A stretch of DNA of 64,000 nucleotides from Salinirubrum litoreum (GTDB lineage: Archaea > Halobacteriota > Halobacteria > Halobacteriales > Haloferacaceae). The position numbers and the translations under genes were made by a program. The stretch is from NCBI RefSeq assembly GCF_020567425.1, contig NZ_JAJCVJ010000001.1, forward strand, positions 1,054,001 through 1,118,000. The letters run 5' to 3'. Of the stretch, positions 1 to 64,000 are shown piece by piece. Position 1 is the stretch's first letter. Every line of letters begins with the position of its first letter. The notes under the pieces were generated by a model, which was not told where the DNA came from, did no database searches, and was given only the letters and a program-made list of their open reading frames with translations.

Positions 1-1
1 G

Positions 2-598
2 ATAGTCTGCATCGGCCTGAACTACGCCGACCACGCCGCCGAACAGGACTCCGACCTTCCGGATCGTCCGCTCCTCTTTCTCAAGGCACCGAACGCGGTC
101 GCGGGCCACGGCGACACCGTGACACTCCCGGCCGGCAAAGAGCGCATCGAGTGGGAGGCGGAACTGGGCGTCGTGATCGGCGAGCAGTGCCGGAACGTCC
201 CCGGGGAGTCCGCGATGGACGTGGTCGCGGGGTTCACGTGTCTGAACGACATCTCGAACCGCGACGACCAGCGACGGGAGAAGAACTGGGTCCGGGGGAA
301 GGCGTTCGACGGCGCGGCCCCACTCGGGCCGGTCGTCGCCGACCCGGAGCACGTCCCGGGCGACGCGAGCGTCGAACTCCGGGTGAACGGCGAGACGAGA
401 CAGTCCTCCGACCGGTCGAACCTCATCTTCTCGATTCCGGAACTGATCGCCGAGATCACGACCTACCTCACGCTGGAACCGGGTGACGTGATCTCCACCG
501 GAACGCCCGCAGGCGTCGGGGCACTCGCCGACGGCGACGAGGTCGAAGTCGAGATCGAGGGCGTGGGGACGCTCGCCCACTCGGTTCGGGTCCCCTGA
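2..598 (+). CDS. Fumarylacetoacetate hydrolase family protein, 5' end cut by window
   Basis: The gene is open from the left edge of the window (frame beginning at base 2), so the true start lies outside. The visible protein runs IVCIGLNYADHAAE, then PLLFLKAPNAVAGHGD, then EWEAELGVVIG, the standard path of FAH-family enzymes, where the Glu of EAELGVVIG is part of the divalent-metal site. It ends with GDVISTGTPAGVG, the conserved C-terminal signature. These enzymes are cytosolic hydrolases or decarboxylases of 2-oxo acids from aromatic degradation (FAH, HpcE/HhpD, fumarylpyruvate hydrolase, oxaloacetate tautomerase). The exact substrate cannot be read from this fragment and the downstream gene does not suggest a shared pathway. 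Confidence 0.9.
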   Translation: MVCIGLNYADHAAEQDSDLPDRPLLFLKAPNAVAGHGDTVTLPAGKERIEWEAELGVVIGEQCRNVPGESAMDVVAGFTCLNDISNRDDQRREKNWVRGKAFDGAAPLGPVVADPEHVPGDASVELRVNGETRQSSDRSNLIFSIPELIAEITTYLTLEPGDVISTGTPAGVGALADGDEVEVEIEGVGTLAHSVRVP

Positions 599-662
599 CC
601 GCCGGCCCCGACCGAACGAATTCGAGACGGGAGGCGCTCCACGGGGCGAACGAGACGGAAAG

Positions 663-693
663 CCATAAGTTTAGGTTTGCCTAAATCGACTGT
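663..693 (+). promoter_or_regulatory. Iron-box-like palindrome over the promoter of the GMC dehydrogenase operon
   Basis: Positions 670-685 read TTTAGG-TTTG-CCTAAA, a perfect 6-4-6 inverted repeat just upstream of the ATG at 694. It overlaps the TATA-like stretch at about 663-672, which is the expected place for a near-leaderless haloarchaeal transcript. The TTAGG...CCTAA layout resembles DtxR/IdeR/SirR (archaeal Idr) operators. Binding here would block initiation, so iron-dependent control of the following two genes is a reasonable inference, not shown. Confidence 0.6.
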
Positions 694-1257
694 ATGGACC
701 TGACGCGCCGGGACGCACTCGCGGCGCTCGCCGTCGTCGGTGCGGGCGGTGCCGTCGCCGGACTCGCCGAGACGGGCACGTTCGACGGCGGAACGCCGGG
801 GACGTCGGAGACGGGAGACGAGTCGACGCTGGCCGGCGTGGACGCACTCGACACGCTGACGGCCGCCAGCGAAGTGCTCTACCCGAGCGAGGCGACCGGC
901 CACCGGGAGTTCGTGGAGACCTACGTCCTCGGTCGGATCGACGGCCGAGAGGCGTACGAGACCGGACTCGCCGAGACGCTCGCCGAACTCGACGCGACCG
1001 CCCGCGACTGGTACGACGCGGCCTTCGCCGACCTCACCCCGGCGGACCGCGACGAACTCCTGCGACAACTCGGGACCGACACCGCAGATCCGGACCCCGA
1101 CGGCCCCCTCACCGAGCGCGTGCGCTACTACGTCGTGAACGAACTGCTGTTCGCCTTCTACGCCTCTCCGACCGGTGGTGGTCTCGTGGGCACCGAGAAC
1201 CCCATCGGCTACCCCGGCGGCACCGAGAGCTACCAGCGAGGACCGAACGATGGCTGA
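694..1257 (+). CDS. Gluconate 2-dehydrogenase subunit 3 family protein (small subunit of a GMC dehydrogenase)
   Basis: The 187-residue product begins MDLTRRDALAALAVVGAGG, a twin-arginine (RR) signal with a short alanine/valine core, so it is probably exported folded through Tat. The remainder is an acidic helical domain ending in NPIGYPGGTESYQRG, as expected for the small subunit (subunit 3) of membrane-associated FAD dehydrogenases of sugars and polyols, which typically escorts the flavoprotein subunit through Tat. The gene overlaps the following GMC oxidoreductase by 8 bp (ATG at 1250, stop at 1255-1257), so the two are translationally coupled. An iron-box-like palindrome sits in its promoter. 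The substrate of the complex is unknown. Confidence 0.8.
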   Translation: MDLTRRDALAALAVVGAGGAVAGLAETGTFDGGTPGTSETGDESTLAGVDALDTLTAASEVLYPSEATGHREFVETYVLGRIDGREAYETGLAETLAELDATARDWYDAAFADLTPADRDELLRQLGTDTADPDPDGPLTERVRYYVVNELLFAFYASPTGGGLVGTENPIGYPGGTESYQRGPNDG

Positions 1258-2887
1258 GGGTGCGGCGGCAGAGCGACCGACCGTCGACACCGACGACCGC
1301 GACCGGACTCCCCTGTCGGACGCCGACGTCTGCGTCGTCGGTGCCGGTCCCGCCGGTGGGTTGATCGCCCACCGACTCGCAGAGGCCGGTCACTCGGTCG
1401 TCGTCTTGGAGGCCGGCCCGCAGTTCGACCCCACCGACCGCCGCCAGCAGATGGAGAACTTTCTGCGTCCCGCCGGGGGGAACATCTGGGAGATGGGCGG
1501 GCCGCGGGACGCCTACACCTCGACCGGCGCGCGTCACTACCCGCTGAACGCGACCCGCGTGAAGGGGATCGGCGGGTCGACGCTCCACTGGCAGGGGATG
1601 GTGATGCGCCTCCACGAGCGCGACTTCCGGATGCAAAGCGAGCACGGCGTCGGCGTCGACTGGCCCATCGACTACGCCGACCTCCGACCGTACTACGCCG
1701 AGGCCGAACGCGCGTTCGGCGTCGCCGGTGCCGACGACAACCCCTACGCGCCGCCCCGCGAGGAGCCGTTCCCGATGACCGCGTTCCCGCCCTCCCACAG
1801 CGACTCGCTCTTCGCGGACGCCTGCGAGTCGCTGGAGATCGACATGCACTCGGTGCCGAACGCCCGGAACTCGGAGTCGTACGACGGCCGGTCGGCGTGT
1901 GTCGGCTTCGGCACCTGCAAGCCGATCTGTCCCTCCGGCGCGAAGTACACCGCCGAGAGCCACGTCGAGAAGGCCATCTCTGCCGGCGCGCGAGTCCTCG
2001 ACCGCGTGCCGGTCCAGCGACTCGAACACGACGACGCCGGTGAACAGATCGAGGCGGCGGTGTACGCCACCCCGGAGGGGGAGGAGCATCGCCAGACCGC
2101 AGACCAGTTCGTCCTCGCCTGCGGCGGCGTCGAGAACGTCCGCCTCCTGTTGCTCTCCGAGTCGCCGCAGTACCCCGACGGCCTGGCGAACTCCTCGGGC
2201 CACCTCGGTCGGCACTTCATGGACCACCTCTTCGCCGGCGCTGGCGGGAGTCTCGACCGCGAGACGCGCCAGAATCATATCGGGTTCAACACCAGCGAGA
2301 CGCACCAGTTCTACGACGACGCCGAGCCAGTCGTGGGGATGAAACTGGAGTTCCTGAACTACGCCGGTCCCTCGCCGGTCACCTCGGCGCTGTCGGCCGA
2401 GACGTGGGGCGACGAGTTGCTGGACGACTTACGCAGCGAGTACGGCCAGCGCATCGCCATGGGCGCGCTGGTCGAGCAGTTGCCGGACGCGGACAACCGG
2501 ATCACGCTGGACGACTCGACGACCGACGACCACGGCAACCCGGTCCCCAGCATCGAGTGGTCCATCGACGACCGGACGCGCGCCGGCTTGGAGCGCGCGA
2601 ACGAGATTCAGACCCGAATTCTAGAGGAGTTGGGTGTCGACGTGGACTGGGTGGCCGGCCCGGACGCGACCGGTCCGGCGGCCCACCACATGGGGACGAC
2701 CCGGATGAGTTCGGAGCCTGCATCGGGTGTGGTCGACGCCGACTGTCGGTCGTGGGACCTCCGGAATCTGTGGGTGGCCGGCAGTTCGGTGTTCCCGACC
2801 GGCGGCGCGATGAACCCGACGTTGACCATCGCGGCGTTGAGTTGTCGACTGGCCGAGAGGCTGGATGCGACCCTGCGCCCTGACTAG
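1250..2887 (+). CDS. GMC family FAD-dependent oxidoreductase (large subunit)
   Basis: This 545-residue flavoprotein has the N-terminal ADP-binding fold (CVVGAGPAGGLIAHRLAEAG, about residues 28-47), the GIGGSTLHWQGM motif of the GMC family, and the C-terminal substrate domain HHMGTTRM with the closing VFPTGGAMNPTLTIAAL. Like membrane glucose and gluconate dehydrogenases it carries a cysteine cluster, Cys217-x5-Cys223-x3-Cys227 (CVGFGTCKPIC), that could hold a 3Fe-4S cluster passing electrons to an acceptor. The ATG at 1250 was chosen because it overlaps the partner gene and precedes the FAD motif by a typical distance; longer starts would run into subunit 3. The partner Tat signal probably carries both subunits out of the cell. 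Confidence 0.88.
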   Translation: MAEGAAAERPTVDTDDRDRTPLSDADVCVVGAGPAGGLIAHRLAEAGHSVVVLEAGPQFDPTDRRQQMENFLRPAGGNIWEMGGPRDAYTSTGARHYPLNATRVKGIGGSTLHWQGMVMRLHERDFRMQSEHGVGVDWPIDYADLRPYYAEAERAFGVAGADDNPYAPPREEPFPMTAFPPSHSDSLFADACESLEIDMHSVPNARNSESYDGRSACVGFGTCKPICPSGAKYTAESHVEKAISAGARVLDRVPVQRLEHDDAGEQIEAAVYATPEGEEHRQTADQFVLACGGVENVRLLLLSESPQYPDGLANSSGHLGRHFMDHLFAGAGGSLDRETRQNHIGFNTSETHQFYDDAEPVVGMKLEFLNYAGPSPVTSALSAETWGDELLDDLRSEYGQRIAMGALVEQLPDADNRITLDDSTTDDHGNPVPSIEWSIDDRTRAGLERANEIQTRILEELGVDVDWVAGPDATGPAAHHMGTTRMSSEPASGVVDADCRSWDLRNLWVAGSSVFPTGGAMNPTLTIAALSCRLAERLDATLRPD

Positions 2888-2935
2888 CCGGCGTGCTGGG
2901 TTTAGGTGTACTGGCTGCGTACGTTTCGAGTCGGG

Positions 2936-3946
2936 ATGAGCGCGCGTGACCCCGTGTTGACGCGACCGCTGGACGATCCGACACTCTGGCCTCTGGTAGT
3001 GGGGTCGGACGCCTTCGCCAGACGCGGGTACGTCTGGGGCGAGTCGAAGGGACTCCACTACTGCATCGTCAATCCCGAAAAGCTGGACATCGGCGTCTTC
3101 AGACGCTGGTCACACCTCGTTCCGTGGTTCGCCACCGCCGCGAAAGACCGGAACGCGCCCGTCGTCACGAACGGATCACAGATGCGGCTGATCTGGGACC
3201 TCCAGTTCGGCACCGTCGTCGCCATCCTCGCCACGAGTACCGCCACGGCCGCCGCGCTCGGTGCCGCACTGGGTGCGTTCATCGGAACGATCACCTTCCC
3301 CCTCGTCGGGACACTCGGCGGTGGCTACCTCGCGGCACTGCTTGCGACCATCGGTGCGACCGAAGCCGGCTACGTGACACTCGCGTTGTTAGGGTACAGC
3401 GCGACACCGTTCGGGTCGGTCGTCCCTCAACCGCCCGGCGAGACACAGCCGTCGCCTCACACCCACTCGTGGCACTTCGGGCGGAGCGGGTCCGGGTTCA
3501 CGGCCTACCGGATCGGTCCGGGCGAACCGACCGGACTGCAGGTCGGATCCGGCGGACTGACCGGACTGCTCTCGAACGGGCGAACCCTGCGTCGGGCGAG
3601 CACACCGGCCGGGAGAATCTATCGCAATCTGATGGGTCGTCGTGTCGACTTGGTGGCGTGGGGGCTGCGACCGTGGGAACTCGAGAACGATCCGGATCTC
3701 CGGGACGCCGCCGAGGAACAGGCGGAGAACTACGGGAACACGATCCCGTGGAACGGTGTCCTCGTCGCCGTCGGTCACGACACGTGGAGTAACGGGACGA
3801 GCGCGACACTGGTTCGTGCGGGTGTCACGGACGCCGTTGCGATGGACGGCAACCAGTTCGCGCTCCTCGGCGGTGGCGACGATCTGGTGATCGAGACGAC
3901 GATCTTCGCCGATTGGATCGCTCGCTACGGCTTCGAGGCGACGTGA
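2936..3946 (+). CDS. Uncharacterised membrane protein, possibly phosphodiester-glycosidase-like
   Basis: I do not recognise this 336-residue protein with certainty. It has a soluble N-terminal part with LHYCIVNP and PVVTNGSQM, then two or three strongly hydrophobic, alanine/glycine-rich segments (roughly residues 90-160), then a second soluble part ending GVLVAVGHDTWSNG, RAGVTDAVAMDGNQFALLGGG. The NGSQM and the late GVTDAVAMDGNQ segments recall the NAGPA/phosphodiester-glycosidase fold, where NGGFF and GA.DALNLDGGGS form the active site, but the family LDGGGS is only partly kept. Start chosen: ATG at 2936; a GTG at 2906 would add ten residues. It follows the GMC gene on the same strand after a 48-bp gap. 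Function remains open. Confidence 0.55.
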   Translation: MSARDPVLTRPLDDPTLWPLVVGSDAFARRGYVWGESKGLHYCIVNPEKLDIGVFRRWSHLVPWFATAAKDRNAPVVTNGSQMRLIWDLQFGTVVAILATSTATAAALGAALGAFIGTITFPLVGTLGGGYLAALLATIGATEAGYVTLALLGYSATPFGSVVPQPPGETQPSPHTHSWHFGRSGSGFTAYRIGPGEPTGLQVGSGGLTGLLSNGRTLRRASTPAGRIYRNLMGRRVDLVAWGLRPWELENDPDLRDAAEEQAENYGNTIPWNGVLVAVGHDTWSNGTSATLVRAGVTDAVAMDGNQFALLGGGDDLVIETTIFADWIARYGFEAT

Positions 3947-3980
3947 TCGACGGCCGGCAAAGGGTGACGGGTCGACGCCG

Positions 3981-4730
3981 TCAGCCGCCGAGATACAGCC
4001 GCGAGACTTCCGGATTGTCCAACAAGCCGTCGGCCTCGTCCTCGTACGCCACGGTCCCCTGGTCCAGCACGTAGCCGTAGTCGGAGATAGACAGCCCCTT
4101 CCGGGCGTTCTGCTCGACCATCAGGATCGCCGTCCCGAGGTCGTTCACGGCCTGCACGTCCTCGAACACCTCGTCGGCGGTGTTCGGCGCGAGCCCGGCA
4201 GACGGTTCGTCGATCAACAGCACCTCGGGTTCCATCACCAGCGCACGGGCGAACGCGAGCACCTGCCGCTGGCCCCCGGAGAGGGTACTCGCCTTCGCGT
4301 TACGCTTCTCCGTGAGGAGTGGGAACCGGTCGTACAGTTGGTCGAGCACCGGTTCGAGGTCGTCGGAGCGCGCGACCCCGCCCATCTTGAGGTTCTCCTC
4401 GATCGTCAGGGAGCCGAAGACGTTCTCGGTCTGCGGGACGTAGCCGACGCCCTCGCGGACGATGTCTTCGGGGGCCATCCCGCCGATGTCGCGGCCGGCG
4501 AACGTGACCTGCCCCTCCCACGGCGTCAGGAGGCCGAAGACGGTCTTCAACACGGTGGACTTCCCCGCGCCGTTCGGCCCGACGAGACACGCGATCTCGC
4601 CGTCAGCGAGCGAGAGCGTGAGGTCGTCCAGCACCTGCACGTCGCCGTAGCCGCTGTCGACAGCCTCGACCGAGAGGATCGGCTCGTCGTCCCCGCCAGC
4701 GGTCTGCTGGTCGGTGTCGTTCGCGCTCAT
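3981..4730 (-). CDS. livF: ABC transporter ATP-binding protein, LivF type
   Basis: The 249-residue ATPase has Walker A GPNGAGKST, signature LSGGQRQVLAFARAL, Walker B VLLIDEPSAGLAP and the switch histidine region replaced by VEQN, which is typical of LivF rather than LivG. It is the last gene of a five-gene minus-strand operon encoding a hydrophobic-amino-acid-type importer (substrate-binding lipoprotein, two permeases, two ATPases). It overlaps the preceding livG by 4 bp (ATGA). Substrate class is inferred from the family; the neighbouring proline catabolic genes make amino acids plausible. Confidence 0.92.
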   Translation of the reverse strand: MSANDTDQQTAGGDDEPILSVEAVDSGYGDVQVLDDLTLSLADGEIACLVGPNGAGKSTVLKTVFGLLTPWEGQVTFAGRDIGGMAPEDIVREGVGYVPQTENVFGSLTIEENLKMGGVARSDDLEPVLDQLYDRFPLLTEKRNAKASTLSGGQRQVLAFARALVMEPEVLLIDEPSAGLAPNTADEVFEDVQAVNDLGTAILMVEQNARKGLSISDYGYVLDQGTVAYEDEADGLLDNPEVSRLYLGG

Positions 4731-5584
4731 TCGCCCGGCCCTCCGAGGTAGGCGTCGATGACTCTGTCGTCGGCCCGGACCGCGTCGGGCGAGCCTTCGA
4801 CGAGCACCGACCCTTGGTCGAGGACGATGATCGGGTCCGCGAGGTTCATGATGAACTCCATGTCGTGTTCGATGATACAGAGGGTGATGTCTTCCTCCTC
4901 GTTGAGCCGGGCGATGTGCTCGCGGAGTTTGACCGCGAGCGTCGGGTTCACCCCGGCGACCGGTTCGTCGAGGAGGAGCAGATCCGGCTCTGCCAGCATG
5001 GCGCGGGCGAGTTCGACGAGCTTCATCTGCCCGCCGGAGATGTCCGTCGCCGGCTGGGTCGCCAGGTGGTCGATCTCGAACGTCTCCAGCATCCGGTGGG
5101 CGTCCTCGATGTTCGCCGTCTCGGCGGCGCGGACCGCCCCCGGGTCGGTGAACAACTGGAGGAACGACTCGCCGGGCTGTTCGCGCGGCCCGACGAGCAT
5201 CGCCTCGCGGACAGTCATCCCTTCGAGCTTCCGGGGCGTCTGGAACGTCCGGACGAGCCCCTCGTCGGCCACCTCGTAGGGCGCTTTGCCGGTCACGTCC
5301 GCCCCGTTGACGGTGACGGTGCCGCCGTCCGGTTCGTAGAAGCCGGAGACGAGGTTGAAGATGGTGGACTTGCCGGCCCCGTTCGGGCCGATGAGGCCCG
5401 TGATGGTGCCGCGCTCCACGGCGAAGGAGGCGTGGTCGGTGGCGACCAGCCCGCCGAACCGCTTCTGCAGGTCGTCGACCCGCAGGACCACGTCCTCCTT
5501 GTCGAGGTTCGGGCCGTCGTGGATCGACTGGGTCGGCTCCGTCTCCTCGACGACGGTCTCCGGGTCCGGTTCCTGCTCACTCAT
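4727..5584 (-). CDS. livG: ABC transporter ATP-binding protein, LivG type
   Basis: The ATG at 5584 (MSEQEPDPETVVEETEP) is the likely start because it overlaps the end of livM by 8 bp; the open frame continues upstream inside livM. The 285-residue protein has a roughly 30-residue acidic N-terminal tail, Walker A GPNGAGKST, signature DISGGQMKLVELARA, Walker B LLLLDEPVAGVNP and the His-switch IEHDMEFIMNLADPI typical of LivG. It would pair with LivF as the cytoplasmic motor of the LivHM permease. Confidence 0.92.
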   Translation of the reverse strand: MSEQEPDPETVVEETEPTQSIHDGPNLDKEDVVLRVDDLQKRFGGLVATDHASFAVERGTITGLIGPNGAGKSTIFNLVSGFYEPDGGTVTVNGADVTGKAPYEVADEGLVRTFQTPRKLEGMTVREAMLVGPREQPGESFLQLFTDPGAVRAAETANIEDAHRMLETFEIDHLATQPATDISGGQMKLVELARAMLAEPDLLLLDEPVAGVNPTLAVKLREHIARLNEEEDITLCIIEHDMEFIMNLADPIIVLDQGSVLVEGSPDAVRADDRVIDAYLGGPGE

Positions 5585-6899
5585 CTCTCTCACCTCCCTC
5601 GTCGACAGAGTCGGGATCGGCGTGTGCGCTCGCCGCGGCGTCTTCGGTGACGGTCTCGCGGGGGTTCGTCTCGCCGGGGCCCGAGGAGTCGGCCACGGAC
5701 TGCGGCCAGATGAGTTCCCGCTGTGGCGGGAGCACACCCTGGGGCCGGAACCGCATCACGACGATGATGAGCACGCCGACGGCGAGCAGTCGCGTGGAGG
5801 CGATGTTGCTCACCACGGTGGCGTACACACTCGTTATCAGCGGCAGGTCGACCGGGAACGCGGCGGGCAACACGTCGCCGAGGAAGCGGGTCCCCTCGCG
5901 GATGGCGATGACGACGAAGCCGCCGAACATCGCCCCCCGGTTGGAGCCACTCCCGCCCAGGATGACCGCGATCCACACGTAGAACGTGTTGATCGGTTCG
6001 AGGTCGCCCGGACTGACGAAGAGGTTGAGGTGCGCGTAGAAGACGCCGCCGAGCGCCATGATGACGCTCCCGAGGACGAACGCCTGCATCTTGAACGCGT
6101 AGGTGTTCTTGCCGAGTGCCTCCGCGAGGTCCTCGTCAGACCGGATGGTCCGGAGCACCCGCCCCCACGGCGAGCGGTGGGCCCGCCGGAGGACGAGGTA
6201 GACGCCGCCGGCCAGCGCGAAGACGAGCGCGACGTTCAGCAGTGCCTGCCAGAACGGCGTCCCGAGCGTGAACCCGAGGATGCGCGTCGAGAACAGGCCG
6301 GGGATCGACACCTCCAGTTCCGCGAAGCGGAGGCCGGGCATCGCCTCGGGGAACGTTCCCAGCAGCGGCCAGCCGTCGAAGAAGCCGGGGATGCCCCGGA
6401 GTCCGGCACTGCCGTTGGTCACCTCCTGCTGGTTGAGGAAGAGCAGTCTGACGACCTCTGCGAGGCCCAGCGAGGCGATCGCGAGGTAGTCGGCCCGCAG
6501 TCTGAGCGTCGGGATGCCGATCGCGACGGCCACCACGATGGCCAACACGATGGCCACCAGGAGGCCGACGAGCGTGAGCGGGATAACCCCGAACAGCCGC
6601 GAGCCACCGACGCCGATCGGCGAACTCGACGCCGTCAGCAGTGCGGTCCCGTACGCGCCCAGTCCGAAGAAGGCCGCGACGGAGAAGTTGATGAGGCCGG
6701 CGTACCCCCACTGGGAGTTCAGCCCGAACGAGAGGAGCACGTACATCCCGACCAGCCCGACGAGGTACAGGAAGTACGTCGGCGAGAGCCCGCCGGTGAC
6801 GAGTCCGATCACGAGCAACAGGGAGAGCCCGACGATGAACACGGAGACGCCCTGCTCGGCGGCCGAGAGGTCGTCGTATCTGTCGCCGAGGCTGCTCAC
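5577..6899 (-). CDS. livM: Branched-chain amino acid-type ABC permease, LivM
   Basis: This 440-residue integral membrane protein has about ten hydrophobic segments and the LivM landmarks GLNSQWGYAGLINFSVAAFFGLGAY near the N-terminus (shown here in part), LRADYLAIASLGLAE, and the coupling-helix region GRVLRTIRSDEDLAEALGKN followed by VILGGSGSNRGAMFGG. The C-terminal 40 residues form an acidic, disordered cytoplasmic tail (AHADPDSVDEGGERDE). It overlaps livH by 4 bp and livG by 8 bp. The LivHM heterodimer forms the membrane channel of the importer. Confidence 0.92.
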   Translation of the reverse strand: MSSLGDRYDDLSAAEQGVSVFIVGLSLLLVIGLVTGGLSPTYFLYLVGLVGMYVLLSFGLNSQWGYAGLINFSVAAFFGLGAYGTALLTASSSPIGVGGSRLFGVIPLTLVGLLVAIVLAIVVAVAIGIPTLRLRADYLAIASLGLAEVVRLLFLNQQEVTNGSAGLRGIPGFFDGWPLLGTFPEAMPGLRFAELEVSIPGLFSTRILGFTLGTPFWQALLNVALVFALAGGVYLVLRRAHRSPWGRVLRTIRSDEDLAEALGKNTYAFKMQAFVLGSVIMALGGVFYAHLNLFVSPGDLEPINTFYVWIAVILGGSGSNRGAMFGGFVVIAIREGTRFLGDVLPAAFPVDLPLITSVYATVVSNIASTRLLAVGVLIIVVMRFRPQGVLPPQRELIWPQSVADSSGPGETNPRETVTEDAAASAHADPDSVDEGGERDE

Positions 6900-7843
6900 G
6901 TCGCCTCACCTCCCGCGATGCCCGAGGGGCGAAGCAGCAGGACGGCCACCATGATGAGGAAGGCGACCGCGTTCGCGTACTCGATACCGATCGGAATCGC
7001 GAACGACTCTGGGACGAACGGGACCTCCCGTCCGAAGTTGGGGAGTATTGGCATCATCTGGTTGATCATCCCGATGAGGAAGCCGCCGGCCATCGCACCG
7101 TAGACGGAGCCGATGCCGCCGAGGATGACGGCGGCGAAGACGACCAGCAGGATGTCGAAACCCATCCGGGGCGCGACGTTCTGGTAGAGTCCCAGGAAGA
7201 CGCCGCCCGCGCCGGCCAGTCCGGCACCGATGACCCACGTCCACAGTTCGACCCGCCGGGTGCGGATACCCGACACCCGCGCGAGCGAGGGGTTGTCCGC
7301 GGTCGCGCGCATCTTCCGCCCCAGATCCGTGTACTGGAGCAGGAGGTGGAGGCCGACGACGAGCACGGCCGCAGAGCAGAGGATGGCCACGTCGTGGACG
7401 GTCATCCGGATGCCGAAGGGCAACAGCGCCTCGATGGGGCGCTGGAGCGGGATGCCGAACTCGTTGGTGCCGCTGCCGAAGCCGAGTCGGATGACCGACC
7501 GGTAGACGAACGCGACACCGATCGAGGTGATCAGCAGCCCGATCGAGTCGATGTCGAGCGGTTCGTAGATGATTCTGTGCGTGACGACCGCGACGACGGC
7601 CGCGAGGACGACACCGGCGACGATTGCGATGAAGAAGCCGACAGGAAGCCCGAGGACGCCGCTCGCGATGGGTCCTGTCACCCCGAACGTCACCAACGCC
7701 GTGTACGCCCCGACCGTCATGGTATCGCCGTGCGCGAAGTTCGCGAAGTCGGCGATCGAGTAGACCAGCGACAGGCCGATACTCGCGAGCACGATGATGC
7801 TGGAGAAGACCAGTCCGTTCGCGACGAATTCGAGGATGGACAC
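6896..7843 (-). CDS. livH: Branched-chain amino acid-type ABC permease, LivH
   Basis: The 315-residue permease contains LSLVYSIADFANFAHGD, the LivH N-terminal signature, KMRATADNPSLARVSGI in the coupling loop that contacts the ATPases, and VVFAAVILGGIGSVYGAM. Eight or so hydrophobic helices are visible. The start at 7843 lies two bases after the stop of the substrate-binding protein gene, and the end overlaps livM by 4 bp, so the operon is tightly coupled. It is paralogous to the livH at 32264-33235 of the second importer in this window. Confidence 0.92.
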   Translation of the reverse strand: MSILEFVANGLVFSSIIVLASIGLSLVYSIADFANFAHGDTMTVGAYTALVTFGVTGPIASGVLGLPVGFFIAIVAGVVLAAVVAVVTHRIIYEPLDIDSIGLLITSIGVAFVYRSVIRLGFGSGTNEFGIPLQRPIEALLPFGIRMTVHDVAILCSAAVLVVGLHLLLQYTDLGRKMRATADNPSLARVSGIRTRRVELWTWVIGAGLAGAGGVFLGLYQNVAPRMGFDILLVVFAAVILGGIGSVYGAMAGGFLIGMINQMMPILPNFGREVPFVPESFAIPIGIEYANAVAFLIMVAVLLLRPSGIAGGEAT

Positions 7844-7845
7844 GG

Positions 7846-9165
7846 CTACCCTTCGATGGTGCCCGTCTGGGTGTACTCGTGGTCCTCGACGGTGAGGATC
7901 TGGAGGAAGCCGACCGGGTCACCGTTCTCGTCGAAGTCGATGGGACCCGAGACCCCCTCGTAGTTGATGTCGGCGGCCGACCCGTCCTCGCCGAGCACCT
8001 CCATCGCCTCGGCGAAGGTGAACACCTCCTCGCCGTCGGGCCGGGTCACGTCGCGGACCGTCTCCTGCAGTGCCGCGCCGGTGAACTCGTCGGCCGTGGC
8101 GATGGACAGCGCCGCCGTGACCACACAGTCGTAGGCGAACGCCGACCACGAGGTCGGTGCCTCGCCGTACTCCGACTCGAACTCGGAGGCGAAGTTCTGG
8201 TAGTTCTCCTGGTCGATGGCCGCCGAGGGCGTGACGATCTTCATGCCGTCGAGGCTCCCCTCCGGCGTGTTCGCGAGGACGTCCGGGCCGGCGACGGAGT
8301 CGGCGCCGTAGTACGTCGCCTCGTAGCCGTTCGAGAACGCCTCCTGTGCCATCGAGGTGAACTCCGGCTGGTAGGTGATGAACACCCAGGCGTCCGCTCC
8401 GGAGTTCGCCATCCCCGACACCGTCGAGGAGTACGACGACTGCCCCTGGTCGTGGGGCTGGTCGTAGGCGATCTCGCCGCCCCACTGGTCGCGGAACGTC
8501 TCCGCGAGCCCCTGTCCGTAGTCGTTGTTCACCCACGCCAGCGCGACGGAGTCGAACCCGTCCTCGCTGATGATGTTCGACAGTGCCGTCGACTGGGTGC
8601 TCCCGGTGGGCGACATCCGCAGCAGGCCCGGGAAGTTGGTGAGGTCCGGGCTGGTGGAGTTCTGACTCAGCTGTACCACGTCGGTTCCCTGGATGACCGA
8701 CTCGTAGATGGCGAGCGACACGCCGGAGCCGACGGCCCCGATCACGAACGGGACGCCGTCCTGGTTGACGAGTTTCTGTGCCGCAGAGACGCCCGACTGC
8801 GCCTGGCTCTCGGAGTCCTCCGAGATGATCTCCAGTTCGGCACCGTTGATGGTCGTCTCGTTGACCGCCGCGAGCGCGAGTTCCTTCCCCCGCTCGTTGC
8901 GCTGGCCGAACGCCGACAGCGACCCGGTGAGCGAGTTCACCATCCCGATCGTGTACGGGCCGCTCATCTCGTCTCCGCCGTCGTCCATCTCGGTCTCGGT
9001 GTCGGTGTCGCCGCCACCGCCGCCACCGCCGCCACCATCGGTCGGTGTGCTCGTCCCCTCGTCGTCGGTCGTACTCACACAGCCGGCGGTGAGCGCGACA
9101 CCGGCGACCCCGGTGCCCTTCAACAGCGTTCTCCTGTTCAGACGCGGTGTGTCATCAGATGTCAT
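7846..9165 (-). CDS. livK: ABC transporter substrate-binding lipoprotein, LivK type
   Basis: Start chosen at 9165 (MTSDDTPRLNRRTLLKGTG), giving 439 residues; upstream in-frame codons lack a signal. The N-terminus is a Tat lipoprotein signal (RR, then VALTAGC with the lipobox cysteine), followed by an unstructured linker of acidic residues and nine glycines, then a periplasmic-binding-protein type I fold (YTIGMVNSLTGSLSAFGQ). It should capture an amino acid or similar solute at the cell surface and deliver it to LivHMGF. First gene of the operon; an AT-rich promoter region lies at about 9187-9206. The gene is divergent from proline dehydrogenase, which suggests, without proof, amino-acid or proline uptake. 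Confidence 0.9.
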   Translation of the reverse strand: MTSDDTPRLNRRTLLKGTGVAGVALTAGCVSTTDDEGTSTPTDGGGGGGGGGDTDTETEMDDGGDEMSGPYTIGMVNSLTGSLSAFGQRNERGKELALAAVNETTINGAELEIISEDSESQAQSGVSAAQKLVNQDGVPFVIGAVGSGVSLAIYESVIQGTDVVQLSQNSTSPDLTNFPGLLRMSPTGSTQSTALSNIISEDGFDSVALAWVNNDYGQGLAETFRDQWGGEIAYDQPHDQGQSSYSSTVSGMANSGADAWVFITYQPEFTSMAQEAFSNGYEATYYGADSVAGPDVLANTPEGSLDGMKIVTPSAAIDQENYQNFASEFESEYGEAPTSWSAFAYDCVVTAALSIATADEFTGAALQETVRDVTRPDGEEVFTFAEAMEVLGEDGSAADINYEGVSGPIDFDENGDPVGFLQILTVEDHEYTQTGTIEG

Positions 9166-9186
9166 ATCGGCTACCGTGTCGTACCC

Positions 9187-9206
9187 TATAGCTACACCTA
9201 TATTTG
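9187..9206 (-). promoter_or_regulatory. Probable livK promoter with small inverted repeat
   Basis: The stretch TATAG-CTACAC-CTATA at 9187-9202 is a perfect 5-6-5 inverted repeat followed by TTTG, in an otherwise GC-rich divergent intergenic region (9166-9347). On the minus strand it provides a TATA-like box about 33-40 bp ahead of the livK ATG. Whether the repeat is an operator or simply the TATA element is undecided. Confidence 0.4.
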
Positions 9207-9347
9207 AACCCTCCCATGGTCGGTGCCGGTCGGCATCGGCAGACAGCACCGCTAAGACAGTCGCTGTCGGGCTTGATTACTGAACGATCTGCGTTCGAAT
9301 TTTTGGTCGGGTGCCTACTTAGGGGCAGTGGCGACACAGCACACGTC

Positions 9348-10175
9348 ATGCTTCCACCGATCGCGAACAACTTCGTCGCGGGGGAAGGTCCCGCGACCGC
9401 GCTCGACCACGTCCGAGGGCTGAACGCCGACGGCGTGGCGGGGATCCTCAACCTGCTCGGCGAACACTACGACGACCGCGCGGACGCGGACGCCGACACG
9501 CAGGCGTACGTCGACCTCGTCCGGGACCTCGCCGCCAGCGATCTGGACTGCTGTGTCTCTGTCAAGCCGAGTCAGATCGGTCTCGACCTCGGCGACGACG
9601 TGTTCCGCGAGAACCTCTCGCGGATCGTCGACGCGAGCGACACCTTCGTCTGGGTCGACATGGAGGACCACGAGACCGTGGACGTGACCCTCGACGCCTA
9701 CGAGGAACACGCTCGCGCGACCGACGGGAACGTCGGTCTCTGCGTCCAGGCGAACATGCGGCGGACCGACGAGGACCTCGAACGCCTCGCGGACCTGCCG
9801 GGGAAGGTACGCCTCGTGAAGGGCGCGTACGACCCGCCGAAGGAGATCGCCTACAAGGACAAGGCACGGGTCGACGAGGCCTACCGCGAGTATCTCGAAT
9901 ACATGTTCCGCGAGTTCGACGGCGGGATCGGCGTCGGGAGCCACGACCCGGCGATGATCGACTACGCCGCCGACCTCCACGAGGAGTACGGGACCGACTA
10001 CGAGGTCCAGATGCTGATGGGCGTCCGCGAGGAGGCGCAGGTCGACCTCGCGGCAAGCGGCGTCCCCGTCTACCAGTACGCACCCTACGGCGACAAGTGG
10101 CTCTCGTACTTCTACCGGCGGGTCCGGGAACGCAAGGAGAACGCGCTGTTCGCGCTCCGGGCCGTGCTGAGTTGA
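9348..10175 (+). CDS. Proline dehydrogenase
   Basis: The 275-residue protein has the PutA/ProDH barrel signatures: CVSVKPSQIGLDLG on an early strand, KVRLVKGAYDPPKEIAYKDK, EVQMLMGVREEAQ, and the late YAPYGDKWLSYFYRRVRERKEN, whose paired arginines bind the proline carboxylate. It oxidises L-proline to pyrroline-5-carboxylate with FAD. The length matches stand-alone ProDH enzymes. ATG at 9348 was chosen: the frame opens earlier but the homologous part begins MLPPIANNFVAGE. A TATA-like CCTACTTAGG sits at 9314-9323. An HTH_10 regulator and an aldehyde/P5C dehydrogenase follow, giving a full proline to glutamate route. Confidence 0.9.
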   Translation: MLPPIANNFVAGEGPATALDHVRGLNADGVAGILNLLGEHYDDRADADADTQAYVDLVRDLAASDLDCCVSVKPSQIGLDLGDDVFRENLSRIVDASDTFVWVDMEDHETVDVTLDAYEEHARATDGNVGLCVQANMRRTDEDLERLADLPGKVRLVKGAYDPPKEIAYKDKARVDEAYREYLEYMFREFDGGIGVGSHDPAMIDYAADLHEEYGTDYEVQMLMGVREEAQVDLAASGVPVYQYAPYGDKWLSYFYRRVRERKENALFALRAVLS

Positions 10176-10225
10176 GGCCGTGCCGTCTCGGCGGTCGGTG
10201 GAGGAGGTCCCCCCGCGTCTCACGA

Positions 10226-10936
10226 TCAGGGATCGAGTAGTTTCGCCTCGGCCTTCCGGAGGTGTTCGAGCAACGTCGTCTTCGACACGTCGAGGTCGTC
10301 TGCGAGTTCGCGGGTGGAGACGCCACGGGGCCACTCGTAGTAGCTCCGCGAGCGGGCGTGCTCGAACACGTCCCGCTGTGTCGGCGTCAGCGAGTCGAGT
10401 CGCTGTCCGCGCTCTCCGCGGTCGCGGTCGGAACTGGTGATCGACGCGATCGACACCTCCGCGTCGGCGTCTCGCCGTACCTCGTCGAGTGCGGGTTCGA
10501 TCTCCGAGCGGTCGCCGGCGAAACAGACCTGCCACTCCTCGCTCCCTCCCTCGATGCGGACCGGCGCACTGTGGACGAAGCCGTGTTCGAGCAGCGTCGG
10601 GCAGACCATGTCGTTCGGGTCGTACTCCAGGAAGAACTCCCGGACGACGTTGCCCGGCGCGTCCCGTGCCCGTCCGAACCGCTCCTGCAGTTCGAGCACC
10701 TCGCCGGCGTGTGGCGACTCGCTGATCGTCTGGATCAGCGCCTCGACCTCCTCGGTGCTGTCGCCGAACGCGGTGAACAGTCCGTTGACCGAGTGGGTCG
10801 CGGTCTTCGGTGTTCGGTAGATCGCGTGTGCCAGGACGCCCCCACCTACCTGTTCCGTCGATTCGATGGCCCAGCAGTCCGGATGCCACAGGTCCAGCGT
10901 CAACCGCGTTCCAGCCACGGTCTCTGTCTCGCTCAT
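10226..10936 (-). CDS. HTH_10 (bacterio-opsin-activator type) transcriptional regulator
   Basis: The 236-residue protein has an N-terminal sensor-like domain of about 170 residues with no clear cofactor motif and a C-terminal HTH_10 domain: LDSLTPTQRDVFEHARSR, then YYEWPRGVSTRELADDLDVS, then KTTLLEHLRKAEAKLL. This family is typical of haloarchaea. It lies between proline dehydrogenase and P5C dehydrogenase, convergent with the first and divergent from the second, so it is a likely local regulator of proline catabolism. Effector unknown. Confidence 0.85.
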   Translation of the reverse strand: MSETETVAGTRLTLDLWHPDCWAIESTEQVGGGVLAHAIYRTPKTATHSVNGLFTAFGDSTEEVEALIQTISESPHAGEVLELQERFGRARDAPGNVVREFFLEYDPNDMVCPTLLEHGFVHSAPVRIEGGSEEWQVCFAGDRSEIEPALDEVRRDADAEVSIASITSSDRDRGERGQRLDSLTPTQRDVFEHARSRSYYEWPRGVSTRELADDLDVSKTTLLEHLRKAEAKLLDP

Positions 10937-11041
10937 CGACTATCTCATTCGTGCGCGCCGATTTGTATGTGACGCTCTCACACGCGCCGTCCCGACCATG
11001 GTCGGGGCAGGTGCTTCGATGGGTGCCGAGAATCCACACGT

Positions 11042-12562
11042 ATGGCCGAGGCCTACAAGCACTACGTAGACGGCGAGTGGACGACTGGACACGGCGAGGA
11101 GACGTTCGAGAGCGTGAACCCGGCGACGGGCGAGACGCTCGGGGAGTTCCACCGGGGAACCACCGAGGACATCGAGCACGCCCTCGGAGTGGCAGACGAC
11201 GCTTACGACGAGTGGCGCGGACTGTCGTACATCGACCGCGCAGAGTACCTGTGGGACATCTACCACGAACTGCGCGACCGGACCGACGAACTCGGCGAGG
11301 TCGTCACGAAAGAGTGCGGCAAGGAGATCAGCGAGGGGAAAGCCGACGTGGTCGAAGCGGCGCACATGGTCGAGTGGGCCGCCGGCAACGCTCGGCATCC
11401 ACACGGTGACATCGTGCCGAGCGAGATTCCGAGCAAGGACGCGTACATGCGGCGGAAACCGCGCGGTGTCGTGGGTTGTATCACGCCGTGGAACTTCCCC
11501 GTCGCCATCCCCTTCTGGCACATGGCCGTCGCGCTCGTCGAGGGGAACACGGTCGTCTGGAAACCTGCAGAGCAGACGCCGTGGTGCGGCCAGATCATCG
11601 CCGAGATGTTCGAGGACGCCGGGATTCCCGACGGCGTGTTCAACATGGTCCACGGCTTCGGTGACGCCGGCGCACAGATCGTCGAAGACGACCGCACCGA
11701 CACGGTCCTGTTCACGGGATCGGCCGAGGTCGGCCACGAAGTCGCCCAGAAAGTCGCCCAAGACCCGGGCAAGCTCGCCGCCTGCGAGATGGGTGGGAAG
11801 AACGGTATCGTCGTCACCGAGAAGGCGGACCTCGATACTGCAGTCCACGCTGCGGTCATGTCCTCGTTCAAGACCACTGGACAGCGGTGTGTCTCCTCGG
11901 AACGCCTGATCGTCCACGAAGACGTCTACGACGAGTTCAAAACACGCTACGTCGATCTGGCCGAGGACGTCGCTGTCGGCGACCCACTGGACGACTCGAC
12001 GTTCATGGGGCCACTCATCGAACCCGGCCACGTCGAGAAAGTGACCGGCTACAACGAGTTGGCGAAAGACGAAGACGTGAACGTGCTGGTCGACCGGACG
12101 GAGTTGGACGGCGAGGAGATCCCCGAGGGTCACGAGGAGGGCAACTGGGTCGGGCCGTTCGTCTACGAGGCCGACGCACACGCACCCCTGCGCTGTACCC
12201 ACGAGGAGGTCTTCGGTCCGCACGTCGCGCTTCTCGAATACTCGGGTGACATCGAGGAAGCGGTCGAGATTCACAACGACACGGACTACGGTCTCGCGGG
12301 CGCGATCATCTCCGAGGATTACCGCCAGATCAACTACTACCGCGACCACGCCGAGGTCGGCCTCGCGTACGCCAACCTGCCGTGCATCGGCGCGGAGGTC
12401 CAGTTGCCCTTCGGCGGTGTGAAGAAGTCCGGCAACGGCTACCCCTCCGCGCGTGAAGTGATCGAAGCCGTCACCGAGCGGACCGCCTGGACGCTCAACA
12501 ACTCCTACGACATCGAGATGGCACAGGGGCTGTCCGCCGACATCAAGACCGACGACGAGTAA
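11042..12562 (+). CDS. Aldehyde dehydrogenase, probably L-glutamate gamma-semialdehyde (P5C) dehydrogenase
   Basis: The 506-residue protein is a standard NAD(P)+-dependent ALDH: PRGVVGCITPWNFPVAIP, VVWKPAEQTP, FTGSAEVG cofactor loop, general base Glu249 in CEMGGKN and catalytic Cys283 in TTGQRCVSSER, then EEVFGPHVAL and PFGGVKKSGNG. The substrate assignment to P5C rests on the nearby proline dehydrogenase and HTH_10 regulator; the sequence alone fits a broader aldehyde dehydrogenase class. The ATG at 11042 opens the protein MAEAYKHYVDGEW, a natural ALDH N-terminus. Confidence 0.88.
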   Translation: MAEAYKHYVDGEWTTGHGEETFESVNPATGETLGEFHRGTTEDIEHALGVADDAYDEWRGLSYIDRAEYLWDIYHELRDRTDELGEVVTKECGKEISEGKADVVEAAHMVEWAAGNARHPHGDIVPSEIPSKDAYMRRKPRGVVGCITPWNFPVAIPFWHMAVALVEGNTVVWKPAEQTPWCGQIIAEMFEDAGIPDGVFNMVHGFGDAGAQIVEDDRTDTVLFTGSAEVGHEVAQKVAQDPGKLAACEMGGKNGIVVTEKADLDTAVHAAVMSSFKTTGQRCVSSERLIVHEDVYDEFKTRYVDLAEDVAVGDPLDDSTFMGPLIEPGHVEKVTGYNELAKDEDVNVLVDRTELDGEEIPEGHEEGNWVGPFVYEADAHAPLRCTHEEVFGPHVALLEYSGDIEEAVEIHNDTDYGLAGAIISEDYRQINYYRDHAEVGLAYANLPCIGAEVQLPFGGVKKSGNGYPSAREVIEAVTERTAWTLNNSYDIEMAQGLSADIKTDDE

Positions 12563-12739
12563 CAAGCAACCTCTCGGTACACCGTCCTCCCCGTCTCTCG
12601 GGTCTCACTGGCTGCCGGTCGCCTCCCGTCCACTTTCTGCACCGACTCGACCGAACCGCCGCTGCCGCTGGGTTCAAGCGTCTCGGGGGCCAGGAAGAAA
12701 CAACGACGACCGTCGCTTCCGGGCGACGGAGGACCGACG

Positions 12740-14287
12740 ATGCACACACAGCGCGACGCCGTGGCGGTCGAGACGACCAGCGACGCCTTCGAGCGAGTGG
12801 CGGCCGAGGTCACACCCGGTACCCGCGTCCCGGTCGAGATCCGGATCGAGGTCGCCGACCCGTGGGACGCCTACCGGCGCGCCCGCACCGACGAGGGCGG
12901 CGTCTACTTCGAGACGACCGGCGGCCAGCCGGGGTGGAGCTACTTCGCCACCGAACCGGTCGTCCGCCACACGGTCGAGTCGGACGAGGTCGACGACGAC
13001 GTCGTGGACAGCGGGACGGGCGTCGAGACCGGCCCGAGCCTCGACAGACTCACCGAGTGGGTCGACGGCGAGTCGCTCGCGCGCGGCGACTGCGACGTGC
13101 CGTACCCCTGTGGCTTCTTCGGGTGGTTCTCCTACGACATGGTGCGGGAGTTCGAGGACATCCCGGACACGACCACCGACGACCGCGGACTGCCCCGCCT
13201 CCAGATGGACTTCTACGACCGTGTCGCGGCGTGGGAGGAACCGCGCGGCGACGGGCCGACGACGCTCCGTGTCGTCGCCTGTCCGGTCGTCGGCGACGGT
13301 CCCGACGCGGTGGCGTCGGCCTACGACGCCGGCAAAGCGTCCGTGCTCGACTTCGTAGACGCGATGCAGACCGGCGAGCACGCGGTCGAGAGCGGCGAGT
13401 TCGACCGCGACCGCTACCGGGTCGAGAGTTCGACGACGAGAGCAGAGTACGCCGATCGCGTCCGCGCCGTCAAACAGTACATCTACGACGGCGACACGTT
13501 CCAGGCGAACATCTCTCAGCGCCTGGAGACCGACGTACCGCTCCACCCGGTCGAAGTGTACGACGCCCTCCGGCGGGGGAATCCGGCACCGTACTCCGCG
13601 TTGCTGGAGTTCCCCAGCGTCGACCTCGTGTCGGCGAGTCCGGAACTCCTGCTCCACCGCGAGGGCGACCACCTCGTCACCGAACCCATCGCGGGCACCC
13701 GACCGCGCGGCGAGACCGACGAGGAGGACCAGCGGTTGGAAGCCGAGATTCGCGACAGCGAGAAGGAGCGTGCAGAACACGCGATGCTCGTCGACCTCGA
13801 GCGGAACGACCTCGGGAAGGTCTCCGAGTACGGGAGCGTCGAAGTCTCGGAGTACCGGCGGATCGACCGCTACTCCGAGGTGATGCATCTCGTCTCGAAG
13901 GTCGTCGGTCGACTCCGCCCCGACAAGGATATCGGCGACGCAATCGCGGCGGTGTTCCCCGGCGGGACGATCACCGGCGCGCCGAAACCCCGGACGATGG
14001 AGATCATCGACGAACTCGAATCGACGCGTCGGGGGCCGTACACCGGCGCGATCGGCATCGTCGGCGTGGACGACCGCGCTACGCTGTCGATGACGATCCG
14101 GACGCTGACCCGACGCCACGGGACCTACGCGCTCCGGATCGGCGGCGGGGTCGTCCACGACTCCGATCCGGTCGCGGAATACGCCGAGACGCTCGACAAG
14201 GGCCGGGCGCTGGTGACGGCACTGGACACCGCACTCGACGGCCGCGCCGAGTTGGAGATGGAAGACGCCAGCAGGAGGGACCTGTGA
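12740..14287 (+). CDS. pabB: Aminodeoxychorismate synthase component I (PabB; TrpE/PabB family)
   Basis: The 515-residue chorismate-utilising enzyme shows AVKQYIYDGDTFQANISQRL, PAPYSALLEF, SPELLLHREGD, the PIAGTRPRG motif, ERAEHAMLVDLERNDLGKV and FPGGTITGAPKPRTMEIIDELE, all landmarks of the TrpE/PabB/MenF fold. It converts chorismate, with ammonia from its glutaminase partner, to aminodeoxychorismate (PabB) or anthranilate (TrpE). The immediate presence of pabA and a class IV aminotransferase/lyase (pabC) favours the p-aminobenzoate/folate-type pathway over tryptophan. Its TGA shares one base with the ATG of pabA. Confidence 0.85.
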   Translation: MHTQRDAVAVETTSDAFERVAAEVTPGTRVPVEIRIEVADPWDAYRRARTDEGGVYFETTGGQPGWSYFATEPVVRHTVESDEVDDDVVDSGTGVETGPSLDRLTEWVDGESLARGDCDVPYPCGFFGWFSYDMVREFEDIPDTTTDDRGLPRLQMDFYDRVAAWEEPRGDGPTTLRVVACPVVGDGPDAVASAYDAGKASVLDFVDAMQTGEHAVESGEFDRDRYRVESSTTRAEYADRVRAVKQYIYDGDTFQANISQRLETDVPLHPVEVYDALRRGNPAPYSALLEFPSVDLVSASPELLLHREGDHLVTEPIAGTRPRGETDEEDQRLEAEIRDSEKERAEHAMLVDLERNDLGKVSEYGSVEVSEYRRIDRYSEVMHLVSKVVGRLRPDKDIGDAIAAVFPGGTITGAPKPRTMEIIDELESTRRGPYTGAIGIVGVDDRATLSMTIRTLTRRHGTYALRIGGGVVHDSDPVAEYAETLDKGRALVTALDTALDGRAELEMEDASRRDL

Positions 14288-14916
14288 TGACCAGAGACAG
14301 CCAGCAGATGGACGACACACACGCGACCGACAGCCTCACCCAGATTCTGATCATCGACAACTACGACTCGTTCTCGTACAACCTGTTCCAGTACGTCGGC
14401 GAACAGGCAGACGAGGTGATCGTCCGCCGGAACGACGCGGTGGACGTCGCCGGCGTCAGAGAGATCGACCCGGACGGGATCGTCGTCTCGCCCGGTCCCG
14501 GCACGCCACAGGACGCGGGCGTCTCGATGCCGATCTTCGCCGAACTCGACTACCCGACGCTCGGCGTCTGTCTCGGCCACCAGGCACTGTGTGCGGTCCA
14601 CGGCGCGACCGTGACGAACGCGCCGGAGGTCGTCCACGGGAAACCCTCGCCCGTGATCCACGACGGCGAGGGCGTCCTCGCCGGTGTGCCGAAGCGGTTC
14701 GAGGTCGGGCGCTACCACTCACTGGCCGCAGTACGGGAGACGATCCCGGACTGCCTGCAGGAGACGGCGTGGACCGACGACGGTCGGGACGTGCTGATGG
14801 GCGTCCGGCACCGCGAGAAGCCACACTTCGGGGTCCAGTTCCACCCCGAGAGCATCCTCACGCCCGCCGGCTTCGACCTGACGGGCAACTTCGTAGAGAG
14901 ATGCAGTTCCACGTGA
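14287..14916 (+). CDS. pabA: Aminodeoxychorismate synthase glutaminase subunit (PabA)
   Basis: The 209-residue class I glutamine amidotransferase begins with a 19-residue tail then ILIIDNYDSFSYNLFQYVG. The catalytic triad is visible: Cys95 in GVCLGHQ, His186 and Glu188 in FHPES. It hydrolyses glutamine and channels ammonia to PabB. TrpG glutaminases look the same, and some organisms share one subunit; operon position supports PabA. The gene starts inside the stop codon of pabB and overlaps pabC by 16 bp, so equimolar synthesis by translational coupling is likely. Confidence 0.87.
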   Translation: MTRDSQQMDDTHATDSLTQILIIDNYDSFSYNLFQYVGEQADEVIVRRNDAVDVAGVREIDPDGIVVSPGPGTPQDAGVSMPIFAELDYPTLGVCLGHQALCAVHGATVTNAPEVVHGKPSPVIHDGEGVLAGVPKRFEVGRYHSLAAVRETIPDCLQETAWTDDGRDVLMGVRHREKPHFGVQFHPESILTPAGFDLTGNFVERCSST

Positions 14917-15779
14917 ACGGCGAGGTGGTCCCGGCAGCCGAGGCCACCGTCTCGGTCCGTGATCGCGGGTTCATGTACGGGGACGCGGTCTTCGAGACGA
15001 TGCGGGCCTACGCCGGCGTCCCGTTCCGGTGGGACGCCCACGCCGAGCGACTGGCGAACTCCTGTGACTTGCTCGCCATCGACCACGACCTGACCGACGC
15101 CGACCTCCGGAACCGCGTCGACGAGACGCTCGCCGCGAACGACCTCCGGGAGGCTTACGTCAAACTCTCGATCACGCGCGGGGTACAACCCGGAAAGCTG
15201 ACCCCGGACCCCGTGGACGACCCGGGCGTCGTGGTGATGGTCTCGGAACTCCCGCGCGGCGGCACCGCCGGTGAGGAGGTCTGGGACGACCCGGTGACCG
15301 CCGAGTTCGTGGACGTAGAGCGCGTCCCCGACGCGGCCATCCCGGCACGCGCGAAGACGCACAACTACCTGAACGGGATTCTCGCCCGCCTCGCGTCGAA
15401 CGCCGACACCGCACTCATGCTCGACGGCGACGGGTACCTCGCGGAGGCGGCGACGAGCAACTGTTTCTTCGTCCGGGACGGGACGCTCCACACCCCCTCG
15501 CTCGACGGACCGATCCTGCCGGGGATCACCCACCAGACGGTCCTCGAACTCGCAGCCGACGAGGGAATCCCGACCGAGACCGGCCGGTACCGCCCCGACG
15601 ACCTCCGGGGAGCGGACGAGGCGTTTCTGACGAACTCCACGTGGGAGGTCAGACCGACGACGACGATCGACGGTCGGCGACTGACCGACGACGCTGGACC
15701 GATCACCGAGGCGCTGATGGGCGCCTACGACCGTCGAGTGGACCGCGAGCACTACGACCGACGACCCCGCGACGATTGA
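14901..15779 (+). CDS. pabC: Aminodeoxychorismate lyase / class IV aminotransferase (PabC)
   Basis: This 292-residue PLP enzyme has the fold-type IV pattern: VSVRDRGFMYGDAVFETMRA at the N-terminus, Lys152 in ARAKTHNYLNGILAR as the probable Schiff-base lysine, and LAEAATSNCFFV plus LPGITHQTVLELA downstream. In this context it would release pyruvate from aminodeoxychorismate to give p-aminobenzoate. A branched-chain or D-amino-acid aminotransferase cannot be excluded by sequence. ATG at 14901 was chosen because it begins exactly at the conserved MQFHVNGEVV start; it overlaps pabA by 16 bp. Confidence 0.85.
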   Translation: MQFHVNGEVVPAAEATVSVRDRGFMYGDAVFETMRAYAGVPFRWDAHAERLANSCDLLAIDHDLTDADLRNRVDETLAANDLREAYVKLSITRGVQPGKLTPDPVDDPGVVVMVSELPRGGTAGEEVWDDPVTAEFVDVERVPDAAIPARAKTHNYLNGILARLASNADTALMLDGDGYLAEAATSNCFFVRDGTLHTPSLDGPILPGITHQTVLELAADEGIPTETGRYRPDDLRGADEAFLTNSTWEVRPTTTIDGRRLTDDAGPITEALMGAYDRRVDREHYDRRPRDD

Positions 15780-15844
15780 TCGGGCGACGTTTCGCCGGGA
15801 CGACACGCCGGGAGAACTTTGCCGGACCGCGACGTGTGGCCGGT

Positions 15845-16909
15845 ATGACCCTCGCAAGCGACCTCACGGACCTCACAGCACGCGACTGGGAGACCGGGCC
15901 AGAGGGCGTCGTCCGGTTCGCGGTCGTCGGACTCGGCGGCTTCGCGCGGAACGCCGCACTGCCCGCACTCGTGGAGGCCGACTACTGCGAACCGACCGTG
16001 GTGGTCAGTGGCTCCGCCGAGAAAGCAGACCGGATCGCGGCGGAGTTCGACGCCGACCACGGCCTGACCTACGAGGCCTACGCCGACGGCGCGGCCCGGG
16101 ACGCCTACGACGCGGTGTACGTCGTCACGCCGAACGCGCTCCACCTCCCGCACGTCGAGACTGCCTGCGAGTTCGGGAAGGGGATCCTCTGTGAGAAACC
16201 GCTGGAGGCGACCCCGGACCGCGCCGAGGCAGTCGTCTCGGCCTGCGAGACGGCCGGCGTCCCGCTGATGACCGCCTACCGGATGCAGACCGACCCGGTC
16301 GTGCGCCGACTCCGCGAACTGGTCCGGTCCGGCGGCATCGGCGACCCGATCCAACTGCACGGCGGCTTCTCCATCGACGTCCTCGGCGGGAGTCGCGGGC
16401 CGGACCAGTGGCGACTCGACCGGGACCTCGCGGGCGGCGGCGCGCTGATGGACGTCGGCGTCTACCCGCTGAACACCGCGCGGTTCCTGCTCGACGGCGA
16501 TCCGACCGCCGTCGCCGGGACGACCAGTGGTGACGGTCCCTTCGCCGACGTGGACGAGTCGGTCGCGTTCCAACTCCGGTTCCCGGAGGACGTGACGGCC
16601 TCGTTCACCGCCGGGTTCTCCGGCGACGGCGAGCGGTTCCTGACGATCCGGGGGAGCGAGGGCACCGTCGAACTCCGGAACGCCTTCAGCGTCGGCGGGG
16701 AGCGCCGGGTTCGGGTTCGGCGCGACGACGGCGAGATCGACCTGACCGGCCCCGGAACCGACGAGGTGCGCGAGGAGTTCGACTACTTCGCCGACGCCGT
16801 GCTGTCGGGGTGGGATATCGGCCCCGACGGGCAGGACGGCCTGACCGACGTGCGGGCGATGCAGGGAGTGTACGAGTCGGCAGCGAGCGACGAGTGGGTC
16901 GAGTTGTGA
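15845..16909 (+). CDS. gfo6: Gfo/Idh/MocA oxidoreductase, D-xylose 1-dehydrogenase (Gfo6)-like
   Basis: The 354-residue protein has an N-terminal Rossmann motif (FAVVGLGGFARNAALPAL), the family catalytic ILCEKPLEAT with its lysine, and a C-terminal beta-sheet domain with GGGALMDVGVYPLNTARFLL. The DWETGPEGVVRFAVVG start and VTPNALHLPHVETA stretch are close to haloarchaeal NADP-dependent D-xylose 1-dehydrogenases as I recall them. No other pentose-pathway gene is in the window, so the substrate could be another sugar. It stands alone, 65 bp after pabC. Confidence 0.75.
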   Translation: MTLASDLTDLTARDWETGPEGVVRFAVVGLGGFARNAALPALVEADYCEPTVVVSGSAEKADRIAAEFDADHGLTYEAYADGAARDAYDAVYVVTPNALHLPHVETACEFGKGILCEKPLEATPDRAEAVVSACETAGVPLMTAYRMQTDPVVRRLRELVRSGGIGDPIQLHGGFSIDVLGGSRGPDQWRLDRDLAGGGALMDVGVYPLNTARFLLDGDPTAVAGTTSGDGPFADVDESVAFQLRFPEDVTASFTAGFSGDGERFLTIRGSEGTVELRNAFSVGGERRVRVRRDDGEIDLTGPGTDEVREEFDYFADAVLSGWDIGPDGQDGLTDVRAMQGVYESAASDEWVEL

Positions 16910-16928
16910 CACCGAACAGACCGCGAGT

Positions 16929-17117
16929 TCAACCGAACAGGACGACCAGTCCGTAGGCGAGCAGTGCGACCGCGAGCAGTGTCACGACGAGGACACCGCG
17001 CTGGAGCCAGACGAACTGTCGGTGGTGGCGGTCACACACGTCTACCGACCGGTCGCGTCTGACGAAGAAGACCTCCGTCGCCTCCCGATCACAGCCCTCG
17101 CGTTGACACTCGACCAT
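16929..17117 (-). CDS. Small zinc-finger membrane protein, uncharacterised
   Basis: From ATG 17117 the protein is 62 residues: MVECQREGCDREATEVFF, then VDVCDRHHRQFVW, a possible zinc site of two Cys, Cys and two His, followed by one strong transmembrane helix (GVLVVTLLAVALLAYGLVVLF). An ATG at 17159 would add 14 residues (MNETDKPRPRLSRD). The zinc motif would face the cytoplasm if the short N-terminus stays inside. Role unknown; similar tiny zinc-finger plus membrane-helix proteins are common in haloarchaea. A long leader with a strong hairpin precedes it. Confidence 0.6.
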   Translation of the reverse strand: MVECQREGCDREATEVFFVRRDRSVDVCDRHHRQFVWLQRGVLVVTLLAVALLAYGLVVLFG

Positions 17118-17412
17118 GTCCCGGGAGAGACGTGGGCGCGGCTTGTCGGTTTCGTTCAAAGGGTGAGACCGAGAGGCGGGTAGGTCGCCCCCGCCGGGTT
17201 CGGGGGCGAACGATCGCCATGGCGCGGTTGTGCCACAGTGGACCCCGACACTGCGGCGGGTGGCGCGGCGGTAGTTGCCGGCCCACGACGAGAAAAGCGT
17301 CGTACTCCGGCATGAGAACTCAGGAAGGCATGCTCAATAAAGGCACCGTTACACGTGGGACGGTGTGCGGGTTCCCCGCGGGACGTCGAGCGCACCGGCG
17401 GTCGCTGCCAGA
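17118..17412. other. Intergenic stretch with a 9-bp GC hairpin, no convincing gene
   Basis: This interval between two minus-strand genes holds a perfect 9-bp inverted repeat (TCGCCCCCG at 17185-17193 and CGGGGGCGA at 17201-17209, 7-nt loop). On the minus strand it also has a TATA-like CTTTATTG at about 17336-17343. A 74-codon minus-strand frame (17089-17313) begins 25-30 bp after that box, but its Arg/Pro-rich composition is unlike haloarchaeal proteins. A structured leader or small RNA is more likely than a protein. Confidence 0.4.
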
Positions 17413-18222
17413 TCACTCCCAGCGGTCGTCCAGCGCCGGGAACTCCGACCGCACCTCGGCGACCGTCTCGGGGGCGATCTCGGCCGAGACGAGGGCTGGG
17501 TCGTCGCCGCAGGTCGCCAGCGGCGTCCCCCACGGGTCGTACACCGCCGAGCGCCCGAGTAGCGTCTGCTCGTCGAAGTCGCCCGAACCGTTGACCACCG
17601 CGACGTACGCGAGGTTCTCGATGGCCCGCGCCCGAGGGAGTGTCTGCCAGTGTTCGACACGGGGGTACGGCCACGCGCTCGGAACCAGCGTGAGCGTGAC
17701 ACCCTGCTCGGTCAACTCGCGGTACAGTTCCGGGAACCGCAGGTCGTAGCAGGTCGTCACGCCGAGCGTGAACCCCTCGAACTCGACCGTGGGCAGTCGC
17801 TCGCCGGGCGTCAGCAACTGCGTCTCCGCGGAGCCGTAGCCGAACAGGTGCTGCTTGCGGTAGACCGCTCGTCGCCGGCCGTCGCGGTCGAAGAAGACGG
17901 CGGTGTTCGCCAGTCCGTCCGCCGACGGGACCGTGAGGCCGGCGTCGTGACTCGCGGTGAGGTCCTCGACGATACTGCCGGCCAACAGGCCGACGTTCCG
18001 GTCGGCGGCGACCTCGGCGAGTCGGGAGAGGGTCGCCCCGTCGAGCGACTCGGCCTCGCGCATGTAGGAGTCGAACGCGAAGTAGCCGACGTTGAACAGT
18101 TCCGGGAGCGCCACGAGGTCCGCCCCGCGTTCGACCGCGCGGTCGATTGCCTGGACGGCGCGGTCGAGGTTACCGTCGGTGTCGCCGCCGACCACGTCGA
18201 GTTGTGCCAGCGCGAGGCGCAT
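17413..18222 (-). CDS. Carbon-nitrogen hydrolase (nitrilase superfamily), probable amidase
   Basis: The 269-residue enzyme has the full catalytic set of the nitrilase superfamily: Glu41 in LPELFNVG, Lys123 in VYRKQHLFG and Cys158 in VTTCYDLRFPEL. The overall pattern (LALAQLDVVGGD start, RAIENLAYVAVVNGSG) fits omega-amidase/NIT2-like or deaminated-glutathione amidase enzymes. It would hydrolyse a C-N bond of a small amide in the cytosol. ATG at 18222 was chosen because it starts at the conserved MRLALAQ and shares one base with the stop of the upstream SRPBCC gene, making a two-gene operon. Confidence 0.87.
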   Translation of the reverse strand: MRLALAQLDVVGGDTDGNLDRAVQAIDRAVERGADLVALPELFNVGYFAFDSYMREAESLDGATLSRLAEVAADRNVGLLAGSIVEDLTASHDAGLTVPSADGLANTAVFFDRDGRRRAVYRKQHLFGYGSAETQLLTPGERLPTVEFEGFTLGVTTCYDLRFPELYRELTEQGVTLTLVPSAWPYPRVEHWQTLPRARAIENLAYVAVVNGSGDFDEQTLLGRSAVYDPWGTPLATCGDDPALVSAEIAPETVAEVRSEFPALDDRWE

Positions 18223-18656
18223 CAGGCCGTGACCCCGAGTTCCTCGCGGAGCGCGGCTTCGAGGTTGTCCAGTTCCCGATCCAGATTCTTCTTGAAGAAG
18301 CGTTCGACGCCGGGGAGGCGGCCCTCGACGGAGAATTCGTTGACGAGTCGGGAGCCGTCTTCGGTCTCTTCGATGGTGTGTTCGCCGGTGACACGCATCA
18401 CCTTCGAGCGTCCGACGAACTTGACGTAGCGTGGTGGCTCGCGGGTCACGTCCTCGGTGGCGACGGCGATGGTGGAACTGACGACCGGGATGGGCAGGCG
18501 GACGTGCCACGTCGCCTTCCGACCGTCCTCAGCGTCGAGTTCGAAGTCCTCGACGACACTGATGGGTCTCGCGCGTTTCTCCGGGTCCGCGATGAACTCC
18601 CACACTCGCTCGCCGGGAACGTCGAACTCGAACGTCCGTCGGACGCGGACAGTCAT
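18222..18656 (-). CDS. SRPBCC (START-like) family protein
   Basis: The 144-residue protein begins MTVRVRRTFEFDVPGERVWEFIADPEKRA (in part), the classic polyketide-cyclase/START opening in which a hydrophobic cavity is formed by a helix-grip fold, and ends with a long helix (ERFFKKNLDRELDNLEAALRE). It may bind a lipid or other hydrophobic ligand, or act as a CoxG-like protein. It is co-transcribed with the downstream amidase (1-bp overlap). A T-rich box on the minus strand at 18682-18687 lies at -26 and is its likely TATA element. Confidence 0.8.
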   Translation of the reverse strand: MTVRVRRTFEFDVPGERVWEFIADPEKRARPISVVEDFELDAEDGRKATWHVRLPIPVVSSTIAVATEDVTREPPRYVKFVGRSKVMRVTGEHTIEETEDGSRLVNEFSVEGRLPGVERFFKKNLDRELDNLEAALREELGVTA

Positions 18657-18681
18657 CGACTGTGACTCAGGGGCGAGAGGT

Positions 18682-18687
18682 AAAAAA
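18682..18687 (-). promoter_or_regulatory. T6 tract: TATA box of the SRPBCC gene and possible terminator of the upstream gene
   Basis: The plus strand reads TAAAAAACC here, so the minus strand has six T. It is about 26-31 bp before the SRPBCC ATG, right for a haloarchaeal TATA box, and also directly follows the stop of the DUF7123-like gene (18696), where a T-tract could terminate transcription. Both roles are possible. Confidence 0.45.
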
Positions 18688-18695
18688 CCGCGTGC

Positions 18696-18920
18696 TTAGC
18701 TCACGGTGACGCGCCACGTGGTGGAGCGTGCGCGTCCCCACTTCTCGATCTCCACGTCCTCTGACTTCTCGGCGAGCTTGGGGAGCCGGGACCCGACCTG
18801 CTTCGCCGAGAGACCGATGGCCTCGGCGATGTTCTTGGCGCGGAAGTAGCGATCCCCTCGGGACACCGAATCCCGGAGGTACGCCACGATCCGCTGTTCT
18901 TCCTCGGTGTATTCGCTCAT
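18696..18920 (-). CDS. Small winged-helix DNA-binding protein (DUF7123-like)
   Basis: The 74-residue protein (MSEYTEEEQRIVAYLRDSV, then RYFRAKNIAEAIGLSAKQVG, then IEKWGRARSTTWRVTVS) is almost entirely a winged helix-turn-helix, like the haloarchaeal DUF7123 family as I recall it. It is probably a DNA-binding regulator; targets unknown. The start at 18920 is supported by a good Shine-Dalgarno (AGGAGTGA) five bases upstream on the minus strand, which is uncommon in this mostly leaderless genome; in-frame ATG codons further upstream give only low-quality sequence. Confidence 0.8.
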   Translation of the reverse strand: MSEYTEEEQRIVAYLRDSVSRGDRYFRAKNIAEAIGLSAKQVGSRLPKLAEKSEDVEIEKWGRARSTTWRVTVS

Positions 18921-19177
18921 CCGTGTCACTCCTAAGGCGTTCACGTGCTTAACTCTTACAGCCGTTCCGGTTTCTGCGGAGTCTCCACCGGCCACCCGAC
19001 GACCGCCCGGTCGGGGGGTCGTCCGGCGAACGCGAGCCGTTTCGACCCCGAGAGGTCGAGTGTGTTTCTCGTGAGTTTGCCTGATGTCGGGAGTCCAGTC
19101 GGCACGCTGGCCACGAGCGGTGGCGACGGGAGTCCGGTGTCGGAGGTGGCGGCTTCGACCCCGAGGAGTCTGCCGCG

Positions 19178-19360
19178 TCAGTTCCAGATCTGGACCGCGA
19201 CGACCGCGATAGCGCCCGCCAGACAGGCGGCCGCGAAGCCCCACGCTTTCGACATCTGGTCCGGGCCGGCGACCATCACCAGCGCCCCCAGCACCGCGAG
19301 AATGGAGAAGACGACCGCGATGCCGAGCCCCTTGTCCGACTGCACGCTCTCGGTTGCCAT
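19178..19360 (-). CDS. Small two-helix membrane protein (DUF7525-like)
   Basis: The 60-residue product MATESVQSDKGLGIAVVFSI has two hydrophobic helices (GIAVVFSILAVLGALVMVAG and WGFAAACLAGAIAVVAVQIW) joined by a short polar loop with GPDQMSK. It resembles a small haloarchaeal membrane family annotated, as I recall, DUF7525. No function is known. It is monocistronic, between the DUF7123-like regulator and the DUF420 gene. The 257 bp downstream (18921-19177) holds nothing I can call beyond the regulator leader. Confidence 0.65.
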   Translation of the reverse strand: MATESVQSDKGLGIAVVFSILAVLGALVMVAGPDQMSKAWGFAAACLAGAIAVVAVQIWN

Positions 19361-19447
19361 ACTACGACTCTGCCGGGGTCCGCACTTAGTTCATTCGACA
19401 GTGGCCGCCGAGCCACCCGCGGTCGCGCCGGCCGAACTCCTCGCCGT

Positions 19448-20056
19448 TCACCGGGGCACCCAACTGTAGATGTGGTTCAGCATGAAGTACGTCACCACGC
19501 CCAGGAACAGCGAGAGCGACCACGCGCCGGCCGCGATCCGCCCGACGCGGGCGTGGTTCGTCGCCTTCAGTTCCGACGGAGTGTGCGTCACCCCGAGGAT
19601 GATGGCGTACAGCACCACCGGCACCGCGACCACCGAGAGGAAGATGTGGATGCCGAGCATCGAGAGGTACGCGACCTCGACGAGTCCGGCGTAGGCGTAC
19701 AGGAACTGCCCCTGTTCGATGACGAAGCTCTTCTCGAAGCCCCCGCCGACCTTCCAGAGGTAGAGGACGAGGAAGCCACAGATCAACAGGAACGCCGAGA
19801 CCATCATCGCGCGGTGCTTCTCGACCTCGCCGCGCCGGATGAAGTACCACCCGGCGAGGAGACAGGAGAGCGCGAGACTGTTCACGACCGCGATGGCGTC
19901 CGAGAAGAGGACCACCGTCTCGTTCGACAGTTCGGGGAACAGCGGGATGACACCCGCGAAGGCACCCCCGACCAGCGCGTAGCCGATCACCGACAGGACG
20001 GCGGTGATCGCCTTCGGGTGTTCCTTCGCCCGGCCGCTGACGTTGGCGGTTGCCAT
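19448..20056 (-). CDS. DUF420 membrane protein (possible cytochrome oxidase assembly factor)
   Basis: The 202-residue protein has five or six transmembrane helices and conserved histidines in VEKHRAMMVSAFLLI, LGIHIFLSVVAVPVVLYAI and TNHARVGRIAAGAWS, the pattern of DUF420 (CtaM/YozB-like) proteins, in which histidines may bind heme or copper and help assemble aa3-type terminal oxidases. No oxidase gene lies in the window. It is divergent from the methylmalonyl-CoA mutase subunit gene, sharing a roughly 100-bp promoter region. Confidence 0.85.
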   Translation of the reverse strand: MATANVSGRAKEHPKAITAVLSVIGYALVGGAFAGVIPLFPELSNETVVLFSDAIAVVNSLALSCLLAGWYFIRRGEVEKHRAMMVSAFLLICGFLVLYLWKVGGGFEKSFVIEQGQFLYAYAGLVEVAYLSMLGIHIFLSVVAVPVVLYAIILGVTHTPSELKATNHARVGRIAAGAWSLSLFLGVVTYFMLNHIYSWVPR

Positions 20057-20158
20057 GGACCGTGGTTGGGACGGACCGGTATTCCGTCTTCGGGTTCGGA
20101 CGCCGAATCCTCAGGATCGTCCGTTAGAGTCAAACCACACGCAGGCAAAAGGGAGGGT

Positions 20159-20578
20159 ATGAGCGCAGATCAGGAACAGCGAGCGATCAGGTGTCTGATC
20201 GCGAAAGTCGGCCTCGACGGCCACGACCGGGGCGCACACGTCATCGCGCGGGCGTTCCGCGACGCCGGGTTCGAGGTCATCTACTCCGGCCTCCACCGGT
20301 CGCCCGACGAGATCGTGCAAGCCGCCGTCCAGGAGGACGTGGACGTCCTCGGCATCTCGATCCTCTCGGGGGCGCACATGACACTGGTCCCGAAGATCGT
20401 CGACGGCCTGGAGTCGTACGGCGCGTTCGAGGACACACTCCTGCTCGTCGGCGGGATCATCCCCGACGACGACACGGCCGAACTGAAGGAGATGGGCGTC
20501 GCCGAGGTGTTCGGCCCGGGGACGCCGATGGAGGAGACGATCCGGTTCGTGCGCGACAACGCGCCCGAGCGACGATGA
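20159..20578 (+). CDS. Methylmalonyl-CoA mutase, cobalamin-binding (C-terminal) subunit
   Basis: The 139-residue protein is a stand-alone B12-binding domain with the base-off/His-on motif Asp20-x-His22-x-x-Gly25 (GLDGHDRG), a SGLHRSPDEIVQ helix, SILSGAH and GGIIPDDD. It carries adenosylcobalamin for the isomerisation of (R)-methylmalonyl-CoA to succinyl-CoA. As usual in archaea the catalytic large subunit is a separate gene; it is not in this window. The start at 20159 has a strong purine-rich Shine-Dalgarno (GGGAGG). It overlaps meaB by 4 bp. Confidence 0.93.
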   Translation: MSADQEQRAIRCLIAKVGLDGHDRGAHVIARAFRDAGFEVIYSGLHRSPDEIVQAAVQEDVDVLGISILSGAHMTLVPKIVDGLESYGAFEDTLLLVGGIIPDDDTAELKEMGVAEVFGPGTPMEETIRFVRDNAPERR

Positions 20579-21648
20579 GCGAGGCCACGGAGCGAGACCT
20601 CGTCGCCGACCTCTTGGAGGGTGACCACCGCGCGCTGGCCCGGACGATCACAAAGATCGAGAATCGGAGTCCCGGCTACCGCGATCTTGTCTCCGCACTC
20701 CACGAACACACCGGGAACGCGGCGGTCGTCGGCATCACCGGGAGTCCCGGCGCGGGCAAGTCGACGCTCGTGGACAAACTCGCGGTCACCTACCGGGAGC
20801 GCGGCCTGACGGTCGGCGTCATCGCGGTCGATCCCTCCTCGCCGTACACCGGCGGGTCGGTGCTGGGCGACCGCATCCGGATGGCCTCGAACGTCGGCGA
20901 CATGGACGTGTTCTTCCGGTCGATGTCCGCCAGAGGGACGCTCGGCGGCCTCTCGACGGCGACCGGTGACGCGATCAAGGCACTCGACGCGTTCGGCAAG
21001 GACGTGATCCTCGTGGAGACGGTCGGCGCGGGACAGAACGAGGTGGACGTGGTGAAGACCGCAGACTCCGTGGTCGTCCTCGTCCAACCGGGGTCGGGCG
21101 ACGACGTGCAGATGCTGAAGGCCGGCATCCTGGAGATCGGCGACGTGTTCGTCGTCAACAAAGCCGACATGGACGGCGCGGACAGGACCGTCTCGGAACT
21201 GGAGGAGATGATCCACATGCGGGACGACCCGACCGCGAAGTTGAACACCGGTCACCACGCCCAACCGACCGTGGCAGACGCGGGGTCCGGTGGCGACGAG
21301 GCGACCGACGCGGACGGAGACGGGACGGCCTCGTGGACGCCGGCAGTCGTCGAGACCGTGGCGACCACCGGCGAGGGCGTCGAGGCGTTGATCGAGACGC
21401 TCGCCGACCACGACGAGTACCTCGACGAGTCGGGCGAGCGCCGGCGGAAGGCCCGGACACGCGCGGCAGAGGAGATCAGGACGCTCCTGCGGAACGACAC
21501 CGCCGACCTGCTGGAACGGGAACTCGCCCGTCACGGCGGCGTCGAGTCGCTGGCCGCGTCGGTGGTCGACCGCGAGACCGACCCCTACTCTGTCGCCGAC
21601 CGGGTCGTCGAACCGCTGCGAGACTGTCTCGACGCGCGCGACGAGTGA
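20575..21648 (+). CDS. meaB: Methylmalonyl-CoA mutase-associated GTPase MeaB
   Basis: The 357-residue G3E GTPase has a P-loop at residues 56-64 (GSPGAGKST), VDPSSPYTGGSVLGDRIRM, ETVGAGQNEVDV and NKADMDGA. MeaB gates cobalamin loading of and protects methylmalonyl-CoA mutase. Between the NKAD motif and the C-terminal dimerisation helices there is an acidic low-complexity insert (GSGGDEATDADGDGT, residues near 240) that typical MeaB lacks. The ATGA overlap with the mutase subunit gene couples translation. The stop codon falls inside the first unit of an 18-bp tandem repeat. Confidence 0.93.
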   Translation: MSEATERDLVADLLEGDHRALARTITKIENRSPGYRDLVSALHEHTGNAAVVGITGSPGAGKSTLVDKLAVTYRERGLTVGVIAVDPSSPYTGGSVLGDRIRMASNVGDMDVFFRSMSARGTLGGLSTATGDAIKALDAFGKDVILVETVGAGQNEVDVVKTADSVVVLVQPGSGDDVQMLKAGILEIGDVFVVNKADMDGADRTVSELEEMIHMRDDPTAKLNTGHHAQPTVADAGSGGDEATDADGDGTASWTPAVVETVATTGEGVEALIETLADHDEYLDESGERRRKARTRAAEEIRTLLRNDTADLLERELARHGGVESLAASVVDRETDPYSVADRVVEPLRDCLDARDE

Positions 21649-21770
21649 GTGGTCCGGGACCTGTGAGTGGTCCGGGCCCTGTGAGTGGTCCGGGCCCTGT
21701 GAGTGGTCCGGGCCCTGTGAGTGGTCCGGGCCCTGTGAGTGGTCCGGGGCCTGCGACTGGTCCGGGACCT
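21645..21770. repeat. Seven tandem 18-bp repeats at the 3' end of meaB
   Basis: Seven consecutive 18-bp units (21645-21662, then every 18 bp to 21770) match GTGAGTGGTCCGGGCCCT. Units 2-5 are identical, units 1 and 6 differ at one base, and unit 7 differs at three. The meaB TGA lies in unit 1. In another frame the array reads (SGPGPV)n, and on the minus strand (GPGPLT)n or DHSQGP repeats; none has a credible start. It ends 14 bp before the 3' end of the next, convergent gene, so it sits in a convergent intergenic spacer. Confidence 0.95.
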
Positions 21771-21783
21771 GCCGGCCCACGAG

Positions 21784-22191
21784 TCACACGACGCCGCGTT
21801 CTTCTAACACCCGGCGGATGCCGGCCCGGATCAGATCACTGTTGTTGGCGAACGTGCCGTCGTCGACGAGATCCTGCATCGCGGTGCGGTAACAGGGCGG
21901 GACGCGGACCGTCTCCCGGTGGGTGAGACTCTCCCCGTCGGCTCGCCGGTCGAACGCCGTCTGGCGGACGATGGGTGCGATCCGGAGTCGCTCCGGTGGG
22001 ACGCGATCGCCGGTCTCCCCGTGTCGCAGCGCGTCGAAGGACCCGGTTCCGGCGTCCCGTCGTTCACAGACCCGACACCGGAAGCCATCGTCTTCCAGTC
22101 GCCACGACGTCCCCGCGTGTCCCGCCGGACACTCGTAGGCTCGCCGCTCGTGCCGTCGCTCGATGGTGTGTAACTCCTCGCGCATCGTCAC
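21784..22191 (-). CDS. Zinc-ribbon plus ribbon-helix-helix protein, probable transcription factor
   Basis: The 135-residue protein has an N-terminal Cys/His cluster (ECPAGHAGTSW, then FRCRVCERRDAG) that looks like a zinc ribbon, a middle segment ERLRIAPIVRQTAFDRR, and a C-terminal VRVPPCYRTAMQDLVDDGTF, NNSDLIRAGIRRVLEERG that has the strand-helix-helix layout of CopG/Arc-type DNA-binding domains. I do not know a named family with this order. The start could be 22191 or the ATG two codons later. It is convergent with meaB across the 18-bp repeat array. Probably a DNA-binding regulator; targets unknown. Confidence 0.7.
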   Translation of the reverse strand: MTMREELHTIERRHERRAYECPAGHAGTSWRLEDDGFRCRVCERRDAGTGSFDALRHGETGDRVPPERLRIAPIVRQTAFDRRADGESLTHRETVRVPPCYRTAMQDLVDDGTFANNSDLIRAGIRRVLEERGVV

Positions 22192-22422
22192 GGTCCAGAC
22201 GTTCGACGGGGATAACCGCTGTCCGTCGCCCCGGAGTGAAAGTGGCCGATTTCACGAAAGTGGTCGGGGTCGCCGACCCAACCGGCAGACCTCGCGCCGC
22301 AGACGACCGGAACGGTCGGAACTACTGTGCTTTCTGCACGACCGAACTGTCCAGAGATCGGAGTCGAGTGCGGACAGCCCGGGTGTCGGACACTGAAGTA
22401 GCTCCGTGCCGTATCGACGCCC

Positions 22423-22740
22423 GTGACCGAGTACGTCGTGGACATCAAACCCTCCGCCAGGCGGACGAACGGGGCGGTGGGGTCGCTGGTCAACCGCCGG
22501 GGGGCGCGGTGTCGGTTCGAGGCGCGTGAGGACGCCGAGCGGTGGGCGGAGGGGTTGTCGGTCGAGGGGGACGCGCGGGTGTGGATCAGACGCGCGAACC
22601 CGGACGACTCGACCGGCGCGGACGCCTACCTGATCGGTCGCCACGGCGAGCGAGAACTGGAGTGGGCACCCGACAAGCGACGGCGGCGACTGCGGCAGGT
22701 GACCGCCGAACAGCAACACATCGCTCGGTTTCGGCGGTGA
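22423..22740 (+). CDS. Small conserved-looking hypothetical protein
   Basis: The 105-residue product starts at a GTG (MTEYVVDIKPSARRTNGAVG) and contains RCRFEAREDAERWAEGLS, ARVWIRRANPDDSTGADAYL and a basic C-terminus (DKRRRRLRQVTAEQQHIARF). The arrangement of short strands and one helix suggests a compact alpha/beta fold, and codon use and composition are those of a real gene. I do not recognise the family. It is followed, 66 bp later, by a VOC-family gene on the same strand. Confidence 0.65.
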   Translation: MTEYVVDIKPSARRTNGAVGSLVNRRGARCRFEAREDAERWAEGLSVEGDARVWIRRANPDDSTGADAYLIGRHGERELEWAPDKRRRRLRQVTAEQQHIARFRR

Positions 22741-22806
22741 CTCCGCCGCGAAACGCGGCGCACGCTCCCCGATGGCCTCATTTCTCTCTCCGGCGTCGGT
22801 GTCGGT

Positions 22807-23292
22807 ATGCCACCACATCTCGGTCACGTCCACCTGAAGGTGCGAGACGTAGACCGCGCGGTCGAGTTCTACACCGACCTGCTCGGCCTGTCGATCACCG
22901 AGCGACACGCGAACTTCGCGTTTCTCTCCTTCGGCGAGCACCACCACGACCTCGCGTTGCAGGGTCTCGGTGGCGCGTCCGCGTCGGCGTCTGCCGGAAC
23001 GAGTGCGGCCGACCGCGGCGGTGACGGTGACGCCAGCGGCCGGTCTCGCGTCGGACTCTACCACACCGCCTTCGAGGTCGAGTCACCCGCAGAGCTCCGG
23101 GCCGTGTTCGACCGACTGATCGAGCGCGAGGTCCGCGTCTCGCCGGTCGATCACCGGATCAGCAAGGCGCTGTACTTCGACGACCCCGACGGGAACGGTG
23201 TCGAAGTCTACCTCGACACGCGCGCCGAGACCGGGCAGGACGACTGGCACGGCGAGAACCGCCGGTTCGATCCGGCGACGCTGGGTGTGTAG
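22807..23292 (+). CDS. VOC (glyoxalase/extradiol dioxygenase-like) superfamily protein
   Basis: The 161-residue protein opens GHVHLKVRDVDRAVEFYTDL, has LYHTAFEVESPAELRAVFDR and closes LYFDDPDGNGVEVYLDT: two beta-alpha-beta-beta-beta modules with the metal ligands of the vicinal-oxygen-chelate fold (His of HVHLKV, His of YHTAFEV and Glu of VEVYLD). Between the modules is an unusual low-complexity insert of alanine, serine, glycine and aspartate (GASASASAGTSAADRGGDGD). It resembles CatE-type proteins; substrate unknown. Confidence 0.85.
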   Translation: MPPHLGHVHLKVRDVDRAVEFYTDLLGLSITERHANFAFLSFGEHHHDLALQGLGGASASASAGTSAADRGGDGDASGRSRVGLYHTAFEVESPAELRAVFDRLIEREVRVSPVDHRISKALYFDDPDGNGVEVYLDTRAETGQDDWHGENRRFDPATLGV

Positions 23293-23316
23293 TCCCCCGT
23301 TCGCTCGGAGCGGTCG

Positions 23317-24354
23317 TCATCGGCCGAAGGCCACGGCACCCAGCGCGGCGAGGCCGTCGACCGCGACCACGGTCCAGTAGCTACACAGTCGGTAGAGGAG
23401 TGCGACGGCGGCCGCAGTGCCGACGTCCACGCCGAGAAAGCCGACCAGTGCGCCGGCTACCGCGACCTCCACCCCGCCGAGACCGCCGGGGACCGGGAAC
23501 CACGTCGCCAGGCCCGCGACCGGGACGACGAACAGTGCGAGCGTGACCGGCAGTGCGACCCCGAGTGCCAGTGCGCTGGTGTACAGCGGGAACGCGAACA
23601 GCACCCACCCGGCGACCGCCAACACGCCGGCGAGCACGACGCGCGACCGGTCGGCGGCGACGGTGTCGAGGGTCGCGTAGTAACCGACGAGCCGTGAGTC
23701 GATCTGTTCGGGGTCGAGCAGTCGGTCGAGTCGGCCGACCACCCGTCCGGCGGTCGCGTGACAGAACGCGGCGGCCCGGCGGACGAACGCGGTCAACAGA
23801 CGCCGTCGGGAGGTCAACAGCACGACGACGACGAACACGCCGAGCACCGCGACCACGAGCGGAAGCAGAACGGCGTCGGTCGCAGTCTCGGGGTGGCTGA
23901 CGGCCACGAGCGCCAGTCCGGCGGTCGCGAGCAAGAGCGAGACGGCGAGGTTCAGCAGGTCGGCGACGGTGATCGCCGCCAGCGTCTCCTCGTAGTCGAT
24001 ACCCACCGCACGGGAGACGGCGTACGCCATGATCGCCGGGCCGGAGGCGTGGCCCATCGGGAGGACCTGTTTCGTGAAGTCGCCGGTGAGAAAGGCGGCC
24101 CGGTAGCGGAGTCCGGAGACTTGACGGCCGACACAGAGCAGTTGTCGGAGCGCCTCGCTCCACAACAGGACGGCCGTGACCGCAGACAGCGCGCCGAGTG
24201 CGCCGAGTCGAGGGTCGGCGGTCCGGAGGTGTCTGAAGACCCGACCGACGCCGACGCTCGACAGGAGAACGGCGAGGAGGGCGAGTCCGAGGGCGAACGC
24301 GCCGACTGCTCGGAGGACGCGACCGCGTGTCGTGGCGACCACGACTCTGAACAC
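23317..24354 (-). CDS. Flippase-like membrane protein (lysylphosphatidylglycerol synthase TM region / UPF0104)
   Basis: The 345-residue integral membrane protein has about eight hydrophobic helices and the family landmarks FLTGDFTKQVLPMGHASGP after the second helix and VPVAGLATWFPVPGGLGGVEVA near the C-terminus. This family contains MprF membrane domains and archaeal AglD/AglR-like lipid-glycan flippases, so a role in moving or building glycolipids is possible. No glycosyltransferase is nearby, so the substrate is unclear. It is divergent from a Tat-exported beta-propeller gene. Confidence 0.8.
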   Translation of the reverse strand: MFRVVVATTRGRVLRAVGAFALGLALLAVLLSSVGVGRVFRHLRTADPRLGALGALSAVTAVLLWSEALRQLLCVGRQVSGLRYRAAFLTGDFTKQVLPMGHASGPAIMAYAVSRAVGIDYEETLAAITVADLLNLAVSLLLATAGLALVAVSHPETATDAVLLPLVVAVLGVFVVVVLLTSRRRLLTAFVRRAAAFCHATAGRVVGRLDRLLDPEQIDSRLVGYYATLDTVAADRSRVVLAGVLAVAGWVLFAFPLYTSALALGVALPVTLALFVVPVAGLATWFPVPGGLGGVEVAVAGALVGFLGVDVGTAAAVALLYRLCSYWTVVAVDGLAALGAVAFGR

Positions 24355-24480
24355 GTCAGCGAGTCTTATGAATCTGGTACCGAGGCGAGCGTGTCGGCTC
24401 CCGGAACTCGTCGCTCGCCGGCCGAGAGAGTCGGAGCGAGGCCCGAAGACACATACGGCACGGCCGACAGGTCCGACCCG

Positions 24481-25866
24481 ATGCCCACTCGTCGTCGCCT
24501 GCTCGCTGGACTCGCCGGTGGCGCGGTCGTCGGTACCGTCCTCGGTACCAGCGTCTCGCTCGGTGCGATCGACTCGTGGACACCGGCGACCGATTCGTGG
24601 CCGCTCCGTCGGTTCGACCCCGCGAACACGGCCAGCAACCGCGCGGTCTCGGCACCGGTCGCGCCGAGCATCGCGTGGCGCGAGTCCGTGCTGGCGCGGA
24701 GCGACTCCAACACCCTCGTCGTCGGTCCCGACCGCGTCTACGCCGGCACGGACGCCGGGCCGAGCGGCGCGTTACAGGCAGTCGTCGCACTCGACAGAGC
24801 CGACGGGAGCCACCACTGGACCGCCGACACGGACACCGGGTCACTGGCGCTGTTCGACGGCCGACTCTACGCGGGCCCGGCGGACGACGACCTCGGTGCG
24901 CTGGAGATCTACGACGCGGCGACCGGCGAACAGGTCGGCGAGGCGGAGACGTTCGGTGTCGGCGAACGCGGCCACCTCGTCCCGACACCCGACGGCGTCT
25001 TCCTCGGGGCGGGCAACGTCCTCACCGGCCGGGAGCACGGCGGCGCGGCACGCTGGCGGCGCGCGAGTCACGGACAGGGGGTCCCGGCGGTCGCCGACGG
25101 GAGTCTCTACGCGGTGGGGTACGACGCGGCACGGTACGACTCCCGCACCCTCTCTGACGTCCCGACCGGCGAACCGCCGGCGTCGGCGTGGCGAACCAGC
25201 TACGATTCGCTCCTGACCAGTCTCCCGGCGGCGGTCGTCGACGGGACGCTACTCGCGCCGGGTGCGGTGCCGACCGCGTCACCCGACTTCGACGAGGACC
25301 CGCCGGCACCACTGGTCGGCATCGACGCCGAGACCGGGGCACTCGACTGGCGTGCGTTCACCGACGGCGCGAGACGACCGGGAGCCGAGAGTGACGGCGG
25401 CGACGCGGACCCGTCCGGGGTCGTTCGCACGACTGCACTCGCCACCGACGGTCAGCGCGTCTACGCGGGAATCTCGTCGGGCGAGCAGTCCACGCGCCGA
25501 CACGCGGTCGGGTGGGTGTCCGTCGACTCCGGCGACCAGTCGTTCCTGCTGTCGTCGGACGACTGGATCGCGGACCTCGCAGTCGTCGGGAAACCGGACG
25601 GGGAAGTCGGGACAGACACGGAGACGGCCGGACCGAACGAGGATCCGGTCCTCCTCGTCGGGACGGCGGGCGACTGGGCGAACGACGAACCGACGCAGGC
25701 GGGGACGGTCCGGGCCGTCGACGCGACGCGTGGCGAGGAACTGTGGCGCGTGCGCGTTCGGTCGGCGGTGCGGGCGCTGGCACCGGTCGCAGACGCGGTG
25801 TTCGCGGTGCTGCTGGACGGGAGCGTCGTGAAACTCTCGGACGCGGAGTCGGCGGCTCAGAAGTAG
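24481..25866 (+). CDS. Exported PQQ-like beta-propeller repeat protein
   Basis: The ATG at 24481 gives a 461-residue product starting MPTRRRLLAGLAGGAVVGTV, a twin-arginine signal. The rest has repeated beta-propeller blades of the PQQ-dehydrogenase/BamB type: VVALDRADGSHHWTADTDTG, VGIDAETGALDWRAFTDG, VRAVDATRGEELWRVRVRS. Such proteins are extracellular scaffolds; no enzymatic residues for PQQ are evident. The end overlaps the next, convergent gene by 10 bp. Confidence 0.8.
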   Translation: MPTRRRLLAGLAGGAVVGTVLGTSVSLGAIDSWTPATDSWPLRRFDPANTASNRAVSAPVAPSIAWRESVLARSDSNTLVVGPDRVYAGTDAGPSGALQAVVALDRADGSHHWTADTDTGSLALFDGRLYAGPADDDLGALEIYDAATGEQVGEAETFGVGERGHLVPTPDGVFLGAGNVLTGREHGGAARWRRASHGQGVPAVADGSLYAVGYDAARYDSRTLSDVPTGEPPASAWRTSYDSLLTSLPAAVVDGTLLAPGAVPTASPDFDEDPPAPLVGIDAETGALDWRAFTDGARRPGAESDGGDADPSGVVRTTALATDGQRVYAGISSGEQSTRRHAVGWVSVDSGDQSFLLSSDDWIADLAVVGKPDGEVGTDTETAGPNEDPVLLVGTAGDWANDEPTQAGTVRAVDATRGEELWRVRVRSAVRALAPVADAVFAVLLDGSVVKLSDAESAAQK

Positions 25867-26216
25867 CTCGGACCGCCCGGACCGGTGGGACCGCGAGGGC
25901 CGCGCGGTCGGCTGTCGTCCGCGAGTTCGACGGTCTCGCTCGGCTGGCGCGGGTCGAGTTCGACGCCGTTCTCGAACTTGACGAAAGAGAGGTAGAAGTC
26001 CCGGCCACAGCCCGCCGCCTCGGGGTCGTGGAGCGTCCCCGACTCGCCACAGACGAAGTGGACGCCGTCGGCGTCCTCGAAGTCGTCGTCAGCCTCGGCG
26101 TACGACCAGCCCTCGAAGGGGTACGGCGTGACGGCCTTGTCCGCGAGGTAGCCCTCGCGCTGGAGTTCGACCACGGTCTCACAGTGCGGACAGTAGTACG
26201 TCACCGGATAACTCAT
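25857..26216 (-). CDS. Haloarchaeal zinc-ribbon protein with collagen-like tail
   Basis: The 119-residue protein begins MSYPVTYYCPHCETVVELQR, a CPxC half of a zinc ribbon, with a second Cys group in HFVCGESGTLHDPEAAGCG. The C-terminus is SRPRGPRGPTGPGGPSYF, a Gly-Pro-rich tail. I do not recognise the family. It overlaps the 3' end of the beta-propeller gene by 10 bp in convergent orientation. A nucleic-acid or protein-binding role is a guess from the zinc ribbon. Confidence 0.65.
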   Translation of the reverse strand: MSYPVTYYCPHCETVVELQREGYLADKAVTPYPFEGWSYAEADDDFEDADGVHFVCGESGTLHDPEAAGCGRDFYLSFVKFENGVELDPRQPSETVELADDSRPRGPRGPTGPGGPSYF

Positions 26217-26335
26217 CGACCGTCTGTTGGCGTCGCAGCCACTTAACGGGCGTGTCGTGTGGTCTCGCGGCGGGACGCTGCGGCCGCGGAGACGGGGAGA
26301 AGCGTACCGACTCGTCGGGTGCGTCGGTGTCGGTC

Positions 26336-28435
26336 TCAGTCGAACTGCTCGGCGACGGCCGCGACGACCGCGTCCTTCACCTGCTCGCGGGCACCCGAGA
26401 GGAACTCGATGCGTCCCTCGCGGACGCCGACCGCCGTGATGCCCGCCTCGGGGGCGGTCTCGGCGGCGGTCTCGGCGACCGAGCGCACGTCGAGCGCCGA
26501 GGTGCTCCGCAGGTACAGTTCGTCCATCGCCAGACCGAGCGTCACGAAGGGACCCTCGTCGCGGTTCCGGCGGTGGAGTTCGTCCAGCAGGAGGCCCGTC
26601 GGCGGGAAGTCGAACCGGTGGGTGAACGCGTCGGCGTCCAGCACCGCGAACCGAACTCCGCCCGCCTCGGTGGTCTCCATGTTCTCCTCGGCCGTCTCGA
26701 CCTCGTCGGCGAGTTTCGTCCGGAACTGCTCGGAGACGTGGCCGGCCAGTCCGCCGGGGTCCTCGAACAGCAGGTCCGTGATGAGTTCGCGCTTGTCCTC
26801 GTACGACTGGTAGTACGCCTCCAGCGCGACGGCCTCACGGAGTTCCCGCACGCGGTCGGCGTCGTAGCCCGCGTCGCCCGCGAGGTCGAGGTACGCTTCC
26901 GGCGCGTCCTCCCAGTAGCTCACGGCCGGCAAGTGCGCGAGGTCCTCGCGCACGTCGTCGTTGACGGCGACCGCGAGGTTCGCACCCAGCGCGCCAGTCG
27001 AGAGGTCCGAGGCGTCCGCACCGGCCAGATCGGGGTTGACGAACACGTCGGTCTCCGCGGCGACCGCCTCGTCGGCGGCCGCGGCGTCGACGACGACCCG
27101 CGAGGCACCGTAGACGTCCAGCAGGCCGAGGCCGTCGAGCGACTCGGCGGTGCTCCCGGTGCCGACCAGCAGGACCAGCGGGAACTTCTCGTCGTGGCGG
27201 TCCTTGTCCTGGAGCATCCGGGTCACGTCGTTCGTCGCGGCGTCCATGCCGTAGACCGCCTCGTCGAGCGGTCGCCGGGTGAAGTAATGGTACTCGGCGT
27301 CGGACTTCGCGTGCTCCTCGCGGATCAGCGGGAGGACGGCGCGCTCGACGGCGGCCCCGGCGACGTAGCCGTCGGCGGTCGCGGCGTGGCGGACGACGAT
27401 GGGCCGGGATTCGAGCACGGCCCGGCGGATCGCCTCGGCGGCGTCCTGCAACTGCTCGGCGACGGCCTCGACGGGGTCGTGGGGCGCGAGGGGCATCACG
27501 GCGTCCGGTCGTGCCTCGGCGGTCAGCGCGTCGGCGAGTCGGCGCTGGACCGTCTCCGCCTCCTCGTCGACGAGTGCCACGAGGCCTTCGGTCTCGACCT
27601 GGAGCTCGTTTCTCCGGAGTTCGACCTCGCCGTCGAGTCTGACGACGTCGCCGACCTCGATCTCGGGGTACGCGCGCACCCCGGCCTCGACGAAGGCGGC
27701 ACAGTCGACGACGCCCGTCTCGTCGCGCAGTTCGAAGACGGTCGGGCCGCCCGTCTGGCGTGCCCCGACGACTTCACCCTCGATGCGGACCGTCTCGCCG
27801 ACGAGGTCGGAGAGCGCCTCAATCGCGACGCGGTCGCGGTCGGCGTCCGGTTCGGGGTGCTCGAAGTCCGCGGGCGACGCCGAGTCGGTGCCGCCGTTGG
27901 TACTCGCGTCGGTCGTGTCGGCCGCGTCGTGGCTCGACTCCGACGAACTGCTCCCGGCACTCGTCTCCTCGTGCCCGTCGTCCGCGCTCGCGTCGTCGTC
28001 GGTGTCGGCCTCCGCGCCCGCGTCGGCCGGCGGTTCGGCCCCGCCGGCGTCGGCGTCCTCGGCCTCGTAGTCGCCGTCGGGCGACTGGACGAGGGTCCCG
28101 CGGAACTCGCGGTCCGACTGACGGATCGACCAGCCGAGGTCGATGTCGCCGTTGTCCCGGACGTTCTTCACCTGGACGAACACCTCGTCGCCCGGTTCCC
28201 ACGTCAGACTCTCCAGTCGGCGGTCGAGTTCCGACCGGTGGAGCAGGCCGGTGACACCCGGCGCGAGGTCGATGAAGACGCCGAAGTCGGCGTAGCCGTC
28301 TACCGTCCCTCGGTAGAAGCGGCCGTCGGTCAACTGGTTGGCTCGGTTCCCGGTGAACTCGAAGACAACGTCCTGTTCGTGCGTCCGGCAGATGCGGCCC
28401 TCGACTTCGGTGCCGCAGATCATACACGTACCCAT
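26336..28435 (-). CDS. S1/OB-fold and RecJ-like (DHH) protein with degraded DHH motif
   Basis: The 699-residue protein has an N-terminal zinc knuckle (CMICGTEVEGRICRTH), an S1 domain (RFYRGTVDGYADFGVFIDLA), a long acidic Ser/Asp linker (about 125-205), an OB-fold with GETVRIEGEVVGARQTGGPT, and a C-terminal DHH/RecJ-like phosphoesterase domain. The expected DxDG motif reads HAATADG (350-356) and the expected DHH reads VVVDAAAADEA (Asp450-Ala-Ala), so the metal ligands are mostly lost. It may be an inactive, nucleic-acid-binding relative, in the way Cdc45 is derived from RecJ, or use different residues. Monocistronic. Confidence 0.8.
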   Translation of the reverse strand: MGTCMICGTEVEGRICRTHEQDVVFEFTGNRANQLTDGRFYRGTVDGYADFGVFIDLAPGVTGLLHRSELDRRLESLTWEPGDEVFVQVKNVRDNGDIDLGWSIRQSDREFRGTLVQSPDGDYEAEDADAGGAEPPADAGAEADTDDDASADDGHEETSAGSSSSESSHDAADTTDASTNGGTDSASPADFEHPEPDADRDRVAIEALSDLVGETVRIEGEVVGARQTGGPTVFELRDETGVVDCAAFVEAGVRAYPEIEVGDVVRLDGEVELRRNELQVETEGLVALVDEEAETVQRRLADALTAEARPDAVMPLAPHDPVEAVAEQLQDAAEAIRRAVLESRPIVVRHAATADGYVAGAAVERAVLPLIREEHAKSDAEYHYFTRRPLDEAVYGMDAATNDVTRMLQDKDRHDEKFPLVLLVGTGSTAESLDGLGLLDVYGASRVVVDAAAADEAVAAETDVFVNPDLAGADASDLSTGALGANLAVAVNDDVREDLAHLPAVSYWEDAPEAYLDLAGDAGYDADRVRELREAVALEAYYQSYEDKRELITDLLFEDPGGLAGHVSEQFRTKLADEVETAEENMETTEAGGVRFAVLDADAFTHRFDFPPTGLLLDELHRRNRDEGPFVTLGLAMDELYLRSTSALDVRSVAETAAETAPEAGITAVGVREGRIEFLSGAREQVKDAVVAAVAEQFD

Positions 28436-28633
28436 TTGCCAGAACGGAATACCCCCGGCCTAAAACGGTTGTCGAAAGTCTGCGCAGATTTCACGCCTCG
28501 ACTCCCCACCGAGCAGAATCGGTCCACGCTACCCCCCGGATCTATTGGTCGGTGACCGCGCGACACGGTCCTTGTCGTGACCGTTCGACGCGGCCCCTGT
28601 CAACAGATCACGCACCGGCGATCGGTCACAAAG

Positions 28634-28667
28634 CACTTTAGCCGGGATAATTATATCTCATTATACG
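28634..28667 (+). promoter_or_regulatory. AT-rich promoter of the PP-loop gene with 5-8-5 inverted repeat
   Basis: A TATA-like CACTTTAG (28634-28641) lies about 27-34 bp before the ATG at 28668. Between it and the start is an AT-rich pocket with ATAAT (28647-28651) and ATTAT (28660-28664) as a perfect 5-8-5 inverted repeat, striking in a GC-rich genome. It could be an operator near the transcription start. Confidence 0.45.
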
Positions 28668-29639
28668 ATGACGGCGTTCCCCGACTACCTCGACGTGGAC
28701 TACACCGACGGCGAGGGCGAGACACCCGACGACTACCCGAGCATCGAGCACAAGATCGAGAAGGCGCTGGAGGTCGTCGAACGCGGCCTGCGCGAGTACG
28801 AGAACCCCGCAGTGATGTGGACCGGCGGGAAGGACTCGACGCTGACGCTGTACTTCGTCAAGGAGGTCGTCGAGCAGTACGACGACCTGGAACTCCCGAC
28901 CACGGTCTTCATCGACCACTTCCAGCACTTCGACGAACTGATGGACTTCGTGCGCCACTGGGCCGACGAGTGGGACCTCGAAGTCGTCTGGGCGCGCAAC
29001 TCCGACGTCGGCGACTACGTCGACGAGAACGGTCTCGAACCGGGCGACGACATCCCGGTCGACGCGCTGTCCGAGCACAACCAGCACCACATCCGGAACA
29101 TCCTCGAGTACGAAGAGGAGACGTTCCCGTTCCTGCTGGACACCTACGTCGGCAACCACCTCCTGAAGACGGTCGCGCTGAACGACACGCTGGAGTCCGA
29201 GAACATCGACGGGATCATCTCGGGCATCCGCTGGGACGAACAGGAGGCCCGTGCCGACGAGACGTTCTTCTCGCCGCGTCACGACCCGGACATCTACCCG
29301 CCACACGACCGCGTGCAGCCGATCCTCCAGTTCAAGGAGGCCGACGTGTGGGACGCCTTCTGGTACTTCGTCGTCCCCGAGACGGTCGAGGGCTACCCCG
29401 ACGAGGGCTACGTCCCGCAGGGCTTCGACGACCTGCCGAACGGTCTGACTCACGAGGACATCCCGGTGTCGCCGAAGTACTTCGCCGGCTTCCGCTCGCT
29501 CGGGTCGGAGATCTCGACCGACAAGAGCGCCGAGGAACCGGCGTGGCTACAGGACATGGAGAACACGACCGAGCGTGCCGGCCGCGCCCAAGACAAAGAG
29601 GACCTGATGGAGCGCCTGCGCGATCTCGGCTACATGTAG
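28668..29639 (+). CDS. PP-loop ATP pyrophosphatase of the CysD/PAPS-reductase superfamily
   Basis: The 323-residue protein has the PP-loop at residues 52-58 (TGGKDST), the long acidic linker after residue 120, GIISGIRWDEQEARADETFF and RVQPILQFKEADVWDAFWYF. These match the adenine-nucleotide alpha-hydrolase superfamily branch that includes sulfate adenylyltransferase subunit CysD and PAPS reductase. It has no cysteine at all, so it cannot be a classical PAPS/APS reductase, which needs a C-terminal catalytic Cys. CysD usually works with the GTPase CysN, absent here. A sulfate-activating or other adenylylating role is possible; substrate not established. Confidence 0.78.
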   Translation: MTAFPDYLDVDYTDGEGETPDDYPSIEHKIEKALEVVERGLREYENPAVMWTGGKDSTLTLYFVKEVVEQYDDLELPTTVFIDHFQHFDELMDFVRHWADEWDLEVVWARNSDVGDYVDENGLEPGDDIPVDALSEHNQHHIRNILEYEEETFPFLLDTYVGNHLLKTVALNDTLESENIDGIISGIRWDEQEARADETFFSPRHDPDIYPPHDRVQPILQFKEADVWDAFWYFVVPETVEGYPDEGYVPQGFDDLPNGLTHEDIPVSPKYFAGFRSLGSEISTDKSAEEPAWLQDMENTTERAGRAQDKEDLMERLRDLGYM

Positions 29640-29707
29640 ACGCCGGCGCGAATCGACGCACCTGACACCCGACGCCGGGACTCGGGGGTCGTTCCCCGCC
29701 GGACGAC

Positions 29708-30463
29708 TCAGAGGTACGCCGCGTCCCACCGCGTCGGCTTGCGCTTGTTCTCACACTCGTTGCACGCGACGCGTCCCATCGTGTCCATCGCGGTGTGCAG
29801 CGAGTCGCAGTTGCCACAGAACCAGCCGTAGCGTTCGGTCCGGTCGGCGTCGAGGTACGTCTGGTAGAAGGGCGCGAGCGATGCACGCGCCGGTTCGTCG
29901 AAGGCGACGTAGACGAGCGTCCCGTCGTCGGCCGTCCGGGTCTCCATCACGACGTGTTCGACGTCCCCGTCGGTGAACTTCGAGTAGATCGCCTCGGTGA
30001 ACGACTCGCCGGCGATCTTGACCGACCGGGTGCCGGTCGCGTCGAAGCCGTGGTCGGCGTAGAACTCCCCGCCGGCCTCGTTCGCTTCGAGCACACAGCC
30101 TTCGATCCGATCCACGTCGCGTTCGACGAGTTCGGTCTCGATCTCTCGCAGGAGCGTGGTGCCGACACCGCCCTCCCGGTCGTCGGGGTCGACGTGGAGC
30201 CAGTCGATCTCGCCGACACGCTCCCGGCGGTCGGTGACGTAGCCCTGCGTGAACCCGACGACGTCCCCGTCACGTGCTGCGACGAGTACCAGCGTGTCGT
30301 CGTCGTCCAGGTCGTCGGCCAGCGACTCCGTCGCGTACCACCGTTCGACGGCCTCCCCGATCGTCTCGTCGCCGAGCACGTGTCCGTAGGAGGCGGTCAA
30401 CGAGGCGGTGGCGACACGGCGGATCGCGTCGATGTCGTCGACTGTCGCGGAACGAACCTGCAT
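29708..30463 (-). CDS. GNAT N-acetyltransferase fused to a C-terminal zinc ribbon (DUF5816-like)
   Basis: From ATG 30463 the protein has 251 residues. Residues 1-150 are a GNAT domain (VRSATVDDIDAIRRVATASL; IDWLHVDPDDREGGVGTTLL with the acetyl-CoA loop DREGGVGT). Residues after 170 form a second domain ending WFCGNCDSLHTAMD and VACNECENKRKPTRWDAAYL, two CxxC pairs that should bind zinc, as in the haloarchaeal DUF5816 family. The open frame extends 15 residues upstream with a poor, hydrophobic start. Acetyl acceptor unknown. Confidence 0.85.
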   Translation of the reverse strand: MQVRSATVDDIDAIRRVATASLTASYGHVLGDETIGEAVERWYATESLADDLDDDDTLVLVAARDGDVVGFTQGYVTDRRERVGEIDWLHVDPDDREGGVGTTLLREIETELVERDVDRIEGCVLEANEAGGEFYADHGFDATGTRSVKIAGESFTEAIYSKFTDGDVEHVVMETRTADDGTLVYVAFDEPARASLAPFYQTYLDADRTERYGWFCGNCDSLHTAMDTMGRVACNECENKRKPTRWDAAYL

Positions 30464-30769
30464 GGACACGTGTACGCACACGATCACCAAAACCTTCCCG
30501 GCGATCACAGAACGTCGACCGTCTCGTCACGAACCGCCCCCTCCTGCGGAGAATACTGCGTGGACCACAAAATTACGGTCCTCTCGACTCCCCCGTGGCC
30601 GAGCCACTCAGCGCGTGCTTGTCTTACGCACCGACAGGTAGAGAGACGAACACGTAACCATTGGTAAATAGTATCATACCACATCTGGAGAACACCTTGG
30701 ATGTGTATTAACACTGCTTAAGGGTCTTAACACACAACCATTATTAATGAGGTTTCCACCGATAGTGCC
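30464..30769. other. Divergent intergenic region upstream of the second liv operon
   Basis: No gene is visible between the acetyltransferase start and the substrate-binding protein gene. The right half (30665-30755) is unusually AT-rich for this genome and holds the promoter and repeats described separately. The left half shows only ordinary sequence. Confidence 0.5.
30705..30751 (+). promoter_or_regulatory. Promoter and likely operator of the second liv-type ABC operon
   Basis: A TATA-like ATTATTAATGA at 30741-30751 sits about 20-29 bp before the ATG at 30770. Upstream are a perfect palindrome TTAAG-GGT-CTTAA (30718-30730) and two direct copies of TTAACAC about 19 bp apart (near 30708 and 30727). 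This is a classic place for a regulator of transport genes. Confidence 0.55.
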
Positions 30770-32143
30770 ATGGCACGGGATAGCAGTTCCCTCAGTCGAA
30801 GAGACGCGGTGAAAGCCGCAGGCACGCTGGGTACCCTCGGCATCGCTGGACTGGCTGGCTGTACCGGCGGTGGCGGCGGAGGCGGTGGCGGTGGTGGCGG
30901 CGACGGCGAGGACTATCCGTCGCTCGGCAACTACCCCATCGAGGGCGACACGGCGATGTTCGGCTTCAACGTTCCGACCTCCGGCCCCTACTCCTCGGAG
31001 GGTGAAGACGAACTCCGCGCCTACGAGATGGCCGTCAAGCACCTGAACAACGGCGGGGGCTGGGTCGACTCGCAGTTCGACGACCTCTCCGGCGACGGCG
31101 TACTGGACTACGAGATCGACTACGTGACCGGCGACACGGCGACCGACGCCGACACCGCCCGGCAGTCCGCCTCCCGGATGATCCAGCGCGACGACGTGGT
31201 GATGTTCTCCGGTGGCTCCTCCTCGGCGACGGCGATCGCCATGCAGGGGCTGGCACAGGAGGAGAACGTCCTGTTCATGTGCTGTCTGACCCACTCGAAC
31301 GACACCACCGGGAAAGACTGTGTCCGGTACAGCTTCCGGGAGATGTTCAACGCCTACATGACCGGACAGGCGCTGGCCCCGGTCGTCACCGACGAGTACG
31401 GCGACGACCTCGACTTCTACCAACTGTACGCCGACTACTCGTGGGGACAGACCCAGCAGGCGTCGATGAAGCAGTTCTTCGAGGAGGCGGGCTGGTCCGA
31501 GGTCGACTCGGTGCCGACGCCGCTCGGAACCTCGGACTACTCGTCGTACCTCTCGGAGGCGGCCGACTCCGGCGCGGACGCGCTGTTCTTGAACCACTAC
31601 GGGCTGGACGGCGCGAACTCGCTCAGTCAGGCGATCGAAGCCGGCATCGACCAGGACATGGAGATCGTCCTGCCGCTGTACAACCGCCCGATGGCCGAGG
31701 CCGCCGGCGGGGCGATCGAGGGCATCTTCGGCACCATCGCGTGGGACTCCCAGATCGACAACACGCCGTCGAACGAGTTCACCGAGGCGTTCTCGAGCGA
31801 GTACGACGGTCGGGTCCCGTCCGGCCCGGCACAACTCGCGTACGCCCAGACGCTCCAGTACGCCGCCGCCGTCGAACGCGCGGGGACGTTCTACCCGCCG
31901 GAGGTCATCCGGCAACTCGAAGACTTCGAGTACGACAACATCGGCATGGGCGCAGAGACGATGCGCGGCTGTGACCACCAGGCACAGCGCGACATCCCGG
32001 TCGTCCGTGGCCTCCCCGGCTCAGAGCAGGGCGAGGGGCAGTACTTCGAGATCGTGAACATCACCTCCAGAGACGACGTCGGCTACGGCTGTGACAGCGG
32101 TCCCGCCGCCGAGTGTGAACTCGGCGAGTACGGCGACGAGTAG
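30770..32143 (+). CDS. ABC transporter substrate-binding lipoprotein (branched-chain amino acid/urea family)
   Basis: The 457-residue protein has a Tat lipoprotein signal (MARDSSSLSRRDAVKAAGTL; lipobox LAGC), a run of twelve or more glycines, and a type I periplasmic-binding fold: MFGFNVPTSGPYSSEG, QLYADYSWGQTQQASMK, TLQYAAAVERAGTF. It carries extra cysteines (MCCLTHSND, KDCVRYSF, CDHQAQRD and YGCDSGPAAECELGE) that may form disulfides outside the cell. The ligand is unknown; family members bind branched-chain amino acids, amides or urea. First gene of a liv-type operon. Confidence 0.88.
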   Translation: MARDSSSLSRRDAVKAAGTLGTLGIAGLAGCTGGGGGGGGGGGGDGEDYPSLGNYPIEGDTAMFGFNVPTSGPYSSEGEDELRAYEMAVKHLNNGGGWVDSQFDDLSGDGVLDYEIDYVTGDTATDADTARQSASRMIQRDDVVMFSGGSSSATAIAMQGLAQEENVLFMCCLTHSNDTTGKDCVRYSFREMFNAYMTGQALAPVVTDEYGDDLDFYQLYADYSWGQTQQASMKQFFEEAGWSEVDSVPTPLGTSDYSSYLSEAADSGADALFLNHYGLDGANSLSQAIEAGIDQDMEIVLPLYNRPMAEAAGGAIEGIFGTIAWDSQIDNTPSNEFTEAFSSEYDGRVPSGPAQLAYAQTLQYAAAVERAGTFYPPEVIRQLEDFEYDNIGMGAETMRGCDHQAQRDIPVVRGLPGSEQGEGQYFEIVNITSRDDVGYGCDSGPAAECELGEYGDE

Positions 32144-32201
32144 CCACCCCACCACGTTCGACACGTATTTCCGTGATAGAATCAGTAGACCCACGTGAGA
32201 C

Positions 32202-32267
32202 ATGATACCACACACACTGCCACTGCTTCGCGCTCCGCGTGAGCCGGCAGGGGGTGACGAGCGGTGA
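32202..32267 (+). CDS. 21-residue leader ORF overlapping livH
   Basis: ATG at 32202 reads MIPHTLPLLRAPREPAGGDE followed by R and TGA at 32265-32267. The stop overlaps the GTG start of livH (32264) in a GTGA arrangement identical to the coupling junctions inside the operon. It is too short for function as a protein; it may be a leader peptide or coupling device between the substrate-binding protein gene and the permease genes, or chance. Confidence 0.35.
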   Translation: MIPHTLPLLRAPREPAGGDER

Positions 32268-33235
32268 CGCTCGCGGCCGACATCGCCGGCATCCTCCTGA
32301 ACGGACTCCAGACGGGTGCGATCTACATTCTCGTCGCTATCGGGCTGTCGATCATCCTCGGGACGCTCCGGTTCGTCAACTTCGCCCACGGCGCGCTGTA
32401 CCTCATCGGCGCGTACGCGGGCCTGTTGATCACGCTGGAGATCGATCTCTCGAACGGACTCCTCAGGGAGTGGGGCTTCCAGACCATCGGGCTGGGCTGG
32501 GGCTTCCTCCCGGCGCTGATCCTCGTTCCCCTGTTCGTCTTCGTCGTCGGCCTCGGCATGGAGCGGTTCGTCGCCAGACCGTTCTACGACCGGCCCGACA
32601 CCGACCAGATTCTCGTCACCTTCGGGCTGGCGATCATCGTCCAGGAACTGTTCCGCGTCCTCTTCGGCGGGCAGAGTATCGACTTCGCGCGTCCGGCGTG
32701 GGCGTCGGGGCCGGTCATGCTCCCCGTCGTCGGCAACTTCCCGGTCTGGCGGCTCTACGTCATCGGGATCACGGCGGTACTCGTCGCACTGGTCTGGTTG
32801 CTGGTCGAGTACACCGACTTCGGTCTGATCGTCCGGGCCGGGACGCAGGACCCCGAGATGGTCGAACTGCTCGGGATCAAACTGACCCGGCCGTACATCG
32901 TCATGTTCGGGATCGGCGCGGCGCTGGCCGGCGTGGCCGGCGTCGTCGGCGCACCCTTGGAGAACGTCAACCCCAACATCGGGACCGGCGTGCTGGTCCC
33001 GGCGTTCCTCGTCGTCGTCATCGGGGGGGTCGGCTCGATCCGGGGGGCGGTCGTCGGCGGCATCCTGATCGGGATGGTGTTCTCGATACTCGTCGGCGCA
33101 CCACTCCCGCAGGTGACGGTCGCCGGCACCGAGATCGTCTGGTCGTCGTGGGCGCAGGTCGGCATCTACGCGCTCGCGGCGGTCGTCCTGCTCACGCGTC
33201 CGGAGGGCCTGTTCGGTGAGGAGGTGACGGGATGA
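32264..33235 (+). CDS. livH: Branched-chain amino acid-type ABC permease, LivH (second copy)
   Basis: The 323-residue permease uses a GTG start and has LSIILGTLRFVNFAHGALYL, VRAGTQDPEMVELLGIKLTR at the coupling helix and PAFLVVVIGGVGSIRGAVVGG. Nine or so hydrophobic helices are visible. It overlaps livM by 4 bp. It differs from the other LivH in this window well beyond recent duplication, so the two importers probably carry different ligands. Confidence 0.92.
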   Translation: MTLAADIAGILLNGLQTGAIYILVAIGLSIILGTLRFVNFAHGALYLIGAYAGLLITLEIDLSNGLLREWGFQTIGLGWGFLPALILVPLFVFVVGLGMERFVARPFYDRPDTDQILVTFGLAIIVQELFRVLFGGQSIDFARPAWASGPVMLPVVGNFPVWRLYVIGITAVLVALVWLLVEYTDFGLIVRAGTQDPEMVELLGIKLTRPYIVMFGIGAALAGVAGVVGAPLENVNPNIGTGVLVPAFLVVVIGGVGSIRGAVVGGILIGMVFSILVGAPLPQVTVAGTEIVWSSWAQVGIYALAAVVLLTRPEGLFGEEVTG

Positions 33236-34455
33236 GCGACGAAGTCGGGAGTCCGACCGACGAGACGACCGGTGCCGGCGTCTCGCTCGTCGAACGATAC
33301 GAGGCCTTCACCGACGGCATCGGCGAGGAGGTCGTCGTGATCGTCGTCGCCACGCTCGCGGTCGCGGTGTTCCCGTGGCTGTTCGCGGAGGCGCCGGTCG
33401 TCTCCGACGTGCTGGACGGCTACCGGGGACTGGCGACGCTGATGCTCATCTGGGCCATCTTCGCCATCGGGTTCGACCTCCTGCTCGGCTACACCGGCCT
33501 GCTCTCCTTCGGTCACGCCGCCTTCTGGGGCGGTGCGGCCTACGCGGCCGGGATCTTCAGCGCCGAGGTCACGGGCGAACCGCTGTTGGTCGTCCTCGCG
33601 GGGACCACCTTCGCGGTGCTGTTCGCGTGGGTCCTCGGCTTCCTCTCCCTGCGGCGGGGTGGGATCTACTTCTCCATCCTGACGCTGGCGTTCGCACAGA
33701 TGCTGTTCTACATGGCCTCCTCGCCGCTGGCGTTCCTCACGAACGGGGAGAACGGCTTCACGAGCGTCGAGATCACGCCCCTGCTCGGTGTGCTGGACCT
33801 CGGGACCGAAGCGCCGTTCCACATGTTACTCGGAGAGTGGCTCTACGTCTTCGTCGCGGTGTTCACCGTGGGAGCCATCTGGTTCGCCTACCGCATCCTC
33901 AACTCGCCGTACGGCACGGTGTTCAGAGCGATCCGTGAGAACGAACAGCGCGCCGAGTTCGTCGGCCTGAACGTCTGGCGCTACAAGCTGATGTCGTTCG
34001 TCCTCTCGGGTGCTTTCGCGGGTGTCGCCGGGAGCCTCTTCACGATCCACGGCAACTACGTCCCGCTCGAATCGCTCTACTGGACCGAGTCCGGCGAGAT
34101 CGTCATCATGACCGTGCTCGGCGGGGTGGGGTCGCTGTTCGGGCCGATCTTCGGCGCGGGCGTCTACCTCTACGTCGAGAACATCGTCAGCGGGATGGAG
34201 GCGCTGACGATCCCCTTCACCGAGATCGTGCTCATCTCGAACTTCGGCGTCTACTGGCACATCCTGCTGGGACTGGTGTTCGTCGTCGTCGTCGTCGGCT
34301 TCCCCCGCGGTATCTGGGGGATGATCGAGGACCTGACCGGGTTCGTCGTCCTCGCGGTGACCGACCGCGAGGCCGCGAAAGCACGCGTCCGGACGAAGCT
34401 GTCCGGGGCGCGTGACCGCACGGTCGAGACGTTCAGTCGAGGTGGGAAGCGGTGA
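33232..34455 (+). CDS. livM: Branched-chain amino acid-type ABC permease, LivM (second copy)
   Basis: The 407-residue membrane protein has a soluble acidic N-terminus, FDLLLGYTGLLSFGHAAFWG, LSLRRGGIYFSILTLAFAQM, the coupling segment VFRAIRENEQRAEFVGLNVW and MTVLGGVGSLFGPIFGAG, followed by a basic C-terminal helix. These match LivM/UrtC permeases. It overlaps livH by 4 bp and livG by 4 bp. Confidence 0.92.
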   Translation: MSDEVGSPTDETTGAGVSLVERYEAFTDGIGEEVVVIVVATLAVAVFPWLFAEAPVVSDVLDGYRGLATLMLIWAIFAIGFDLLLGYTGLLSFGHAAFWGGAAYAAGIFSAEVTGEPLLVVLAGTTFAVLFAWVLGFLSLRRGGIYFSILTLAFAQMLFYMASSPLAFLTNGENGFTSVEITPLLGVLDLGTEAPFHMLLGEWLYVFVAVFTVGAIWFAYRILNSPYGTVFRAIRENEQRAEFVGLNVWRYKLMSFVLSGAFAGVAGSLFTIHGNYVPLESLYWTESGEIVIMTVLGGVGSLFGPIFGAGVYLYVENIVSGMEALTIPFTEIVLISNFGVYWHILLGLVFVVVVVGFPRGIWGMIEDLTGFVVLAVTDREAAKARVRTKLSGARDRTVETFSRGGKR

Positions 34456-35210
34456 GTCTCCTCGAGATCGACTCGCTGGTGAAGGAGTTCGGTGGCCTCG
34501 TGGCGACCGACGACGTGAGCGTCTCCATCGAGGAGGACGAGCGCGTCTCGCTGATCGGCCCGAACGGGGCGGGGAAGTCGACGCTCATCAACCTCATCAC
34601 GCGCCGACTGGACCCGACCAGCGGCGACATCCGGTTCAAGGGCGAGTCCATCCTCGGACTCGACGCCCACGAGGTCGTCCAGAACGGCATCTCGAAGTCG
34701 TTCCAGACGGCCTCCATCTTCCCGGAGATGACCGTCGAGGAGAACGCACAGATCGCCGCGTTCGCGGCCGAACACGGCTCGTTCCGGCTGAACTTCCTCC
34801 GGCGGCGAGGGGCGTACCCCGAAGTCGAAGCGCGCACCCGCGACACGCTGGACGCGGTCGGTCTACTCGGACAGGCCGACACCGAGGCGCAGGCGTTGCC
34901 CTACGGCGACAAGCGTCGCCTGGAGATCGGCATCGCGCTGGCCTCCGAACCGGACATGCTGTTGATGGACGAACCGACCGCCGGGATGTCCCCGGAGGAG
35001 ACACAGGCGACGGTCGACCTCATCGAGGAAGTGAAACGGGAACTCGGGCTGACGTTCCTCCTGGTCGAACACGACATGGAGATCGTCTTCAGTATCTCGG
35101 ATCGAATCATCGTGTTGAATCGCGGTCAGGTGATCGCGGAGGGGACACCCGACGAGATCCGCGGGCACCCCGACGTGCAGGAGGCGTATCTCGGAGGTGT
35201 CGAACTGTGA
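34452..35210 (+). CDS. livG: ABC transporter ATP-binding protein, LivG type (second copy)
   Basis: The 252-residue ATPase has Walker A GPNGAGKST, signature LPYGDKRRLEIGIALASEPD, Walker B MLLMDEPTAGMSPEE and VEHDMEIVFSISDRI. The signature LPYGDKR, rather than LSGGQ, is the usual variant in LivG/UrtD. Translation is coupled to its neighbours through 4-bp overlaps (GTG start at 34452; GTGA with livF). Confidence 0.93.
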   Translation: MSLLEIDSLVKEFGGLVATDDVSVSIEEDERVSLIGPNGAGKSTLINLITRRLDPTSGDIRFKGESILGLDAHEVVQNGISKSFQTASIFPEMTVEENAQIAAFAAEHGSFRLNFLRRRGAYPEVEARTRDTLDAVGLLGQADTEAQALPYGDKRRLEIGIALASEPDMLLMDEPTAGMSPEETQATVDLIEEVKRELGLTFLLVEHDMEIVFSISDRIIVLNRGQVIAEGTPDEIRGHPDVQEAYLGGVEL

Positions 35211-35950
35211 GCCTGCTCGACATGCGGAACGTCGACGCCTACTACGGCCAGAGTCACATCCTGCGCGACCTCTCGCTGTCGGTCGAGGAGGGCGAGATCT
35301 GTGCGCTGCTCGGTCGGAACGGTGCTGGGAAGACGACCACCCTCCGGACCATCTCGGGCGCGACACCGCCGGAGGTTCGCGGCGGGTCCATCTCCTTCGA
35401 CGGGAGCGACATCACGTCGATGCCGGCGGAGGACGTGTCGGTTCGCGGCATCTCGCTGGTGCCCGAGGAGCGGCGCATCTTCCCGAACCTGACCGTCGCG
35501 GAGAACCTGCATCTCGCGGAGGTCGTCAACAACAAGTCGAACACGTGGCGGCGGAACGTCCAGTTCAAACACAGCGGCGCGAGCACCGAGCAGATCTACG
35601 ACGACTTCCCGCGCCTCGAAGAGCGGAAGGGCCAGAAGGCCGGGACGCTGTCGGGGGGCGAACAGCAGATGCTCGCCATCGCCCGCGCGCTGAAACAGAA
35701 CACAGACCTGCTGCTGCTGGACGAACCCTACGAGGGGCTGGCACCGAAGATCATCGAGAACGTCGAGTCGGCGGTCCAGCGCATCCGGGAGGCCGGCACG
35801 ACGATCCTGCTCGTGGAACAGAACGCGGCCGCGGCGATCAAGATCGCCGACAGCGCCTACGTGATCGACCAGGGGCAGATCGTCTTCGACGGCACTGCCG
35901 AGGAACTCCGGGCCGACGACGAGACCCGCGAGCGCTATCTGGGGGTCTGA
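35207..35950 (+). CDS. livF: ABC transporter ATP-binding protein, LivF type (second copy)
   Basis: The 247-residue ATPase starts with GTG (35207) overlapping livG by 4 bp. It shows Walker A GRNGAGKTT, signature LSGGEQQMLAIARALKQN, Walker B LLLLDEPYEGLAP and VEQN. A polar loop in the helical subdomain (NNKSNTWRRNVQFKHSGAST) is longer than usual. It should form the ATPase pair with LivG. Confidence 0.93.
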   Translation: MSLLDMRNVDAYYGQSHILRDLSLSVEEGEICALLGRNGAGKTTTLRTISGATPPEVRGGSISFDGSDITSMPAEDVSVRGISLVPEERRIFPNLTVAENLHLAEVVNNKSNTWRRNVQFKHSGASTEQIYDDFPRLEERKGQKAGTLSGGEQQMLAIARALKQNTDLLLLDEPYEGLAPKIIENVESAVQRIREAGTTILLVEQNAAAAIKIADSAYVIDQGQIVFDGTAEELRADDETRERYLGV

Positions 35951-35952
35951 CC

Positions 35953-36627
35953 GTGGCGCAGGCACCCGACACCGACGCGCTGGTGGATCACCTGATCGAG
36001 ACCGGCGTCGTCGTCGAACACGACGACGGGACGCTGGAGACCACGCCCGACTACGAGGAGACGCGTAGCGTGTACCACGACACCTACGCCGGTAGCTCGG
36101 AGGCGCAGTTCCGCGAGACGCTCGTGGACGTGTTCGACCTCGATCCGGCGACGGCAGACGAGGAGATCGACGAGCAAGGCGTCACGCGCGACGAACTGAT
36201 CGCGTTCCTCTCGCTCCGGTCGTTCCTCGACGACCCGCCGGACACGCTCCGACTGGCGATGCTCGCGCGACTCGCGGCGACCATCGGGCCGGCGAGTGCG
36301 GTGCCGCCGACGCTCCGTGAGATCGACGACGAGGACTACGAGTCGTTTCTCGCCGAGCACCCGGACGCCGTGGTGACGGTCTGGAAGACGGGCTGTGCGC
36401 CCTGTGACGCGATGAAGAACGATCTCGACGAGATCCTGGCGGCGGTGCCGGACGCCGTCGCGGTCGCCGGCGTGGACGGCGGCGTCGTGTCTGCGTTCCG
36501 GCGAGAGTTCGAGGTGAACGCCGCGCCGGCGGTGCTCTGCTTTCGTGACGGGGAACTCGTGGAGTCGGAGACCGGTCGACGGACCGCCGCGCAACTCGAC
36601 GAACAGTTCACGGAGATCTACGGCTGA
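35953..36627 (+). CDS. Thioredoxin-fold protein with N-terminal extension, last gene of the second liv operon
   Basis: The 224-residue product (GTG start, 2 bp after the livF stop) has an acidic, helical N-terminal region of about 120 residues with no motif I know, then a thioredoxin domain: AVVTVWKTGCAPCDAMKNDL with the redox pair Cys148-Ala-Pro-Cys151, and the cis-Pro region EVNAAPAVLCFRDGE. CAPC is a less common active site than CGPC. Being in the operon of an importer whose binding protein has several cysteines, it may reduce a substrate or protein disulfide; this is inference. Confidence 0.82.
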   Translation: MAQAPDTDALVDHLIETGVVVEHDDGTLETTPDYEETRSVYHDTYAGSSEAQFRETLVDVFDLDPATADEEIDEQGVTRDELIAFLSLRSFLDDPPDTLRLAMLARLAATIGPASAVPPTLREIDDEDYESFLAEHPDAVVTVWKTGCAPCDAMKNDLDEILAAVPDAVAVAGVDGGVVSAFRREFEVNAAPAVLCFRDGELVESETGRRTAAQLDEQFTEIYG

Positions 36628-36645
36628 GTCGTCGGCCGACCGGGG

Positions 36646-37047
36646 TTACGCTTTCTTCGCCGTGCCGGCGACCATCACCGGGCGACCGGCCCGCAGGATC
36701 ACGTCCTGTGTGACGGAACCGAACAGCGCCTTCCCGGCGGGGGACCGCTTCCGCCCGGCGACGACGATCAGGTCCGCGTCTTCCTCGTCTGCGAGTTCGA
36801 TGATCGCGGTCGCGGGGTCGCCACTGGACTCGGTCACCTCGTAGTCGATGCCGTGGTCGTCGAAGAACTCGCCGACCTTCCGCACCGAGTGGATCTGGGT
36901 CGCGGACGCGCCGCTGGGGTTGTCCGTGAAACTGTGGATGATCGTGACCGACACCTCTCCCGGATCGCCCGGCAGGTCGGCGACCTGTTCGGCACACGCG
37001 AGCGCCCGCTCCTCGTCTTCGTCGACACCGAGTACGACGTGGTACAT
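36646..37047 (-). CDS. Universal stress protein (UspA family)
   Basis: The 133-residue protein (ATG at 37047) has MYHVVLGVDEDEERALACAEQ, GDPATAIIELADEEDADLIV and the ATP-binding signature GRKRSPAGKALFGSVTQDVI in which GxRxxxxxxxGS is preserved. It is a cytosolic Rossmann-like nucleotide-binding protein. It is convergent with the thioredoxin-fold gene (18 bp between stops). The longer frame upstream is unlikely because the fold starts at MYHVVLG. Confidence 0.92.
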   Translation of the reverse strand: MYHVVLGVDEDEERALACAEQVADLPGDPGEVSVTIIHSFTDNPSGASATQIHSVRKVGEFFDDHGIDYEVTESSGDPATAIIELADEEDADLIVVAGRKRSPAGKALFGSVTQDVILRAGRPVMVAGTAKKA

Positions 37048-37127
37048 ACTCACAGGGTCTGCCGGATACGGCTTAGTCGTTTGGGCGATTCTCGGGTCAC
37101 GGAAGGCGGGCGGCGCGACGCCGGGCC

Positions 37128-37394
37128 TCACTCCACGCGCGCCTCGTCGTCGATGTTCTGGGAGACGATGACGACCAGTAGCAGGGGGATGCCGAGGACG
37201 GTGGCGATGGTCAGTGCACCGTAGGCGGCGAAGCCGAGTTGCGTCGCGGGGAACTCGACCAGAAAGAGGTACGCGGGGCGTTCGAGGCCGTCCACGAACG
37301 TCGCGGTCAGGAAGCCGGCGGTGCCGGCGACGCCGACGAGGAGGACGTACAGCAGGAGCACGAAGCGTGGCCCGTCCCAGTTGCGTCTGCTCAC
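37128..37394 (-). CDS. Small membrane protein, two to three helices, uncharacterised
   Basis: The 88-residue product begins MSRRNWDGPRFVLLLYVLLV and has hydrophobic helices at about 11-30, 45-60 and 57-78, ending with a polar tail SQNIDDEARVE. No motif is seen. It precedes the UspA gene on the same strand, 80 bp away. Composition and codon use are those of a real gene; small membrane proteins like this are common in haloarchaea. Confidence 0.65.
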   Translation of the reverse strand: MSRRNWDGPRFVLLLYVLLVGVAGTAGFLTATFVDGLERPAYLFLVEFPATQLGFAAYGALTIATVLGIPLLLVVIVSQNIDDEARVE

Positions 37395-37549
37395 ACCGAG
37401 AGATTGGACCGACGCGGATTAGCGGTTTCGGGATCGGTTCGCCGGAGTCGGGGCGTCACGTGCGTTCTCGTGTCGTCCGGAGTCGTCGGAGGTCGACGGT
37501 CGCCCACGGAACCAACGGCTCTTTGACGCTGGGGTCCGTGGTCTCGGGT

Positions 37550-37633
37550 ATGTCGGAGAAGGACCTGCTCGGCCTGGTGCTCGGCGCGATCACGCTGTTG
37601 ATGTTCGTCACCGGGATCGTCCTCGTGATCTGA
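37550..37633 (+). CDS. Single-helix microprotein (27 residues)
   Basis: ATG at 37550 encodes MSEKDLLGLVLGAITLLMFV with a tail TGIVLVI, a clean single transmembrane helix behind a short charged N-terminus, ending at TGA 37633. The start is divergent from the 88-residue membrane protein gene. Its clean topology and the fact that no larger gene overlaps it argue that it is real; no family assignment is possible. Confidence 0.55.
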   Translation: MSEKDLLGLVLGAITLLMFVTGIVLVI

Positions 37634-37786
37634 CGGACGTGTGGTGCCGTCGTCGGGCCGCGAGACGACTACCACGATCTACTGGCTGCGAGACGCCGAG
37701 AGGGGAGTTCACCCCTCGGAGTTCACGACGCCCCACCCGAGATCCTCACGACCCACTCGATCGGCGTCGCTACCGCCACAGACTCC

Positions 37787-39277
37787 TCACCCGTCGAGCC
37801 GATCCCGCAACAGCCCGTTCACCGCGCCGGGGTCGGCGCTGCCGCCGGTCTTCTGCATCACCTGCCCGACGAGGAAGTTCAGCGCGCCACCCTCGCCGGC
37901 GTGGTAGTCTTCGACGGCGTCGGGGTTCTCCTCGATGGCTGCTTCGACCGCCTGTGACACCTCGTCGTCGTCGGCCTTGCCGAGTCCCTCGCGGTCGATG
38001 ATCGTCTCGGGGTCGTCGCCCTCGTCGAGCATCTGCCGGAGGACCGTCTCCTCGGCGTTCTTCGTCGTGATCTCGCCCTCGGCGACGAGTTCGATCAGGC
38101 GCGTGAACTCGTCCAGTCGGCCGGTCACGTCGTCGACGGTCATGTCGCGGTAGTTCAGTTCGCCGAGCAGGTTGTCCGCGACCCACGTCGCCGCCAGGTC
38201 CGGGTCGAACTGGCTGGCCACGTCCTCGTAGAAGTCCGCGACCGCCTTCCGACTCGTGAGCTTCGACGCCGACTCCGCGTCGAGACCGTACTCCTCGCGG
38301 AAGCGCTCGCGGCGAGCGTCCGGCAGTTCCGGAATCGAGATCTCCGCCTTCCAGTGGGCGACCTGGAGCGGCGGGAGGTCGGCCTCGCGGAAGTAGCGGT
38401 AGTCCTTCTCTTCTTCCTTCGAGCGCATCGAGACCGTGACGCCGCGACCCTCGTCCCAGTGGCGGGTCTCCTGTTCGACCGCCCGGCCGCGCTGGAGCGC
38501 GTTCTTCTGGCGGGTGACCTCGTAGGCCAGCGCCTGCTCTGCGCCCTTGTGACTGGAGATGTTCTTGACCTCGGTGCGGTTCGCCGCCTCCAGAGCCGAC
38601 TCCGGGATCGTGCCGTCGTCGTCCACGTCGTCCTCGGGCACCAGCGAGATGTTCGCGTCGATCCTGAGACTCCCGTCGCGTGAGGCGTCGAAGACGCCGA
38701 GATACTCCAGTACCTCCTCCAGTTTCGAGAGGAACCTGCGGGTCTCCTTCGGACTGCGGAAGTCCGGGTTCGTGACGATCTCCATCAGCGGCGTGCCGGC
38801 GCGGTTGTAGTTGACCAGCGTGTACTCGGCAGAGTCGATGGACCCGCCCTTGTGCTGGAGACTGCCGGGGTCTTCTTCGAGGTGGGCACGCCGGATCGTG
38901 ATCTCGCGGCGCTCGCCCTCCACCGACACTTCAAGCGTTCCGTCGGCACAGATCGGGGCGTCGTACTGCGTGATCTGGAAGTTCTTCGGGAGGTCGGGGT
39001 AGTAGTAGTTCTTCCGGTGGAACCGGGTGTCCTCGGCGACGTCGGCGTCGAGTGCCTTGCCGATCTTGACGGCCGCCTCGACTGCCCCTTCGTTCAGTAC
39101 CGGGAGTGCGCCCGGCAGCCCGAGACAGACCGGGCACGTCCGGGTGTTCGGTTCCTCGTCTTCTTCGGGTTCGGTCGAACAGCCACAGAAGATCTTCGTC
39201 GCCGTCTCCAACTGGACGTGGACCTCCAGTCCGATGACGACGGCGTAGTCGCGCTGTTCGAGCGCCTGCGCGGTCAT
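37787..39277 (-). CDS. gatB: Asp-tRNA(Asn)/Glu-tRNA(Gln) amidotransferase subunit B
   Basis: The 496-residue protein has VIGLEVHVQLETATKIFCGC, TCPVCLGLPGALPVLN, FHRKNYYYPDLPKNFQITQY, LVNYNRAGTPLMEIVTNPDF and the C-terminal YqeY/GatB tail (VGQVMQKTGGSADPGAVNGL). It is the GatB subunit of GatCAB, which converts misacylated Asp-tRNA(Asn) and Glu-tRNA(Gln) to the correct amides. The zinc cysteine pairs (CGC and CPVC) are present. gatA and gatC are not in the window. Confidence 0.95.
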   Translation of the reverse strand: MTAQALEQRDYAVVIGLEVHVQLETATKIFCGCSTEPEEDEEPNTRTCPVCLGLPGALPVLNEGAVEAAVKIGKALDADVAEDTRFHRKNYYYPDLPKNFQITQYDAPICADGTLEVSVEGERREITIRRAHLEEDPGSLQHKGGSIDSAEYTLVNYNRAGTPLMEIVTNPDFRSPKETRRFLSKLEEVLEYLGVFDASRDGSLRIDANISLVPEDDVDDDGTIPESALEAANRTEVKNISSHKGAEQALAYEVTRQKNALQRGRAVEQETRHWDEGRGVTVSMRSKEEEKDYRYFREADLPPLQVAHWKAEISIPELPDARRERFREEYGLDAESASKLTSRKAVADFYEDVASQFDPDLAATWVADNLLGELNYRDMTVDDVTGRLDEFTRLIELVAEGEITTKNAEETVLRQMLDEGDDPETIIDREGLGKADDDEVSQAVEAAIEENPDAVEDYHAGEGGALNFLVGQVMQKTGGSADPGAVNGLLRDRLDG

Positions 39278-39406
39278 TACCCGGCGTTCGGTGCCGCCCG
39301 GCTAAAGGCTAACGGGACCGCCGAGCGACGGTGCACCGGCGGCGGTTCACCCCTCGACCCGACGACCACCGGAAACCGATTTCCGTGTCGACTCCCTACG
39401 GATGGT

Positions 39407-40573
39407 ATGTCGACTTCGGGCGACGCGGGCCCCGACACGCCGAGGCTCGCCGCGCGCCTCCGGTCGCTACTCGCCCGCGCCGAGCCACGACCGCGGGTCG
39501 TGGACTGGTCCATCTTCGCGCTCGTCCTCGTGGAGTTCGTCACCGGGATGGTGAGTCTGACTGCGGGCGACCCGAGCCAGTGGCTCCTGTTCGACGTCCA
39601 CGCGGTCGTCGGTCCCGCACTGGTCGTCCTCCTCGTGTTCAAACTCCGCCGAGTGCGCCACCGGATCACGGACCGCAGGCTGTGGGACCGGACGACCGCG
39701 ATTTCGGTACTGGCGGCCGTGATCGCCATCCTCGCGCTCGGCACCGGCTTCTTCTGGGTGATGGGCGGCGACTTCGACTTCCTGCTGTGGAACGCGATGA
39801 ACGTCCACATCGGCCTCGGGCTCGTCCTGATACCGCTCGTCTTCCTCCACCTCCGGGCGCGCTGGCGGGTCCCGCGCCGCGTCGACTTCGAGGGGCGGCG
39901 GACCGCGCTCCAGTACACCGGTCTGTTGGTCGGGGGTGCCCTGTTCTACCGGGCACAGGAGACCGCGAACCGCGTCTTCGACACGCCCGGCGCGGACCGG
40001 CGGTTCACCGGGTCGAAACCCGCCAGCGACCCGGGGACGACCGGCAACGCCGCGTTCCCGCCGACGAGTTGGGTCGCGGACGATCCTGACCCGATTCCGC
40101 CGGACGACTGGGAGGTGCGCGTCGAGGGACTGGTCGCGGAGTCACTGTCCTTCGGGCCGGAGGCTGTCGTCTCGGGTGCCGACGACGACCCCCCACAGGG
40201 CGGGGTCGCGGCCGACAGCGAACTGCGTGCCCTGCTGGACTGCACGAGTGGCTGGTACACCGAACAGGACTGGCGGGGGGTGCGCGTCGGTGATCTGCTG
40301 GATGCCGCTGGACCGAGCGAGGACGCGCGGTACGTCCGGTTCGTCTCGGTGACGGGCTACCGGTGGAGTCTGCCGATCGAGGAGGCACGCGACGCCCTGC
40401 TGGCGACGCACGTCGGCGGGGAGCGACTGAGCCACGGCCACGGGTTCCCGATGCGACTCGTCGCCCCCGGCAGACGGGGGTTCCAGTGGGTGAAGTGGAT
40501 CGAGCGTGTCGAGGTCCGGCGGCAGGGTGATCCCACACAGTGGCTCGTGACGCTGATCTCCGGGTTCGACTGA
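39407..40573 (+). CDS. Membrane cytochrome b fused to a molybdopterin (sulfite-oxidase fold) domain
   Basis: The 388-residue protein combines an N-terminal four-helix cytochrome b-like region (helices about 36-52, 66-80, 97-118, 132-150; candidate heme ligands His65, His134 and His148) with a C-terminal oxidoreductase molybdopterin-binding domain containing LRALLDCTSGWYTEQDWRGV, whose Cys279 should be the Mo ligand, and HGFPMRLVAPGRRGFQWVKW. This fusion of YedY-type catalysis with its membrane electron partner suggests oxidation or reduction of a small molecule outside the cell, linked to the quinone pool. ATG 39407 was chosen as the first in frame with good composition. Confidence 0.85.
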   Translation: MSTSGDAGPDTPRLAARLRSLLARAEPRPRVVDWSIFALVLVEFVTGMVSLTAGDPSQWLLFDVHAVVGPALVVLLVFKLRRVRHRITDRRLWDRTTAISVLAAVIAILALGTGFFWVMGGDFDFLLWNAMNVHIGLGLVLIPLVFLHLRARWRVPRRVDFEGRRTALQYTGLLVGGALFYRAQETANRVFDTPGADRRFTGSKPASDPGTTGNAAFPPTSWVADDPDPIPPDDWEVRVEGLVAESLSFGPEAVVSGADDDPPQGGVAADSELRALLDCTSGWYTEQDWRGVRVGDLLDAAGPSEDARYVRFVSVTGYRWSLPIEEARDALLATHVGGERLSHGHGFPMRLVAPGRRGFQWVKWIERVEVRRQGDPTQWLVTLISGFD

Positions 40574-40637
40574 GGCGGTCGGGACGGGACGCCGGCGAGT
40601 CACACAGCCTATGCCGCCCGGCCACCACCATCCGGGC

Positions 40638-41744
40638 ATGGCGACACGCGAGGGAACGTGGCGGTACCGCGACCGATTCGGCGACAGCTTCGCCCGCACC
40701 TACTTCCGCCGGTTCGGCGACGGTGTCTGCTCCAGCGTCGGCGTCGGCACCTACCTCGGCGACCCGACCGACGAGGCGGACGACGCCTACCGCGAGGCGA
40801 TCACCACCGCGCTCGACTCCGGGATCAACGTCCTCGACACCGCGATCAACTACCGGTGTCAGCGCTCCGAGCGCGTGGTCGGCGAGGCACTCCGGCAGTC
40901 GTCTGCCGACCGCGACGAGGTGGTCGTGGCGACGAAGGGTGGCTTCCTCCCGTTCGACGGCGACCGACCCGACGACCCCGCGAGCTACGTCCGCGAGGAG
41001 TTTCTTCGGTCTGGACTGGTCGATCCGGACGACCTCGCGGTCGGGAGCCACTGCATCGCGCCGGAGTTCCTCGACACGCAACTCGACTGGTCGCTCGACA
41101 ACCTCGGCCTCGACTCGGTCGACCTCTACTACGTCCACAACCCCGAGACACAGCGCCGCGTCCGGTCCGAGTCGGCGGTGTACGACCGCCTGGAGGCGGC
41201 CTTCGAGCGACTGGAGGAGCGCCGGGCCGAGGGCGACCTCCGGTACTACGGCGTGGCGACGTGGGAGGCGTTCCGGGTCCCGCCGGACCACGACAGCTAC
41301 CTCTCGCTCCCGGCGGTCGTCCGCCGGGCCGAGCGTGCCGCCGACTCGGTCGGTGCCGACGACTCCGGCCTGCAGGCGATCCAACTCCCGTTCAACGTGA
41401 CGATGGCCGACGCGGTGACGCGGGAGGTTCACGAGAGCGGGTCGGGGAGCGAGACCACGGACGCCGCGACCAGTGCGCTCCGGTACGCACACGAGGTCGG
41501 ACTGGACGCCTTCACCAGCGCCAGCATCGGGCAGGGCGACCTCGCGAAGTCGATTCCCGCCGAGGTGGACGAGCGTCTGTCGGGTGACACACACGCCCAG
41601 CGTGCGATCAACTTCGCCCGGAGTGCGCCCGGCGTCACCTGCTCGCTGGTCGGGACGGGGACGCCGGCACACGTCGCCGAGAACGTCGCCAGCGGGACGT
41701 TCGAGCCACTCGGTGCCGGTGCGTTCGACGACGTGTTCGCCTGA
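40638..41744 (+). CDS. Aldo/keto reductase family protein
   Basis: From ATG 40638 the 368-residue barrel has SSVGVGTYLGDPTDEADDAY, the catalytic Asp and Tyr in NVLDTAINYRCQRSERVVGEA (shown here in part), Lys in VVATKGGFLP and His in LYYVHNPETQR, and the C-terminal cofactor segment FARSAPGVTCSLVGTGTPAH. It would reduce an aldehyde or ketone with NAD(P)H. A start at 40611 adds MPPGHHHPG. Three related frames overlap it on the other strand but have no motif. Confidence 0.85.
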   Translation: MATREGTWRYRDRFGDSFARTYFRRFGDGVCSSVGVGTYLGDPTDEADDAYREAITTALDSGINVLDTAINYRCQRSERVVGEALRQSSADRDEVVVATKGGFLPFDGDRPDDPASYVREEFLRSGLVDPDDLAVGSHCIAPEFLDTQLDWSLDNLGLDSVDLYYVHNPETQRRVRSESAVYDRLEAAFERLEERRAEGDLRYYGVATWEAFRVPPDHDSYLSLPAVVRRAERAADSVGADDSGLQAIQLPFNVTMADAVTREVHESGSGSETTDAATSALRYAHEVGLDAFTSASIGQGDLAKSIPAEVDERLSGDTHAQRAINFARSAPGVTCSLVGTGTPAHVAENVASGTFEPLGAGAFDDVFA

Positions 41745-41810
41745 CTCCGGGGCCAAATTCGGACGCGTGTGGCCGACCGACCGGCACCCGACAACCGACA
41801 ACCGACACCA

Positions 41811-41846
41811 CGGCCGACTGCGACACCGCGGCCGACTGCGACACCA
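41811..41846. repeat. Two tandem 18-bp repeats in an intergenic region
   Basis: The unit CGGCCGACTGCGACACCG occurs at 41811-41828 and again at 41829-41846 with one mismatch. It follows a shorter AACCGAC repeat (41790-41808). The 34 bp downstream to the GTG of the TVP38 gene hold its promoter. Confidence 0.8.
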
Positions 41847-41879
41847 CGACTAAGCCACCCGCCGGAGACACCGTAGACA

Positions 41880-42569
41880 GTGAAGCTGTTCGCCACGCCG
41901 ACACATCGGAACCGCACCCTCTCTCGTGTCGGCCTCCTCGTCGTGCTGTTCGCGGGAGCCACACTCGCGCTCCGGGTTGTCGCGCCCGAACTGCTCGATC
42001 CGTCGGCGCTCCGGGCGTTCGTCCTCGGGTTCGGATCGCTCGCCCCGGTCGTGTTCGTGCTCCTGCAGGCGACACAGGTCGTGGTCGCGCCGATTCCGGG
42101 GCAGATCGTCGGACTCGTCGGCGGGTACCTGTTCGGCCCGGTCTGGGGGACGGTGTACAGTCTGCTCGGCGTCGCACTCGGGAGTACGGTCGTCTTCGTC
42201 CTCTCGCGGCGGTACGGCCGGCCGTACGTCGAGCGTATGATCGTCCCCGAGACGGTCGCCGAGTTCGACGACCTCGTCGATTCTGCGGGATTGCCGGGAC
42301 TCTTTCTGGTCTTCCTGATCCCCGGCCTGCCGGACGACGCGGTCTGTTTTCTGGCGGGGCTGACGCGTATCCCGATCCGGCGGCTGGTCGCCGTCGCGGT
42401 CGTCGGGCGCGCACCGGGGTTCCTGCTGGTCGCCGTGGCAGGGGCCGATCTGGCGGCCGGGCGAGCGACTGCCGCGCTGTGGCTCCTCGGGGCGGTCTCG
42501 GTCGTCTCGCTGTTCAGCTACCTCTACCGGGACCGGATCGTCGCCGGACTGCGCCGGGCCGAGAAGTAG
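41880..42569 (+). CDS. TVP38/TMEM64 (VTT/DedA-related) membrane protein
   Basis: The 229-residue protein starts with GTG and has about six hydrophobic segments with the SNARE-associated/VTT landmarks QVVVAPIPGQIVGLVGGYLF, GSTVVFVLSRRYGRPYVERM and FLVFLIPGLPDDAVCFLAGL. DedA/VTT proteins are lipid scramblases or flippases; a role in membrane lipid transport is plausible. It is convergent with the phosphoribosyltransferase gene (25 bp between stops). Confidence 0.85.
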   Translation: MKLFATPTHRNRTLSRVGLLVVLFAGATLALRVVAPELLDPSALRAFVLGFGSLAPVVFVLLQATQVVVAPIPGQIVGLVGGYLFGPVWGTVYSLLGVALGSTVVFVLSRRYGRPYVERMIVPETVAEFDDLVDSAGLPGLFLVFLIPGLPDDAVCFLAGLTRIPIRRLVAVAVVGRAPGFLLVAVAGADLAAGRATAALWLLGAVSVVSLFSYLYRDRIVAGLRRAEK

Positions 42570-42594
42570 TCGTCGTGAGTCGTGGCTCGTCGCT

Positions 42595-43305
42595 TCAGGC
42601 TCCGAGCCCTTCGTTCTCGAGCAGTCGCCACGCGCCGTCGGTGGCGTCGACGATCCCCCGACGTTCCATCTCGGTGAGGACCTCGTCCAGTCGCCCCGCC
42701 TGGGCGATCTCCATCTCGATGCGCTGGAGGTCGTGGAACTCCGCGAGGTAGTGCCGGATGTCGGCCTTCTCGAAGGTCTCCTCGTCGGCTTTGTCCATCA
42801 CACCCGAGACGAGGTCGATCATGTCCTCGATGAAGTTCCACGGGTAGACGATCCACGCCCACTCCTCCAGTCGCTCGCCGACGTAGTCCGGTTCGAACTC
42901 GCTGGTGCCGAGCAGTTGGAGCGTCGCGGTGCGGACCTCGCCGGGGTTGCGGTCGTTGACGTACTCGTCGGCGCGCTTGATCGACCCGCCGGTGTCGGCG
43001 ATGTCGTCGATGATCAGCACGTCCTTCCCCTCGACGCTCCCCTCCGGCATCGGGTAGCGCACTTCGGGTTCGCCGGCCTTCTGTGCGGTCCCGACGTAGT
43101 GTTCCATCTTCAGGCTCGTCAGGTCGTCCAACCCGAGGAAGTCGCAGATACACCGCCCCGCGAACCAGCCGCCACGGGCGAGTGCGACGATCACGTCCGG
43201 CTCGAACTCCGAGGCCTTCACGTCGTCGCTCACGTCGCGGCACAGTCCGTAGATGTACTCCCAGTTGGTGACGGTGCAGTTGAACTCGTCGGGGAGATCG
43301 CTCAT
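42595..43305 (-). CDS. Phosphoribosyltransferase family protein
   Basis: From ATG 43305 the 236-residue protein has ALARGGWFAGRCICDFL, the PRPP-binding motif VLIIDDIADTGGS and a C-terminal helical extension of about 80 residues (DMIDLVSGVMDKADEETFEK) not found in minimal PRTases. Similar haloarchaeal proteins are annotated as purine (hypoxanthine/xanthine) PRTases; substrate not confirmed. It is divergent from the RaSEA gene, with a 208-bp shared promoter region. Confidence 0.82.
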   Translation of the reverse strand: MSDLPDEFNCTVTNWEYIYGLCRDVSDDVKASEFEPDVIVALARGGWFAGRCICDFLGLDDLTSLKMEHYVGTAQKAGEPEVRYPMPEGSVEGKDVLIIDDIADTGGSIKRADEYVNDRNPGEVRTATLQLLGTSEFEPDYVGERLEEWAWIVYPWNFIEDMIDLVSGVMDKADEETFEKADIRHYLAEFHDLQRIEMEIAQAGRLDEVLTEMERRGIVDATDGAWRLLENEGLGA

Positions 43306-43513
43306 ACGGACTGAGGATGGTGCGTGCCTGCACATAAGGGTTTACAGCGCCGCTCGGGGTGTGAGTCGGTGACGTATCCGGATCGAGCGCCCGGGGCAGT
43401 GACCGAACGTGCGCCGCGGTCGGCCGGTCGAGGTGTGTCCGACCGACACCGGCAGTCACTCCGAGACACACCAGTCGAAGCGGACTTACGCACCCGACGA
43501 CAACCCCGGGACA

Positions 43514-44584
43514 ATGAGTCAACCGAGTCCCGAAGTCTACGAGCAGGGACGCGGGATGGACGCGCACAACGCGGTGATGCGCGAGATCCGCGCCGAGAAG
43601 CAGAAACACTACGACCCGCACGAACCCACCCGGGTCTGGATCGACGAGGACAACACGCCCGACGGGGTCTACCAGAGTCTCACCATCATCCTCAACACCG
43701 GCGGCTGTCGCTGGGCCCGCGCCGGCGGGTGTACGATGTGCGGCTACGTCGCCGAGTCGGTCGAGGGCGGGAGCGTCTCCCACGACGCCCTCATGGACCA
43801 GATCGACGTCTGTCTCGACCACGAACAGGAGAACGCCGACGAGCGGTCGGGCCTGATCAAGATCTACACCTCCGGGTCGTTCCTCGACGAACGCGAGGTC
43901 GGCGCGGAGACGCGGCGAGCCATCGCCGAGACCTTCGGCGACCGCGAGCGCATCGTCGTGGAGAGCCTGCCGGACTTCGTCGAGCAGGAGAAACTCGCCG
44001 ACTTCACCGAGCAGGGGTTGGCGACCGACGTGGCCGTCGGCCTGGAGACGGCGACCGACCGCGTGCGCCACGACTGCGTGAACAAGTACTTCGACTTCGA
44101 GGACTTCGTCGCCGCGAGCGAGGAGGCCGAAGCGGCCGGCGCGGGGATCAAGGCGTATCTGCTGATGAAGCCCGCGTTCCTCTCGGAAGCCGAAGCGATC
44201 GAGGACATGAAACGCTCGATCCGGAAGTGCGCAGAGTACTGTCACACCGTGTCGATGAACCCCTGTAACGTCCAGCGGTACACGATGGTCGACGACCTGC
44301 ACTTCCGCGGTGGCTACCGCCCGCCGTGGCTCTGGTCGGTCGCCGAGGTCCTGCGCGACACCGCCGACGCGGACGCCATCGTGGTCTCCGACCCGGTCGG
44401 CCACGGCTCCGAGCGCGGCCCGCACAACTGCGGCGAGTGCGACGACCGCGTCCAGACGGCGATCAAGGACTTCGACCTCCGGCAGGACCCCTCGGTGTTC
44501 GAGCAGGTGTCCTGTGAGTGTGAGGGCACCTGGCAGGTCGTCTGCGAGGAGGAGACGAGCTACGGGATGCCCCTGACGAACTGA
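43514..44584 (+). CDS. Archaeosine biosynthesis radical SAM protein RaSEA
   Basis: The 356-residue protein has the radical SAM cysteine set Cys65-x7-Cys73-x2-Cys76 (GGCRWARAGGCTMCGYVA), LIKIYTSGSFLDEREVG, SLPDFVEQEKL, VGLETATDRVRHDCVNKYF and FRGGYRPPWLWSVAEVL. This fits RaSEA, which acts with ArcS to convert a lysine-modified preQ0 adduct to archaeosine at G15 of tRNA. The partner ArcS is not in the window. Extra cysteines near the end (CGECDD, CECEGTW) may bind zinc. ATG 43514 was chosen because it starts at the usual N-terminus. Confidence 0.82.
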   Translation: MSQPSPEVYEQGRGMDAHNAVMREIRAEKQKHYDPHEPTRVWIDEDNTPDGVYQSLTIILNTGGCRWARAGGCTMCGYVAESVEGGSVSHDALMDQIDVCLDHEQENADERSGLIKIYTSGSFLDEREVGAETRRAIAETFGDRERIVVESLPDFVEQEKLADFTEQGLATDVAVGLETATDRVRHDCVNKYFDFEDFVAASEEAEAAGAGIKAYLLMKPAFLSEAEAIEDMKRSIRKCAEYCHTVSMNPCNVQRYTMVDDLHFRGGYRPPWLWSVAEVLRDTADADAIVVSDPVGHGSERGPHNCGECDDRVQTAIKDFDLRQDPSVFEQVSCECEGTWQVVCEEETSYGMPLTN

Positions 44585-44957
44585 TCACTCGACGGCGACC
44601 CCCCGAGTCTCGGACCGCCCGCGAACCGTCCTCGGCCGACGAACCCAGCGGTATCGACCCATTTCGTCCTCCAGCGACGGACTCAACCGGTGATTCGGAA
44701 ACAGCGAGACGGTGACGACGGACCGTACACCGAGGCGTGGTGCGTCTCGTCGTCGTCCTCTGTCGACCTACGCCGTCCCGCGCCGGCCCCGCAGTCGTGA
44801 ACGGTTTCTGACCGGTCGTCGGAGTAAGCAGTCGCTGTCGTCGCCTAGTGTGTCGTTAGTTCAGTAGTACGGGGCGCGTAGTGATGTGGGTCGCAGTCGT
44901 CAGAGAGAGTTGGTAACACACGACAGGCGACACGGGTCGCCGTCGGCCACCACTGCC
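44585..44957. other. 373-bp stretch with no convincing gene
   Basis: Between RaSEA and the 40-residue protein there is ordinary GC-rich sequence without a good ORF, tRNA arm or long hairpin. A slightly more AT-rich segment at 44836-44890 may hold the promoter of the small downstream gene. Confidence 0.5.
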
Positions 44958-45080
44958 ATGACGCAACGACACCACGAATGTAAGGCGATCTTCTGTACCG
45001 ACGGCTGGCTAGAACTCCGCGAGGTCGGCAACGCGGACGCGTGGATCGCGTCCGACTCGCCCGAGTGGATCACCGCCTGA
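44958..45080 (+). CDS. 40-residue haloarchaeal small protein
   Basis: ATG 44958 encodes MTQRHHECKAIFCTDGWLEL followed by REVGNADAWIASDSPEWITA. The xAWIxSDxxxxI ending is a theme in many tiny haloarchaeal proteins (DUF7331-like, from memory). It probably folds as a small beta hairpin with two Cys. The upstream 24 codons of the open frame look random and were not included. Confidence 0.6.
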   Translation: MTQRHHECKAIFCTDGWLELREVGNADAWIASDSPEWITA

Positions 45081-45143
45081 TTGCCGCGTCCGCCGTCCGG
45101 TCTCGAACCGCCACACTGCTCACCACCCGCCGAACCGCCCGCC

Positions 45144-45869
45144 TCAGCGCGTACTGATCTCGTCTTTGTCCTTCACGATCCGGGTCTCGGCCTCACCGCT
45201 GGTGATGTCGTTCACCATGTCGTAGAAGTCGTTCTGCATCCCGGCCGGGAAGGTCAGCACGCCGATCCACGAGCCGTCGTTCTGCCACTCCTCGCGCTCC
45301 AGATCGCCGTACTTCCGGATGCGGGCCTGCGCGCTCCCGGCGTAGTTCGCGGGGACCGACACCGCGACGGTCACCTCGGCGAAGCGGATCGGGATGACCG
45401 GCCGGAGGGCGTCCAGCGCGTCGTCCACCTGCGACTCGACCGGTTCCATCGGGTCGATGGTGAAGCCGGCCTCCTCTAACGCCCGGTCGATCCGGTCCGG
45501 GGGGTGCGGCGCGTCGTCCATCTGCGGGTTGACCGCGTTCCGGGCGATCCGGTTGATCAACTGCTTGCGCTTCTGTTCTTGCATCTTCCGGCGCTGGTCG
45601 GCCGTGATCTGGATCTCTCCCTTCCTGATGACCTGCGGGATGATCTCCAGCGGGTCGGTCGTGTCGAACACCTTCTTCAGGTCGGACTCGGCCGGGCGAT
45701 CACCGCGAGACGCGTCCTCGAACACGTCCTCGGCGGCGATCACGTCTTCCAGTTCGCCGTCGAACTCGTCGCGTTTGATCGCCAAGGCGGCGTCCGGATC
45801 GACCAGCACCTCGAACCGTGCCCCGTGTGACTCCAGTCGGGCCGTCACGGCGTCGTCCAGTGATATCAT
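45144..45869 (-). CDS. Ribosome assembly factor SBDS
   Basis: The 241-residue protein has the archaeal SBDS/Sdo1 three-domain layout: an N-terminal FYSH-like domain ([40 protein letters not shown]), a helical middle ([34 protein letters not shown]) and a C-terminal ferredoxin-like domain ([40 protein letters not shown]). It promotes release of aIF6 from the 50S subunit during ribosome maturation. Start at 45869 is at MISLDDAV. Confidence 0.93.
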
Positions 45870-45917
45870 GGCTCAGGATAACACCGCCGACTTTAAAAGC
45901 TCTCGCTCCACCGGCGG

Positions 45918-46214
45918 TCAGTCGTCGTCGGTCGGACTGCCGCCAGCGTCGTCGTCGCTCGATTCGTCGGCGAACTCGATGCGTGCGATCTCGCGTCGCT
46001 CGCCGTCGACGTACTTGTACCGACGGTCCTCGGCCTCGTCTTCGGTCGCGCGGTGGCTCCCGTCACAGAACGGGAACTCGTCGCTGAGTCCGCACTGACA
46101 GACGGCGACGTCGCCCTTCTCGGGGTCGACGTCGTCGGCGTCCAGAAACCGGGGTCCCCGCGCGTCGAGCGTGACCTCGCGTGGCATGACCGGTGTTTCG
46201 GCTGTCTGCGGCAT
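45918..46214 (-). CDS. CDGSH iron-sulfur domain protein
   Basis: From ATG 46214 the 98-residue protein has the signature CQCGLSDEFPFCDGSH, whose three Cys and one His ligate a redox-active, labile [2Fe-2S] cluster. The surrounding segments (DPEKGDVAV; RRYKYVDGERREIARIEFA) are typical of bacterial/archaeal MitoNEET-like proteins. The tail is highly acidic (DESSDDDAGGSPTDDD). No transmembrane helix, so cytosolic. It lies upstream of the SBDS gene on the same strand, 48 bp apart. Confidence 0.9.
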   Translation of the reverse strand: MPQTAETPVMPREVTLDARGPRFLDADDVDPEKGDVAVCQCGLSDEFPFCDGSHRATEDEAEDRRYKYVDGERREIARIEFADESSDDDAGGSPTDDD

Positions 46215-46255
46215 AGATGCACCGGGGGAAAACGAGCAGTCGCCGGGCCGGGCGA

Positions 46256-46369
46256 CTACCGATAGAGGTACAGCACCCAGCCGACCGCGAGCAGCAGGCT
46301 GACGATCAGAACGACGGCACCGGTCTCGGCGATGGGCAGGGGTTCGCCCGTCGTGGCGAGTGGGAACAT
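46256..46369 (-). CDS. 37-residue single-helix membrane protein
   Basis: ATG 46369 encodes MFPLATTGEPLPIAETGAVV, then a transmembrane helix ending with VGWVLYLYR and TAG at 46256. It is just upstream of the CDGSH gene (41 bp) and divergent from the OGG gene. The clear helix and the absence of another gene in the space support it. Confidence 0.55.
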   Translation of the reverse strand: MFPLATTGEPLPIAETGAVVLIVSLLLAVGWVLYLYR

Positions 46370-46507
46370 ACCCGGTCGTTGTCGGGGTGCCCTCTTGAAT
46401 GTTCGAGATTCGGACCCCGACTCGCCGATGACGACGGAGGGACGCGAGGGCGACCGACTCGCGGAGAGTCGAAAGCGGCATACCCGCGCCGTCCCTCCAC
46501 TCTCCCG

Positions 46508-47422
46508 ATGGAACGCGGGGCGATCCCACTCGACGAGTTGGCCGGCGGCTTCGACCTGCAAGCGACCGTCGAGAGCGGCCAGAGCTACCTCTGGCGGCGC
46601 GGCGACGGTCAGATGTACGAGACGATGTCGGCTCACGGCGGCGACCACTGGTACGAGACGGTCGTCCCCGAACTCGATCCAGTGGGCAACGACCGCGCCG
46701 TAGTCCGGGTGCGCCAGCACGACGGAGTGCTGGAGTGGGAGTCGTCGACCGACGCGGTCCCGATTCTCACGCACCTCCTGCGACTGGACGACGACCTCGA
46801 CGCCGTCCTCGGGGCGACGACCGACGATCCCCTGCTGGCGGACGCCTACGACACCTACCGGGGGATGCGACTCGTCCGCGACCCGCCCTTCGCCTGCCTG
46901 ATCTCCTTCATCTGTTCGGCACAGATGCGCGTCTCGCGCATCCACGGGATGCAGGTCTCGCTGGCAGAGGAATACGGCGATCGGGTCTCGTTCGACGGCG
47001 AGACGTACCACGCCTTCCCGACGCCGGACCAACTCGCGGCCCGCACCGAGGGCGAACTACGTGACCTCTCGCTGGGCTACCGCGCGCCGTACGTCCAGCG
47101 CACCGCCGAGATGGTCGCCGACGGCGAGGCACATCCGAGTGAGGCACAGGAGTTGGCGTACGAGGACGCCCGCGAGTACCTCACGCAGTTCGTCGGCGTC
47201 GGCGACAAGGTGGCCGACTGCGTCCTGCTCTTCTCGCTGGGCTTCCTCGAAGCGGTCCCGCTGGACACGTGGATCAGAACCGCCATCGCCGACCACTACC
47301 CCGACTGCGACCGGGGCAACTACACCGAGACCTCGCGGGCGATCCGCGAGCAGTTCGGCGGCGAGTACGCCGGTTACGCGCAGACCTACGTCTTTTACTT
47401 CTTGCGGGCTGGCGGGGAGTGA
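46508..47422 (+). CDS. 8-oxoguanine DNA glycosylase/AP lyase family (HhH-GPD)
   Basis: The 304-residue protein has an N-terminal TBP-like domain (FDLQATVESGQSYLWRR, as in OGG1), CLISFICSAQMRVSRIHGMQ, and the helix-hairpin-helix-GPD motif LTQFVGVGDKVADCVLLFSL with catalytic Lys234 and Asp253 in PLDTWI. It should remove 8-oxoguanine and cut the DNA strand. An AlkA-like specificity is less likely because the HhH lysine is present. ATG 46508 starts at MERGAIPLDE. Confidence 0.87.
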   Translation: MERGAIPLDELAGGFDLQATVESGQSYLWRRGDGQMYETMSAHGGDHWYETVVPELDPVGNDRAVVRVRQHDGVLEWESSTDAVPILTHLLRLDDDLDAVLGATTDDPLLADAYDTYRGMRLVRDPPFACLISFICSAQMRVSRIHGMQVSLAEEYGDRVSFDGETYHAFPTPDQLAARTEGELRDLSLGYRAPYVQRTAEMVADGEAHPSEAQELAYEDAREYLTQFVGVGDKVADCVLLFSLGFLEAVPLDTWIRTAIADHYPDCDRGNYTETSRAIREQFGGEYAGYAQTYVFYFLRAGGE

Positions 47423-47551
47423 CCCCCACCACCGGCGACGAGAGCAGGTGGAACGCACCACTACAGCCGTGGTAATCGGTTCGCGTGATCCGGCGGCAGG
47501 GGCTCCGAAACACACGAATCGAGGGGTTCGGGCCAAGTTTGATACGTTCCC

Positions 47552-48004
47552 ATGGCCTACTATCACGTACCCATGGATTGCAGAGTCGTCGTCGAAGCGG
47601 CCGTTCCGGTCTACGACGTGGCGAACGAGGACGAAGCCATCCGGATCGCCATCTCGAAGACGGGAGAGATGTTGAATCCCGACCTCAACTACGTCGAGAT
47701 CGACATGGGTTCCCGGACCTCGCCGAGTGGTGATGAACTACCGCCAGCGTTCGTCGCGGCCGACGAGGCGTTGGTCGCCCTCGAACTGGAGATGACCGTG
47801 TTCAACGTCGAACGCCACGAGCACGCCAGTCGGATCGCCCGCAAGGAGATCGGGCAACGACTGGAGAACATCCCGCTGAAGGTCCTCGAAGTCGAAGACG
47901 TCCCCGATGAGGACGACTCCGAGGACACGACCGCAGACACCGAGACCGACGAGGACGAGGACGACGATCTCCTCCCCGAGTTCGACGATCTCGTGGAAGA
48001 CTGA
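47552..48004 (+). CDS. UPF0212 (DUF555) family protein lacking the usual CPxCG motif
   Basis: The 150-residue protein follows the UPF0212 pattern (DEAIRIAISKTGEMLNPDL; FVAADEALVALELEMTVFNV; HEHASRIARKEIGQRLENIP), but where typical members have a CPxCG zinc half-site it reads SPSGDELPP (residues 57-65). The C-terminus is a very acidic tail (DEDDSEDTTADTETDEDED). Function of the family is unknown. It is followed by an intrinsic-terminator-like hairpin. Confidence 0.85.
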   Translation: MAYYHVPMDCRVVVEAAVPVYDVANEDEAIRIAISKTGEMLNPDLNYVEIDMGSRTSPSGDELPPAFVAADEALVALELEMTVFNVERHEHASRIARKEIGQRLENIPLKVLEVEDVPDEDDSEDTTADTETDEDEDDDLLPEFDDLVED

Positions 48005-48005
48005 C

Positions 48006-48028
48006 ACCGACGCTGTCGGTCCTTTTTT
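48006..48028 (+). terminator. Hairpin plus T6 terminator after the UPF0212 gene
   Basis: ACCGAC at 48006-48011 and GTCGGT at 48015-48020 form a perfect 6-bp stem with a 3-nt loop, followed by CC and six T (48023-48028). It begins two bases after the stop. Archaeal termination mainly needs the T-tract, so the hairpin is a bonus. Confidence 0.7.
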
Positions 48029-48168
48029 GTCGTCCACCGATCGGTAGTGACAGGTTCCTGTCGCCGGGGACGGTCGTCGGTCGTCGCCGGGGCGCCGTAG
48101 TCGGCGAGTGCCGGTGCAGTCGCTGGCGGGTGTAGGGTCGTCGGAGGAGTCGTCGCGTCCGCAGAGAG

Positions 48169-48408
48169 TCAGTCGGCTTTCGGGGCGACGGCTTCGGTCT
48201 CACCTTCCGCGACCGATCCGGTGATGCCCTTCGCCAGTTTGAAAACGGCGGCTTTGTGGTCTGTCTTCGACTTGTGGATCGAAGTCGGTCGAACACCGAG
48301 TTCGTTGTACTCGGTCAGGTCGATGTCTTCGTCGTCTGTCCATGCCTCACACTGCTCGTGTACCTCGGCAAGCAGGCCGTGAAGGTGAATGAGCTCCTGC
48401 TTCTTCAT
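48169..48408 (-). CDS. UPF0058 family protein
   Basis: From ATG 48408 the 79-residue protein starts MKKQELIHLHGLLAEVHEQC, the UPF0058 pattern, followed by YNELGVRPTSIHKSKTDHKA AVFKLAKGI. Family function is unknown; the protein is probably a small helical cytosolic protein. The longer TTG start in the open frame adds only two residues and is less likely. The 244 bp between it and aIF2-beta (divergent) include AT-rich promoter sequence at about 48430-48470. Confidence 0.85.
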   Translation of the reverse strand: MKKQELIHLHGLLAEVHEQCEAWTDDEDIDLTEYNELGVRPTSIHKSKTDHKAAVFKLAKGITGSVAEGETEAVAPKAD

Positions 48409-48652
48409 GAGCAACAGAGCGTTGCGACTGAAGGGTTATATTACTATCTTGAGTGTCGTTAACACGCGTCTATTCACAACCGAGCGTCAGATCGACAATC
48501 CTACAGGGTCGTTCGTTCGGGACGCTACCGACCCGTCGCGGGGGAAGCCCGCCCCTACTGTCAGTTCGTCGTCAGTCGTAGTGACACGTGTCCGTTCGCG
48601 GACAGCCACCGGAGTCGTGAAGTTTTACTCCGGCGACCGACTGCCACCGGGT

Positions 48653-49060
48653 ATGGACTACGACGACCAACTCGACAGAGCGATCTCGGAGACGCCCGAC
48701 ATCGAGGAGACGGGGTCCCGTTTCGAGGTGCCCGATCCCGAGATCCGGGCCGAGGGGAACGTCACGGTCTACGAGAACTTCCAGGCGACGGTGGACCGAC
48801 TGGACCGCGACGAGCAACACGTGATGAAGTTCCTCCAGAACGAACTCGGGACGAGCGCACACATCGACGAGAGCGGCCGTGCCCGGTTCACCGGCGACTT
48901 CAAACAGTCCCGCGTCGCCGCGGCCATCGAGGAGTACACCGACGCTTTCGTCGTCTGCCCGGAGTGTGGCCTGCCGGACACGCGATTGCAGGACGAACAG
49001 GGGGCGACGGTGCTGAAGTGTACGGCCTGTGGTGCGCTGTCCCCGACCGGTAGGGAATGA
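48653..49060 (+). CDS. Translation initiation factor IF-2 subunit beta
   Basis: The 135-residue aIF2-beta has the central alpha/beta domain (QHVMKFLQNELGTSAHIDES; FTGDFKQSRVAAAIEEYTDA) and a C-terminal zinc ribbon with Cys102, Cys105, Cys123 and Cys126 (VCPECGLPDTR; LKCTACGALSPTG). It is part of the heterotrimeric aIF2 that brings initiator tRNA to the ribosome. The stop codon falls inside a hairpin that is part of a 38-bp tandem duplication. Confidence 0.95.
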   Translation: MDYDDQLDRAISETPDIEETGSRFEVPDPEIRAEGNVTVYENFQATVDRLDRDEQHVMKFLQNELGTSAHIDESGRARFTGDFKQSRVAAAIEEYTDAFVVCPECGLPDTRLQDEQGATVLKCTACGALSPTGRE

Positions 49061-49116
49061 CCGGCCGGGACGCTCTCTCCCCGACCGGTAGCGAGTGACC
49101 GGTCGGGACGCGGCGA
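49041..49116. repeat. 38-bp tandem duplication with a hairpin in each copy, at the end of aIF2-beta
   Basis: Copies at 49041-49078 and 49079-49116. Each contains an inverted repeat: CCCGACCGGT/ACCGGCCGGG in copy 1 (49042-49069, one G-T type mismatch) and CCCGACCGGT/ACCGGTCGGG in copy 2 (49080-49107, perfect 10-bp stem, 8-nt loop). Copy 1 encodes the protein end SPTGRE and stop; copy 2 still reads SPTGSE and stop in a different frame. It sits between convergent genes and may terminate transcription. Confidence 0.85.
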
Positions 49117-49134
49117 CAGTCACCAGTGAGCGAC

Positions 49135-49470
49135 TCAGTCGTCGTCTGCGGCCGCCTCGCTCACGCCGGCGGCGTCCGACTCGATGCTCGGCGGGTACTT
49201 CCCGCGATCCAACTTCAGGTCGCTGGCGGGCCGAGCCATGCACGTCAGCGCGTACTTCTCGGCTTCCTCCTCCGTGAGGCCCCGTTTCTTGACGATCTCC
49301 TGGTGGACCTCGCCCTCCAGAATCTCCGCAGAACAGGCGAGACACATCCCGACGCGACAGGAGTACTCCTGTGCGATCCCCTCCCGGATGCAGGCTTTGA
49401 GGATCGGCTCTTTGTCGGACACCTGGATCGTCTCGCCGGTGCCGACGAACTCGACGGTGTACTCGGTCAT
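49135..49470 (-). CDS. [2Fe-2S] ferredoxin, plant/halobacterial type
   Basis: From ATG 49470 the 111-residue protein has the ligands Cys38-x4-Cys43-x2-Cys46 and Cys77 (YSCRVGMCLACSAEI; YALTCMARPAS) of plant-type [2Fe-2S] ferredoxins. It is an electron carrier for many enzymes (oxidoreductases, hydroxylases). The C-terminal tail is acidic (IESDAAGVSEAAADDD). Convergent with aIF2-beta. The longer open frame to 49497 is less likely as a start. Confidence 0.92.
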   Translation of the reverse strand: MTEYTVEFVGTGETIQVSDKEPILKACIREGIAQEYSCRVGMCLACSAEILEGEVHQEIVKKRGLTEEEAEKYALTCMARPASDLKLDRGKYPPSIESDAAGVSEAAADDD

Positions 49471-49581
49471 GCTTCGGCGTTCGGCGACTCCCGACAAAAA
49501 GCTTCTATTCGACTCCCGTCCTCCCGGGAAGGACGCAATCGGGGATAAAGAGTTTTGCCCCGTCGTCGGTCAGATAGGGCA

Positions 49582-50949
49582 ATGACGACCCACGAGTACG
49601 ACGCCGTTATCGTCGGCGCGGGAACCGCCGGCTGTTACGCCGGTGCGACGATGGCCCGCGAGGGACTCGACGTCGTCGTCGTCGAGCGAAAGACCGCCGA
49701 GGAGGCCGGTCACATCGCCTGCGGCGACGCGCTGAAGGGTGCCGACGCCTTCCCCGAGGCGATCCCGAAGTCCAAGATCGAGTCGGCGTTCACCAACACC
49801 GGCGTCGACCACGGCCGCTTCGAGATTCCCTCACACGACACCGTCTTGGAGATTCCGGTGCCCGGCGAACTCGCGGTCATCGACCGCCACGAGTACGGCC
49901 GGAAGATAATCGCCGGCGCGGAGGAGGTGGGCGTCGAGTTCCACTACGACACCGTCGTCCAGGACGTGACCCAGGAGGACGGCCGCGTGACCGGCGTGAA
50001 GGCGATCCGGAAGGGTGACCCCGTCGAGTACGACGCCGAGGTCACCATCGACGGCGCGGGCGCGCTGTCGATCCTGCAGGACAAGGCCGACCTCTCCGAG
50101 GCGACCTTCGACACGAACGTCTCCTACTCGCAGTTCTGTTCGGCCTACCGCGAGGTCGTCGAGGTCGAGGAACCGGTCGAGTGGTCCGACGCCCTCGTCT
50201 TCAAGCCGACCGAGCGCGCGGCGGGCTACCTCTGGTACTTCCCGCGCACCGAGACGGAGATCAACGCCGGTCTCGGCTTCCAGATGAACGAGGAACCGAT
50301 GAAACTGGTCGACGACCTCAAACGCGACCTCCAGACGCGCCCCGAGTTCGAGGGCGCGGAGGTGAAGGACAAACTCGGCGCGGCCCTCCCGACGCGGCGA
50401 CCCTACGACTCGGCGGTCGCCCCCGGCTTCATCGCGGCCGGCGACTCGGCGGGCCACGTCAACCCGACGACCGGCGGGGGCATCGCCGGGGCCGCCTACG
50501 CCGGCAAGTACGCGGGCGAGCAGGCCGTCCGGGCAATCGAACAGGACGACGTGAGCGAGGACGCCCTCTGGCACTACAACGAGCGCGTGATGGACCACTT
50601 CGGCGGCCGGTACGCCGGACTGGACGTCTACAACATCCTCTCGACCGCCGTCGACGTGGACGACCTGATGGGCCTGCTGGCGGCCCTGCCGGGCGAGAAA
50701 CTGGCCGAGGCGCTCTACTCCGGGCAGACCTCGATGGGACCGAAACTGGTTCTGCAGACTGCCGTCGAGAGCTTCGGCTACTGGGACGTGATCTACAAGT
50801 TCTACCGGACCAAGCGCCTCGCAGAGCAGTTGATCGACCACTACGGCCGGTATCCGGACCGGCCCGAGTCGCTGTCGAACTGGCAACGAGAGCGCGACAG
50901 CCTGATGGACCGCATCTACGAGCAGACCGGCGCGGACGCGAAGTACTGA
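49582..50949 (+). CDS. Geranylgeranyl reductase family flavoprotein (archaeal lipid saturation)
   Basis: The 455-residue protein has the FAD Rossmann motif AVIVGAGTAGCYAGATMARE, the family C-(x)3-C like HIACGDALKGADAF, GYLWYFPRTETEINAGLGFQ, AAGDSAGHVNPTTGGGIAGA (shown in short) and the late CYS-free helical end. It would saturate the geranylgeranyl chains of archaeal ether lipids with FADH2 from a ferredoxin or NADPH donor; the [2Fe-2S] ferredoxin next door (divergent) is a tempting partner. ATG 49582 starts at MTTHEYDAV. Confidence 0.88.
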   Translation: MTTHEYDAVIVGAGTAGCYAGATMAREGLDVVVVERKTAEEAGHIACGDALKGADAFPEAIPKSKIESAFTNTGVDHGRFEIPSHDTVLEIPVPGELAVIDRHEYGRKIIAGAEEVGVEFHYDTVVQDVTQEDGRVTGVKAIRKGDPVEYDAEVTIDGAGALSILQDKADLSEATFDTNVSYSQFCSAYREVVEVEEPVEWSDALVFKPTERAAGYLWYFPRTETEINAGLGFQMNEEPMKLVDDLKRDLQTRPEFEGAEVKDKLGAALPTRRPYDSAVAPGFIAAGDSAGHVNPTTGGGIAGAAYAGKYAGEQAVRAIEQDDVSEDALWHYNERVMDHFGGRYAGLDVYNILSTAVDVDDLMGLLAALPGEKLAEALYSGQTSMGPKLVLQTAVESFGYWDVIYKFYRTKRLAEQLIDHYGRYPDRPESLSNWQRERDSLMDRIYEQTGADAKY

Positions 50950-50991
50950 CTGCGCCGGCCTGCGCCTGCGTCACTCTCTCTCTCGGCTGTC

Positions 50992-51441
50992 TCACCGGTC
51001 GCCGACCAGCAGCGCGACCAACCCGACCGAGATCAGCGTGAAGGCGACGAGCGACAGGCGTGGGATGGTCAGCAGGCCACCGAGCAGGGTGTACTGGATC
51101 GACGTACAGCCACCGCCGACGGAACAGGTCCCGCCGACAGACGGCGATATCTGGAGAATCGTGTGGTAGCCCGCGACGACGAGGCCGAACAGCGAGAGGG
51201 GGAGTGCCGTCCGGTAGACGGTCGCTCGCTCGTCGAGACTCGCCACGCCGAGGATCACGACCAACGGGTACATCAGGATGCGCTGGTACCAGCAGAGTTC
51301 ACACGGGACGAGGCCGAGTCCGAGGCTGAAGTAGAGACTCCCGGCGGTCGCGACCGTCGCGACCAGTGTCGTCAGTGCGAGGAGGGTCCGGACCGGAACG
51401 GAGCGTCCGAGGACGCCGAGGCGGCCGTGGGTCGTGGACAC
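50992..51441 (-). CDS. dsbB: Disulfide bond formation protein DsbB
   Basis: From a GTG at 51441 the 149-residue protein has four helices and both Cys pairs of DsbB: Cys47-Glu-Leu-Cys50 (VPCELCWYQRILMYPL) in the first loop and Cys106/Cys112 (GGTCSVGGGCTS) in the second. It re-oxidises a DsbA-like thiol oxidase outside the membrane through a quinone. The longer TTG start (51450) adds three residues. A TlpA/DsbA partner is not in the window. Confidence 0.85.
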   Translation of the reverse strand: MSTTHGRLGVLGRSVPVRTLLALTTLVATVATAGSLYFSLGLGLVPCELCWYQRILMYPLVVILGVASLDERATVYRTALPLSLFGLVVAGYHTILQISPSVGGTCSVGGGCTSIQYTLLGGLLTIPRLSLVAFTLISVGLVALLVGDR

Positions 51442-51551
51442 GTACGACAAGAGGTGTCGTCGCGGGCTTCAACGTTCGGGTCTCGGAGTTGGTGAACTGG
51501 GGACGGAGACGAACGAGTTCGCTCTCGGCGGCGGCGATGGTCGGGGGGCGG

Positions 51552-52163
51552 TCAGTCGTCGTCGGCACCGGTCGTGCCCGCGGTCGGCGGCCCGGCGTCG
51601 GCCGGCCGGTCGGTGCCGCCGAGCAGGTTCCGGCGACTGTTGAGTGCGTGGAAGCCGGCCGAGATACCGAGGACGACCGTCACGAGTGCGGCGTAGGCGA
51701 TGTCCGGCAGGAGCGTGAACGGTGCGATGTCGAGCCACGCAGCGACCACGAGCGCGAGACCGACCCCGGCTAGTCCGAGGTAGTAGTCGCTCCACGGGAT
51801 GTCGTTCTTCGGGACGACTTCGAGGTACACGTCCAGTTCGCTGACCTTCTCGGTCAGCGTGACGACACCGCGATCACGGTTGTACTCCACGATACCGCAG
51901 TCGTCCAACTTCGGCAGGTGTGTCTGGTGGAGCGACGTGTACACCCGCTTGCGCTGTTTGTAGTTCAGTGCCTGAATCTCGACCCCGTTCTCCCACGCGG
52001 CGATCTGTTCGGCGAGGTCTCTGATCGTCGCCGGTCCGTCGTTCCGCTTCAGATAGTGGAGGACGTGTCGCCGCCGCTGATTCGACAGCATCGAGAAGAT
52101 GACGTCCTTCGAGAGTTCGGACTCACCTGGGCGTGTGCGACTCATCAGTTGTTGATTGCTCAT
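51552..52163 (-). CDS. Winged-helix protein with two transmembrane helices (DUF7344-like)
   Basis: From ATG 52163 the 203-residue protein has SKDVIFSMLSNQRRRHVLHY, TIRDLAEQIAAWENGV and KRVYTSLHQTHLPKLDDCGI, the haloarchaeal DUF7344 winged helix, then two membrane helices (YYLGLAGVGLALVVAAWLDI; PDIAYAALVTVVLGISAGFH) and a Gly/Asp tail. It may be a membrane-anchored transcription regulator. Its upstream region holds an AT-rich TATA (about 52238-52250). Confidence 0.82.
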   Translation of the reverse strand: MSNQQLMSRTRPGESELSKDVIFSMLSNQRRRHVLHYLKRNDGPATIRDLAEQIAAWENGVEIQALNYKQRKRVYTSLHQTHLPKLDDCGIVEYNRDRGVVTLTEKVSELDVYLEVVPKNDIPWSDYYLGLAGVGLALVVAAWLDIAPFTLLPDIAYAALVTVVLGISAGFHALNSRRNLLGGTDRPADAGPPTAGTTGADDD

Positions 52164-52322
52164 CTTTTTGTCCCCAGTTCGAACGTTCGCCGCGCTGTCC
52201 CGTCCCCGACATGGTGTCGAGAAGTGATATGACACCGACCGATATAAAGACACGCTATCGATACAATCCGTTTTTAAAGCTCGGCGTAACGACTGAACGA
52301 CCTGTTAGGGGTTCGGTAAGGG

Positions 52323-53180
52323 TCACCTTACAGTGAACAGTCGCACCGACTCGGGGAGGCCCGAAACCGGACGACTGCGCCGACCGAACCACGACCGTTC
52401 TGTACTGTCGTCCGGAGTGGGCGAACCGTTCACCGGTGCGCCGGTCGCCTCGTGTGAACCGGTCGCCTCCAGCAGGTAGGCACACGGGATCGGACCGAAC
52501 CGGTCACACCGTTGGGCGATCCAGTCGGGACCCGACGCGACCGAGACCGGGGCGTCGGGGAACTGCGCGACCCGGCCGAACGTCGGGTCGTCGTCGACCT
52601 GCGGCGCGCCGAGGTCGAACCCCTCGCGGAGCGTGGTGACCGCCTCGTCGAGGTCGGCGACGCCGACGACGACCTCCGCGACTCCGGTCGCGGGAACGCC
52701 GGCCGAGTCGGGGTCGAGTGGGTCGCCGACGCGCGCCTCGCGTGGGGTGTGGTCGCTGACGAGGAACGGACAGAGACCCCCCGGTGCCGACCGATCCGGC
52801 TCGTCGCTGCCGACGACCGCGAGGTCCCACGAGAGTTCCACGCCGTCGGGCCGCACGCGGCTGAACGTCTCCGGGTCTGTGACAGCGAGTCCCCGGTCGC
52901 GGAGTCGCGCCACGTCGGCGTCGATGTCGTCGGAGCGGATCGCCCACGCGGACGGCCCGGCGTCGTGTCGGATGGCGGCGTCCCACCACGGCGCGGTGCG
53001 GTCGAGGTCACGCGATGCGATCAGTTCAAGGTAGACGCCGTCCAGAAACGGGACGGTCGCCATGTGCGTGACGCCGTTGTCGTGGTCCCCGCCGGCAGTG
53101 GGCGGGAGTCCGGCGGCGGCGAAGGCTCGCTGGAGCGCATCGAGGTCACGGCCGGCGACCGTCACGTGATCGAGTTCCAT
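52323..53180 (-). CDS. VOC superfamily protein with glyoxalase-like domain
   Basis: From ATG 53180 (MELDHVTVAGRDLDALQRAF) the 285-residue protein has two VOC-type modules: LDHVTVAGRDLDALQ and MATVPFLDGVYLELIASRD, then GVAEVVVGVADLDEAVTTLR and FGRVAQFPDAPVSVASG. It is likely a glyoxalase-3-type metal enzyme or a relative without known substrate. A 6-bp inverted repeat (GTAAGG/CCTTAC, 52316-52331) overlaps its stop codon and might be a weak terminator. Confidence 0.78.
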   Translation of the reverse strand: MELDHVTVAGRDLDALQRAFAAAGLPPTAGGDHDNGVTHMATVPFLDGVYLELIASRDLDRTAPWWDAAIRHDAGPSAWAIRSDDIDADVARLRDRGLAVTDPETFSRVRPDGVELSWDLAVVGSDEPDRSAPGGLCPFLVSDHTPREARVGDPLDPDSAGVPATGVAEVVVGVADLDEAVTTLREGFDLGAPQVDDDPTFGRVAQFPDAPVSVASGPDWIAQRCDRFGPIPCAYLLEATGSHEATGAPVNGSPTPDDSTERSWFGRRSRPVSGLPESVRLFTVR

Positions 53181-53253
53181 GTCGGAGGCAGGCAGCATCG
53201 TCGCTTGAAGCTTCGGGCGAGCCGAGACAGCGAACAGACACCACGCCTCCGGA

Positions 53254-53724
53254 TCACTCGTCGCTGCAGGTGACGTGCGTCGTGATGTGTGTCGGCGAGT
53301 CGATCGTCTCCCGGACGCGCAGGACCGGACAGTTGGCCGTCACCCACGGCGACTGGCTCCGACTGTCGTCGTCGTAGTCCACCTGGAGGAGGTACCGACC
53401 CGGTTCGACCTCGTAGTCGCCGAAGCCGATCTGGACACCGGGGTCCAGCGGGAACTCCCAGCGGTCGATCAGCGGCAGGTCGGTGTCGAAGTCCACGTCG
53501 GGGTCGACCGGTTCGGACTCGCCGGAGGCGGTCCCGGGCGAGTCGTCTGTCGCCCCCCCCCGGAGCGTCAACAGGACGGTTCGTCTGCTCGTGTCGGCGT
53601 TGTAGACCGAGTAGCCGAATCGGGGGGCTGGCCGAGGTGTGGGCGTGCCGAAGTCGGCCGAGCAGCCAGCGAGGAGGGACGCGCCGGCCAGCGCGGTAGC
53701 TCCGAGGAACGAGCGACGGTTCAT
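53254..53724 (-). CDS. Exported lipoprotein, uncharacterised
   Basis: The 156-residue protein has a Tat-type lipoprotein signal (MNRRSFLGATALAGASLLAG followed by Cys, lipobox LAGC) and a beta-rich domain (RFGYSVYNADTSRRTVLLTL; GRYLLQVDYDDDSRSQS; VLRVRETIDSPTHITTHVTC) with two Cys that may form a disulfide. No family recognised. It precedes the VOC gene on the same strand. Confidence 0.78.
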   Translation of the reverse strand: MNRRSFLGATALAGASLLAGCSADFGTPTPRPAPRFGYSVYNADTSRRTVLLTLRGGATDDSPGTASGESEPVDPDVDFDTDLPLIDRWEFPLDPGVQIGFGDYEVEPGRYLLQVDYDDDSRSQSPWVTANCPVLRVRETIDSPTHITTHVTCSDE

Positions 53725-53835
53725 AGCTCGGCTATCGCGCGCCGAGGAGATAAGTTCGCGTTGTGTGACAGTAGCTCTCCTGCTGGCGTCCGAACGACGA
53801 CAACCGATTTACGCCTGCCCTGCGGGGTGGCGCGT

Positions 53836-55122
53836 ATGCAAGTAGACATCGGCAACGTGCTGTCGGCGACCCCCGGCGTCTCGCGTGACGGCCTGGAGCG
53901 ACTGGACGACGACGTGGCGGTCGCCCACGAGCGCATCGAGACGGGACGCGCGGACGCGGAACACGGCTACGCGAGTCTGAACCTCCCGGAGACGGTCGAT
54001 ACGGACGCTATCCGACAGGCCGTCTCGCGGTTCGACGATCCCGAAGCGATCGTCACGGTCGGCATCGGCGGGTCGGCGCTCGGCTCTGCGACGATCGACG
54101 CAGTCGTCGGCGGTGACGCCGAGACGTACTACCTCGACAACGTGGACCCCGAGGCGACGACCAGCCTCCTCGAGTCGCTCCCCCTCTCGGAGACGGTCGT
54201 CAACGTCGTCTCCCGGTCCGGCACGACCGCCGAGACGCTGGCGAACTTCCTCGTCGTCCGCGAGGCGATGGCCGACGCCGGCGTGGACTGGGCCGACCGG
54301 ACACTCGTCACGACCGGCGAGTCCGGCAACCTCAGGGAACTGGCCGACCAGCACGACCTGCCCGCACTCGACGTGCCAGACGGTGTGCCGGGACGCTTCT
54401 CGGCGCTCTCGACGGTCGGTCTCGCGGTGCCGGCGTTGCAGGGTGCCGATCTGGACGCGATCGTGGCGGGCGCGCGGGCCGAGGCGGATCGGCTCTCGGG
54501 GTCGCTGTTCGAGTCGCCGGCGTACGCCTACGGCGCGACGAGTTACGCACTCACCCAGCGCGGGGCGTCGGTCAACGCGTTCGTGCCCTACACCGAGTCG
54601 CTGGAGTACTTCGCGGAGTGGTTCGCGCAACTGTGGGCCGAGAGTCTCGGGAAGGACGGACTCGGGCAGACGCCGGCCCGTGCGCTCGGCGCGACCGACC
54701 AGCACTCCCAACTGCAACTGTACCGCGCCGGCCCCCACGACAAACAGGTGACGTTGCTCCGGCCCCGCGAGCGCGACGATCACGGGATTCCCGAGACCGA
54801 TCTGGAGGGCCTGTCGTACCTCGGCGGGTCGTCGCTCGGCGACCTGCTTGACGCGGAGTTCGAGGCGACCGAGGCGAGTCTCGCGGCGGCGGGTGTCCCG
54901 AACGTCCGGATCGAGGTGGACCGCGTGGACGCCCAGGGTATCGGCGAACTGCTGTACGCGATGGAGGCCGCCTGCGTGCTGTACGGCGAACTGGCGAACG
55001 TCTCGACGTTCACGCAACCGGCGGTCGAGTGGGGGAAGAAGGCCGCCCGCGGACTGCTCGGCGGCGGCGACTTCGCGGAGGCCGACGCCGTGGCCGACAA
55101 GACCCGACTCGTGATCGACTGA
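53836..55122 (+). CDS. pgi: Glucose-6-phosphate isomerase
   Basis: The 428-residue enzyme has VTVGIGGSALGSATIDAVVG, VVNVVSRSGTTAETLANFLV, PGRFSALSTVGLAVPALQGA, GATDQHSQLQLYRAGPHDKQ and a catalytic Glu region, matching the bacterial/haloarchaeal Pgi (not the cupin type). It interconverts glucose-6-phosphate and fructose-6-phosphate in gluconeogenesis/glycolysis. ATG 53836 is preceded by a strong RBS-less leaderless promoter region and is divergent from the lipoprotein gene. Confidence 0.95.
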   Translation: MQVDIGNVLSATPGVSRDGLERLDDDVAVAHERIETGRADAEHGYASLNLPETVDTDAIRQAVSRFDDPEAIVTVGIGGSALGSATIDAVVGGDAETYYLDNVDPEATTSLLESLPLSETVVNVVSRSGTTAETLANFLVVREAMADAGVDWADRTLVTTGESGNLRELADQHDLPALDVPDGVPGRFSALSTVGLAVPALQGADLDAIVAGARAEADRLSGSLFESPAYAYGATSYALTQRGASVNAFVPYTESLEYFAEWFAQLWAESLGKDGLGQTPARALGATDQHSQLQLYRAGPHDKQVTLLRPRERDDHGIPETDLEGLSYLGGSSLGDLLDAEFEATEASLAAAGVPNVRIEVDRVDAQGIGELLYAMEAACVLYGELANVSTFTQPAVEWGKKAARGLLGGGDFAEADAVADKTRLVID

Positions 55123-55148
55123 CCGCGCTGTCTGGGCTCGCTCTCGGC

Positions 55149-55562
55149 TCAGATCGCTGTCGTCTCGCGGACGACGACGTAGGCCGCGAGGGCCAGCGAC
55201 CACAACACCGCACCGCCGACCACGACCGACATCGGGACCGCGTAGCCGAGGTTCCAGCCGAGCACGAGCAGGTGGGCTCCGGCGAGCAGTCCCATCGTGG
55301 CGACGGTCACGGTCGGCATCGTCCGGGGGTCGTTCGGCGTGTCGACGCGCTCGGCGACTTTCAGGACGCCCAAGACACCGACCATGATGGCCGGCACCGA
55401 CACCACGCCGACGAGACGCGGCACGTAGTTGTCCGGCGTTCCACTGGCGGAGAAGTGGACCGCGACGGTCGGCGGCAGCGTCGGGAGGAGTACCAGACCG
55501 ACGACGAGAGTACCGGCGACGAGGGCGACCGAGAGGAGATCGGTACGACCGAACGCGACCAT
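55149..55562 (-). CDS. DUF1648 membrane protein
   Basis: The 137-residue protein has four hydrophobic helices and the DUF1648 landmark LPPTVAVHFSASGTPDNYVP near the N-terminus. Family function is unknown; some relatives (SdpI/YhfL) are immunity proteins to membrane-active peptides. It is convergent with pgi (26 bp between stops). Confidence 0.85.
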   Translation of the reverse strand: MVAFGRTDLLSVALVAGTLVVGLVLLPTLPPTVAVHFSASGTPDNYVPRLVGVVSVPAIMVGVLGVLKVAERVDTPNDPRTMPTVTVATMGLLAGAHLLVLGWNLGYAVPMSVVVGGAVLWSLALAAYVVVRETTAI

Positions 55563-55693
55563 ACGTCGTGGTCGAACGCTACCCGTTTGCCGGTTTCGCC
55601 AACTCGTGGAGTGAGAGAGTCAGCGAGTCCGTGATCCGACCACCTCGGTCGCGACGGTCGCGTCGGTCACCGTGATACGCGACCCCGGGGACC

Positions 55694-57205
55694 TTACCGG
55701 TAGCCGAGTGCCTCGAGACGGTCGTGAATCTCGGCCTCGTCGTCGTACTCGACCGTCTCCTCGCTCGTCTCACCCCGGCGCTCGGCGAGGACAGTCGCCA
55801 TCTCCTCGGCCTGCGCTCGGAGGTCTGTGACGCGCTCTGGGCGCTCGCTCGCCAGATTGTGTCGTTCCTCGCGATCGGTCCGGAGATCGTACAGTTCCGT
55901 CGCCGGGGCGTGCTGGACACCGCAGTACCGGCAGACGGTGTCCCCTTCGACGAGGTAGATCAGTTTCTCCTCGCGCGTCCGGAGCATCCGCCGTCTTTGT
56001 GTGTGTGCCTCCTCGGCGAGGACGACCGACCTGTCGAGGGGTTCGCCGGCGTCGAGTGTCGGCCGCAGGGACAGGCCGTCCATCTCCGGGACGGGATCGA
56101 GATCGAGGTAGTCGAGCACGGTCGGTGCGACGTCGGTGAGTTGGACGAGGTCGTCGAACGTCGCCGGCGTGCCCGAGTAATTCGGCGGGTTGACGACGAA
56201 CGGGATGCGGGTCGACACGTCGTAGAGGCCGTGGTGATCGTAGTAGATGCCGTGTTCGGTCAGTGACTCGCCGTGGTCCGAGAGCACGACCAGCAGCGTG
56301 TTCTCGAACTGGTCACGGGCGTCGAGCACGTCGATCAGCGCGCCGATGCGGCGGTCCACCTCGGTCACGGCCGCGTCGTAGTGTGCGCTGACGACCGCCG
56401 AAGACGGCTGATCGTCACCGAAGTAGTAGCGCTCTCGAACCTCCGGAAACGCGCCGCTGGTCACGAGGTCGTGAAAGTGCGTCGGGACGTGTTCGGCGAC
56501 CCCGTGGAGTCGCTCTACTTCGTAGTCGTATCGGTCCAGATACTCCCGGACGAGGTTCGGATCGACGGCGTAGGGGACGTGGGTGTCCATCAGGTGGACG
56601 AAGGCGTAGCACGGGCCCGACTCCCCGACGAACGCGTCGAAGTCTCGGACGACCTCGTCGGGAGTGTCGTCGAAGTAGTCGTCGCCGACGTCGTTTCGGG
56701 CACCGAACAGGCGTTCACGCGTCGGTTCGAGAACACGCTGGTACGCGGTCGACCCGAGATCACGGAGCGTGGGGTGGATGGCGTCGAGGCGCGTGCCGAT
56801 ATCACTGTACTTCGTCTCGTCGGACTCGTCGAAGGCCGTCTCACGTTCGCCCGTGACAGGGTAGTGATCGAACCCGTTCCGGTGCCAGCGACCGAGCGGG
56901 CGGCCGAACTTCCCGGTTCGGTAGCCGGCGTCGGAGAGGAGTTCGGGGAGTTGGCCGGTCGTCTCGACGGCCGCCTTCTCCTCGTCGGTGATCCGGAAGC
57001 CGTGGTTGACGACGCCGTGTGAGAGAGGGTAACGGCCGGTCTGGATGCTCGTCACCGCCACGTCGGTCACGTTCGTCGTGCTGAAGGCCTCGGTGAAGGT
57101 CGCCGACCGCGAGGCGAGCGCGTCGAGGTTCGGCGTCAAGCCACGCGTGCCGACACGGTCGGCTCGGAGCGCGTCGGCGACGATCACGACGACGTTCGGT
57201 TGCAT
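55694..57205 (-). CDS. Sulfatase/alkaline-phosphatase-fold enzyme without the canonical Cys/Ser nucleophile
   Basis: The 503-residue protein has the metal motif VVVIVADALRADRVG, LSDHGESLTEHGIYYDHHGL and TELYDLRTDREERHNL of sulfatases. The spot where Cys (later formylglycine) and Arg of CxPxR occur reads TDVAVTSIQTGRYP: Thr47 aligns with the nucleophile and Arg is replaced. It may use Thr, as LtaS-like phosphoglycerol transferases do, so the substrate need not be a sulfate ester. No signal peptide is seen, so it appears cytosolic. Start MQPNVVVIVADA. Confidence 0.82.
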   Translation of the reverse strand: MQPNVVVIVADALRADRVGTRGLTPNLDALASRSATFTEAFSTTNVTDVAVTSIQTGRYPLSHGVVNHGFRITDEEKAAVETTGQLPELLSDAGYRTGKFGRPLGRWHRNGFDHYPVTGERETAFDESDETKYSDIGTRLDAIHPTLRDLGSTAYQRVLEPTRERLFGARNDVGDDYFDDTPDEVVRDFDAFVGESGPCYAFVHLMDTHVPYAVDPNLVREYLDRYDYEVERLHGVAEHVPTHFHDLVTSGAFPEVRERYYFGDDQPSSAVVSAHYDAAVTEVDRRIGALIDVLDARDQFENTLLVVLSDHGESLTEHGIYYDHHGLYDVSTRIPFVVNPPNYSGTPATFDDLVQLTDVAPTVLDYLDLDPVPEMDGLSLRPTLDAGEPLDRSVVLAEEAHTQRRRMLRTREEKLIYLVEGDTVCRYCGVQHAPATELYDLRTDREERHNLASERPERVTDLRAQAEEMATVLAERRGETSEETVEYDDEAEIHDRLEALGYR

Positions 57206-57300
57206 GACGGTCTCGTCGGGCTACGAGGTGTTAGCTATCGGTCGCCTACCCCCGGCGTAAGTCGCGCATAACGCGCGGCGAGGGGCAACCGGGCAGGCGA

Positions 57301-59622
57301 TCAGTGCTCCACCAACCACGTCGAGACCACCGAGTCGATGTCCGACTGCACGGCCTCCAACTCCGGAATCGTCGCCGCGTTGTACGACCGCTTGCTCTGG
57401 TCGACGTGTCCAGGTACGATGTCGTGAGCCGCCATCGACAACTCGGCCAACTCCGCCTGTATCGCGGTTCCCTCCCACTCCGGCAGTCGAAGCTCCGAGA
57501 CCACCGACTTCGAGAGACTCGACTTCCCGTTCGAGGCGATACTCCGGATGGTGCGCTGGTAGGGTGCGGAGTTCAGCAGGGCACACAGCAGGTGTGCCTC
57601 GCGCTCGTCGTCGGTGGCGACGAACATGCAGTGGTCGCCCGGCACCACCGGCTTCTCGCCCAGATCGGGGTCCTCGCGCGTCGAGACGACCGCGAAGTGG
57701 GGCTTGAACCCCAGCCGACACCAGACGACCTTGTAGTCGGCCCACGTGTAGTCGCCGAGGCCGAAGAGCGTGTAGAACGGCCCGCGATCCAGCCACGAGG
57801 ACGCCCGCGACTCCAATCGCTCCCGGTTGGCCGCGAGGTAGTCGTAGGTCCGGGGGCACTGCTCTCGCAGTGTGGCCTCGTTGTCCTGCCCGATGCTGCG
57901 AAGGGGAACGAGTTGCAGGTCGTGGCCGAACAGGCCGAACTTGACGACGTGACGCGACTTGAGGTACGGGAAGACGTGCTCGGACTCGAGGCCGGCCAGT
58001 TGCTCGCGGTCCAGCGCGTACACCGCCTTCGCGTCGTCCTTCACCCCGTGCCGGATGGTGTGTGCGCACTCGCCCAGGGCGGCACGCTCCGCATCCGCCC
58101 GGACCCACGCCCCGGTCGGTGCCGTGGGATCGACCGCGACGAGGTCAGTGTCGGTCCGCGTGAGCGACGACCGGAGTGCCGACAGCGAGTCGAACCGCGG
58201 GTCTGCCTCGGCAGTCTCGGCGCTCTCGCCCGTCTCTGTCGCCGTCGACCACGCGGTCGTCGGCACCGGGAGCGAGGCGGCCGCCGGCGTGTCGTCGGCA
58301 GTCTCGCCACTTCCGGCGTCACCGTCGGCGAAGCACAGCGCGTACACCGCCGCGTCGGCTCTGACCTGTCGACCGAACGGCGAGAGCCCGGCGAAGTCGT
58401 GGACACTCGTCAGTCGGAGGTCACGGTCGCCGACCCGGAGCGACCGGAACGCCTTCCCCGCCGACCCGGTCAACAGGTCGCGCTTGAGCACGAAACTGGC
58501 GCGGGCGTCGTGTCCGGCCTCCGCGTCCAGATACCGGTCCAGACAGGCGAAGACGAACGCCACGCCCAGGTCGTCGTTCCCGTGCCCGAGGAGCGCGTGT
58601 TGCCCCTCGCGGGGGAACAGGTCGAGTGGCTCGACGACCTCGCTTCGCCAGCGAGTCTGCACGTCGTCCGGCAACCGATCCCACGTCAGCCACGGCGGGT
58701 TGCCGACCAGCGCGTCGACCGTCGGGACAGTCGGCGCGTTCGGGAACGAGGGGTCCGCGTCCGTCAACCCGACCACGTCACCGACCGCGACCGGGAGCGT
58801 GAGTTCCGGCTCGTCCACCTGCTGGAGTACCGGGGCGAGCGCGAGCAGGTAGGCGAGTCGGGCGCTCGTCACGGCGATGGGGTTCAGATCGATGCCGAGC
58901 ACCGTGTCGGTGAGTCGCCGAAGCTGTTCTGCGGGGGGGACGCCACGCTCGGCGAGCAGTCGGCGTTTGCGGTCGAGCGTGACCGCGAGAAAGACACCGG
59001 AGCCACACCCCGGATCGAGGACGGTCGCGTCGGCCAACCAGTCGTCGGCAACGACGTCCGCGCCGGTCCGTGCGTCAGCACCGCCTGCGCCCGACCCGGT
59101 CAGTGCCGACACCGCGAGTTCGGCGACGCCGGGCGGGGTGTGGTACTCGCCGAGTGCCAGTCGACTCTCGCGCGGGACGACAGCCTCGTACAGTCGTCTG
59201 AGGTCTGCGACCCCGGTGTCAAGCAGAGTCTCGCCGTCGATCTCCGGCCCGACGACCGAGGCGACTCCGGACTCTCGACCGAGTCGGTCGGCGAGGTCCG
59301 CGAGGCGGTCGCCGAGGTCGCCTCCCTCGGCGCTGTCGGCGTCCCCGAGGTCGACACCGAGCGTCTCGGCGGCGACCGACAGCAGGCGACCGACGACGAA
59401 CTCGTGGTAACAGCAGTCGAGAAACAGCGTCGTCGGATCCACGTCGTTGGCGGCCAGCGCGTCACCGTGGGCCGCTCGGAGGAACGAGAGCCACGCTGTC
59501 CGGACAGGGGCGACGTCGTCGTCTCGGTCGCGCGCGTACTCGTGGAACTGCCGGTAGGCGGCACTCTCGCGGTCCCACCGACCGATCGGAAGTCCGGTCA
59601 CGGATCGCCACCTCGCGACCAC
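57301..59622 (-). CDS. Eco57I-like N6-adenine DNA methyltransferase
   Basis: I place the start at the GTG 59622 (773 residues); an alternative GTG is at 59601, and no ATG fits. LALGEYHTPP is followed by motif I DPGCGSGVF (203-211) and the adenine-N6 motif IV NPPW (308-311), then the target-recognition-like C-terminal region (VFPYLKSRHVVKFGLFGH; LLCALLNSAPYQRTIRSIAS). No nuclease motif is seen in the about 150-residue N-terminus and no restriction or specificity gene is beside it, so it looks like a solitary methyltransferase. The gene is divergent from a MgsA-like gene. Confidence 0.82.
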   Translation of the reverse strand: MVARWRSVTGLPIGRWDRESAAYRQFHEYARDRDDDVAPVRTAWLSFLRAAHGDALAANDVDPTTLFLDCCYHEFVVGRLLSVAAETLGVDLGDADSAEGGDLGDRLADLADRLGRESGVASVVGPEIDGETLLDTGVADLRRLYEAVVPRESRLALGEYHTPPGVAELAVSALTGSGAGGADARTGADVVADDWLADATVLDPGCGSGVFLAVTLDRKRRLLAERGVPPAEQLRRLTDTVLGIDLNPIAVTSARLAYLLALAPVLQQVDEPELTLPVAVGDVVGLTDADPSFPNAPTVPTVDALVGNPPWLTWDRLPDDVQTRWRSEVVEPLDLFPREGQHALLGHGNDDLGVAFVFACLDRYLDAEAGHDARASFVLKRDLLTGSAGKAFRSLRVGDRDLRLTSVHDFAGLSPFGRQVRADAAVYALCFADGDAGSGETADDTPAAASLPVPTTAWSTATETGESAETAEADPRFDSLSALRSSLTRTDTDLVAVDPTAPTGAWVRADAERAALGECAHTIRHGVKDDAKAVYALDREQLAGLESEHVFPYLKSRHVVKFGLFGHDLQLVPLRSIGQDNEATLREQCPRTYDYLAANRERLESRASSWLDRGPFYTLFGLGDYTWADYKVVWCRLGFKPHFAVVSTREDPDLGEKPVVPGDHCMFVATDDEREAHLLCALLNSAPYQRTIRSIASNGKSSLSKSVVSELRLPEWEGTAIQAELAELSMAAHDIVPGHVDQSKRSYNAATIPELEAVQSDIDSVVSTWLVEH

Positions 59623-59662
59623 GTCGAGAGTAGCACTGTCACCGCAGTCGACCGCCCGGCCG

Positions 59663-59669
59663 ATTAAGT
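59663..59669 (-). promoter_or_regulatory. TATA-like box of the DNA methyltransferase gene
   Basis: The plus strand ATTAAGT (minus ACTTAAT) lies about 41-47 bp ahead of the GTG 59622. A transcript starting about 25 bp downstream would leave a short leader, which favours the 59622 start over codons further upstream. Confidence 0.4.
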
Positions 59670-59814
59670 CTTGCCGGACAGGTTCCCGGCGGTCGGTGCT
59701 CGCAGAGAGGCGGCAGACCGGAAGACTGCAAGCCGACGAAGCTTGGCTGGAGTCCTGCTGGCCGACGACGCGGGACCGGACCACACTTGTCGGACGCCCG
59801 CGTCGGCCCGAGAC

Positions 59815-60594
59815 ATGGCCGAGGAACGACAGGCGACCTTCGGGTCCGACGGGAGTCTCGACACCGAGACGCCGCCGGAGGCGCGCGAGGGGACCACCGA
59901 CTGGGGCGAACCGAAGGACGACGACGAGACCGACGGCGGCTACAACCGGTACGCCGTCTCCAGTCTGCTCCAGAAGGCCGTGAGACGCTCCGACGAGGCG
60001 GTCGCGGCGTGGGCCGCGTGGGAGCTCGCCCGGTCGGGCTACGCGTGGAACCTCTGGGACCGCCTCCACCTCTACGTCGTCGAGGACCTCCGTGCCGGCC
60101 AGCAGGTCGCCCTCCTCGTGGAACGCTACGAGACGCTGGCGACCGACCGCTGGGAACCGGCCTCCTGGAAGGGTCGACTCTGTGCGATCCACGCCGCCTT
60201 GACCTGTGCGCGGGCGACCTCCTCGCGGGAGGCGGCGAACGCCGACGAGTTCTTCCGCAACGCGGCGGCCGCCCGCGCCGAGGCACGCGAGACGGGTGAC
60301 GATCCTGCCGTCGACTTCCCGGTCGGCGACCTCAACCCCGGCGGCGAGTACGACGTGATCTTCGACCAGCACACCGGCGAGGGTGCCCGACAGGATCGCG
60401 GGGAACGCTTCTTCAAGACGTTCGGTGCCCGCGTCGGCCCGGAGGGCGAAGACGAGTTGAGTGCGCGCTGGCAACGACTGAACATGGTGCTGTCGGACGT
60501 CGAGTACGACGAGCACGAGATCGACCACGCGGTCGCGCCGGTCGACGCCGACGACCGGTGGGGCGACCCACGGGACACGTCCGACGAGGAGTGA
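59815..60594 (+). CDS. MgsA/RarA C-terminal-like protein, stand-alone, uncharacterised
   Basis: The 259-residue protein has an acidic disordered N-terminus, then YAVSSLLQKAVRRSDEAVAA, ELARSGYAWNLWDRLHLYVV, EDLRAGQQVALLVERYETL and KGRLCAIHAALTCARATSSR. The helix layout recalls the C-terminal oligomerisation region of MgsA/RarA AAA+ ATPases (KA.RGSD..AAL.WLA...), but there is no ATPase domain. Similar short proteins occur in haloarchaea as hypotheticals. It is divergent from the N6-adenine methyltransferase gene (192 bp). A functional link to that gene, to DNA repair or to replication is speculative. Confidence 0.6.
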   Translation: MAEERQATFGSDGSLDTETPPEAREGTTDWGEPKDDDETDGGYNRYAVSSLLQKAVRRSDEAVAAWAAWELARSGYAWNLWDRLHLYVVEDLRAGQQVALLVERYETLATDRWEPASWKGRLCAIHAALTCARATSSREAANADEFFRNAAAARAEARETGDDPAVDFPVGDLNPGGEYDVIFDQHTGEGARQDRGERFFKTFGARVGPEGEDELSARWQRLNMVLSDVEYDEHEIDHAVAPVDADDRWGDPRDTSDEE

Positions 60595-60645
60595 CGGGAG
60601 ACGTCCGACGCCGGCGACACGTTCGCGACACTCGACGTCGGTCGA

Positions 60646-61656
60646 TCACTCCCAGAGTCGGTACATCTCGTCGCGCGGAACCTCGGTGACGAACGCCTCG
60701 TCCAGCAGGAGGCCGGCGCTGTCTGTGTCAGCTTCGGTCTCGGGGTCGGCCACGCTTGCCGGGTCCCGCACGCGACCGATCTCGCTCGCCTCGATTCCGT
60801 CGTCGTCCAGCGCAGTGAGTGCCGCGTCGGTCTCCTCGGCAGGCACGGTCACGGCGAGCGCACCGGAGCCGAGCACCCGGAGTGGGTCGACGCCGACCGC
60901 GTCACACAGCAGGCGCGTCTCCTCCCGGATCGGGACCGCGTCGCGCTCTACGTCGAGGACGACCTCCGAGGCGCGGGCGAGTTCGACGAGTCCGGCGACG
61001 ACACCGCCCTCGGTCGGGTCGTGCATCGCGGCGGCGACCGGCGACAGCACGGCCGACTCGGGCATCACGCTCAGGTCGCCGAAGAACGACTCGGCACGCT
61101 CGAAGACGGTCGGATCGGTCGTGCCGGCCTGCTCGATCCGGTCGCGGAAGTCGGTCGCCAGCACCGCCGTCGCCTCGATACCGGCCCCCTTCGTCAGGAG
61201 GACGCTGTCGCCGACCTCGGCTCCGCCGGTCGGGACGTAGCGGTCGGCCGGTCCCATGCAGGTCAAGGAGAGCAGTGGCCGCTCCAGCGCCGGCACGCTC
61301 TCGGTATGGCCGCCGACGATAGCGACACCGAGTCGCTTCCCTTCGCGGTCCAGTTGGTCGGTGATCGACTCGACGAGGTCGGGATCGAGGTCGGGGAGGA
61401 GAATCGTCGACGTGACGAACGACGGGACGCCACCCGAGGCGGCCACGTCGTTCGCGGCGACGTTCATCGCCAGCGTCCCGATGCGGTCGGCCGCCAGCGA
61501 TATGGGGTCGGTGGAGACGACCAGCGTCCCCGCGTCGAGGTCGATGGCCGCCGCGTCCTCGCCGAACGAGGGACCGACGCGCACCCGGTCGTCCGGCGCG
61601 CCGGTCCGCGCGAAGACGTACCGGGCGAGGTCGTCGGGCGTCAGCTTTCCGCTCAT
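60646..61656 (-). CDS. AIR synthase-related (HypE/PurM superfamily) protein
   Basis: The 336-residue protein has GPSFGEDAAAIDLDAGTLVV, ADRIGTLAMNVAANDVAASG, VAIVGGHTESVPALERPLLS, AAAMHDPTEGGVVAGLVELA and GSGALAVTVPAEETDAAL, all landmarks of the PurM-like ATP-binding fold. Among family members, HypE (hydrogenase maturation), ThiL and SelD share it; the C-terminal HypE cysteine is not present. The reaction is unknown. Start chosen: ATG 61656, where MSGKLTPDDL begins. Confidence 0.82.
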   Translation of the reverse strand: MSGKLTPDDLARYVFARTGAPDDRVRVGPSFGEDAAAIDLDAGTLVVSTDPISLAADRIGTLAMNVAANDVAASGGVPSFVTSTILLPDLDPDLVESITDQLDREGKRLGVAIVGGHTESVPALERPLLSLTCMGPADRYVPTGGAEVGDSVLLTKGAGIEATAVLATDFRDRIEQAGTTDPTVFERAESFFGDLSVMPESAVLSPVAAAMHDPTEGGVVAGLVELARASEVVLDVERDAVPIREETRLLCDAVGVDPLRVLGSGALAVTVPAEETDAALTALDDDGIEASEIGRVRDPASVADPETEADTDSAGLLLDEAFVTEVPRDEMYRLWE

Positions 61657-61734
61657 GGCCCGTGGTTGTGGCGTCGCGGTCTTGTGCCTTCCCGTCTCGC
61701 GTCGCACCCCCGACGACTCACGGGGAACCCCCGA

Positions 61735-61884
61735 CTACCCTCGGTTGTGGACGTTCGTACTCCCACACTCCGGACACCGCGTCACGGTTCGACTCGACGA
61801 GAGCGCGACGCGCTCCCACTCGTCGCTGCCGACCGGTGCCTCGAACCCGCAGGTGTCGCACGACAGCAGGCTCTCTGTCGACAT
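61735..61884 (-). CDS. 49-residue zinc-ribbon protein
   Basis: This gene is too short for routine gene finders. ATG 61884 encodes MSTESLLSCDTCGFEAPVGS, then a linker and TRCPECGSTNVHNRG and TAG at 61735. Two CPxCG-type half-sites (CDTCG and CPECG) separated by about 25 residues make a zinc ribbon of the kind found in many small haloarchaeal proteins (HVO_2753-like). It starts 54 bp from the neighbouring membrane protein gene. Confidence 0.75.
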   Translation of the reverse strand: MSTESLLSCDTCGFEAPVGSDEWERVALSSSRTVTRCPECGSTNVHNRG

Positions 61885-61938
61885 ACGACCCGAGATACGT
61901 CCCGATACTACAAAAATCTCGGTCCGGCTCCGGCGGCG

Positions 61939-62220
61939 TCAGTCCAGCAGTCCCACGCCGACGAGGACCGACAGGAAGACGAGCAGCCCCGCCAGCAACG
62001 CCAAGAGAACTACCAGGCGTTCTGTCGGGGTCTGCGGGCGGGTCGGCAGCGAGCGTTCGAACGTGACACCGAGTGCCGTCCTGACCGCGACCGTCAACAG
62101 GAGTCCGAAGACGACGCGGCCCGAGAGCCACCACGCGACGAGCCCCAGCAGTCCGCCGAGTAGGACGCCCGCGAGCAACCCCGAGCCAACCGGATACCGC
62201 CGGGTCGTGGGTTCGGACAC
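61939..62220 (-). CDS. Small membrane protein, uncharacterised
   Basis: The 93-residue protein has MSEPTTRRYPVGSGLLAGVL with a membrane helix pair at about 12-45, a basic loop (FERSLPTRPQTPTERL) and a third helix (VVLLALLAGLLVFLSVLVGV). No motif is known to me. Confidence 0.65.
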   Translation of the reverse strand: MSEPTTRRYPVGSGLLAGVLLGGLLGLVAWWLSGRVVFGLLLTVAVRTALGVTFERSLPTRPQTPTERLVVLLALLAGLLVFLSVLVGVGLLD

Positions 62221-62279
62221 GGTCTCCCTACGTCGTCACCGACCGAGAAGATGGGGCCGGACTCGTCCGGGACCGTCCG

Positions 62280-63377
62280 TCAGTTCTCGAAGTCGGTCAC
62301 GACCTCGACACCGTCGGTCCCGTAGTCGGTCATCGCGGCGAGTCGATCTGAGACGTCCGACAGCGCGACCTCTCGGCTCACCAGTGCGCCGGGGTCGACG
62401 TCCGACCGACCGACGAACCGCAGGAGATCGTCGGCCCGCGTCGGCGGCATCCCGCGCGAACCGAGGACGTCGACGGACTGCATGGCGATCCGGTCGACCG
62501 GGAGCGCGATCTCCCCGCGTTCCGCGTCGGTCGTCAACCCGAGTTGGACGTGCTGGCCCCGGCGGCGGAGAGAGGCGACCGAGTTCCGGCAGGTCTCCGC
62601 GACGCCCAGCGCGTCCACCGAGACGTGGGCCCCGCCGTCCGTCTCGGCGCGGACGGCGGCCGGGACACCCGCCGCTGGGTCGCCGGGCGTCGCGTCCCCG
62701 GCGACCGCGCTGGCGTCGACGACCACCTCAGCGCCGAGGTCGCGGGCGCGGGCCAGTTTCCCGTCGGCGATGTCGACCGCGACGACGCGAGCGCCGAGGG
62801 CGTCACCGATCTGGACCGCCGAGAGGCCGACGCCGCCACAGCCGTGGACCGCGAGCCAGTCACCCGGCCCGAGGTCGGCGCGGGCCGACAGTGCGTGGAA
62901 GGCGGTCATGAACCGACAGCCCAGTGCGGCCACGTCGCGGGGCGACACGCCATCTGGCAGGCGAATTGCGTTGTAGTCGGCGCTCGGCAGGTGGACCTGT
63001 TCGGCGAAGGCCCCCTGTGCCGCCTGCTCGAAGCCGAGTGCCAACCCGTCGGAACAGACGTTGCCGTGACCGGTCCGGCACTGCGGACAGGTGCCGTCCC
63101 CGAGGTTGAACGGGACCGCCACGCGGTCGCCTGCCCGGAGCGTCTCGACCTGCTCGCCGACCGCGAGCACCTCCCCCGCCGGTTCGTGCCCGAGAATCTG
63201 CCCCGGCGACACCCGGTCGTCGGCCCACTCCCCGTGGCCCTGCCAGGCGTGCCAGTCAGACCGACAGACGCCGCAGGCGTCGACGCGGACGACTGCCCCG
63301 TCCCGAGCAGGGTCCGGTGCCGGCACGTCTTCGATCGCGAGCGGTTCGCCGTACTCGTGGAGGATAGCGGCACGCAT
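62280..63377 (-). CDS. Zinc-dependent alcohol dehydrogenase (MDR family)
   Basis: The 365-residue protein has the catalytic zinc residues Cys38 (GVCRSDWH), His64 and Glu65 (LGHEPAG) and the cofactor motif VHGCGGVGLSAVQIGDALGA. The structural-zinc lobe reads DGTCPQCRTGHGNVC: the last three Cys (97, 100 and 108) are there but the first position is Asp94, so the second metal site is altered. Start at 63377 (MRAAILHEYG). Substrate unknown; related to alcohol, polyol and sorbitol dehydrogenases. Confidence 0.88.
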   Translation of the reverse strand: MRAAILHEYGEPLAIEDVPAPDPARDGAVVRVDACGVCRSDWHAWQGHGEWADDRVSPGQILGHEPAGEVLAVGEQVETLRAGDRVAVPFNLGDGTCPQCRTGHGNVCSDGLALGFEQAAQGAFAEQVHLPSADYNAIRLPDGVSPRDVAALGCRFMTAFHALSARADLGPGDWLAVHGCGGVGLSAVQIGDALGARVVAVDIADGKLARARDLGAEVVVDASAVAGDATPGDPAAGVPAAVRAETDGGAHVSVDALGVAETCRNSVASLRRRGQHVQLGLTTDAERGEIALPVDRIAMQSVDVLGSRGMPPTRADDLLRFVGRSDVDPGALVSREVALSDVSDRLAAMTDYGTDGVEVVTDFEN

Positions 63378-63379
63378 GG

Positions 63380-63874
63380 TCACACCGGGATCCGGAACGC
63401 GACGACCGTCGCGGCCGCGACCGCGAAGACGCCCAGTCCGAACAGCGCGTAGTTCGCCACGGTGCTGTCGGCCGGCGTGACCGACAGGGTGTACTCGTAC
63501 GAGGAGAGCGGCCAGAGGTAGTTGACGCCGGCCGGCGTGAGCGTGTCGCCGACGAGGTGGGCGACCACGGTGACGAACCCGAGTAGAAACCCGAAGGTGC
63601 CGAGACCGAACGAGTAGCCGAGCGACACCTGCGACCCGACGAGCGTGCCGACCGCGCCGAAGACGAGTCCGACGAGACCGGCGAAGAGCAGCGAGTGGGT
63701 CGGCCCGCGATGCGGAACGCCGGGAATCCGGTGGTCCACGTCGGGGAGCATCGCCAGCCAGCACATCACGCCGCCGGTGAGGAAGGCGAGTTCGGTGTGA
63801 CCGGCGCGGACCAGCCAGAAGCCGATCGGTGCGAAGACGAGCAACGAGACGCCGAGGTGCCCCTTCCGATACAT
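63380..63874 (-). CDS. Membrane-bound metal-dependent hydrolase (YdjM/DUF457-like)
   Basis: From ATG 63874 the 164-residue protein has MYRKGHLGVSLLVFAPIGFW, MLPDVDHRIPGVPHRGPTHS and VVAHLVGDTLTPAGVNYLWP, the His/Asp metal-binding set of LexA-binding, inner membrane metal-dependent hydrolases (DUF457/YdjM). About five hydrophobic helices. The frame extends to 63901 but a start at MYRKGHLG is standard. It is immediately upstream of the alcohol dehydrogenase gene on the same strand (2 bp gap). Confidence 0.85.
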   Translation of the reverse strand: MYRKGHLGVSLLVFAPIGFWLVRAGHTELAFLTGGVMCWLAMLPDVDHRIPGVPHRGPTHSLLFAGLVGLVFGAVGTLVGSQVSLGYSFGLGTFGFLLGFVTVVAHLVGDTLTPAGVNYLWPLSSYEYTLSVTPADSTVANYALFGLGVFAVAAATVVAFRIPV

Positions 63875-64000
63875 GCACCGAGGTGTGGACGCGACCGGCA
63901 AATAGCCCCCGGCCGTCTGCTGGCGGTTCGGTCGATGGGTCCCGCCGCTCGGTGGACGACCGCCGGTGAGTGCCTCCCGCCGGAGACAGACGCCGGTGGG

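Follow-up and report, generated by a model that had tools for sequence, protein, structure and literature searches.

The aIF2-beta gene of Salinirubrum litoreum ends in a short tandem duplication with a hairpin in each copy, and the question is whether this structure serves to end transcription or is a trace of how the sequence was copied. The window, the whole stretch of DNA that was analysed, comprises 64,000 nt of contig NZ_JAJCVJ010000001.1 (1,054,001-1,118,000, forward strand), and coordinates are given as window positions. The aIF2-beta gene is found on the + strand at 48653-49060, with an ATG at 48653 and a TGA stop at 49058-49060 (Pfam eIF-5_eIF-2B, E 3.5e-36, the query having been started one codon upstream of this ATG). 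A gap of 74 bp (49061-49134) separates it from a convergent 2Fe-2S ferredoxin gene on the - strand at 49135-49470 (Pfam Fer2, E 2e-12).

A unit of 38 nt is present in two gapless, head-to-tail copies, 49034-49071 and 49072-49109 on the + strand. In this register, which is the best one, the copies are identical at 33 of 38 positions and differ at unit positions 3, 6, 21, 24 and 32. The original prediction had placed a 38-bp tandem duplication at 49041-49116; the repeat is real, but that interval is shifted by 7 nt relative to the best register and gives an identity of 30/38. Copy 1 consists of the last 8 codons of aIF2-beta, the stop codon and 11 nt, and its coding part (49034-49060) is the genuine end of the gene, ALSPTGRE-stop. 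Copy 2 is situated entirely 3' of the true stop, out of frame, and reads ALSPTGSE-stop. The further claims that the 3' end of a core gene had been copied and that copy 2 keeps the last codons and the stop (as SPTGSE) both hold, copy 2 spelling LSPTGSE-stop. The 11 nt downstream of the stop are also common to both copies, with one difference. Because the original stop precedes copy 2, the aIF2-beta protein is unchanged.

The duplication is not due to chance, since no equally strong tandem match was obtained in nine runs on second-order Markov versions of three sampled segments (three runs per segment). Nor is it fresh, given the five differences between the copies, and these differences also make an echo of the assembly unlikely. 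The unit sequence is found at one place only in the genome (E<=0.001). The repeat is a confirmed and ordinary tandem duplication, specific to this lineage, and the two hairpins resemble each other by descent.

The comparison with relatives that had been proposed together with the prediction shows a single-copy state. The 107 loci available were all from outside the genus of S. litoreum, included some species twice and had flanks of 1-2 kb, some of them incomplete; aIF2-beta identity was 51-75% in 58 loci. After removal of 12 loci that were duplicates or too short, 95 distinct aIF2-beta 3' ends remained, and in this test, run on the relatives only, none of the 95 carried a tandem copy. A stem of at least 8 bp was found at four of the 95 ends, in all four with a sequence different from the hairpin described here, while a 9-bp stem of another sequence is situated directly 3' of the stop in the nearest relative found, which speaks for a role of stems. 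A conserved terminator was rejected because the 3' ends of the relatives are different.

The gene order upstream is common to many relatives, with UPF0058 in 97, DUF555 in 71 and the gene at 46508-47422, which we take to be a DNA glycosylase, in 56 of the 107 loci. The downstream order differs. In 86 of the 95 distinct loci the convergent gene is not the ferredoxin but a small zinc-ribbon gene, at a distance of 7-149 nt from where the aIF2-beta match ends. Among the nine remaining loci the convergent gene is TFB-like in five (L056-L058, L071 and L075), and neither gene is present in four (L041, L048, L083 and L159); the names zinc-ribbon and TFB are our own reading of the sequences. The best match to the zinc-ribbon gene in this genome is at C1:350708-350884, about 750 kb away, with a weaker match (49%) on C2. 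It adjoins a TFB-like gene at 351020-352006, the pair covering C1:350705-352006. No ferredoxin was found beside aIF2-beta within the 1-2 kb flanks of the 107 loci, and the best ferredoxin match in 15 relatives had no other gene of the 40-60 kb part of the window within about 1.5 kb. Since the downstream order of the relatives differs and no ferredoxin was found beside aIF2-beta in those loci, the 74-bp gap is a lineage-specific junction in the synteny.

Duplications of this kind are common in the genome. The sample used was 864 kb, the window plus 800 kb (contig C1, 1-400000 and 1120001-1520000), with 845 genes from a simple codon-usage caller, for which reason the category of gaps includes some missed genes. 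Gapless tandem arrays with a period of 24-90 and an identity of at least 84% numbered 65 after merging (74 before), that is, 64 besides the one at aIF2-beta. By main location, 12 belonged to convergent gaps (60 per 100 kb), 27 to same-direction gaps (38 per 100 kb), nine to divergent gaps (22 per 100 kb) and 17 to coding DNA (2.3 per 100 kb). Convergent gaps exceed coding DNA about 25-fold in array density. Eleven of the 65 arrays, the aIF2-beta array included, span a stop codon. In ten relatives, sampled with 2 x 20 kb each, there were 18 arrays in 400 kb, whereas 800 kb of this genome held 63. Duplications of this type are thus ordinary among haloarchaea, with a somewhat higher frequency in this genome. 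Around aIF2-beta the loci of relatives, in two sets with partly overlapping species, held four arrays in 250 kb of one set and two in 97 kb of the other. The array shares with the intergenic tandem duplications of prokaryotes, as excerpted from a satellite survey (PMC6749651), the head-to-tail order, the length of a few dozen bases and the mainly non-coding location, but it crosses a stop codon and contains a perfect 10-bp hairpin. Among the 48 mainly non-coding arrays, it shares the possession of a stem of at least 8 bp with just one. A literature search, judged by titles and the openings of abstracts, gave no description of such a duplication. Taken alone the repeat matters little, as the protein is untouched and the array is one of many.

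The repeat is likely to be the result of one short tandem duplication, by slippage or microhomology repair, and probably near-neutral. GCG begins copy 1 and also follows copy 2 (49110-49112, + strand). Because of this triplet at both borders, a single-copy ancestor may have held the unit, with the last codons, the stop and the small hairpin of aIF2-beta, between two GCG triplets, although three bases are weak evidence for such a microhomology. Replication slippage or microhomology-mediated repair between the triplets would then have duplicated the unit once. The original stop would still have come first, leaving the protein intact and copy 2 to be inherited as 3'-untranslated DNA, and the copies would later have diverged to the present five differences. 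The event would be one of many in the gaps of this genome and was probably close to neutral. Slowing of RNA polymerase or protection of mRNA ends by the hairpins is possible, although the evidence does not support selection for such an effect.

The distribution of the differences is not entirely what a freely drifting copy would give. All four differences in the coding part are at third codon positions, for which the probability is (1/3)^4 = 0.012 if they were random, and this odd bias counts against free drift. One of the five differences is within a stem arm, where it preserves the pairing of the - strand, and the other four are not; this pattern is not significant (binomial, approximately 0.16). 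The commoner codons CTC, AGC and GAG are in copy 2, but so is the rare GCT (3% of Ala codons), in place of the GCG of copy 1. Copy 1 uses AGG, which makes up 2% of Arg codons, and GAA, which makes up 23% of Glu codons. The aIF2-beta genes of several relatives end in GAG. With four sites there is no more than a hint that the dead copy 2 possibly keeps part of an older tail while the live copy 1 has changed.

The copy 1 hairpin (49042-49069) has a 10-bp stem with one mispair, A.C on the + strand and G.U on the - strand, and spans the stop codon; its energy is -16.5 kcal/mol (z -1.9). The perfect 10-bp stem that had been predicted in copy 2 is present at 49080-49107, with arms at 49080-49089 and 49098-49107 and a loop of 8 nt. 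It folds with -21.3 kcal/mol, with z -3.7 for the 34 nt of 49076-49109 and -2.3 when six extra bases are included (40 nt). A perfect stem is not rare by itself, as 10-bp stems without a mispair are found at three further places in the window. The stem pattern CGACCGGT-N8-ACCGGTCG was found with at most one mismatch in both copies and at one other place in the genome. With at most two mismatches 32 places were found, including C1:232014, with unlike loops, and one with a reversed-pattern control; the 32 places probably reflect the composition of a GC-rich genome. A dispersed palindromic (REP-like) repeat was rejected, the unit being at one place at E<=0.001 and the stem pattern nearly unique at up to one mismatch. 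Plasmid relatives of the repeat were limited to two weak matches, both with E 0.3, and Rfam covariance models gave no match up to E 1 in the region 48900-49300.

A rival explanation is that, after a rearrangement had set the ferredoxin gene tail-to-tail with aIF2-beta, two GC-rich hairpins came to end both transcripts without T stretches, as a two-way terminator or barrier doubled for strength. Besides the perfect stem of copy 2, this agrees with the - strand, on which both stems are complete with one G.U and the entire 106-nt stretch folds with -57.1 kcal/mol (z -3.7), an energy that none of 200 shuffles reached. On the + strand the same stretch is little better than shuffles (z -1.8), and ribosomes would open hairpin 1 because it spans the stop codon. 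The aIF2-beta end does have a stable stem-loop, as a hairpin terminator would. No T run longer than 2 is found within 150 nt of either stop on either strand, which excludes only the T-stretch type, since the same is true of 520 of 844 called genes, and it therefore counts weakly against the barrier. T runs of at least 4 follow 108 of 844 genes compared with 9 of 844 controls from coding ends. A scan of 47500-51000 with a bacterial-type terminator consensus gave three matches, none of them in the gap. In Haloferax volcanii, as excerpted from PMC7237163, the hairpin S12 gave 59% termination, in favour of the barrier, and the T stretch T5C gave 95%, against it. The two cases share a hairpin near a gene end, but S12 was within a coding region and the aIF2-beta gap lacks a T stretch. 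The hairpin-cluster terminators of bacteria, in the excerpt of PMC8355165, likewise have adjacent hairpins at the gene end, whereas the present ones are from an archaeon and are copies of each other. The genome-wide counts point in both directions. Among 95 convergent gaps of 30-400 nt, the aIF2-beta/ferredoxin gap included in each count, stems of at least 8, 9 and 10 bp were found in 10, 6 and 3, respectively, and in five dinucleotide shuffles in 2-7, 1-2 and 0-1. In raw density, convergent gaps hold 120 stems of at least 9 bp per 100 kb and the other gaps 48. For long stems, divergent gaps gave 6/136 (shuffles 2-3) and same-direction gaps 6/328 (shuffles 1-6). Against the barrier, stems of at least 9 bp whose centre is no more than 25 nt from a called stop show no enrichment (12.5 per 100 kb, five in 40 kb, compared with 17.2 in coding DNA), and TTTT is absent from 9 of 10 convergent pairs with a stem of at least 8 bp and from 118 of 133 without one, which is no contrast. 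Nor are tandem units stem-rich in general. Stems of at least 6 bp are found in the first unit of 3 of the 48 mainly non-coding arrays (shuffle mean 2.6) and in 7 of 48 entire arrays (mean 10.3), so that hairpin units as a rule among arrays have no support; stems of 6-7 bp do not exceed the shuffles, and there is a slight excess at 9 bp or more, with two such arrays (shuffle mean 0.27, maximum 2 in 100 runs). This excess and the modest one of long stems in convergent gaps count against near-neutrality. With no T run longer than 2, a hairpin that is not conserved and no enrichment of stems near stops, the original prediction that terminator function is likely was too strong; it is possible, but not likely on the present evidence, and the two-way barrier as an explanation of the repeat is unlikely. 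If the excess of arrays and stems in convergent gaps is functional, termination by hairpins only could be tested in haloarchaeal genes that lack T stretches.

The repeat could also be the scar of a rearrangement or of recombination with a diverged aIF2-beta, in which case copy 2 would be the end of another allele that stayed behind when this gene was joined to the ferredoxin side. The junction in synteny, with the zinc-ribbon gene as the usual neighbour, fits this, as do the restriction of coding-part differences to third positions and the commoner CTC, AGC and GAG of copy 2 beside the rare AGG of copy 1, though copy 2 has the rare GCT and four sites are few. The copies are however also alike in the 11 nt 3' of the stop, and a 3-bp microhomology marks the end of the unit, the outcome expected of simple slippage. 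A blastn search of the two 400-kb segments revealed no remnant of the aIF2-beta tail next to the zinc-ribbon gene at its new place, the sole match below E 0.001 being within the second aIF2-beta-like gene. Such a scar is distinctly unlikely. A combined reading, in which a hairpin doubled after the rearrangement was kept as a two-way barrier without T stretches and duplications in convergent gaps are a general way of building barriers, is very improbable. A single, near-neutral duplication by slippage or microhomology repair is the explanation that we infer.

Some further features were observed. The second aIF2-beta-domain protein of this genome is encoded at C1:1512371-1512766 and is 44% identical; many genomes of the family likewise appear to have two matches. 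At 62632-62706, inside a called gene that we read as alcohol-dehydrogenase-like, there is another pair of perfect 10-bp hairpins with 18 nt between them, probably due to chance in GC-rich coding DNA. Other tandem arrays in the window are near 3.5, 28.0 and 28.5 kb. At 21633-21776 about seven copies of the 18-nt unit GTGAGTGGTCCGGGCCCT fill a convergent gap; this array starts at the end of a gene for what we take to be a MeaB-like GTPase and spans its stop, as the aIF2-beta array does.
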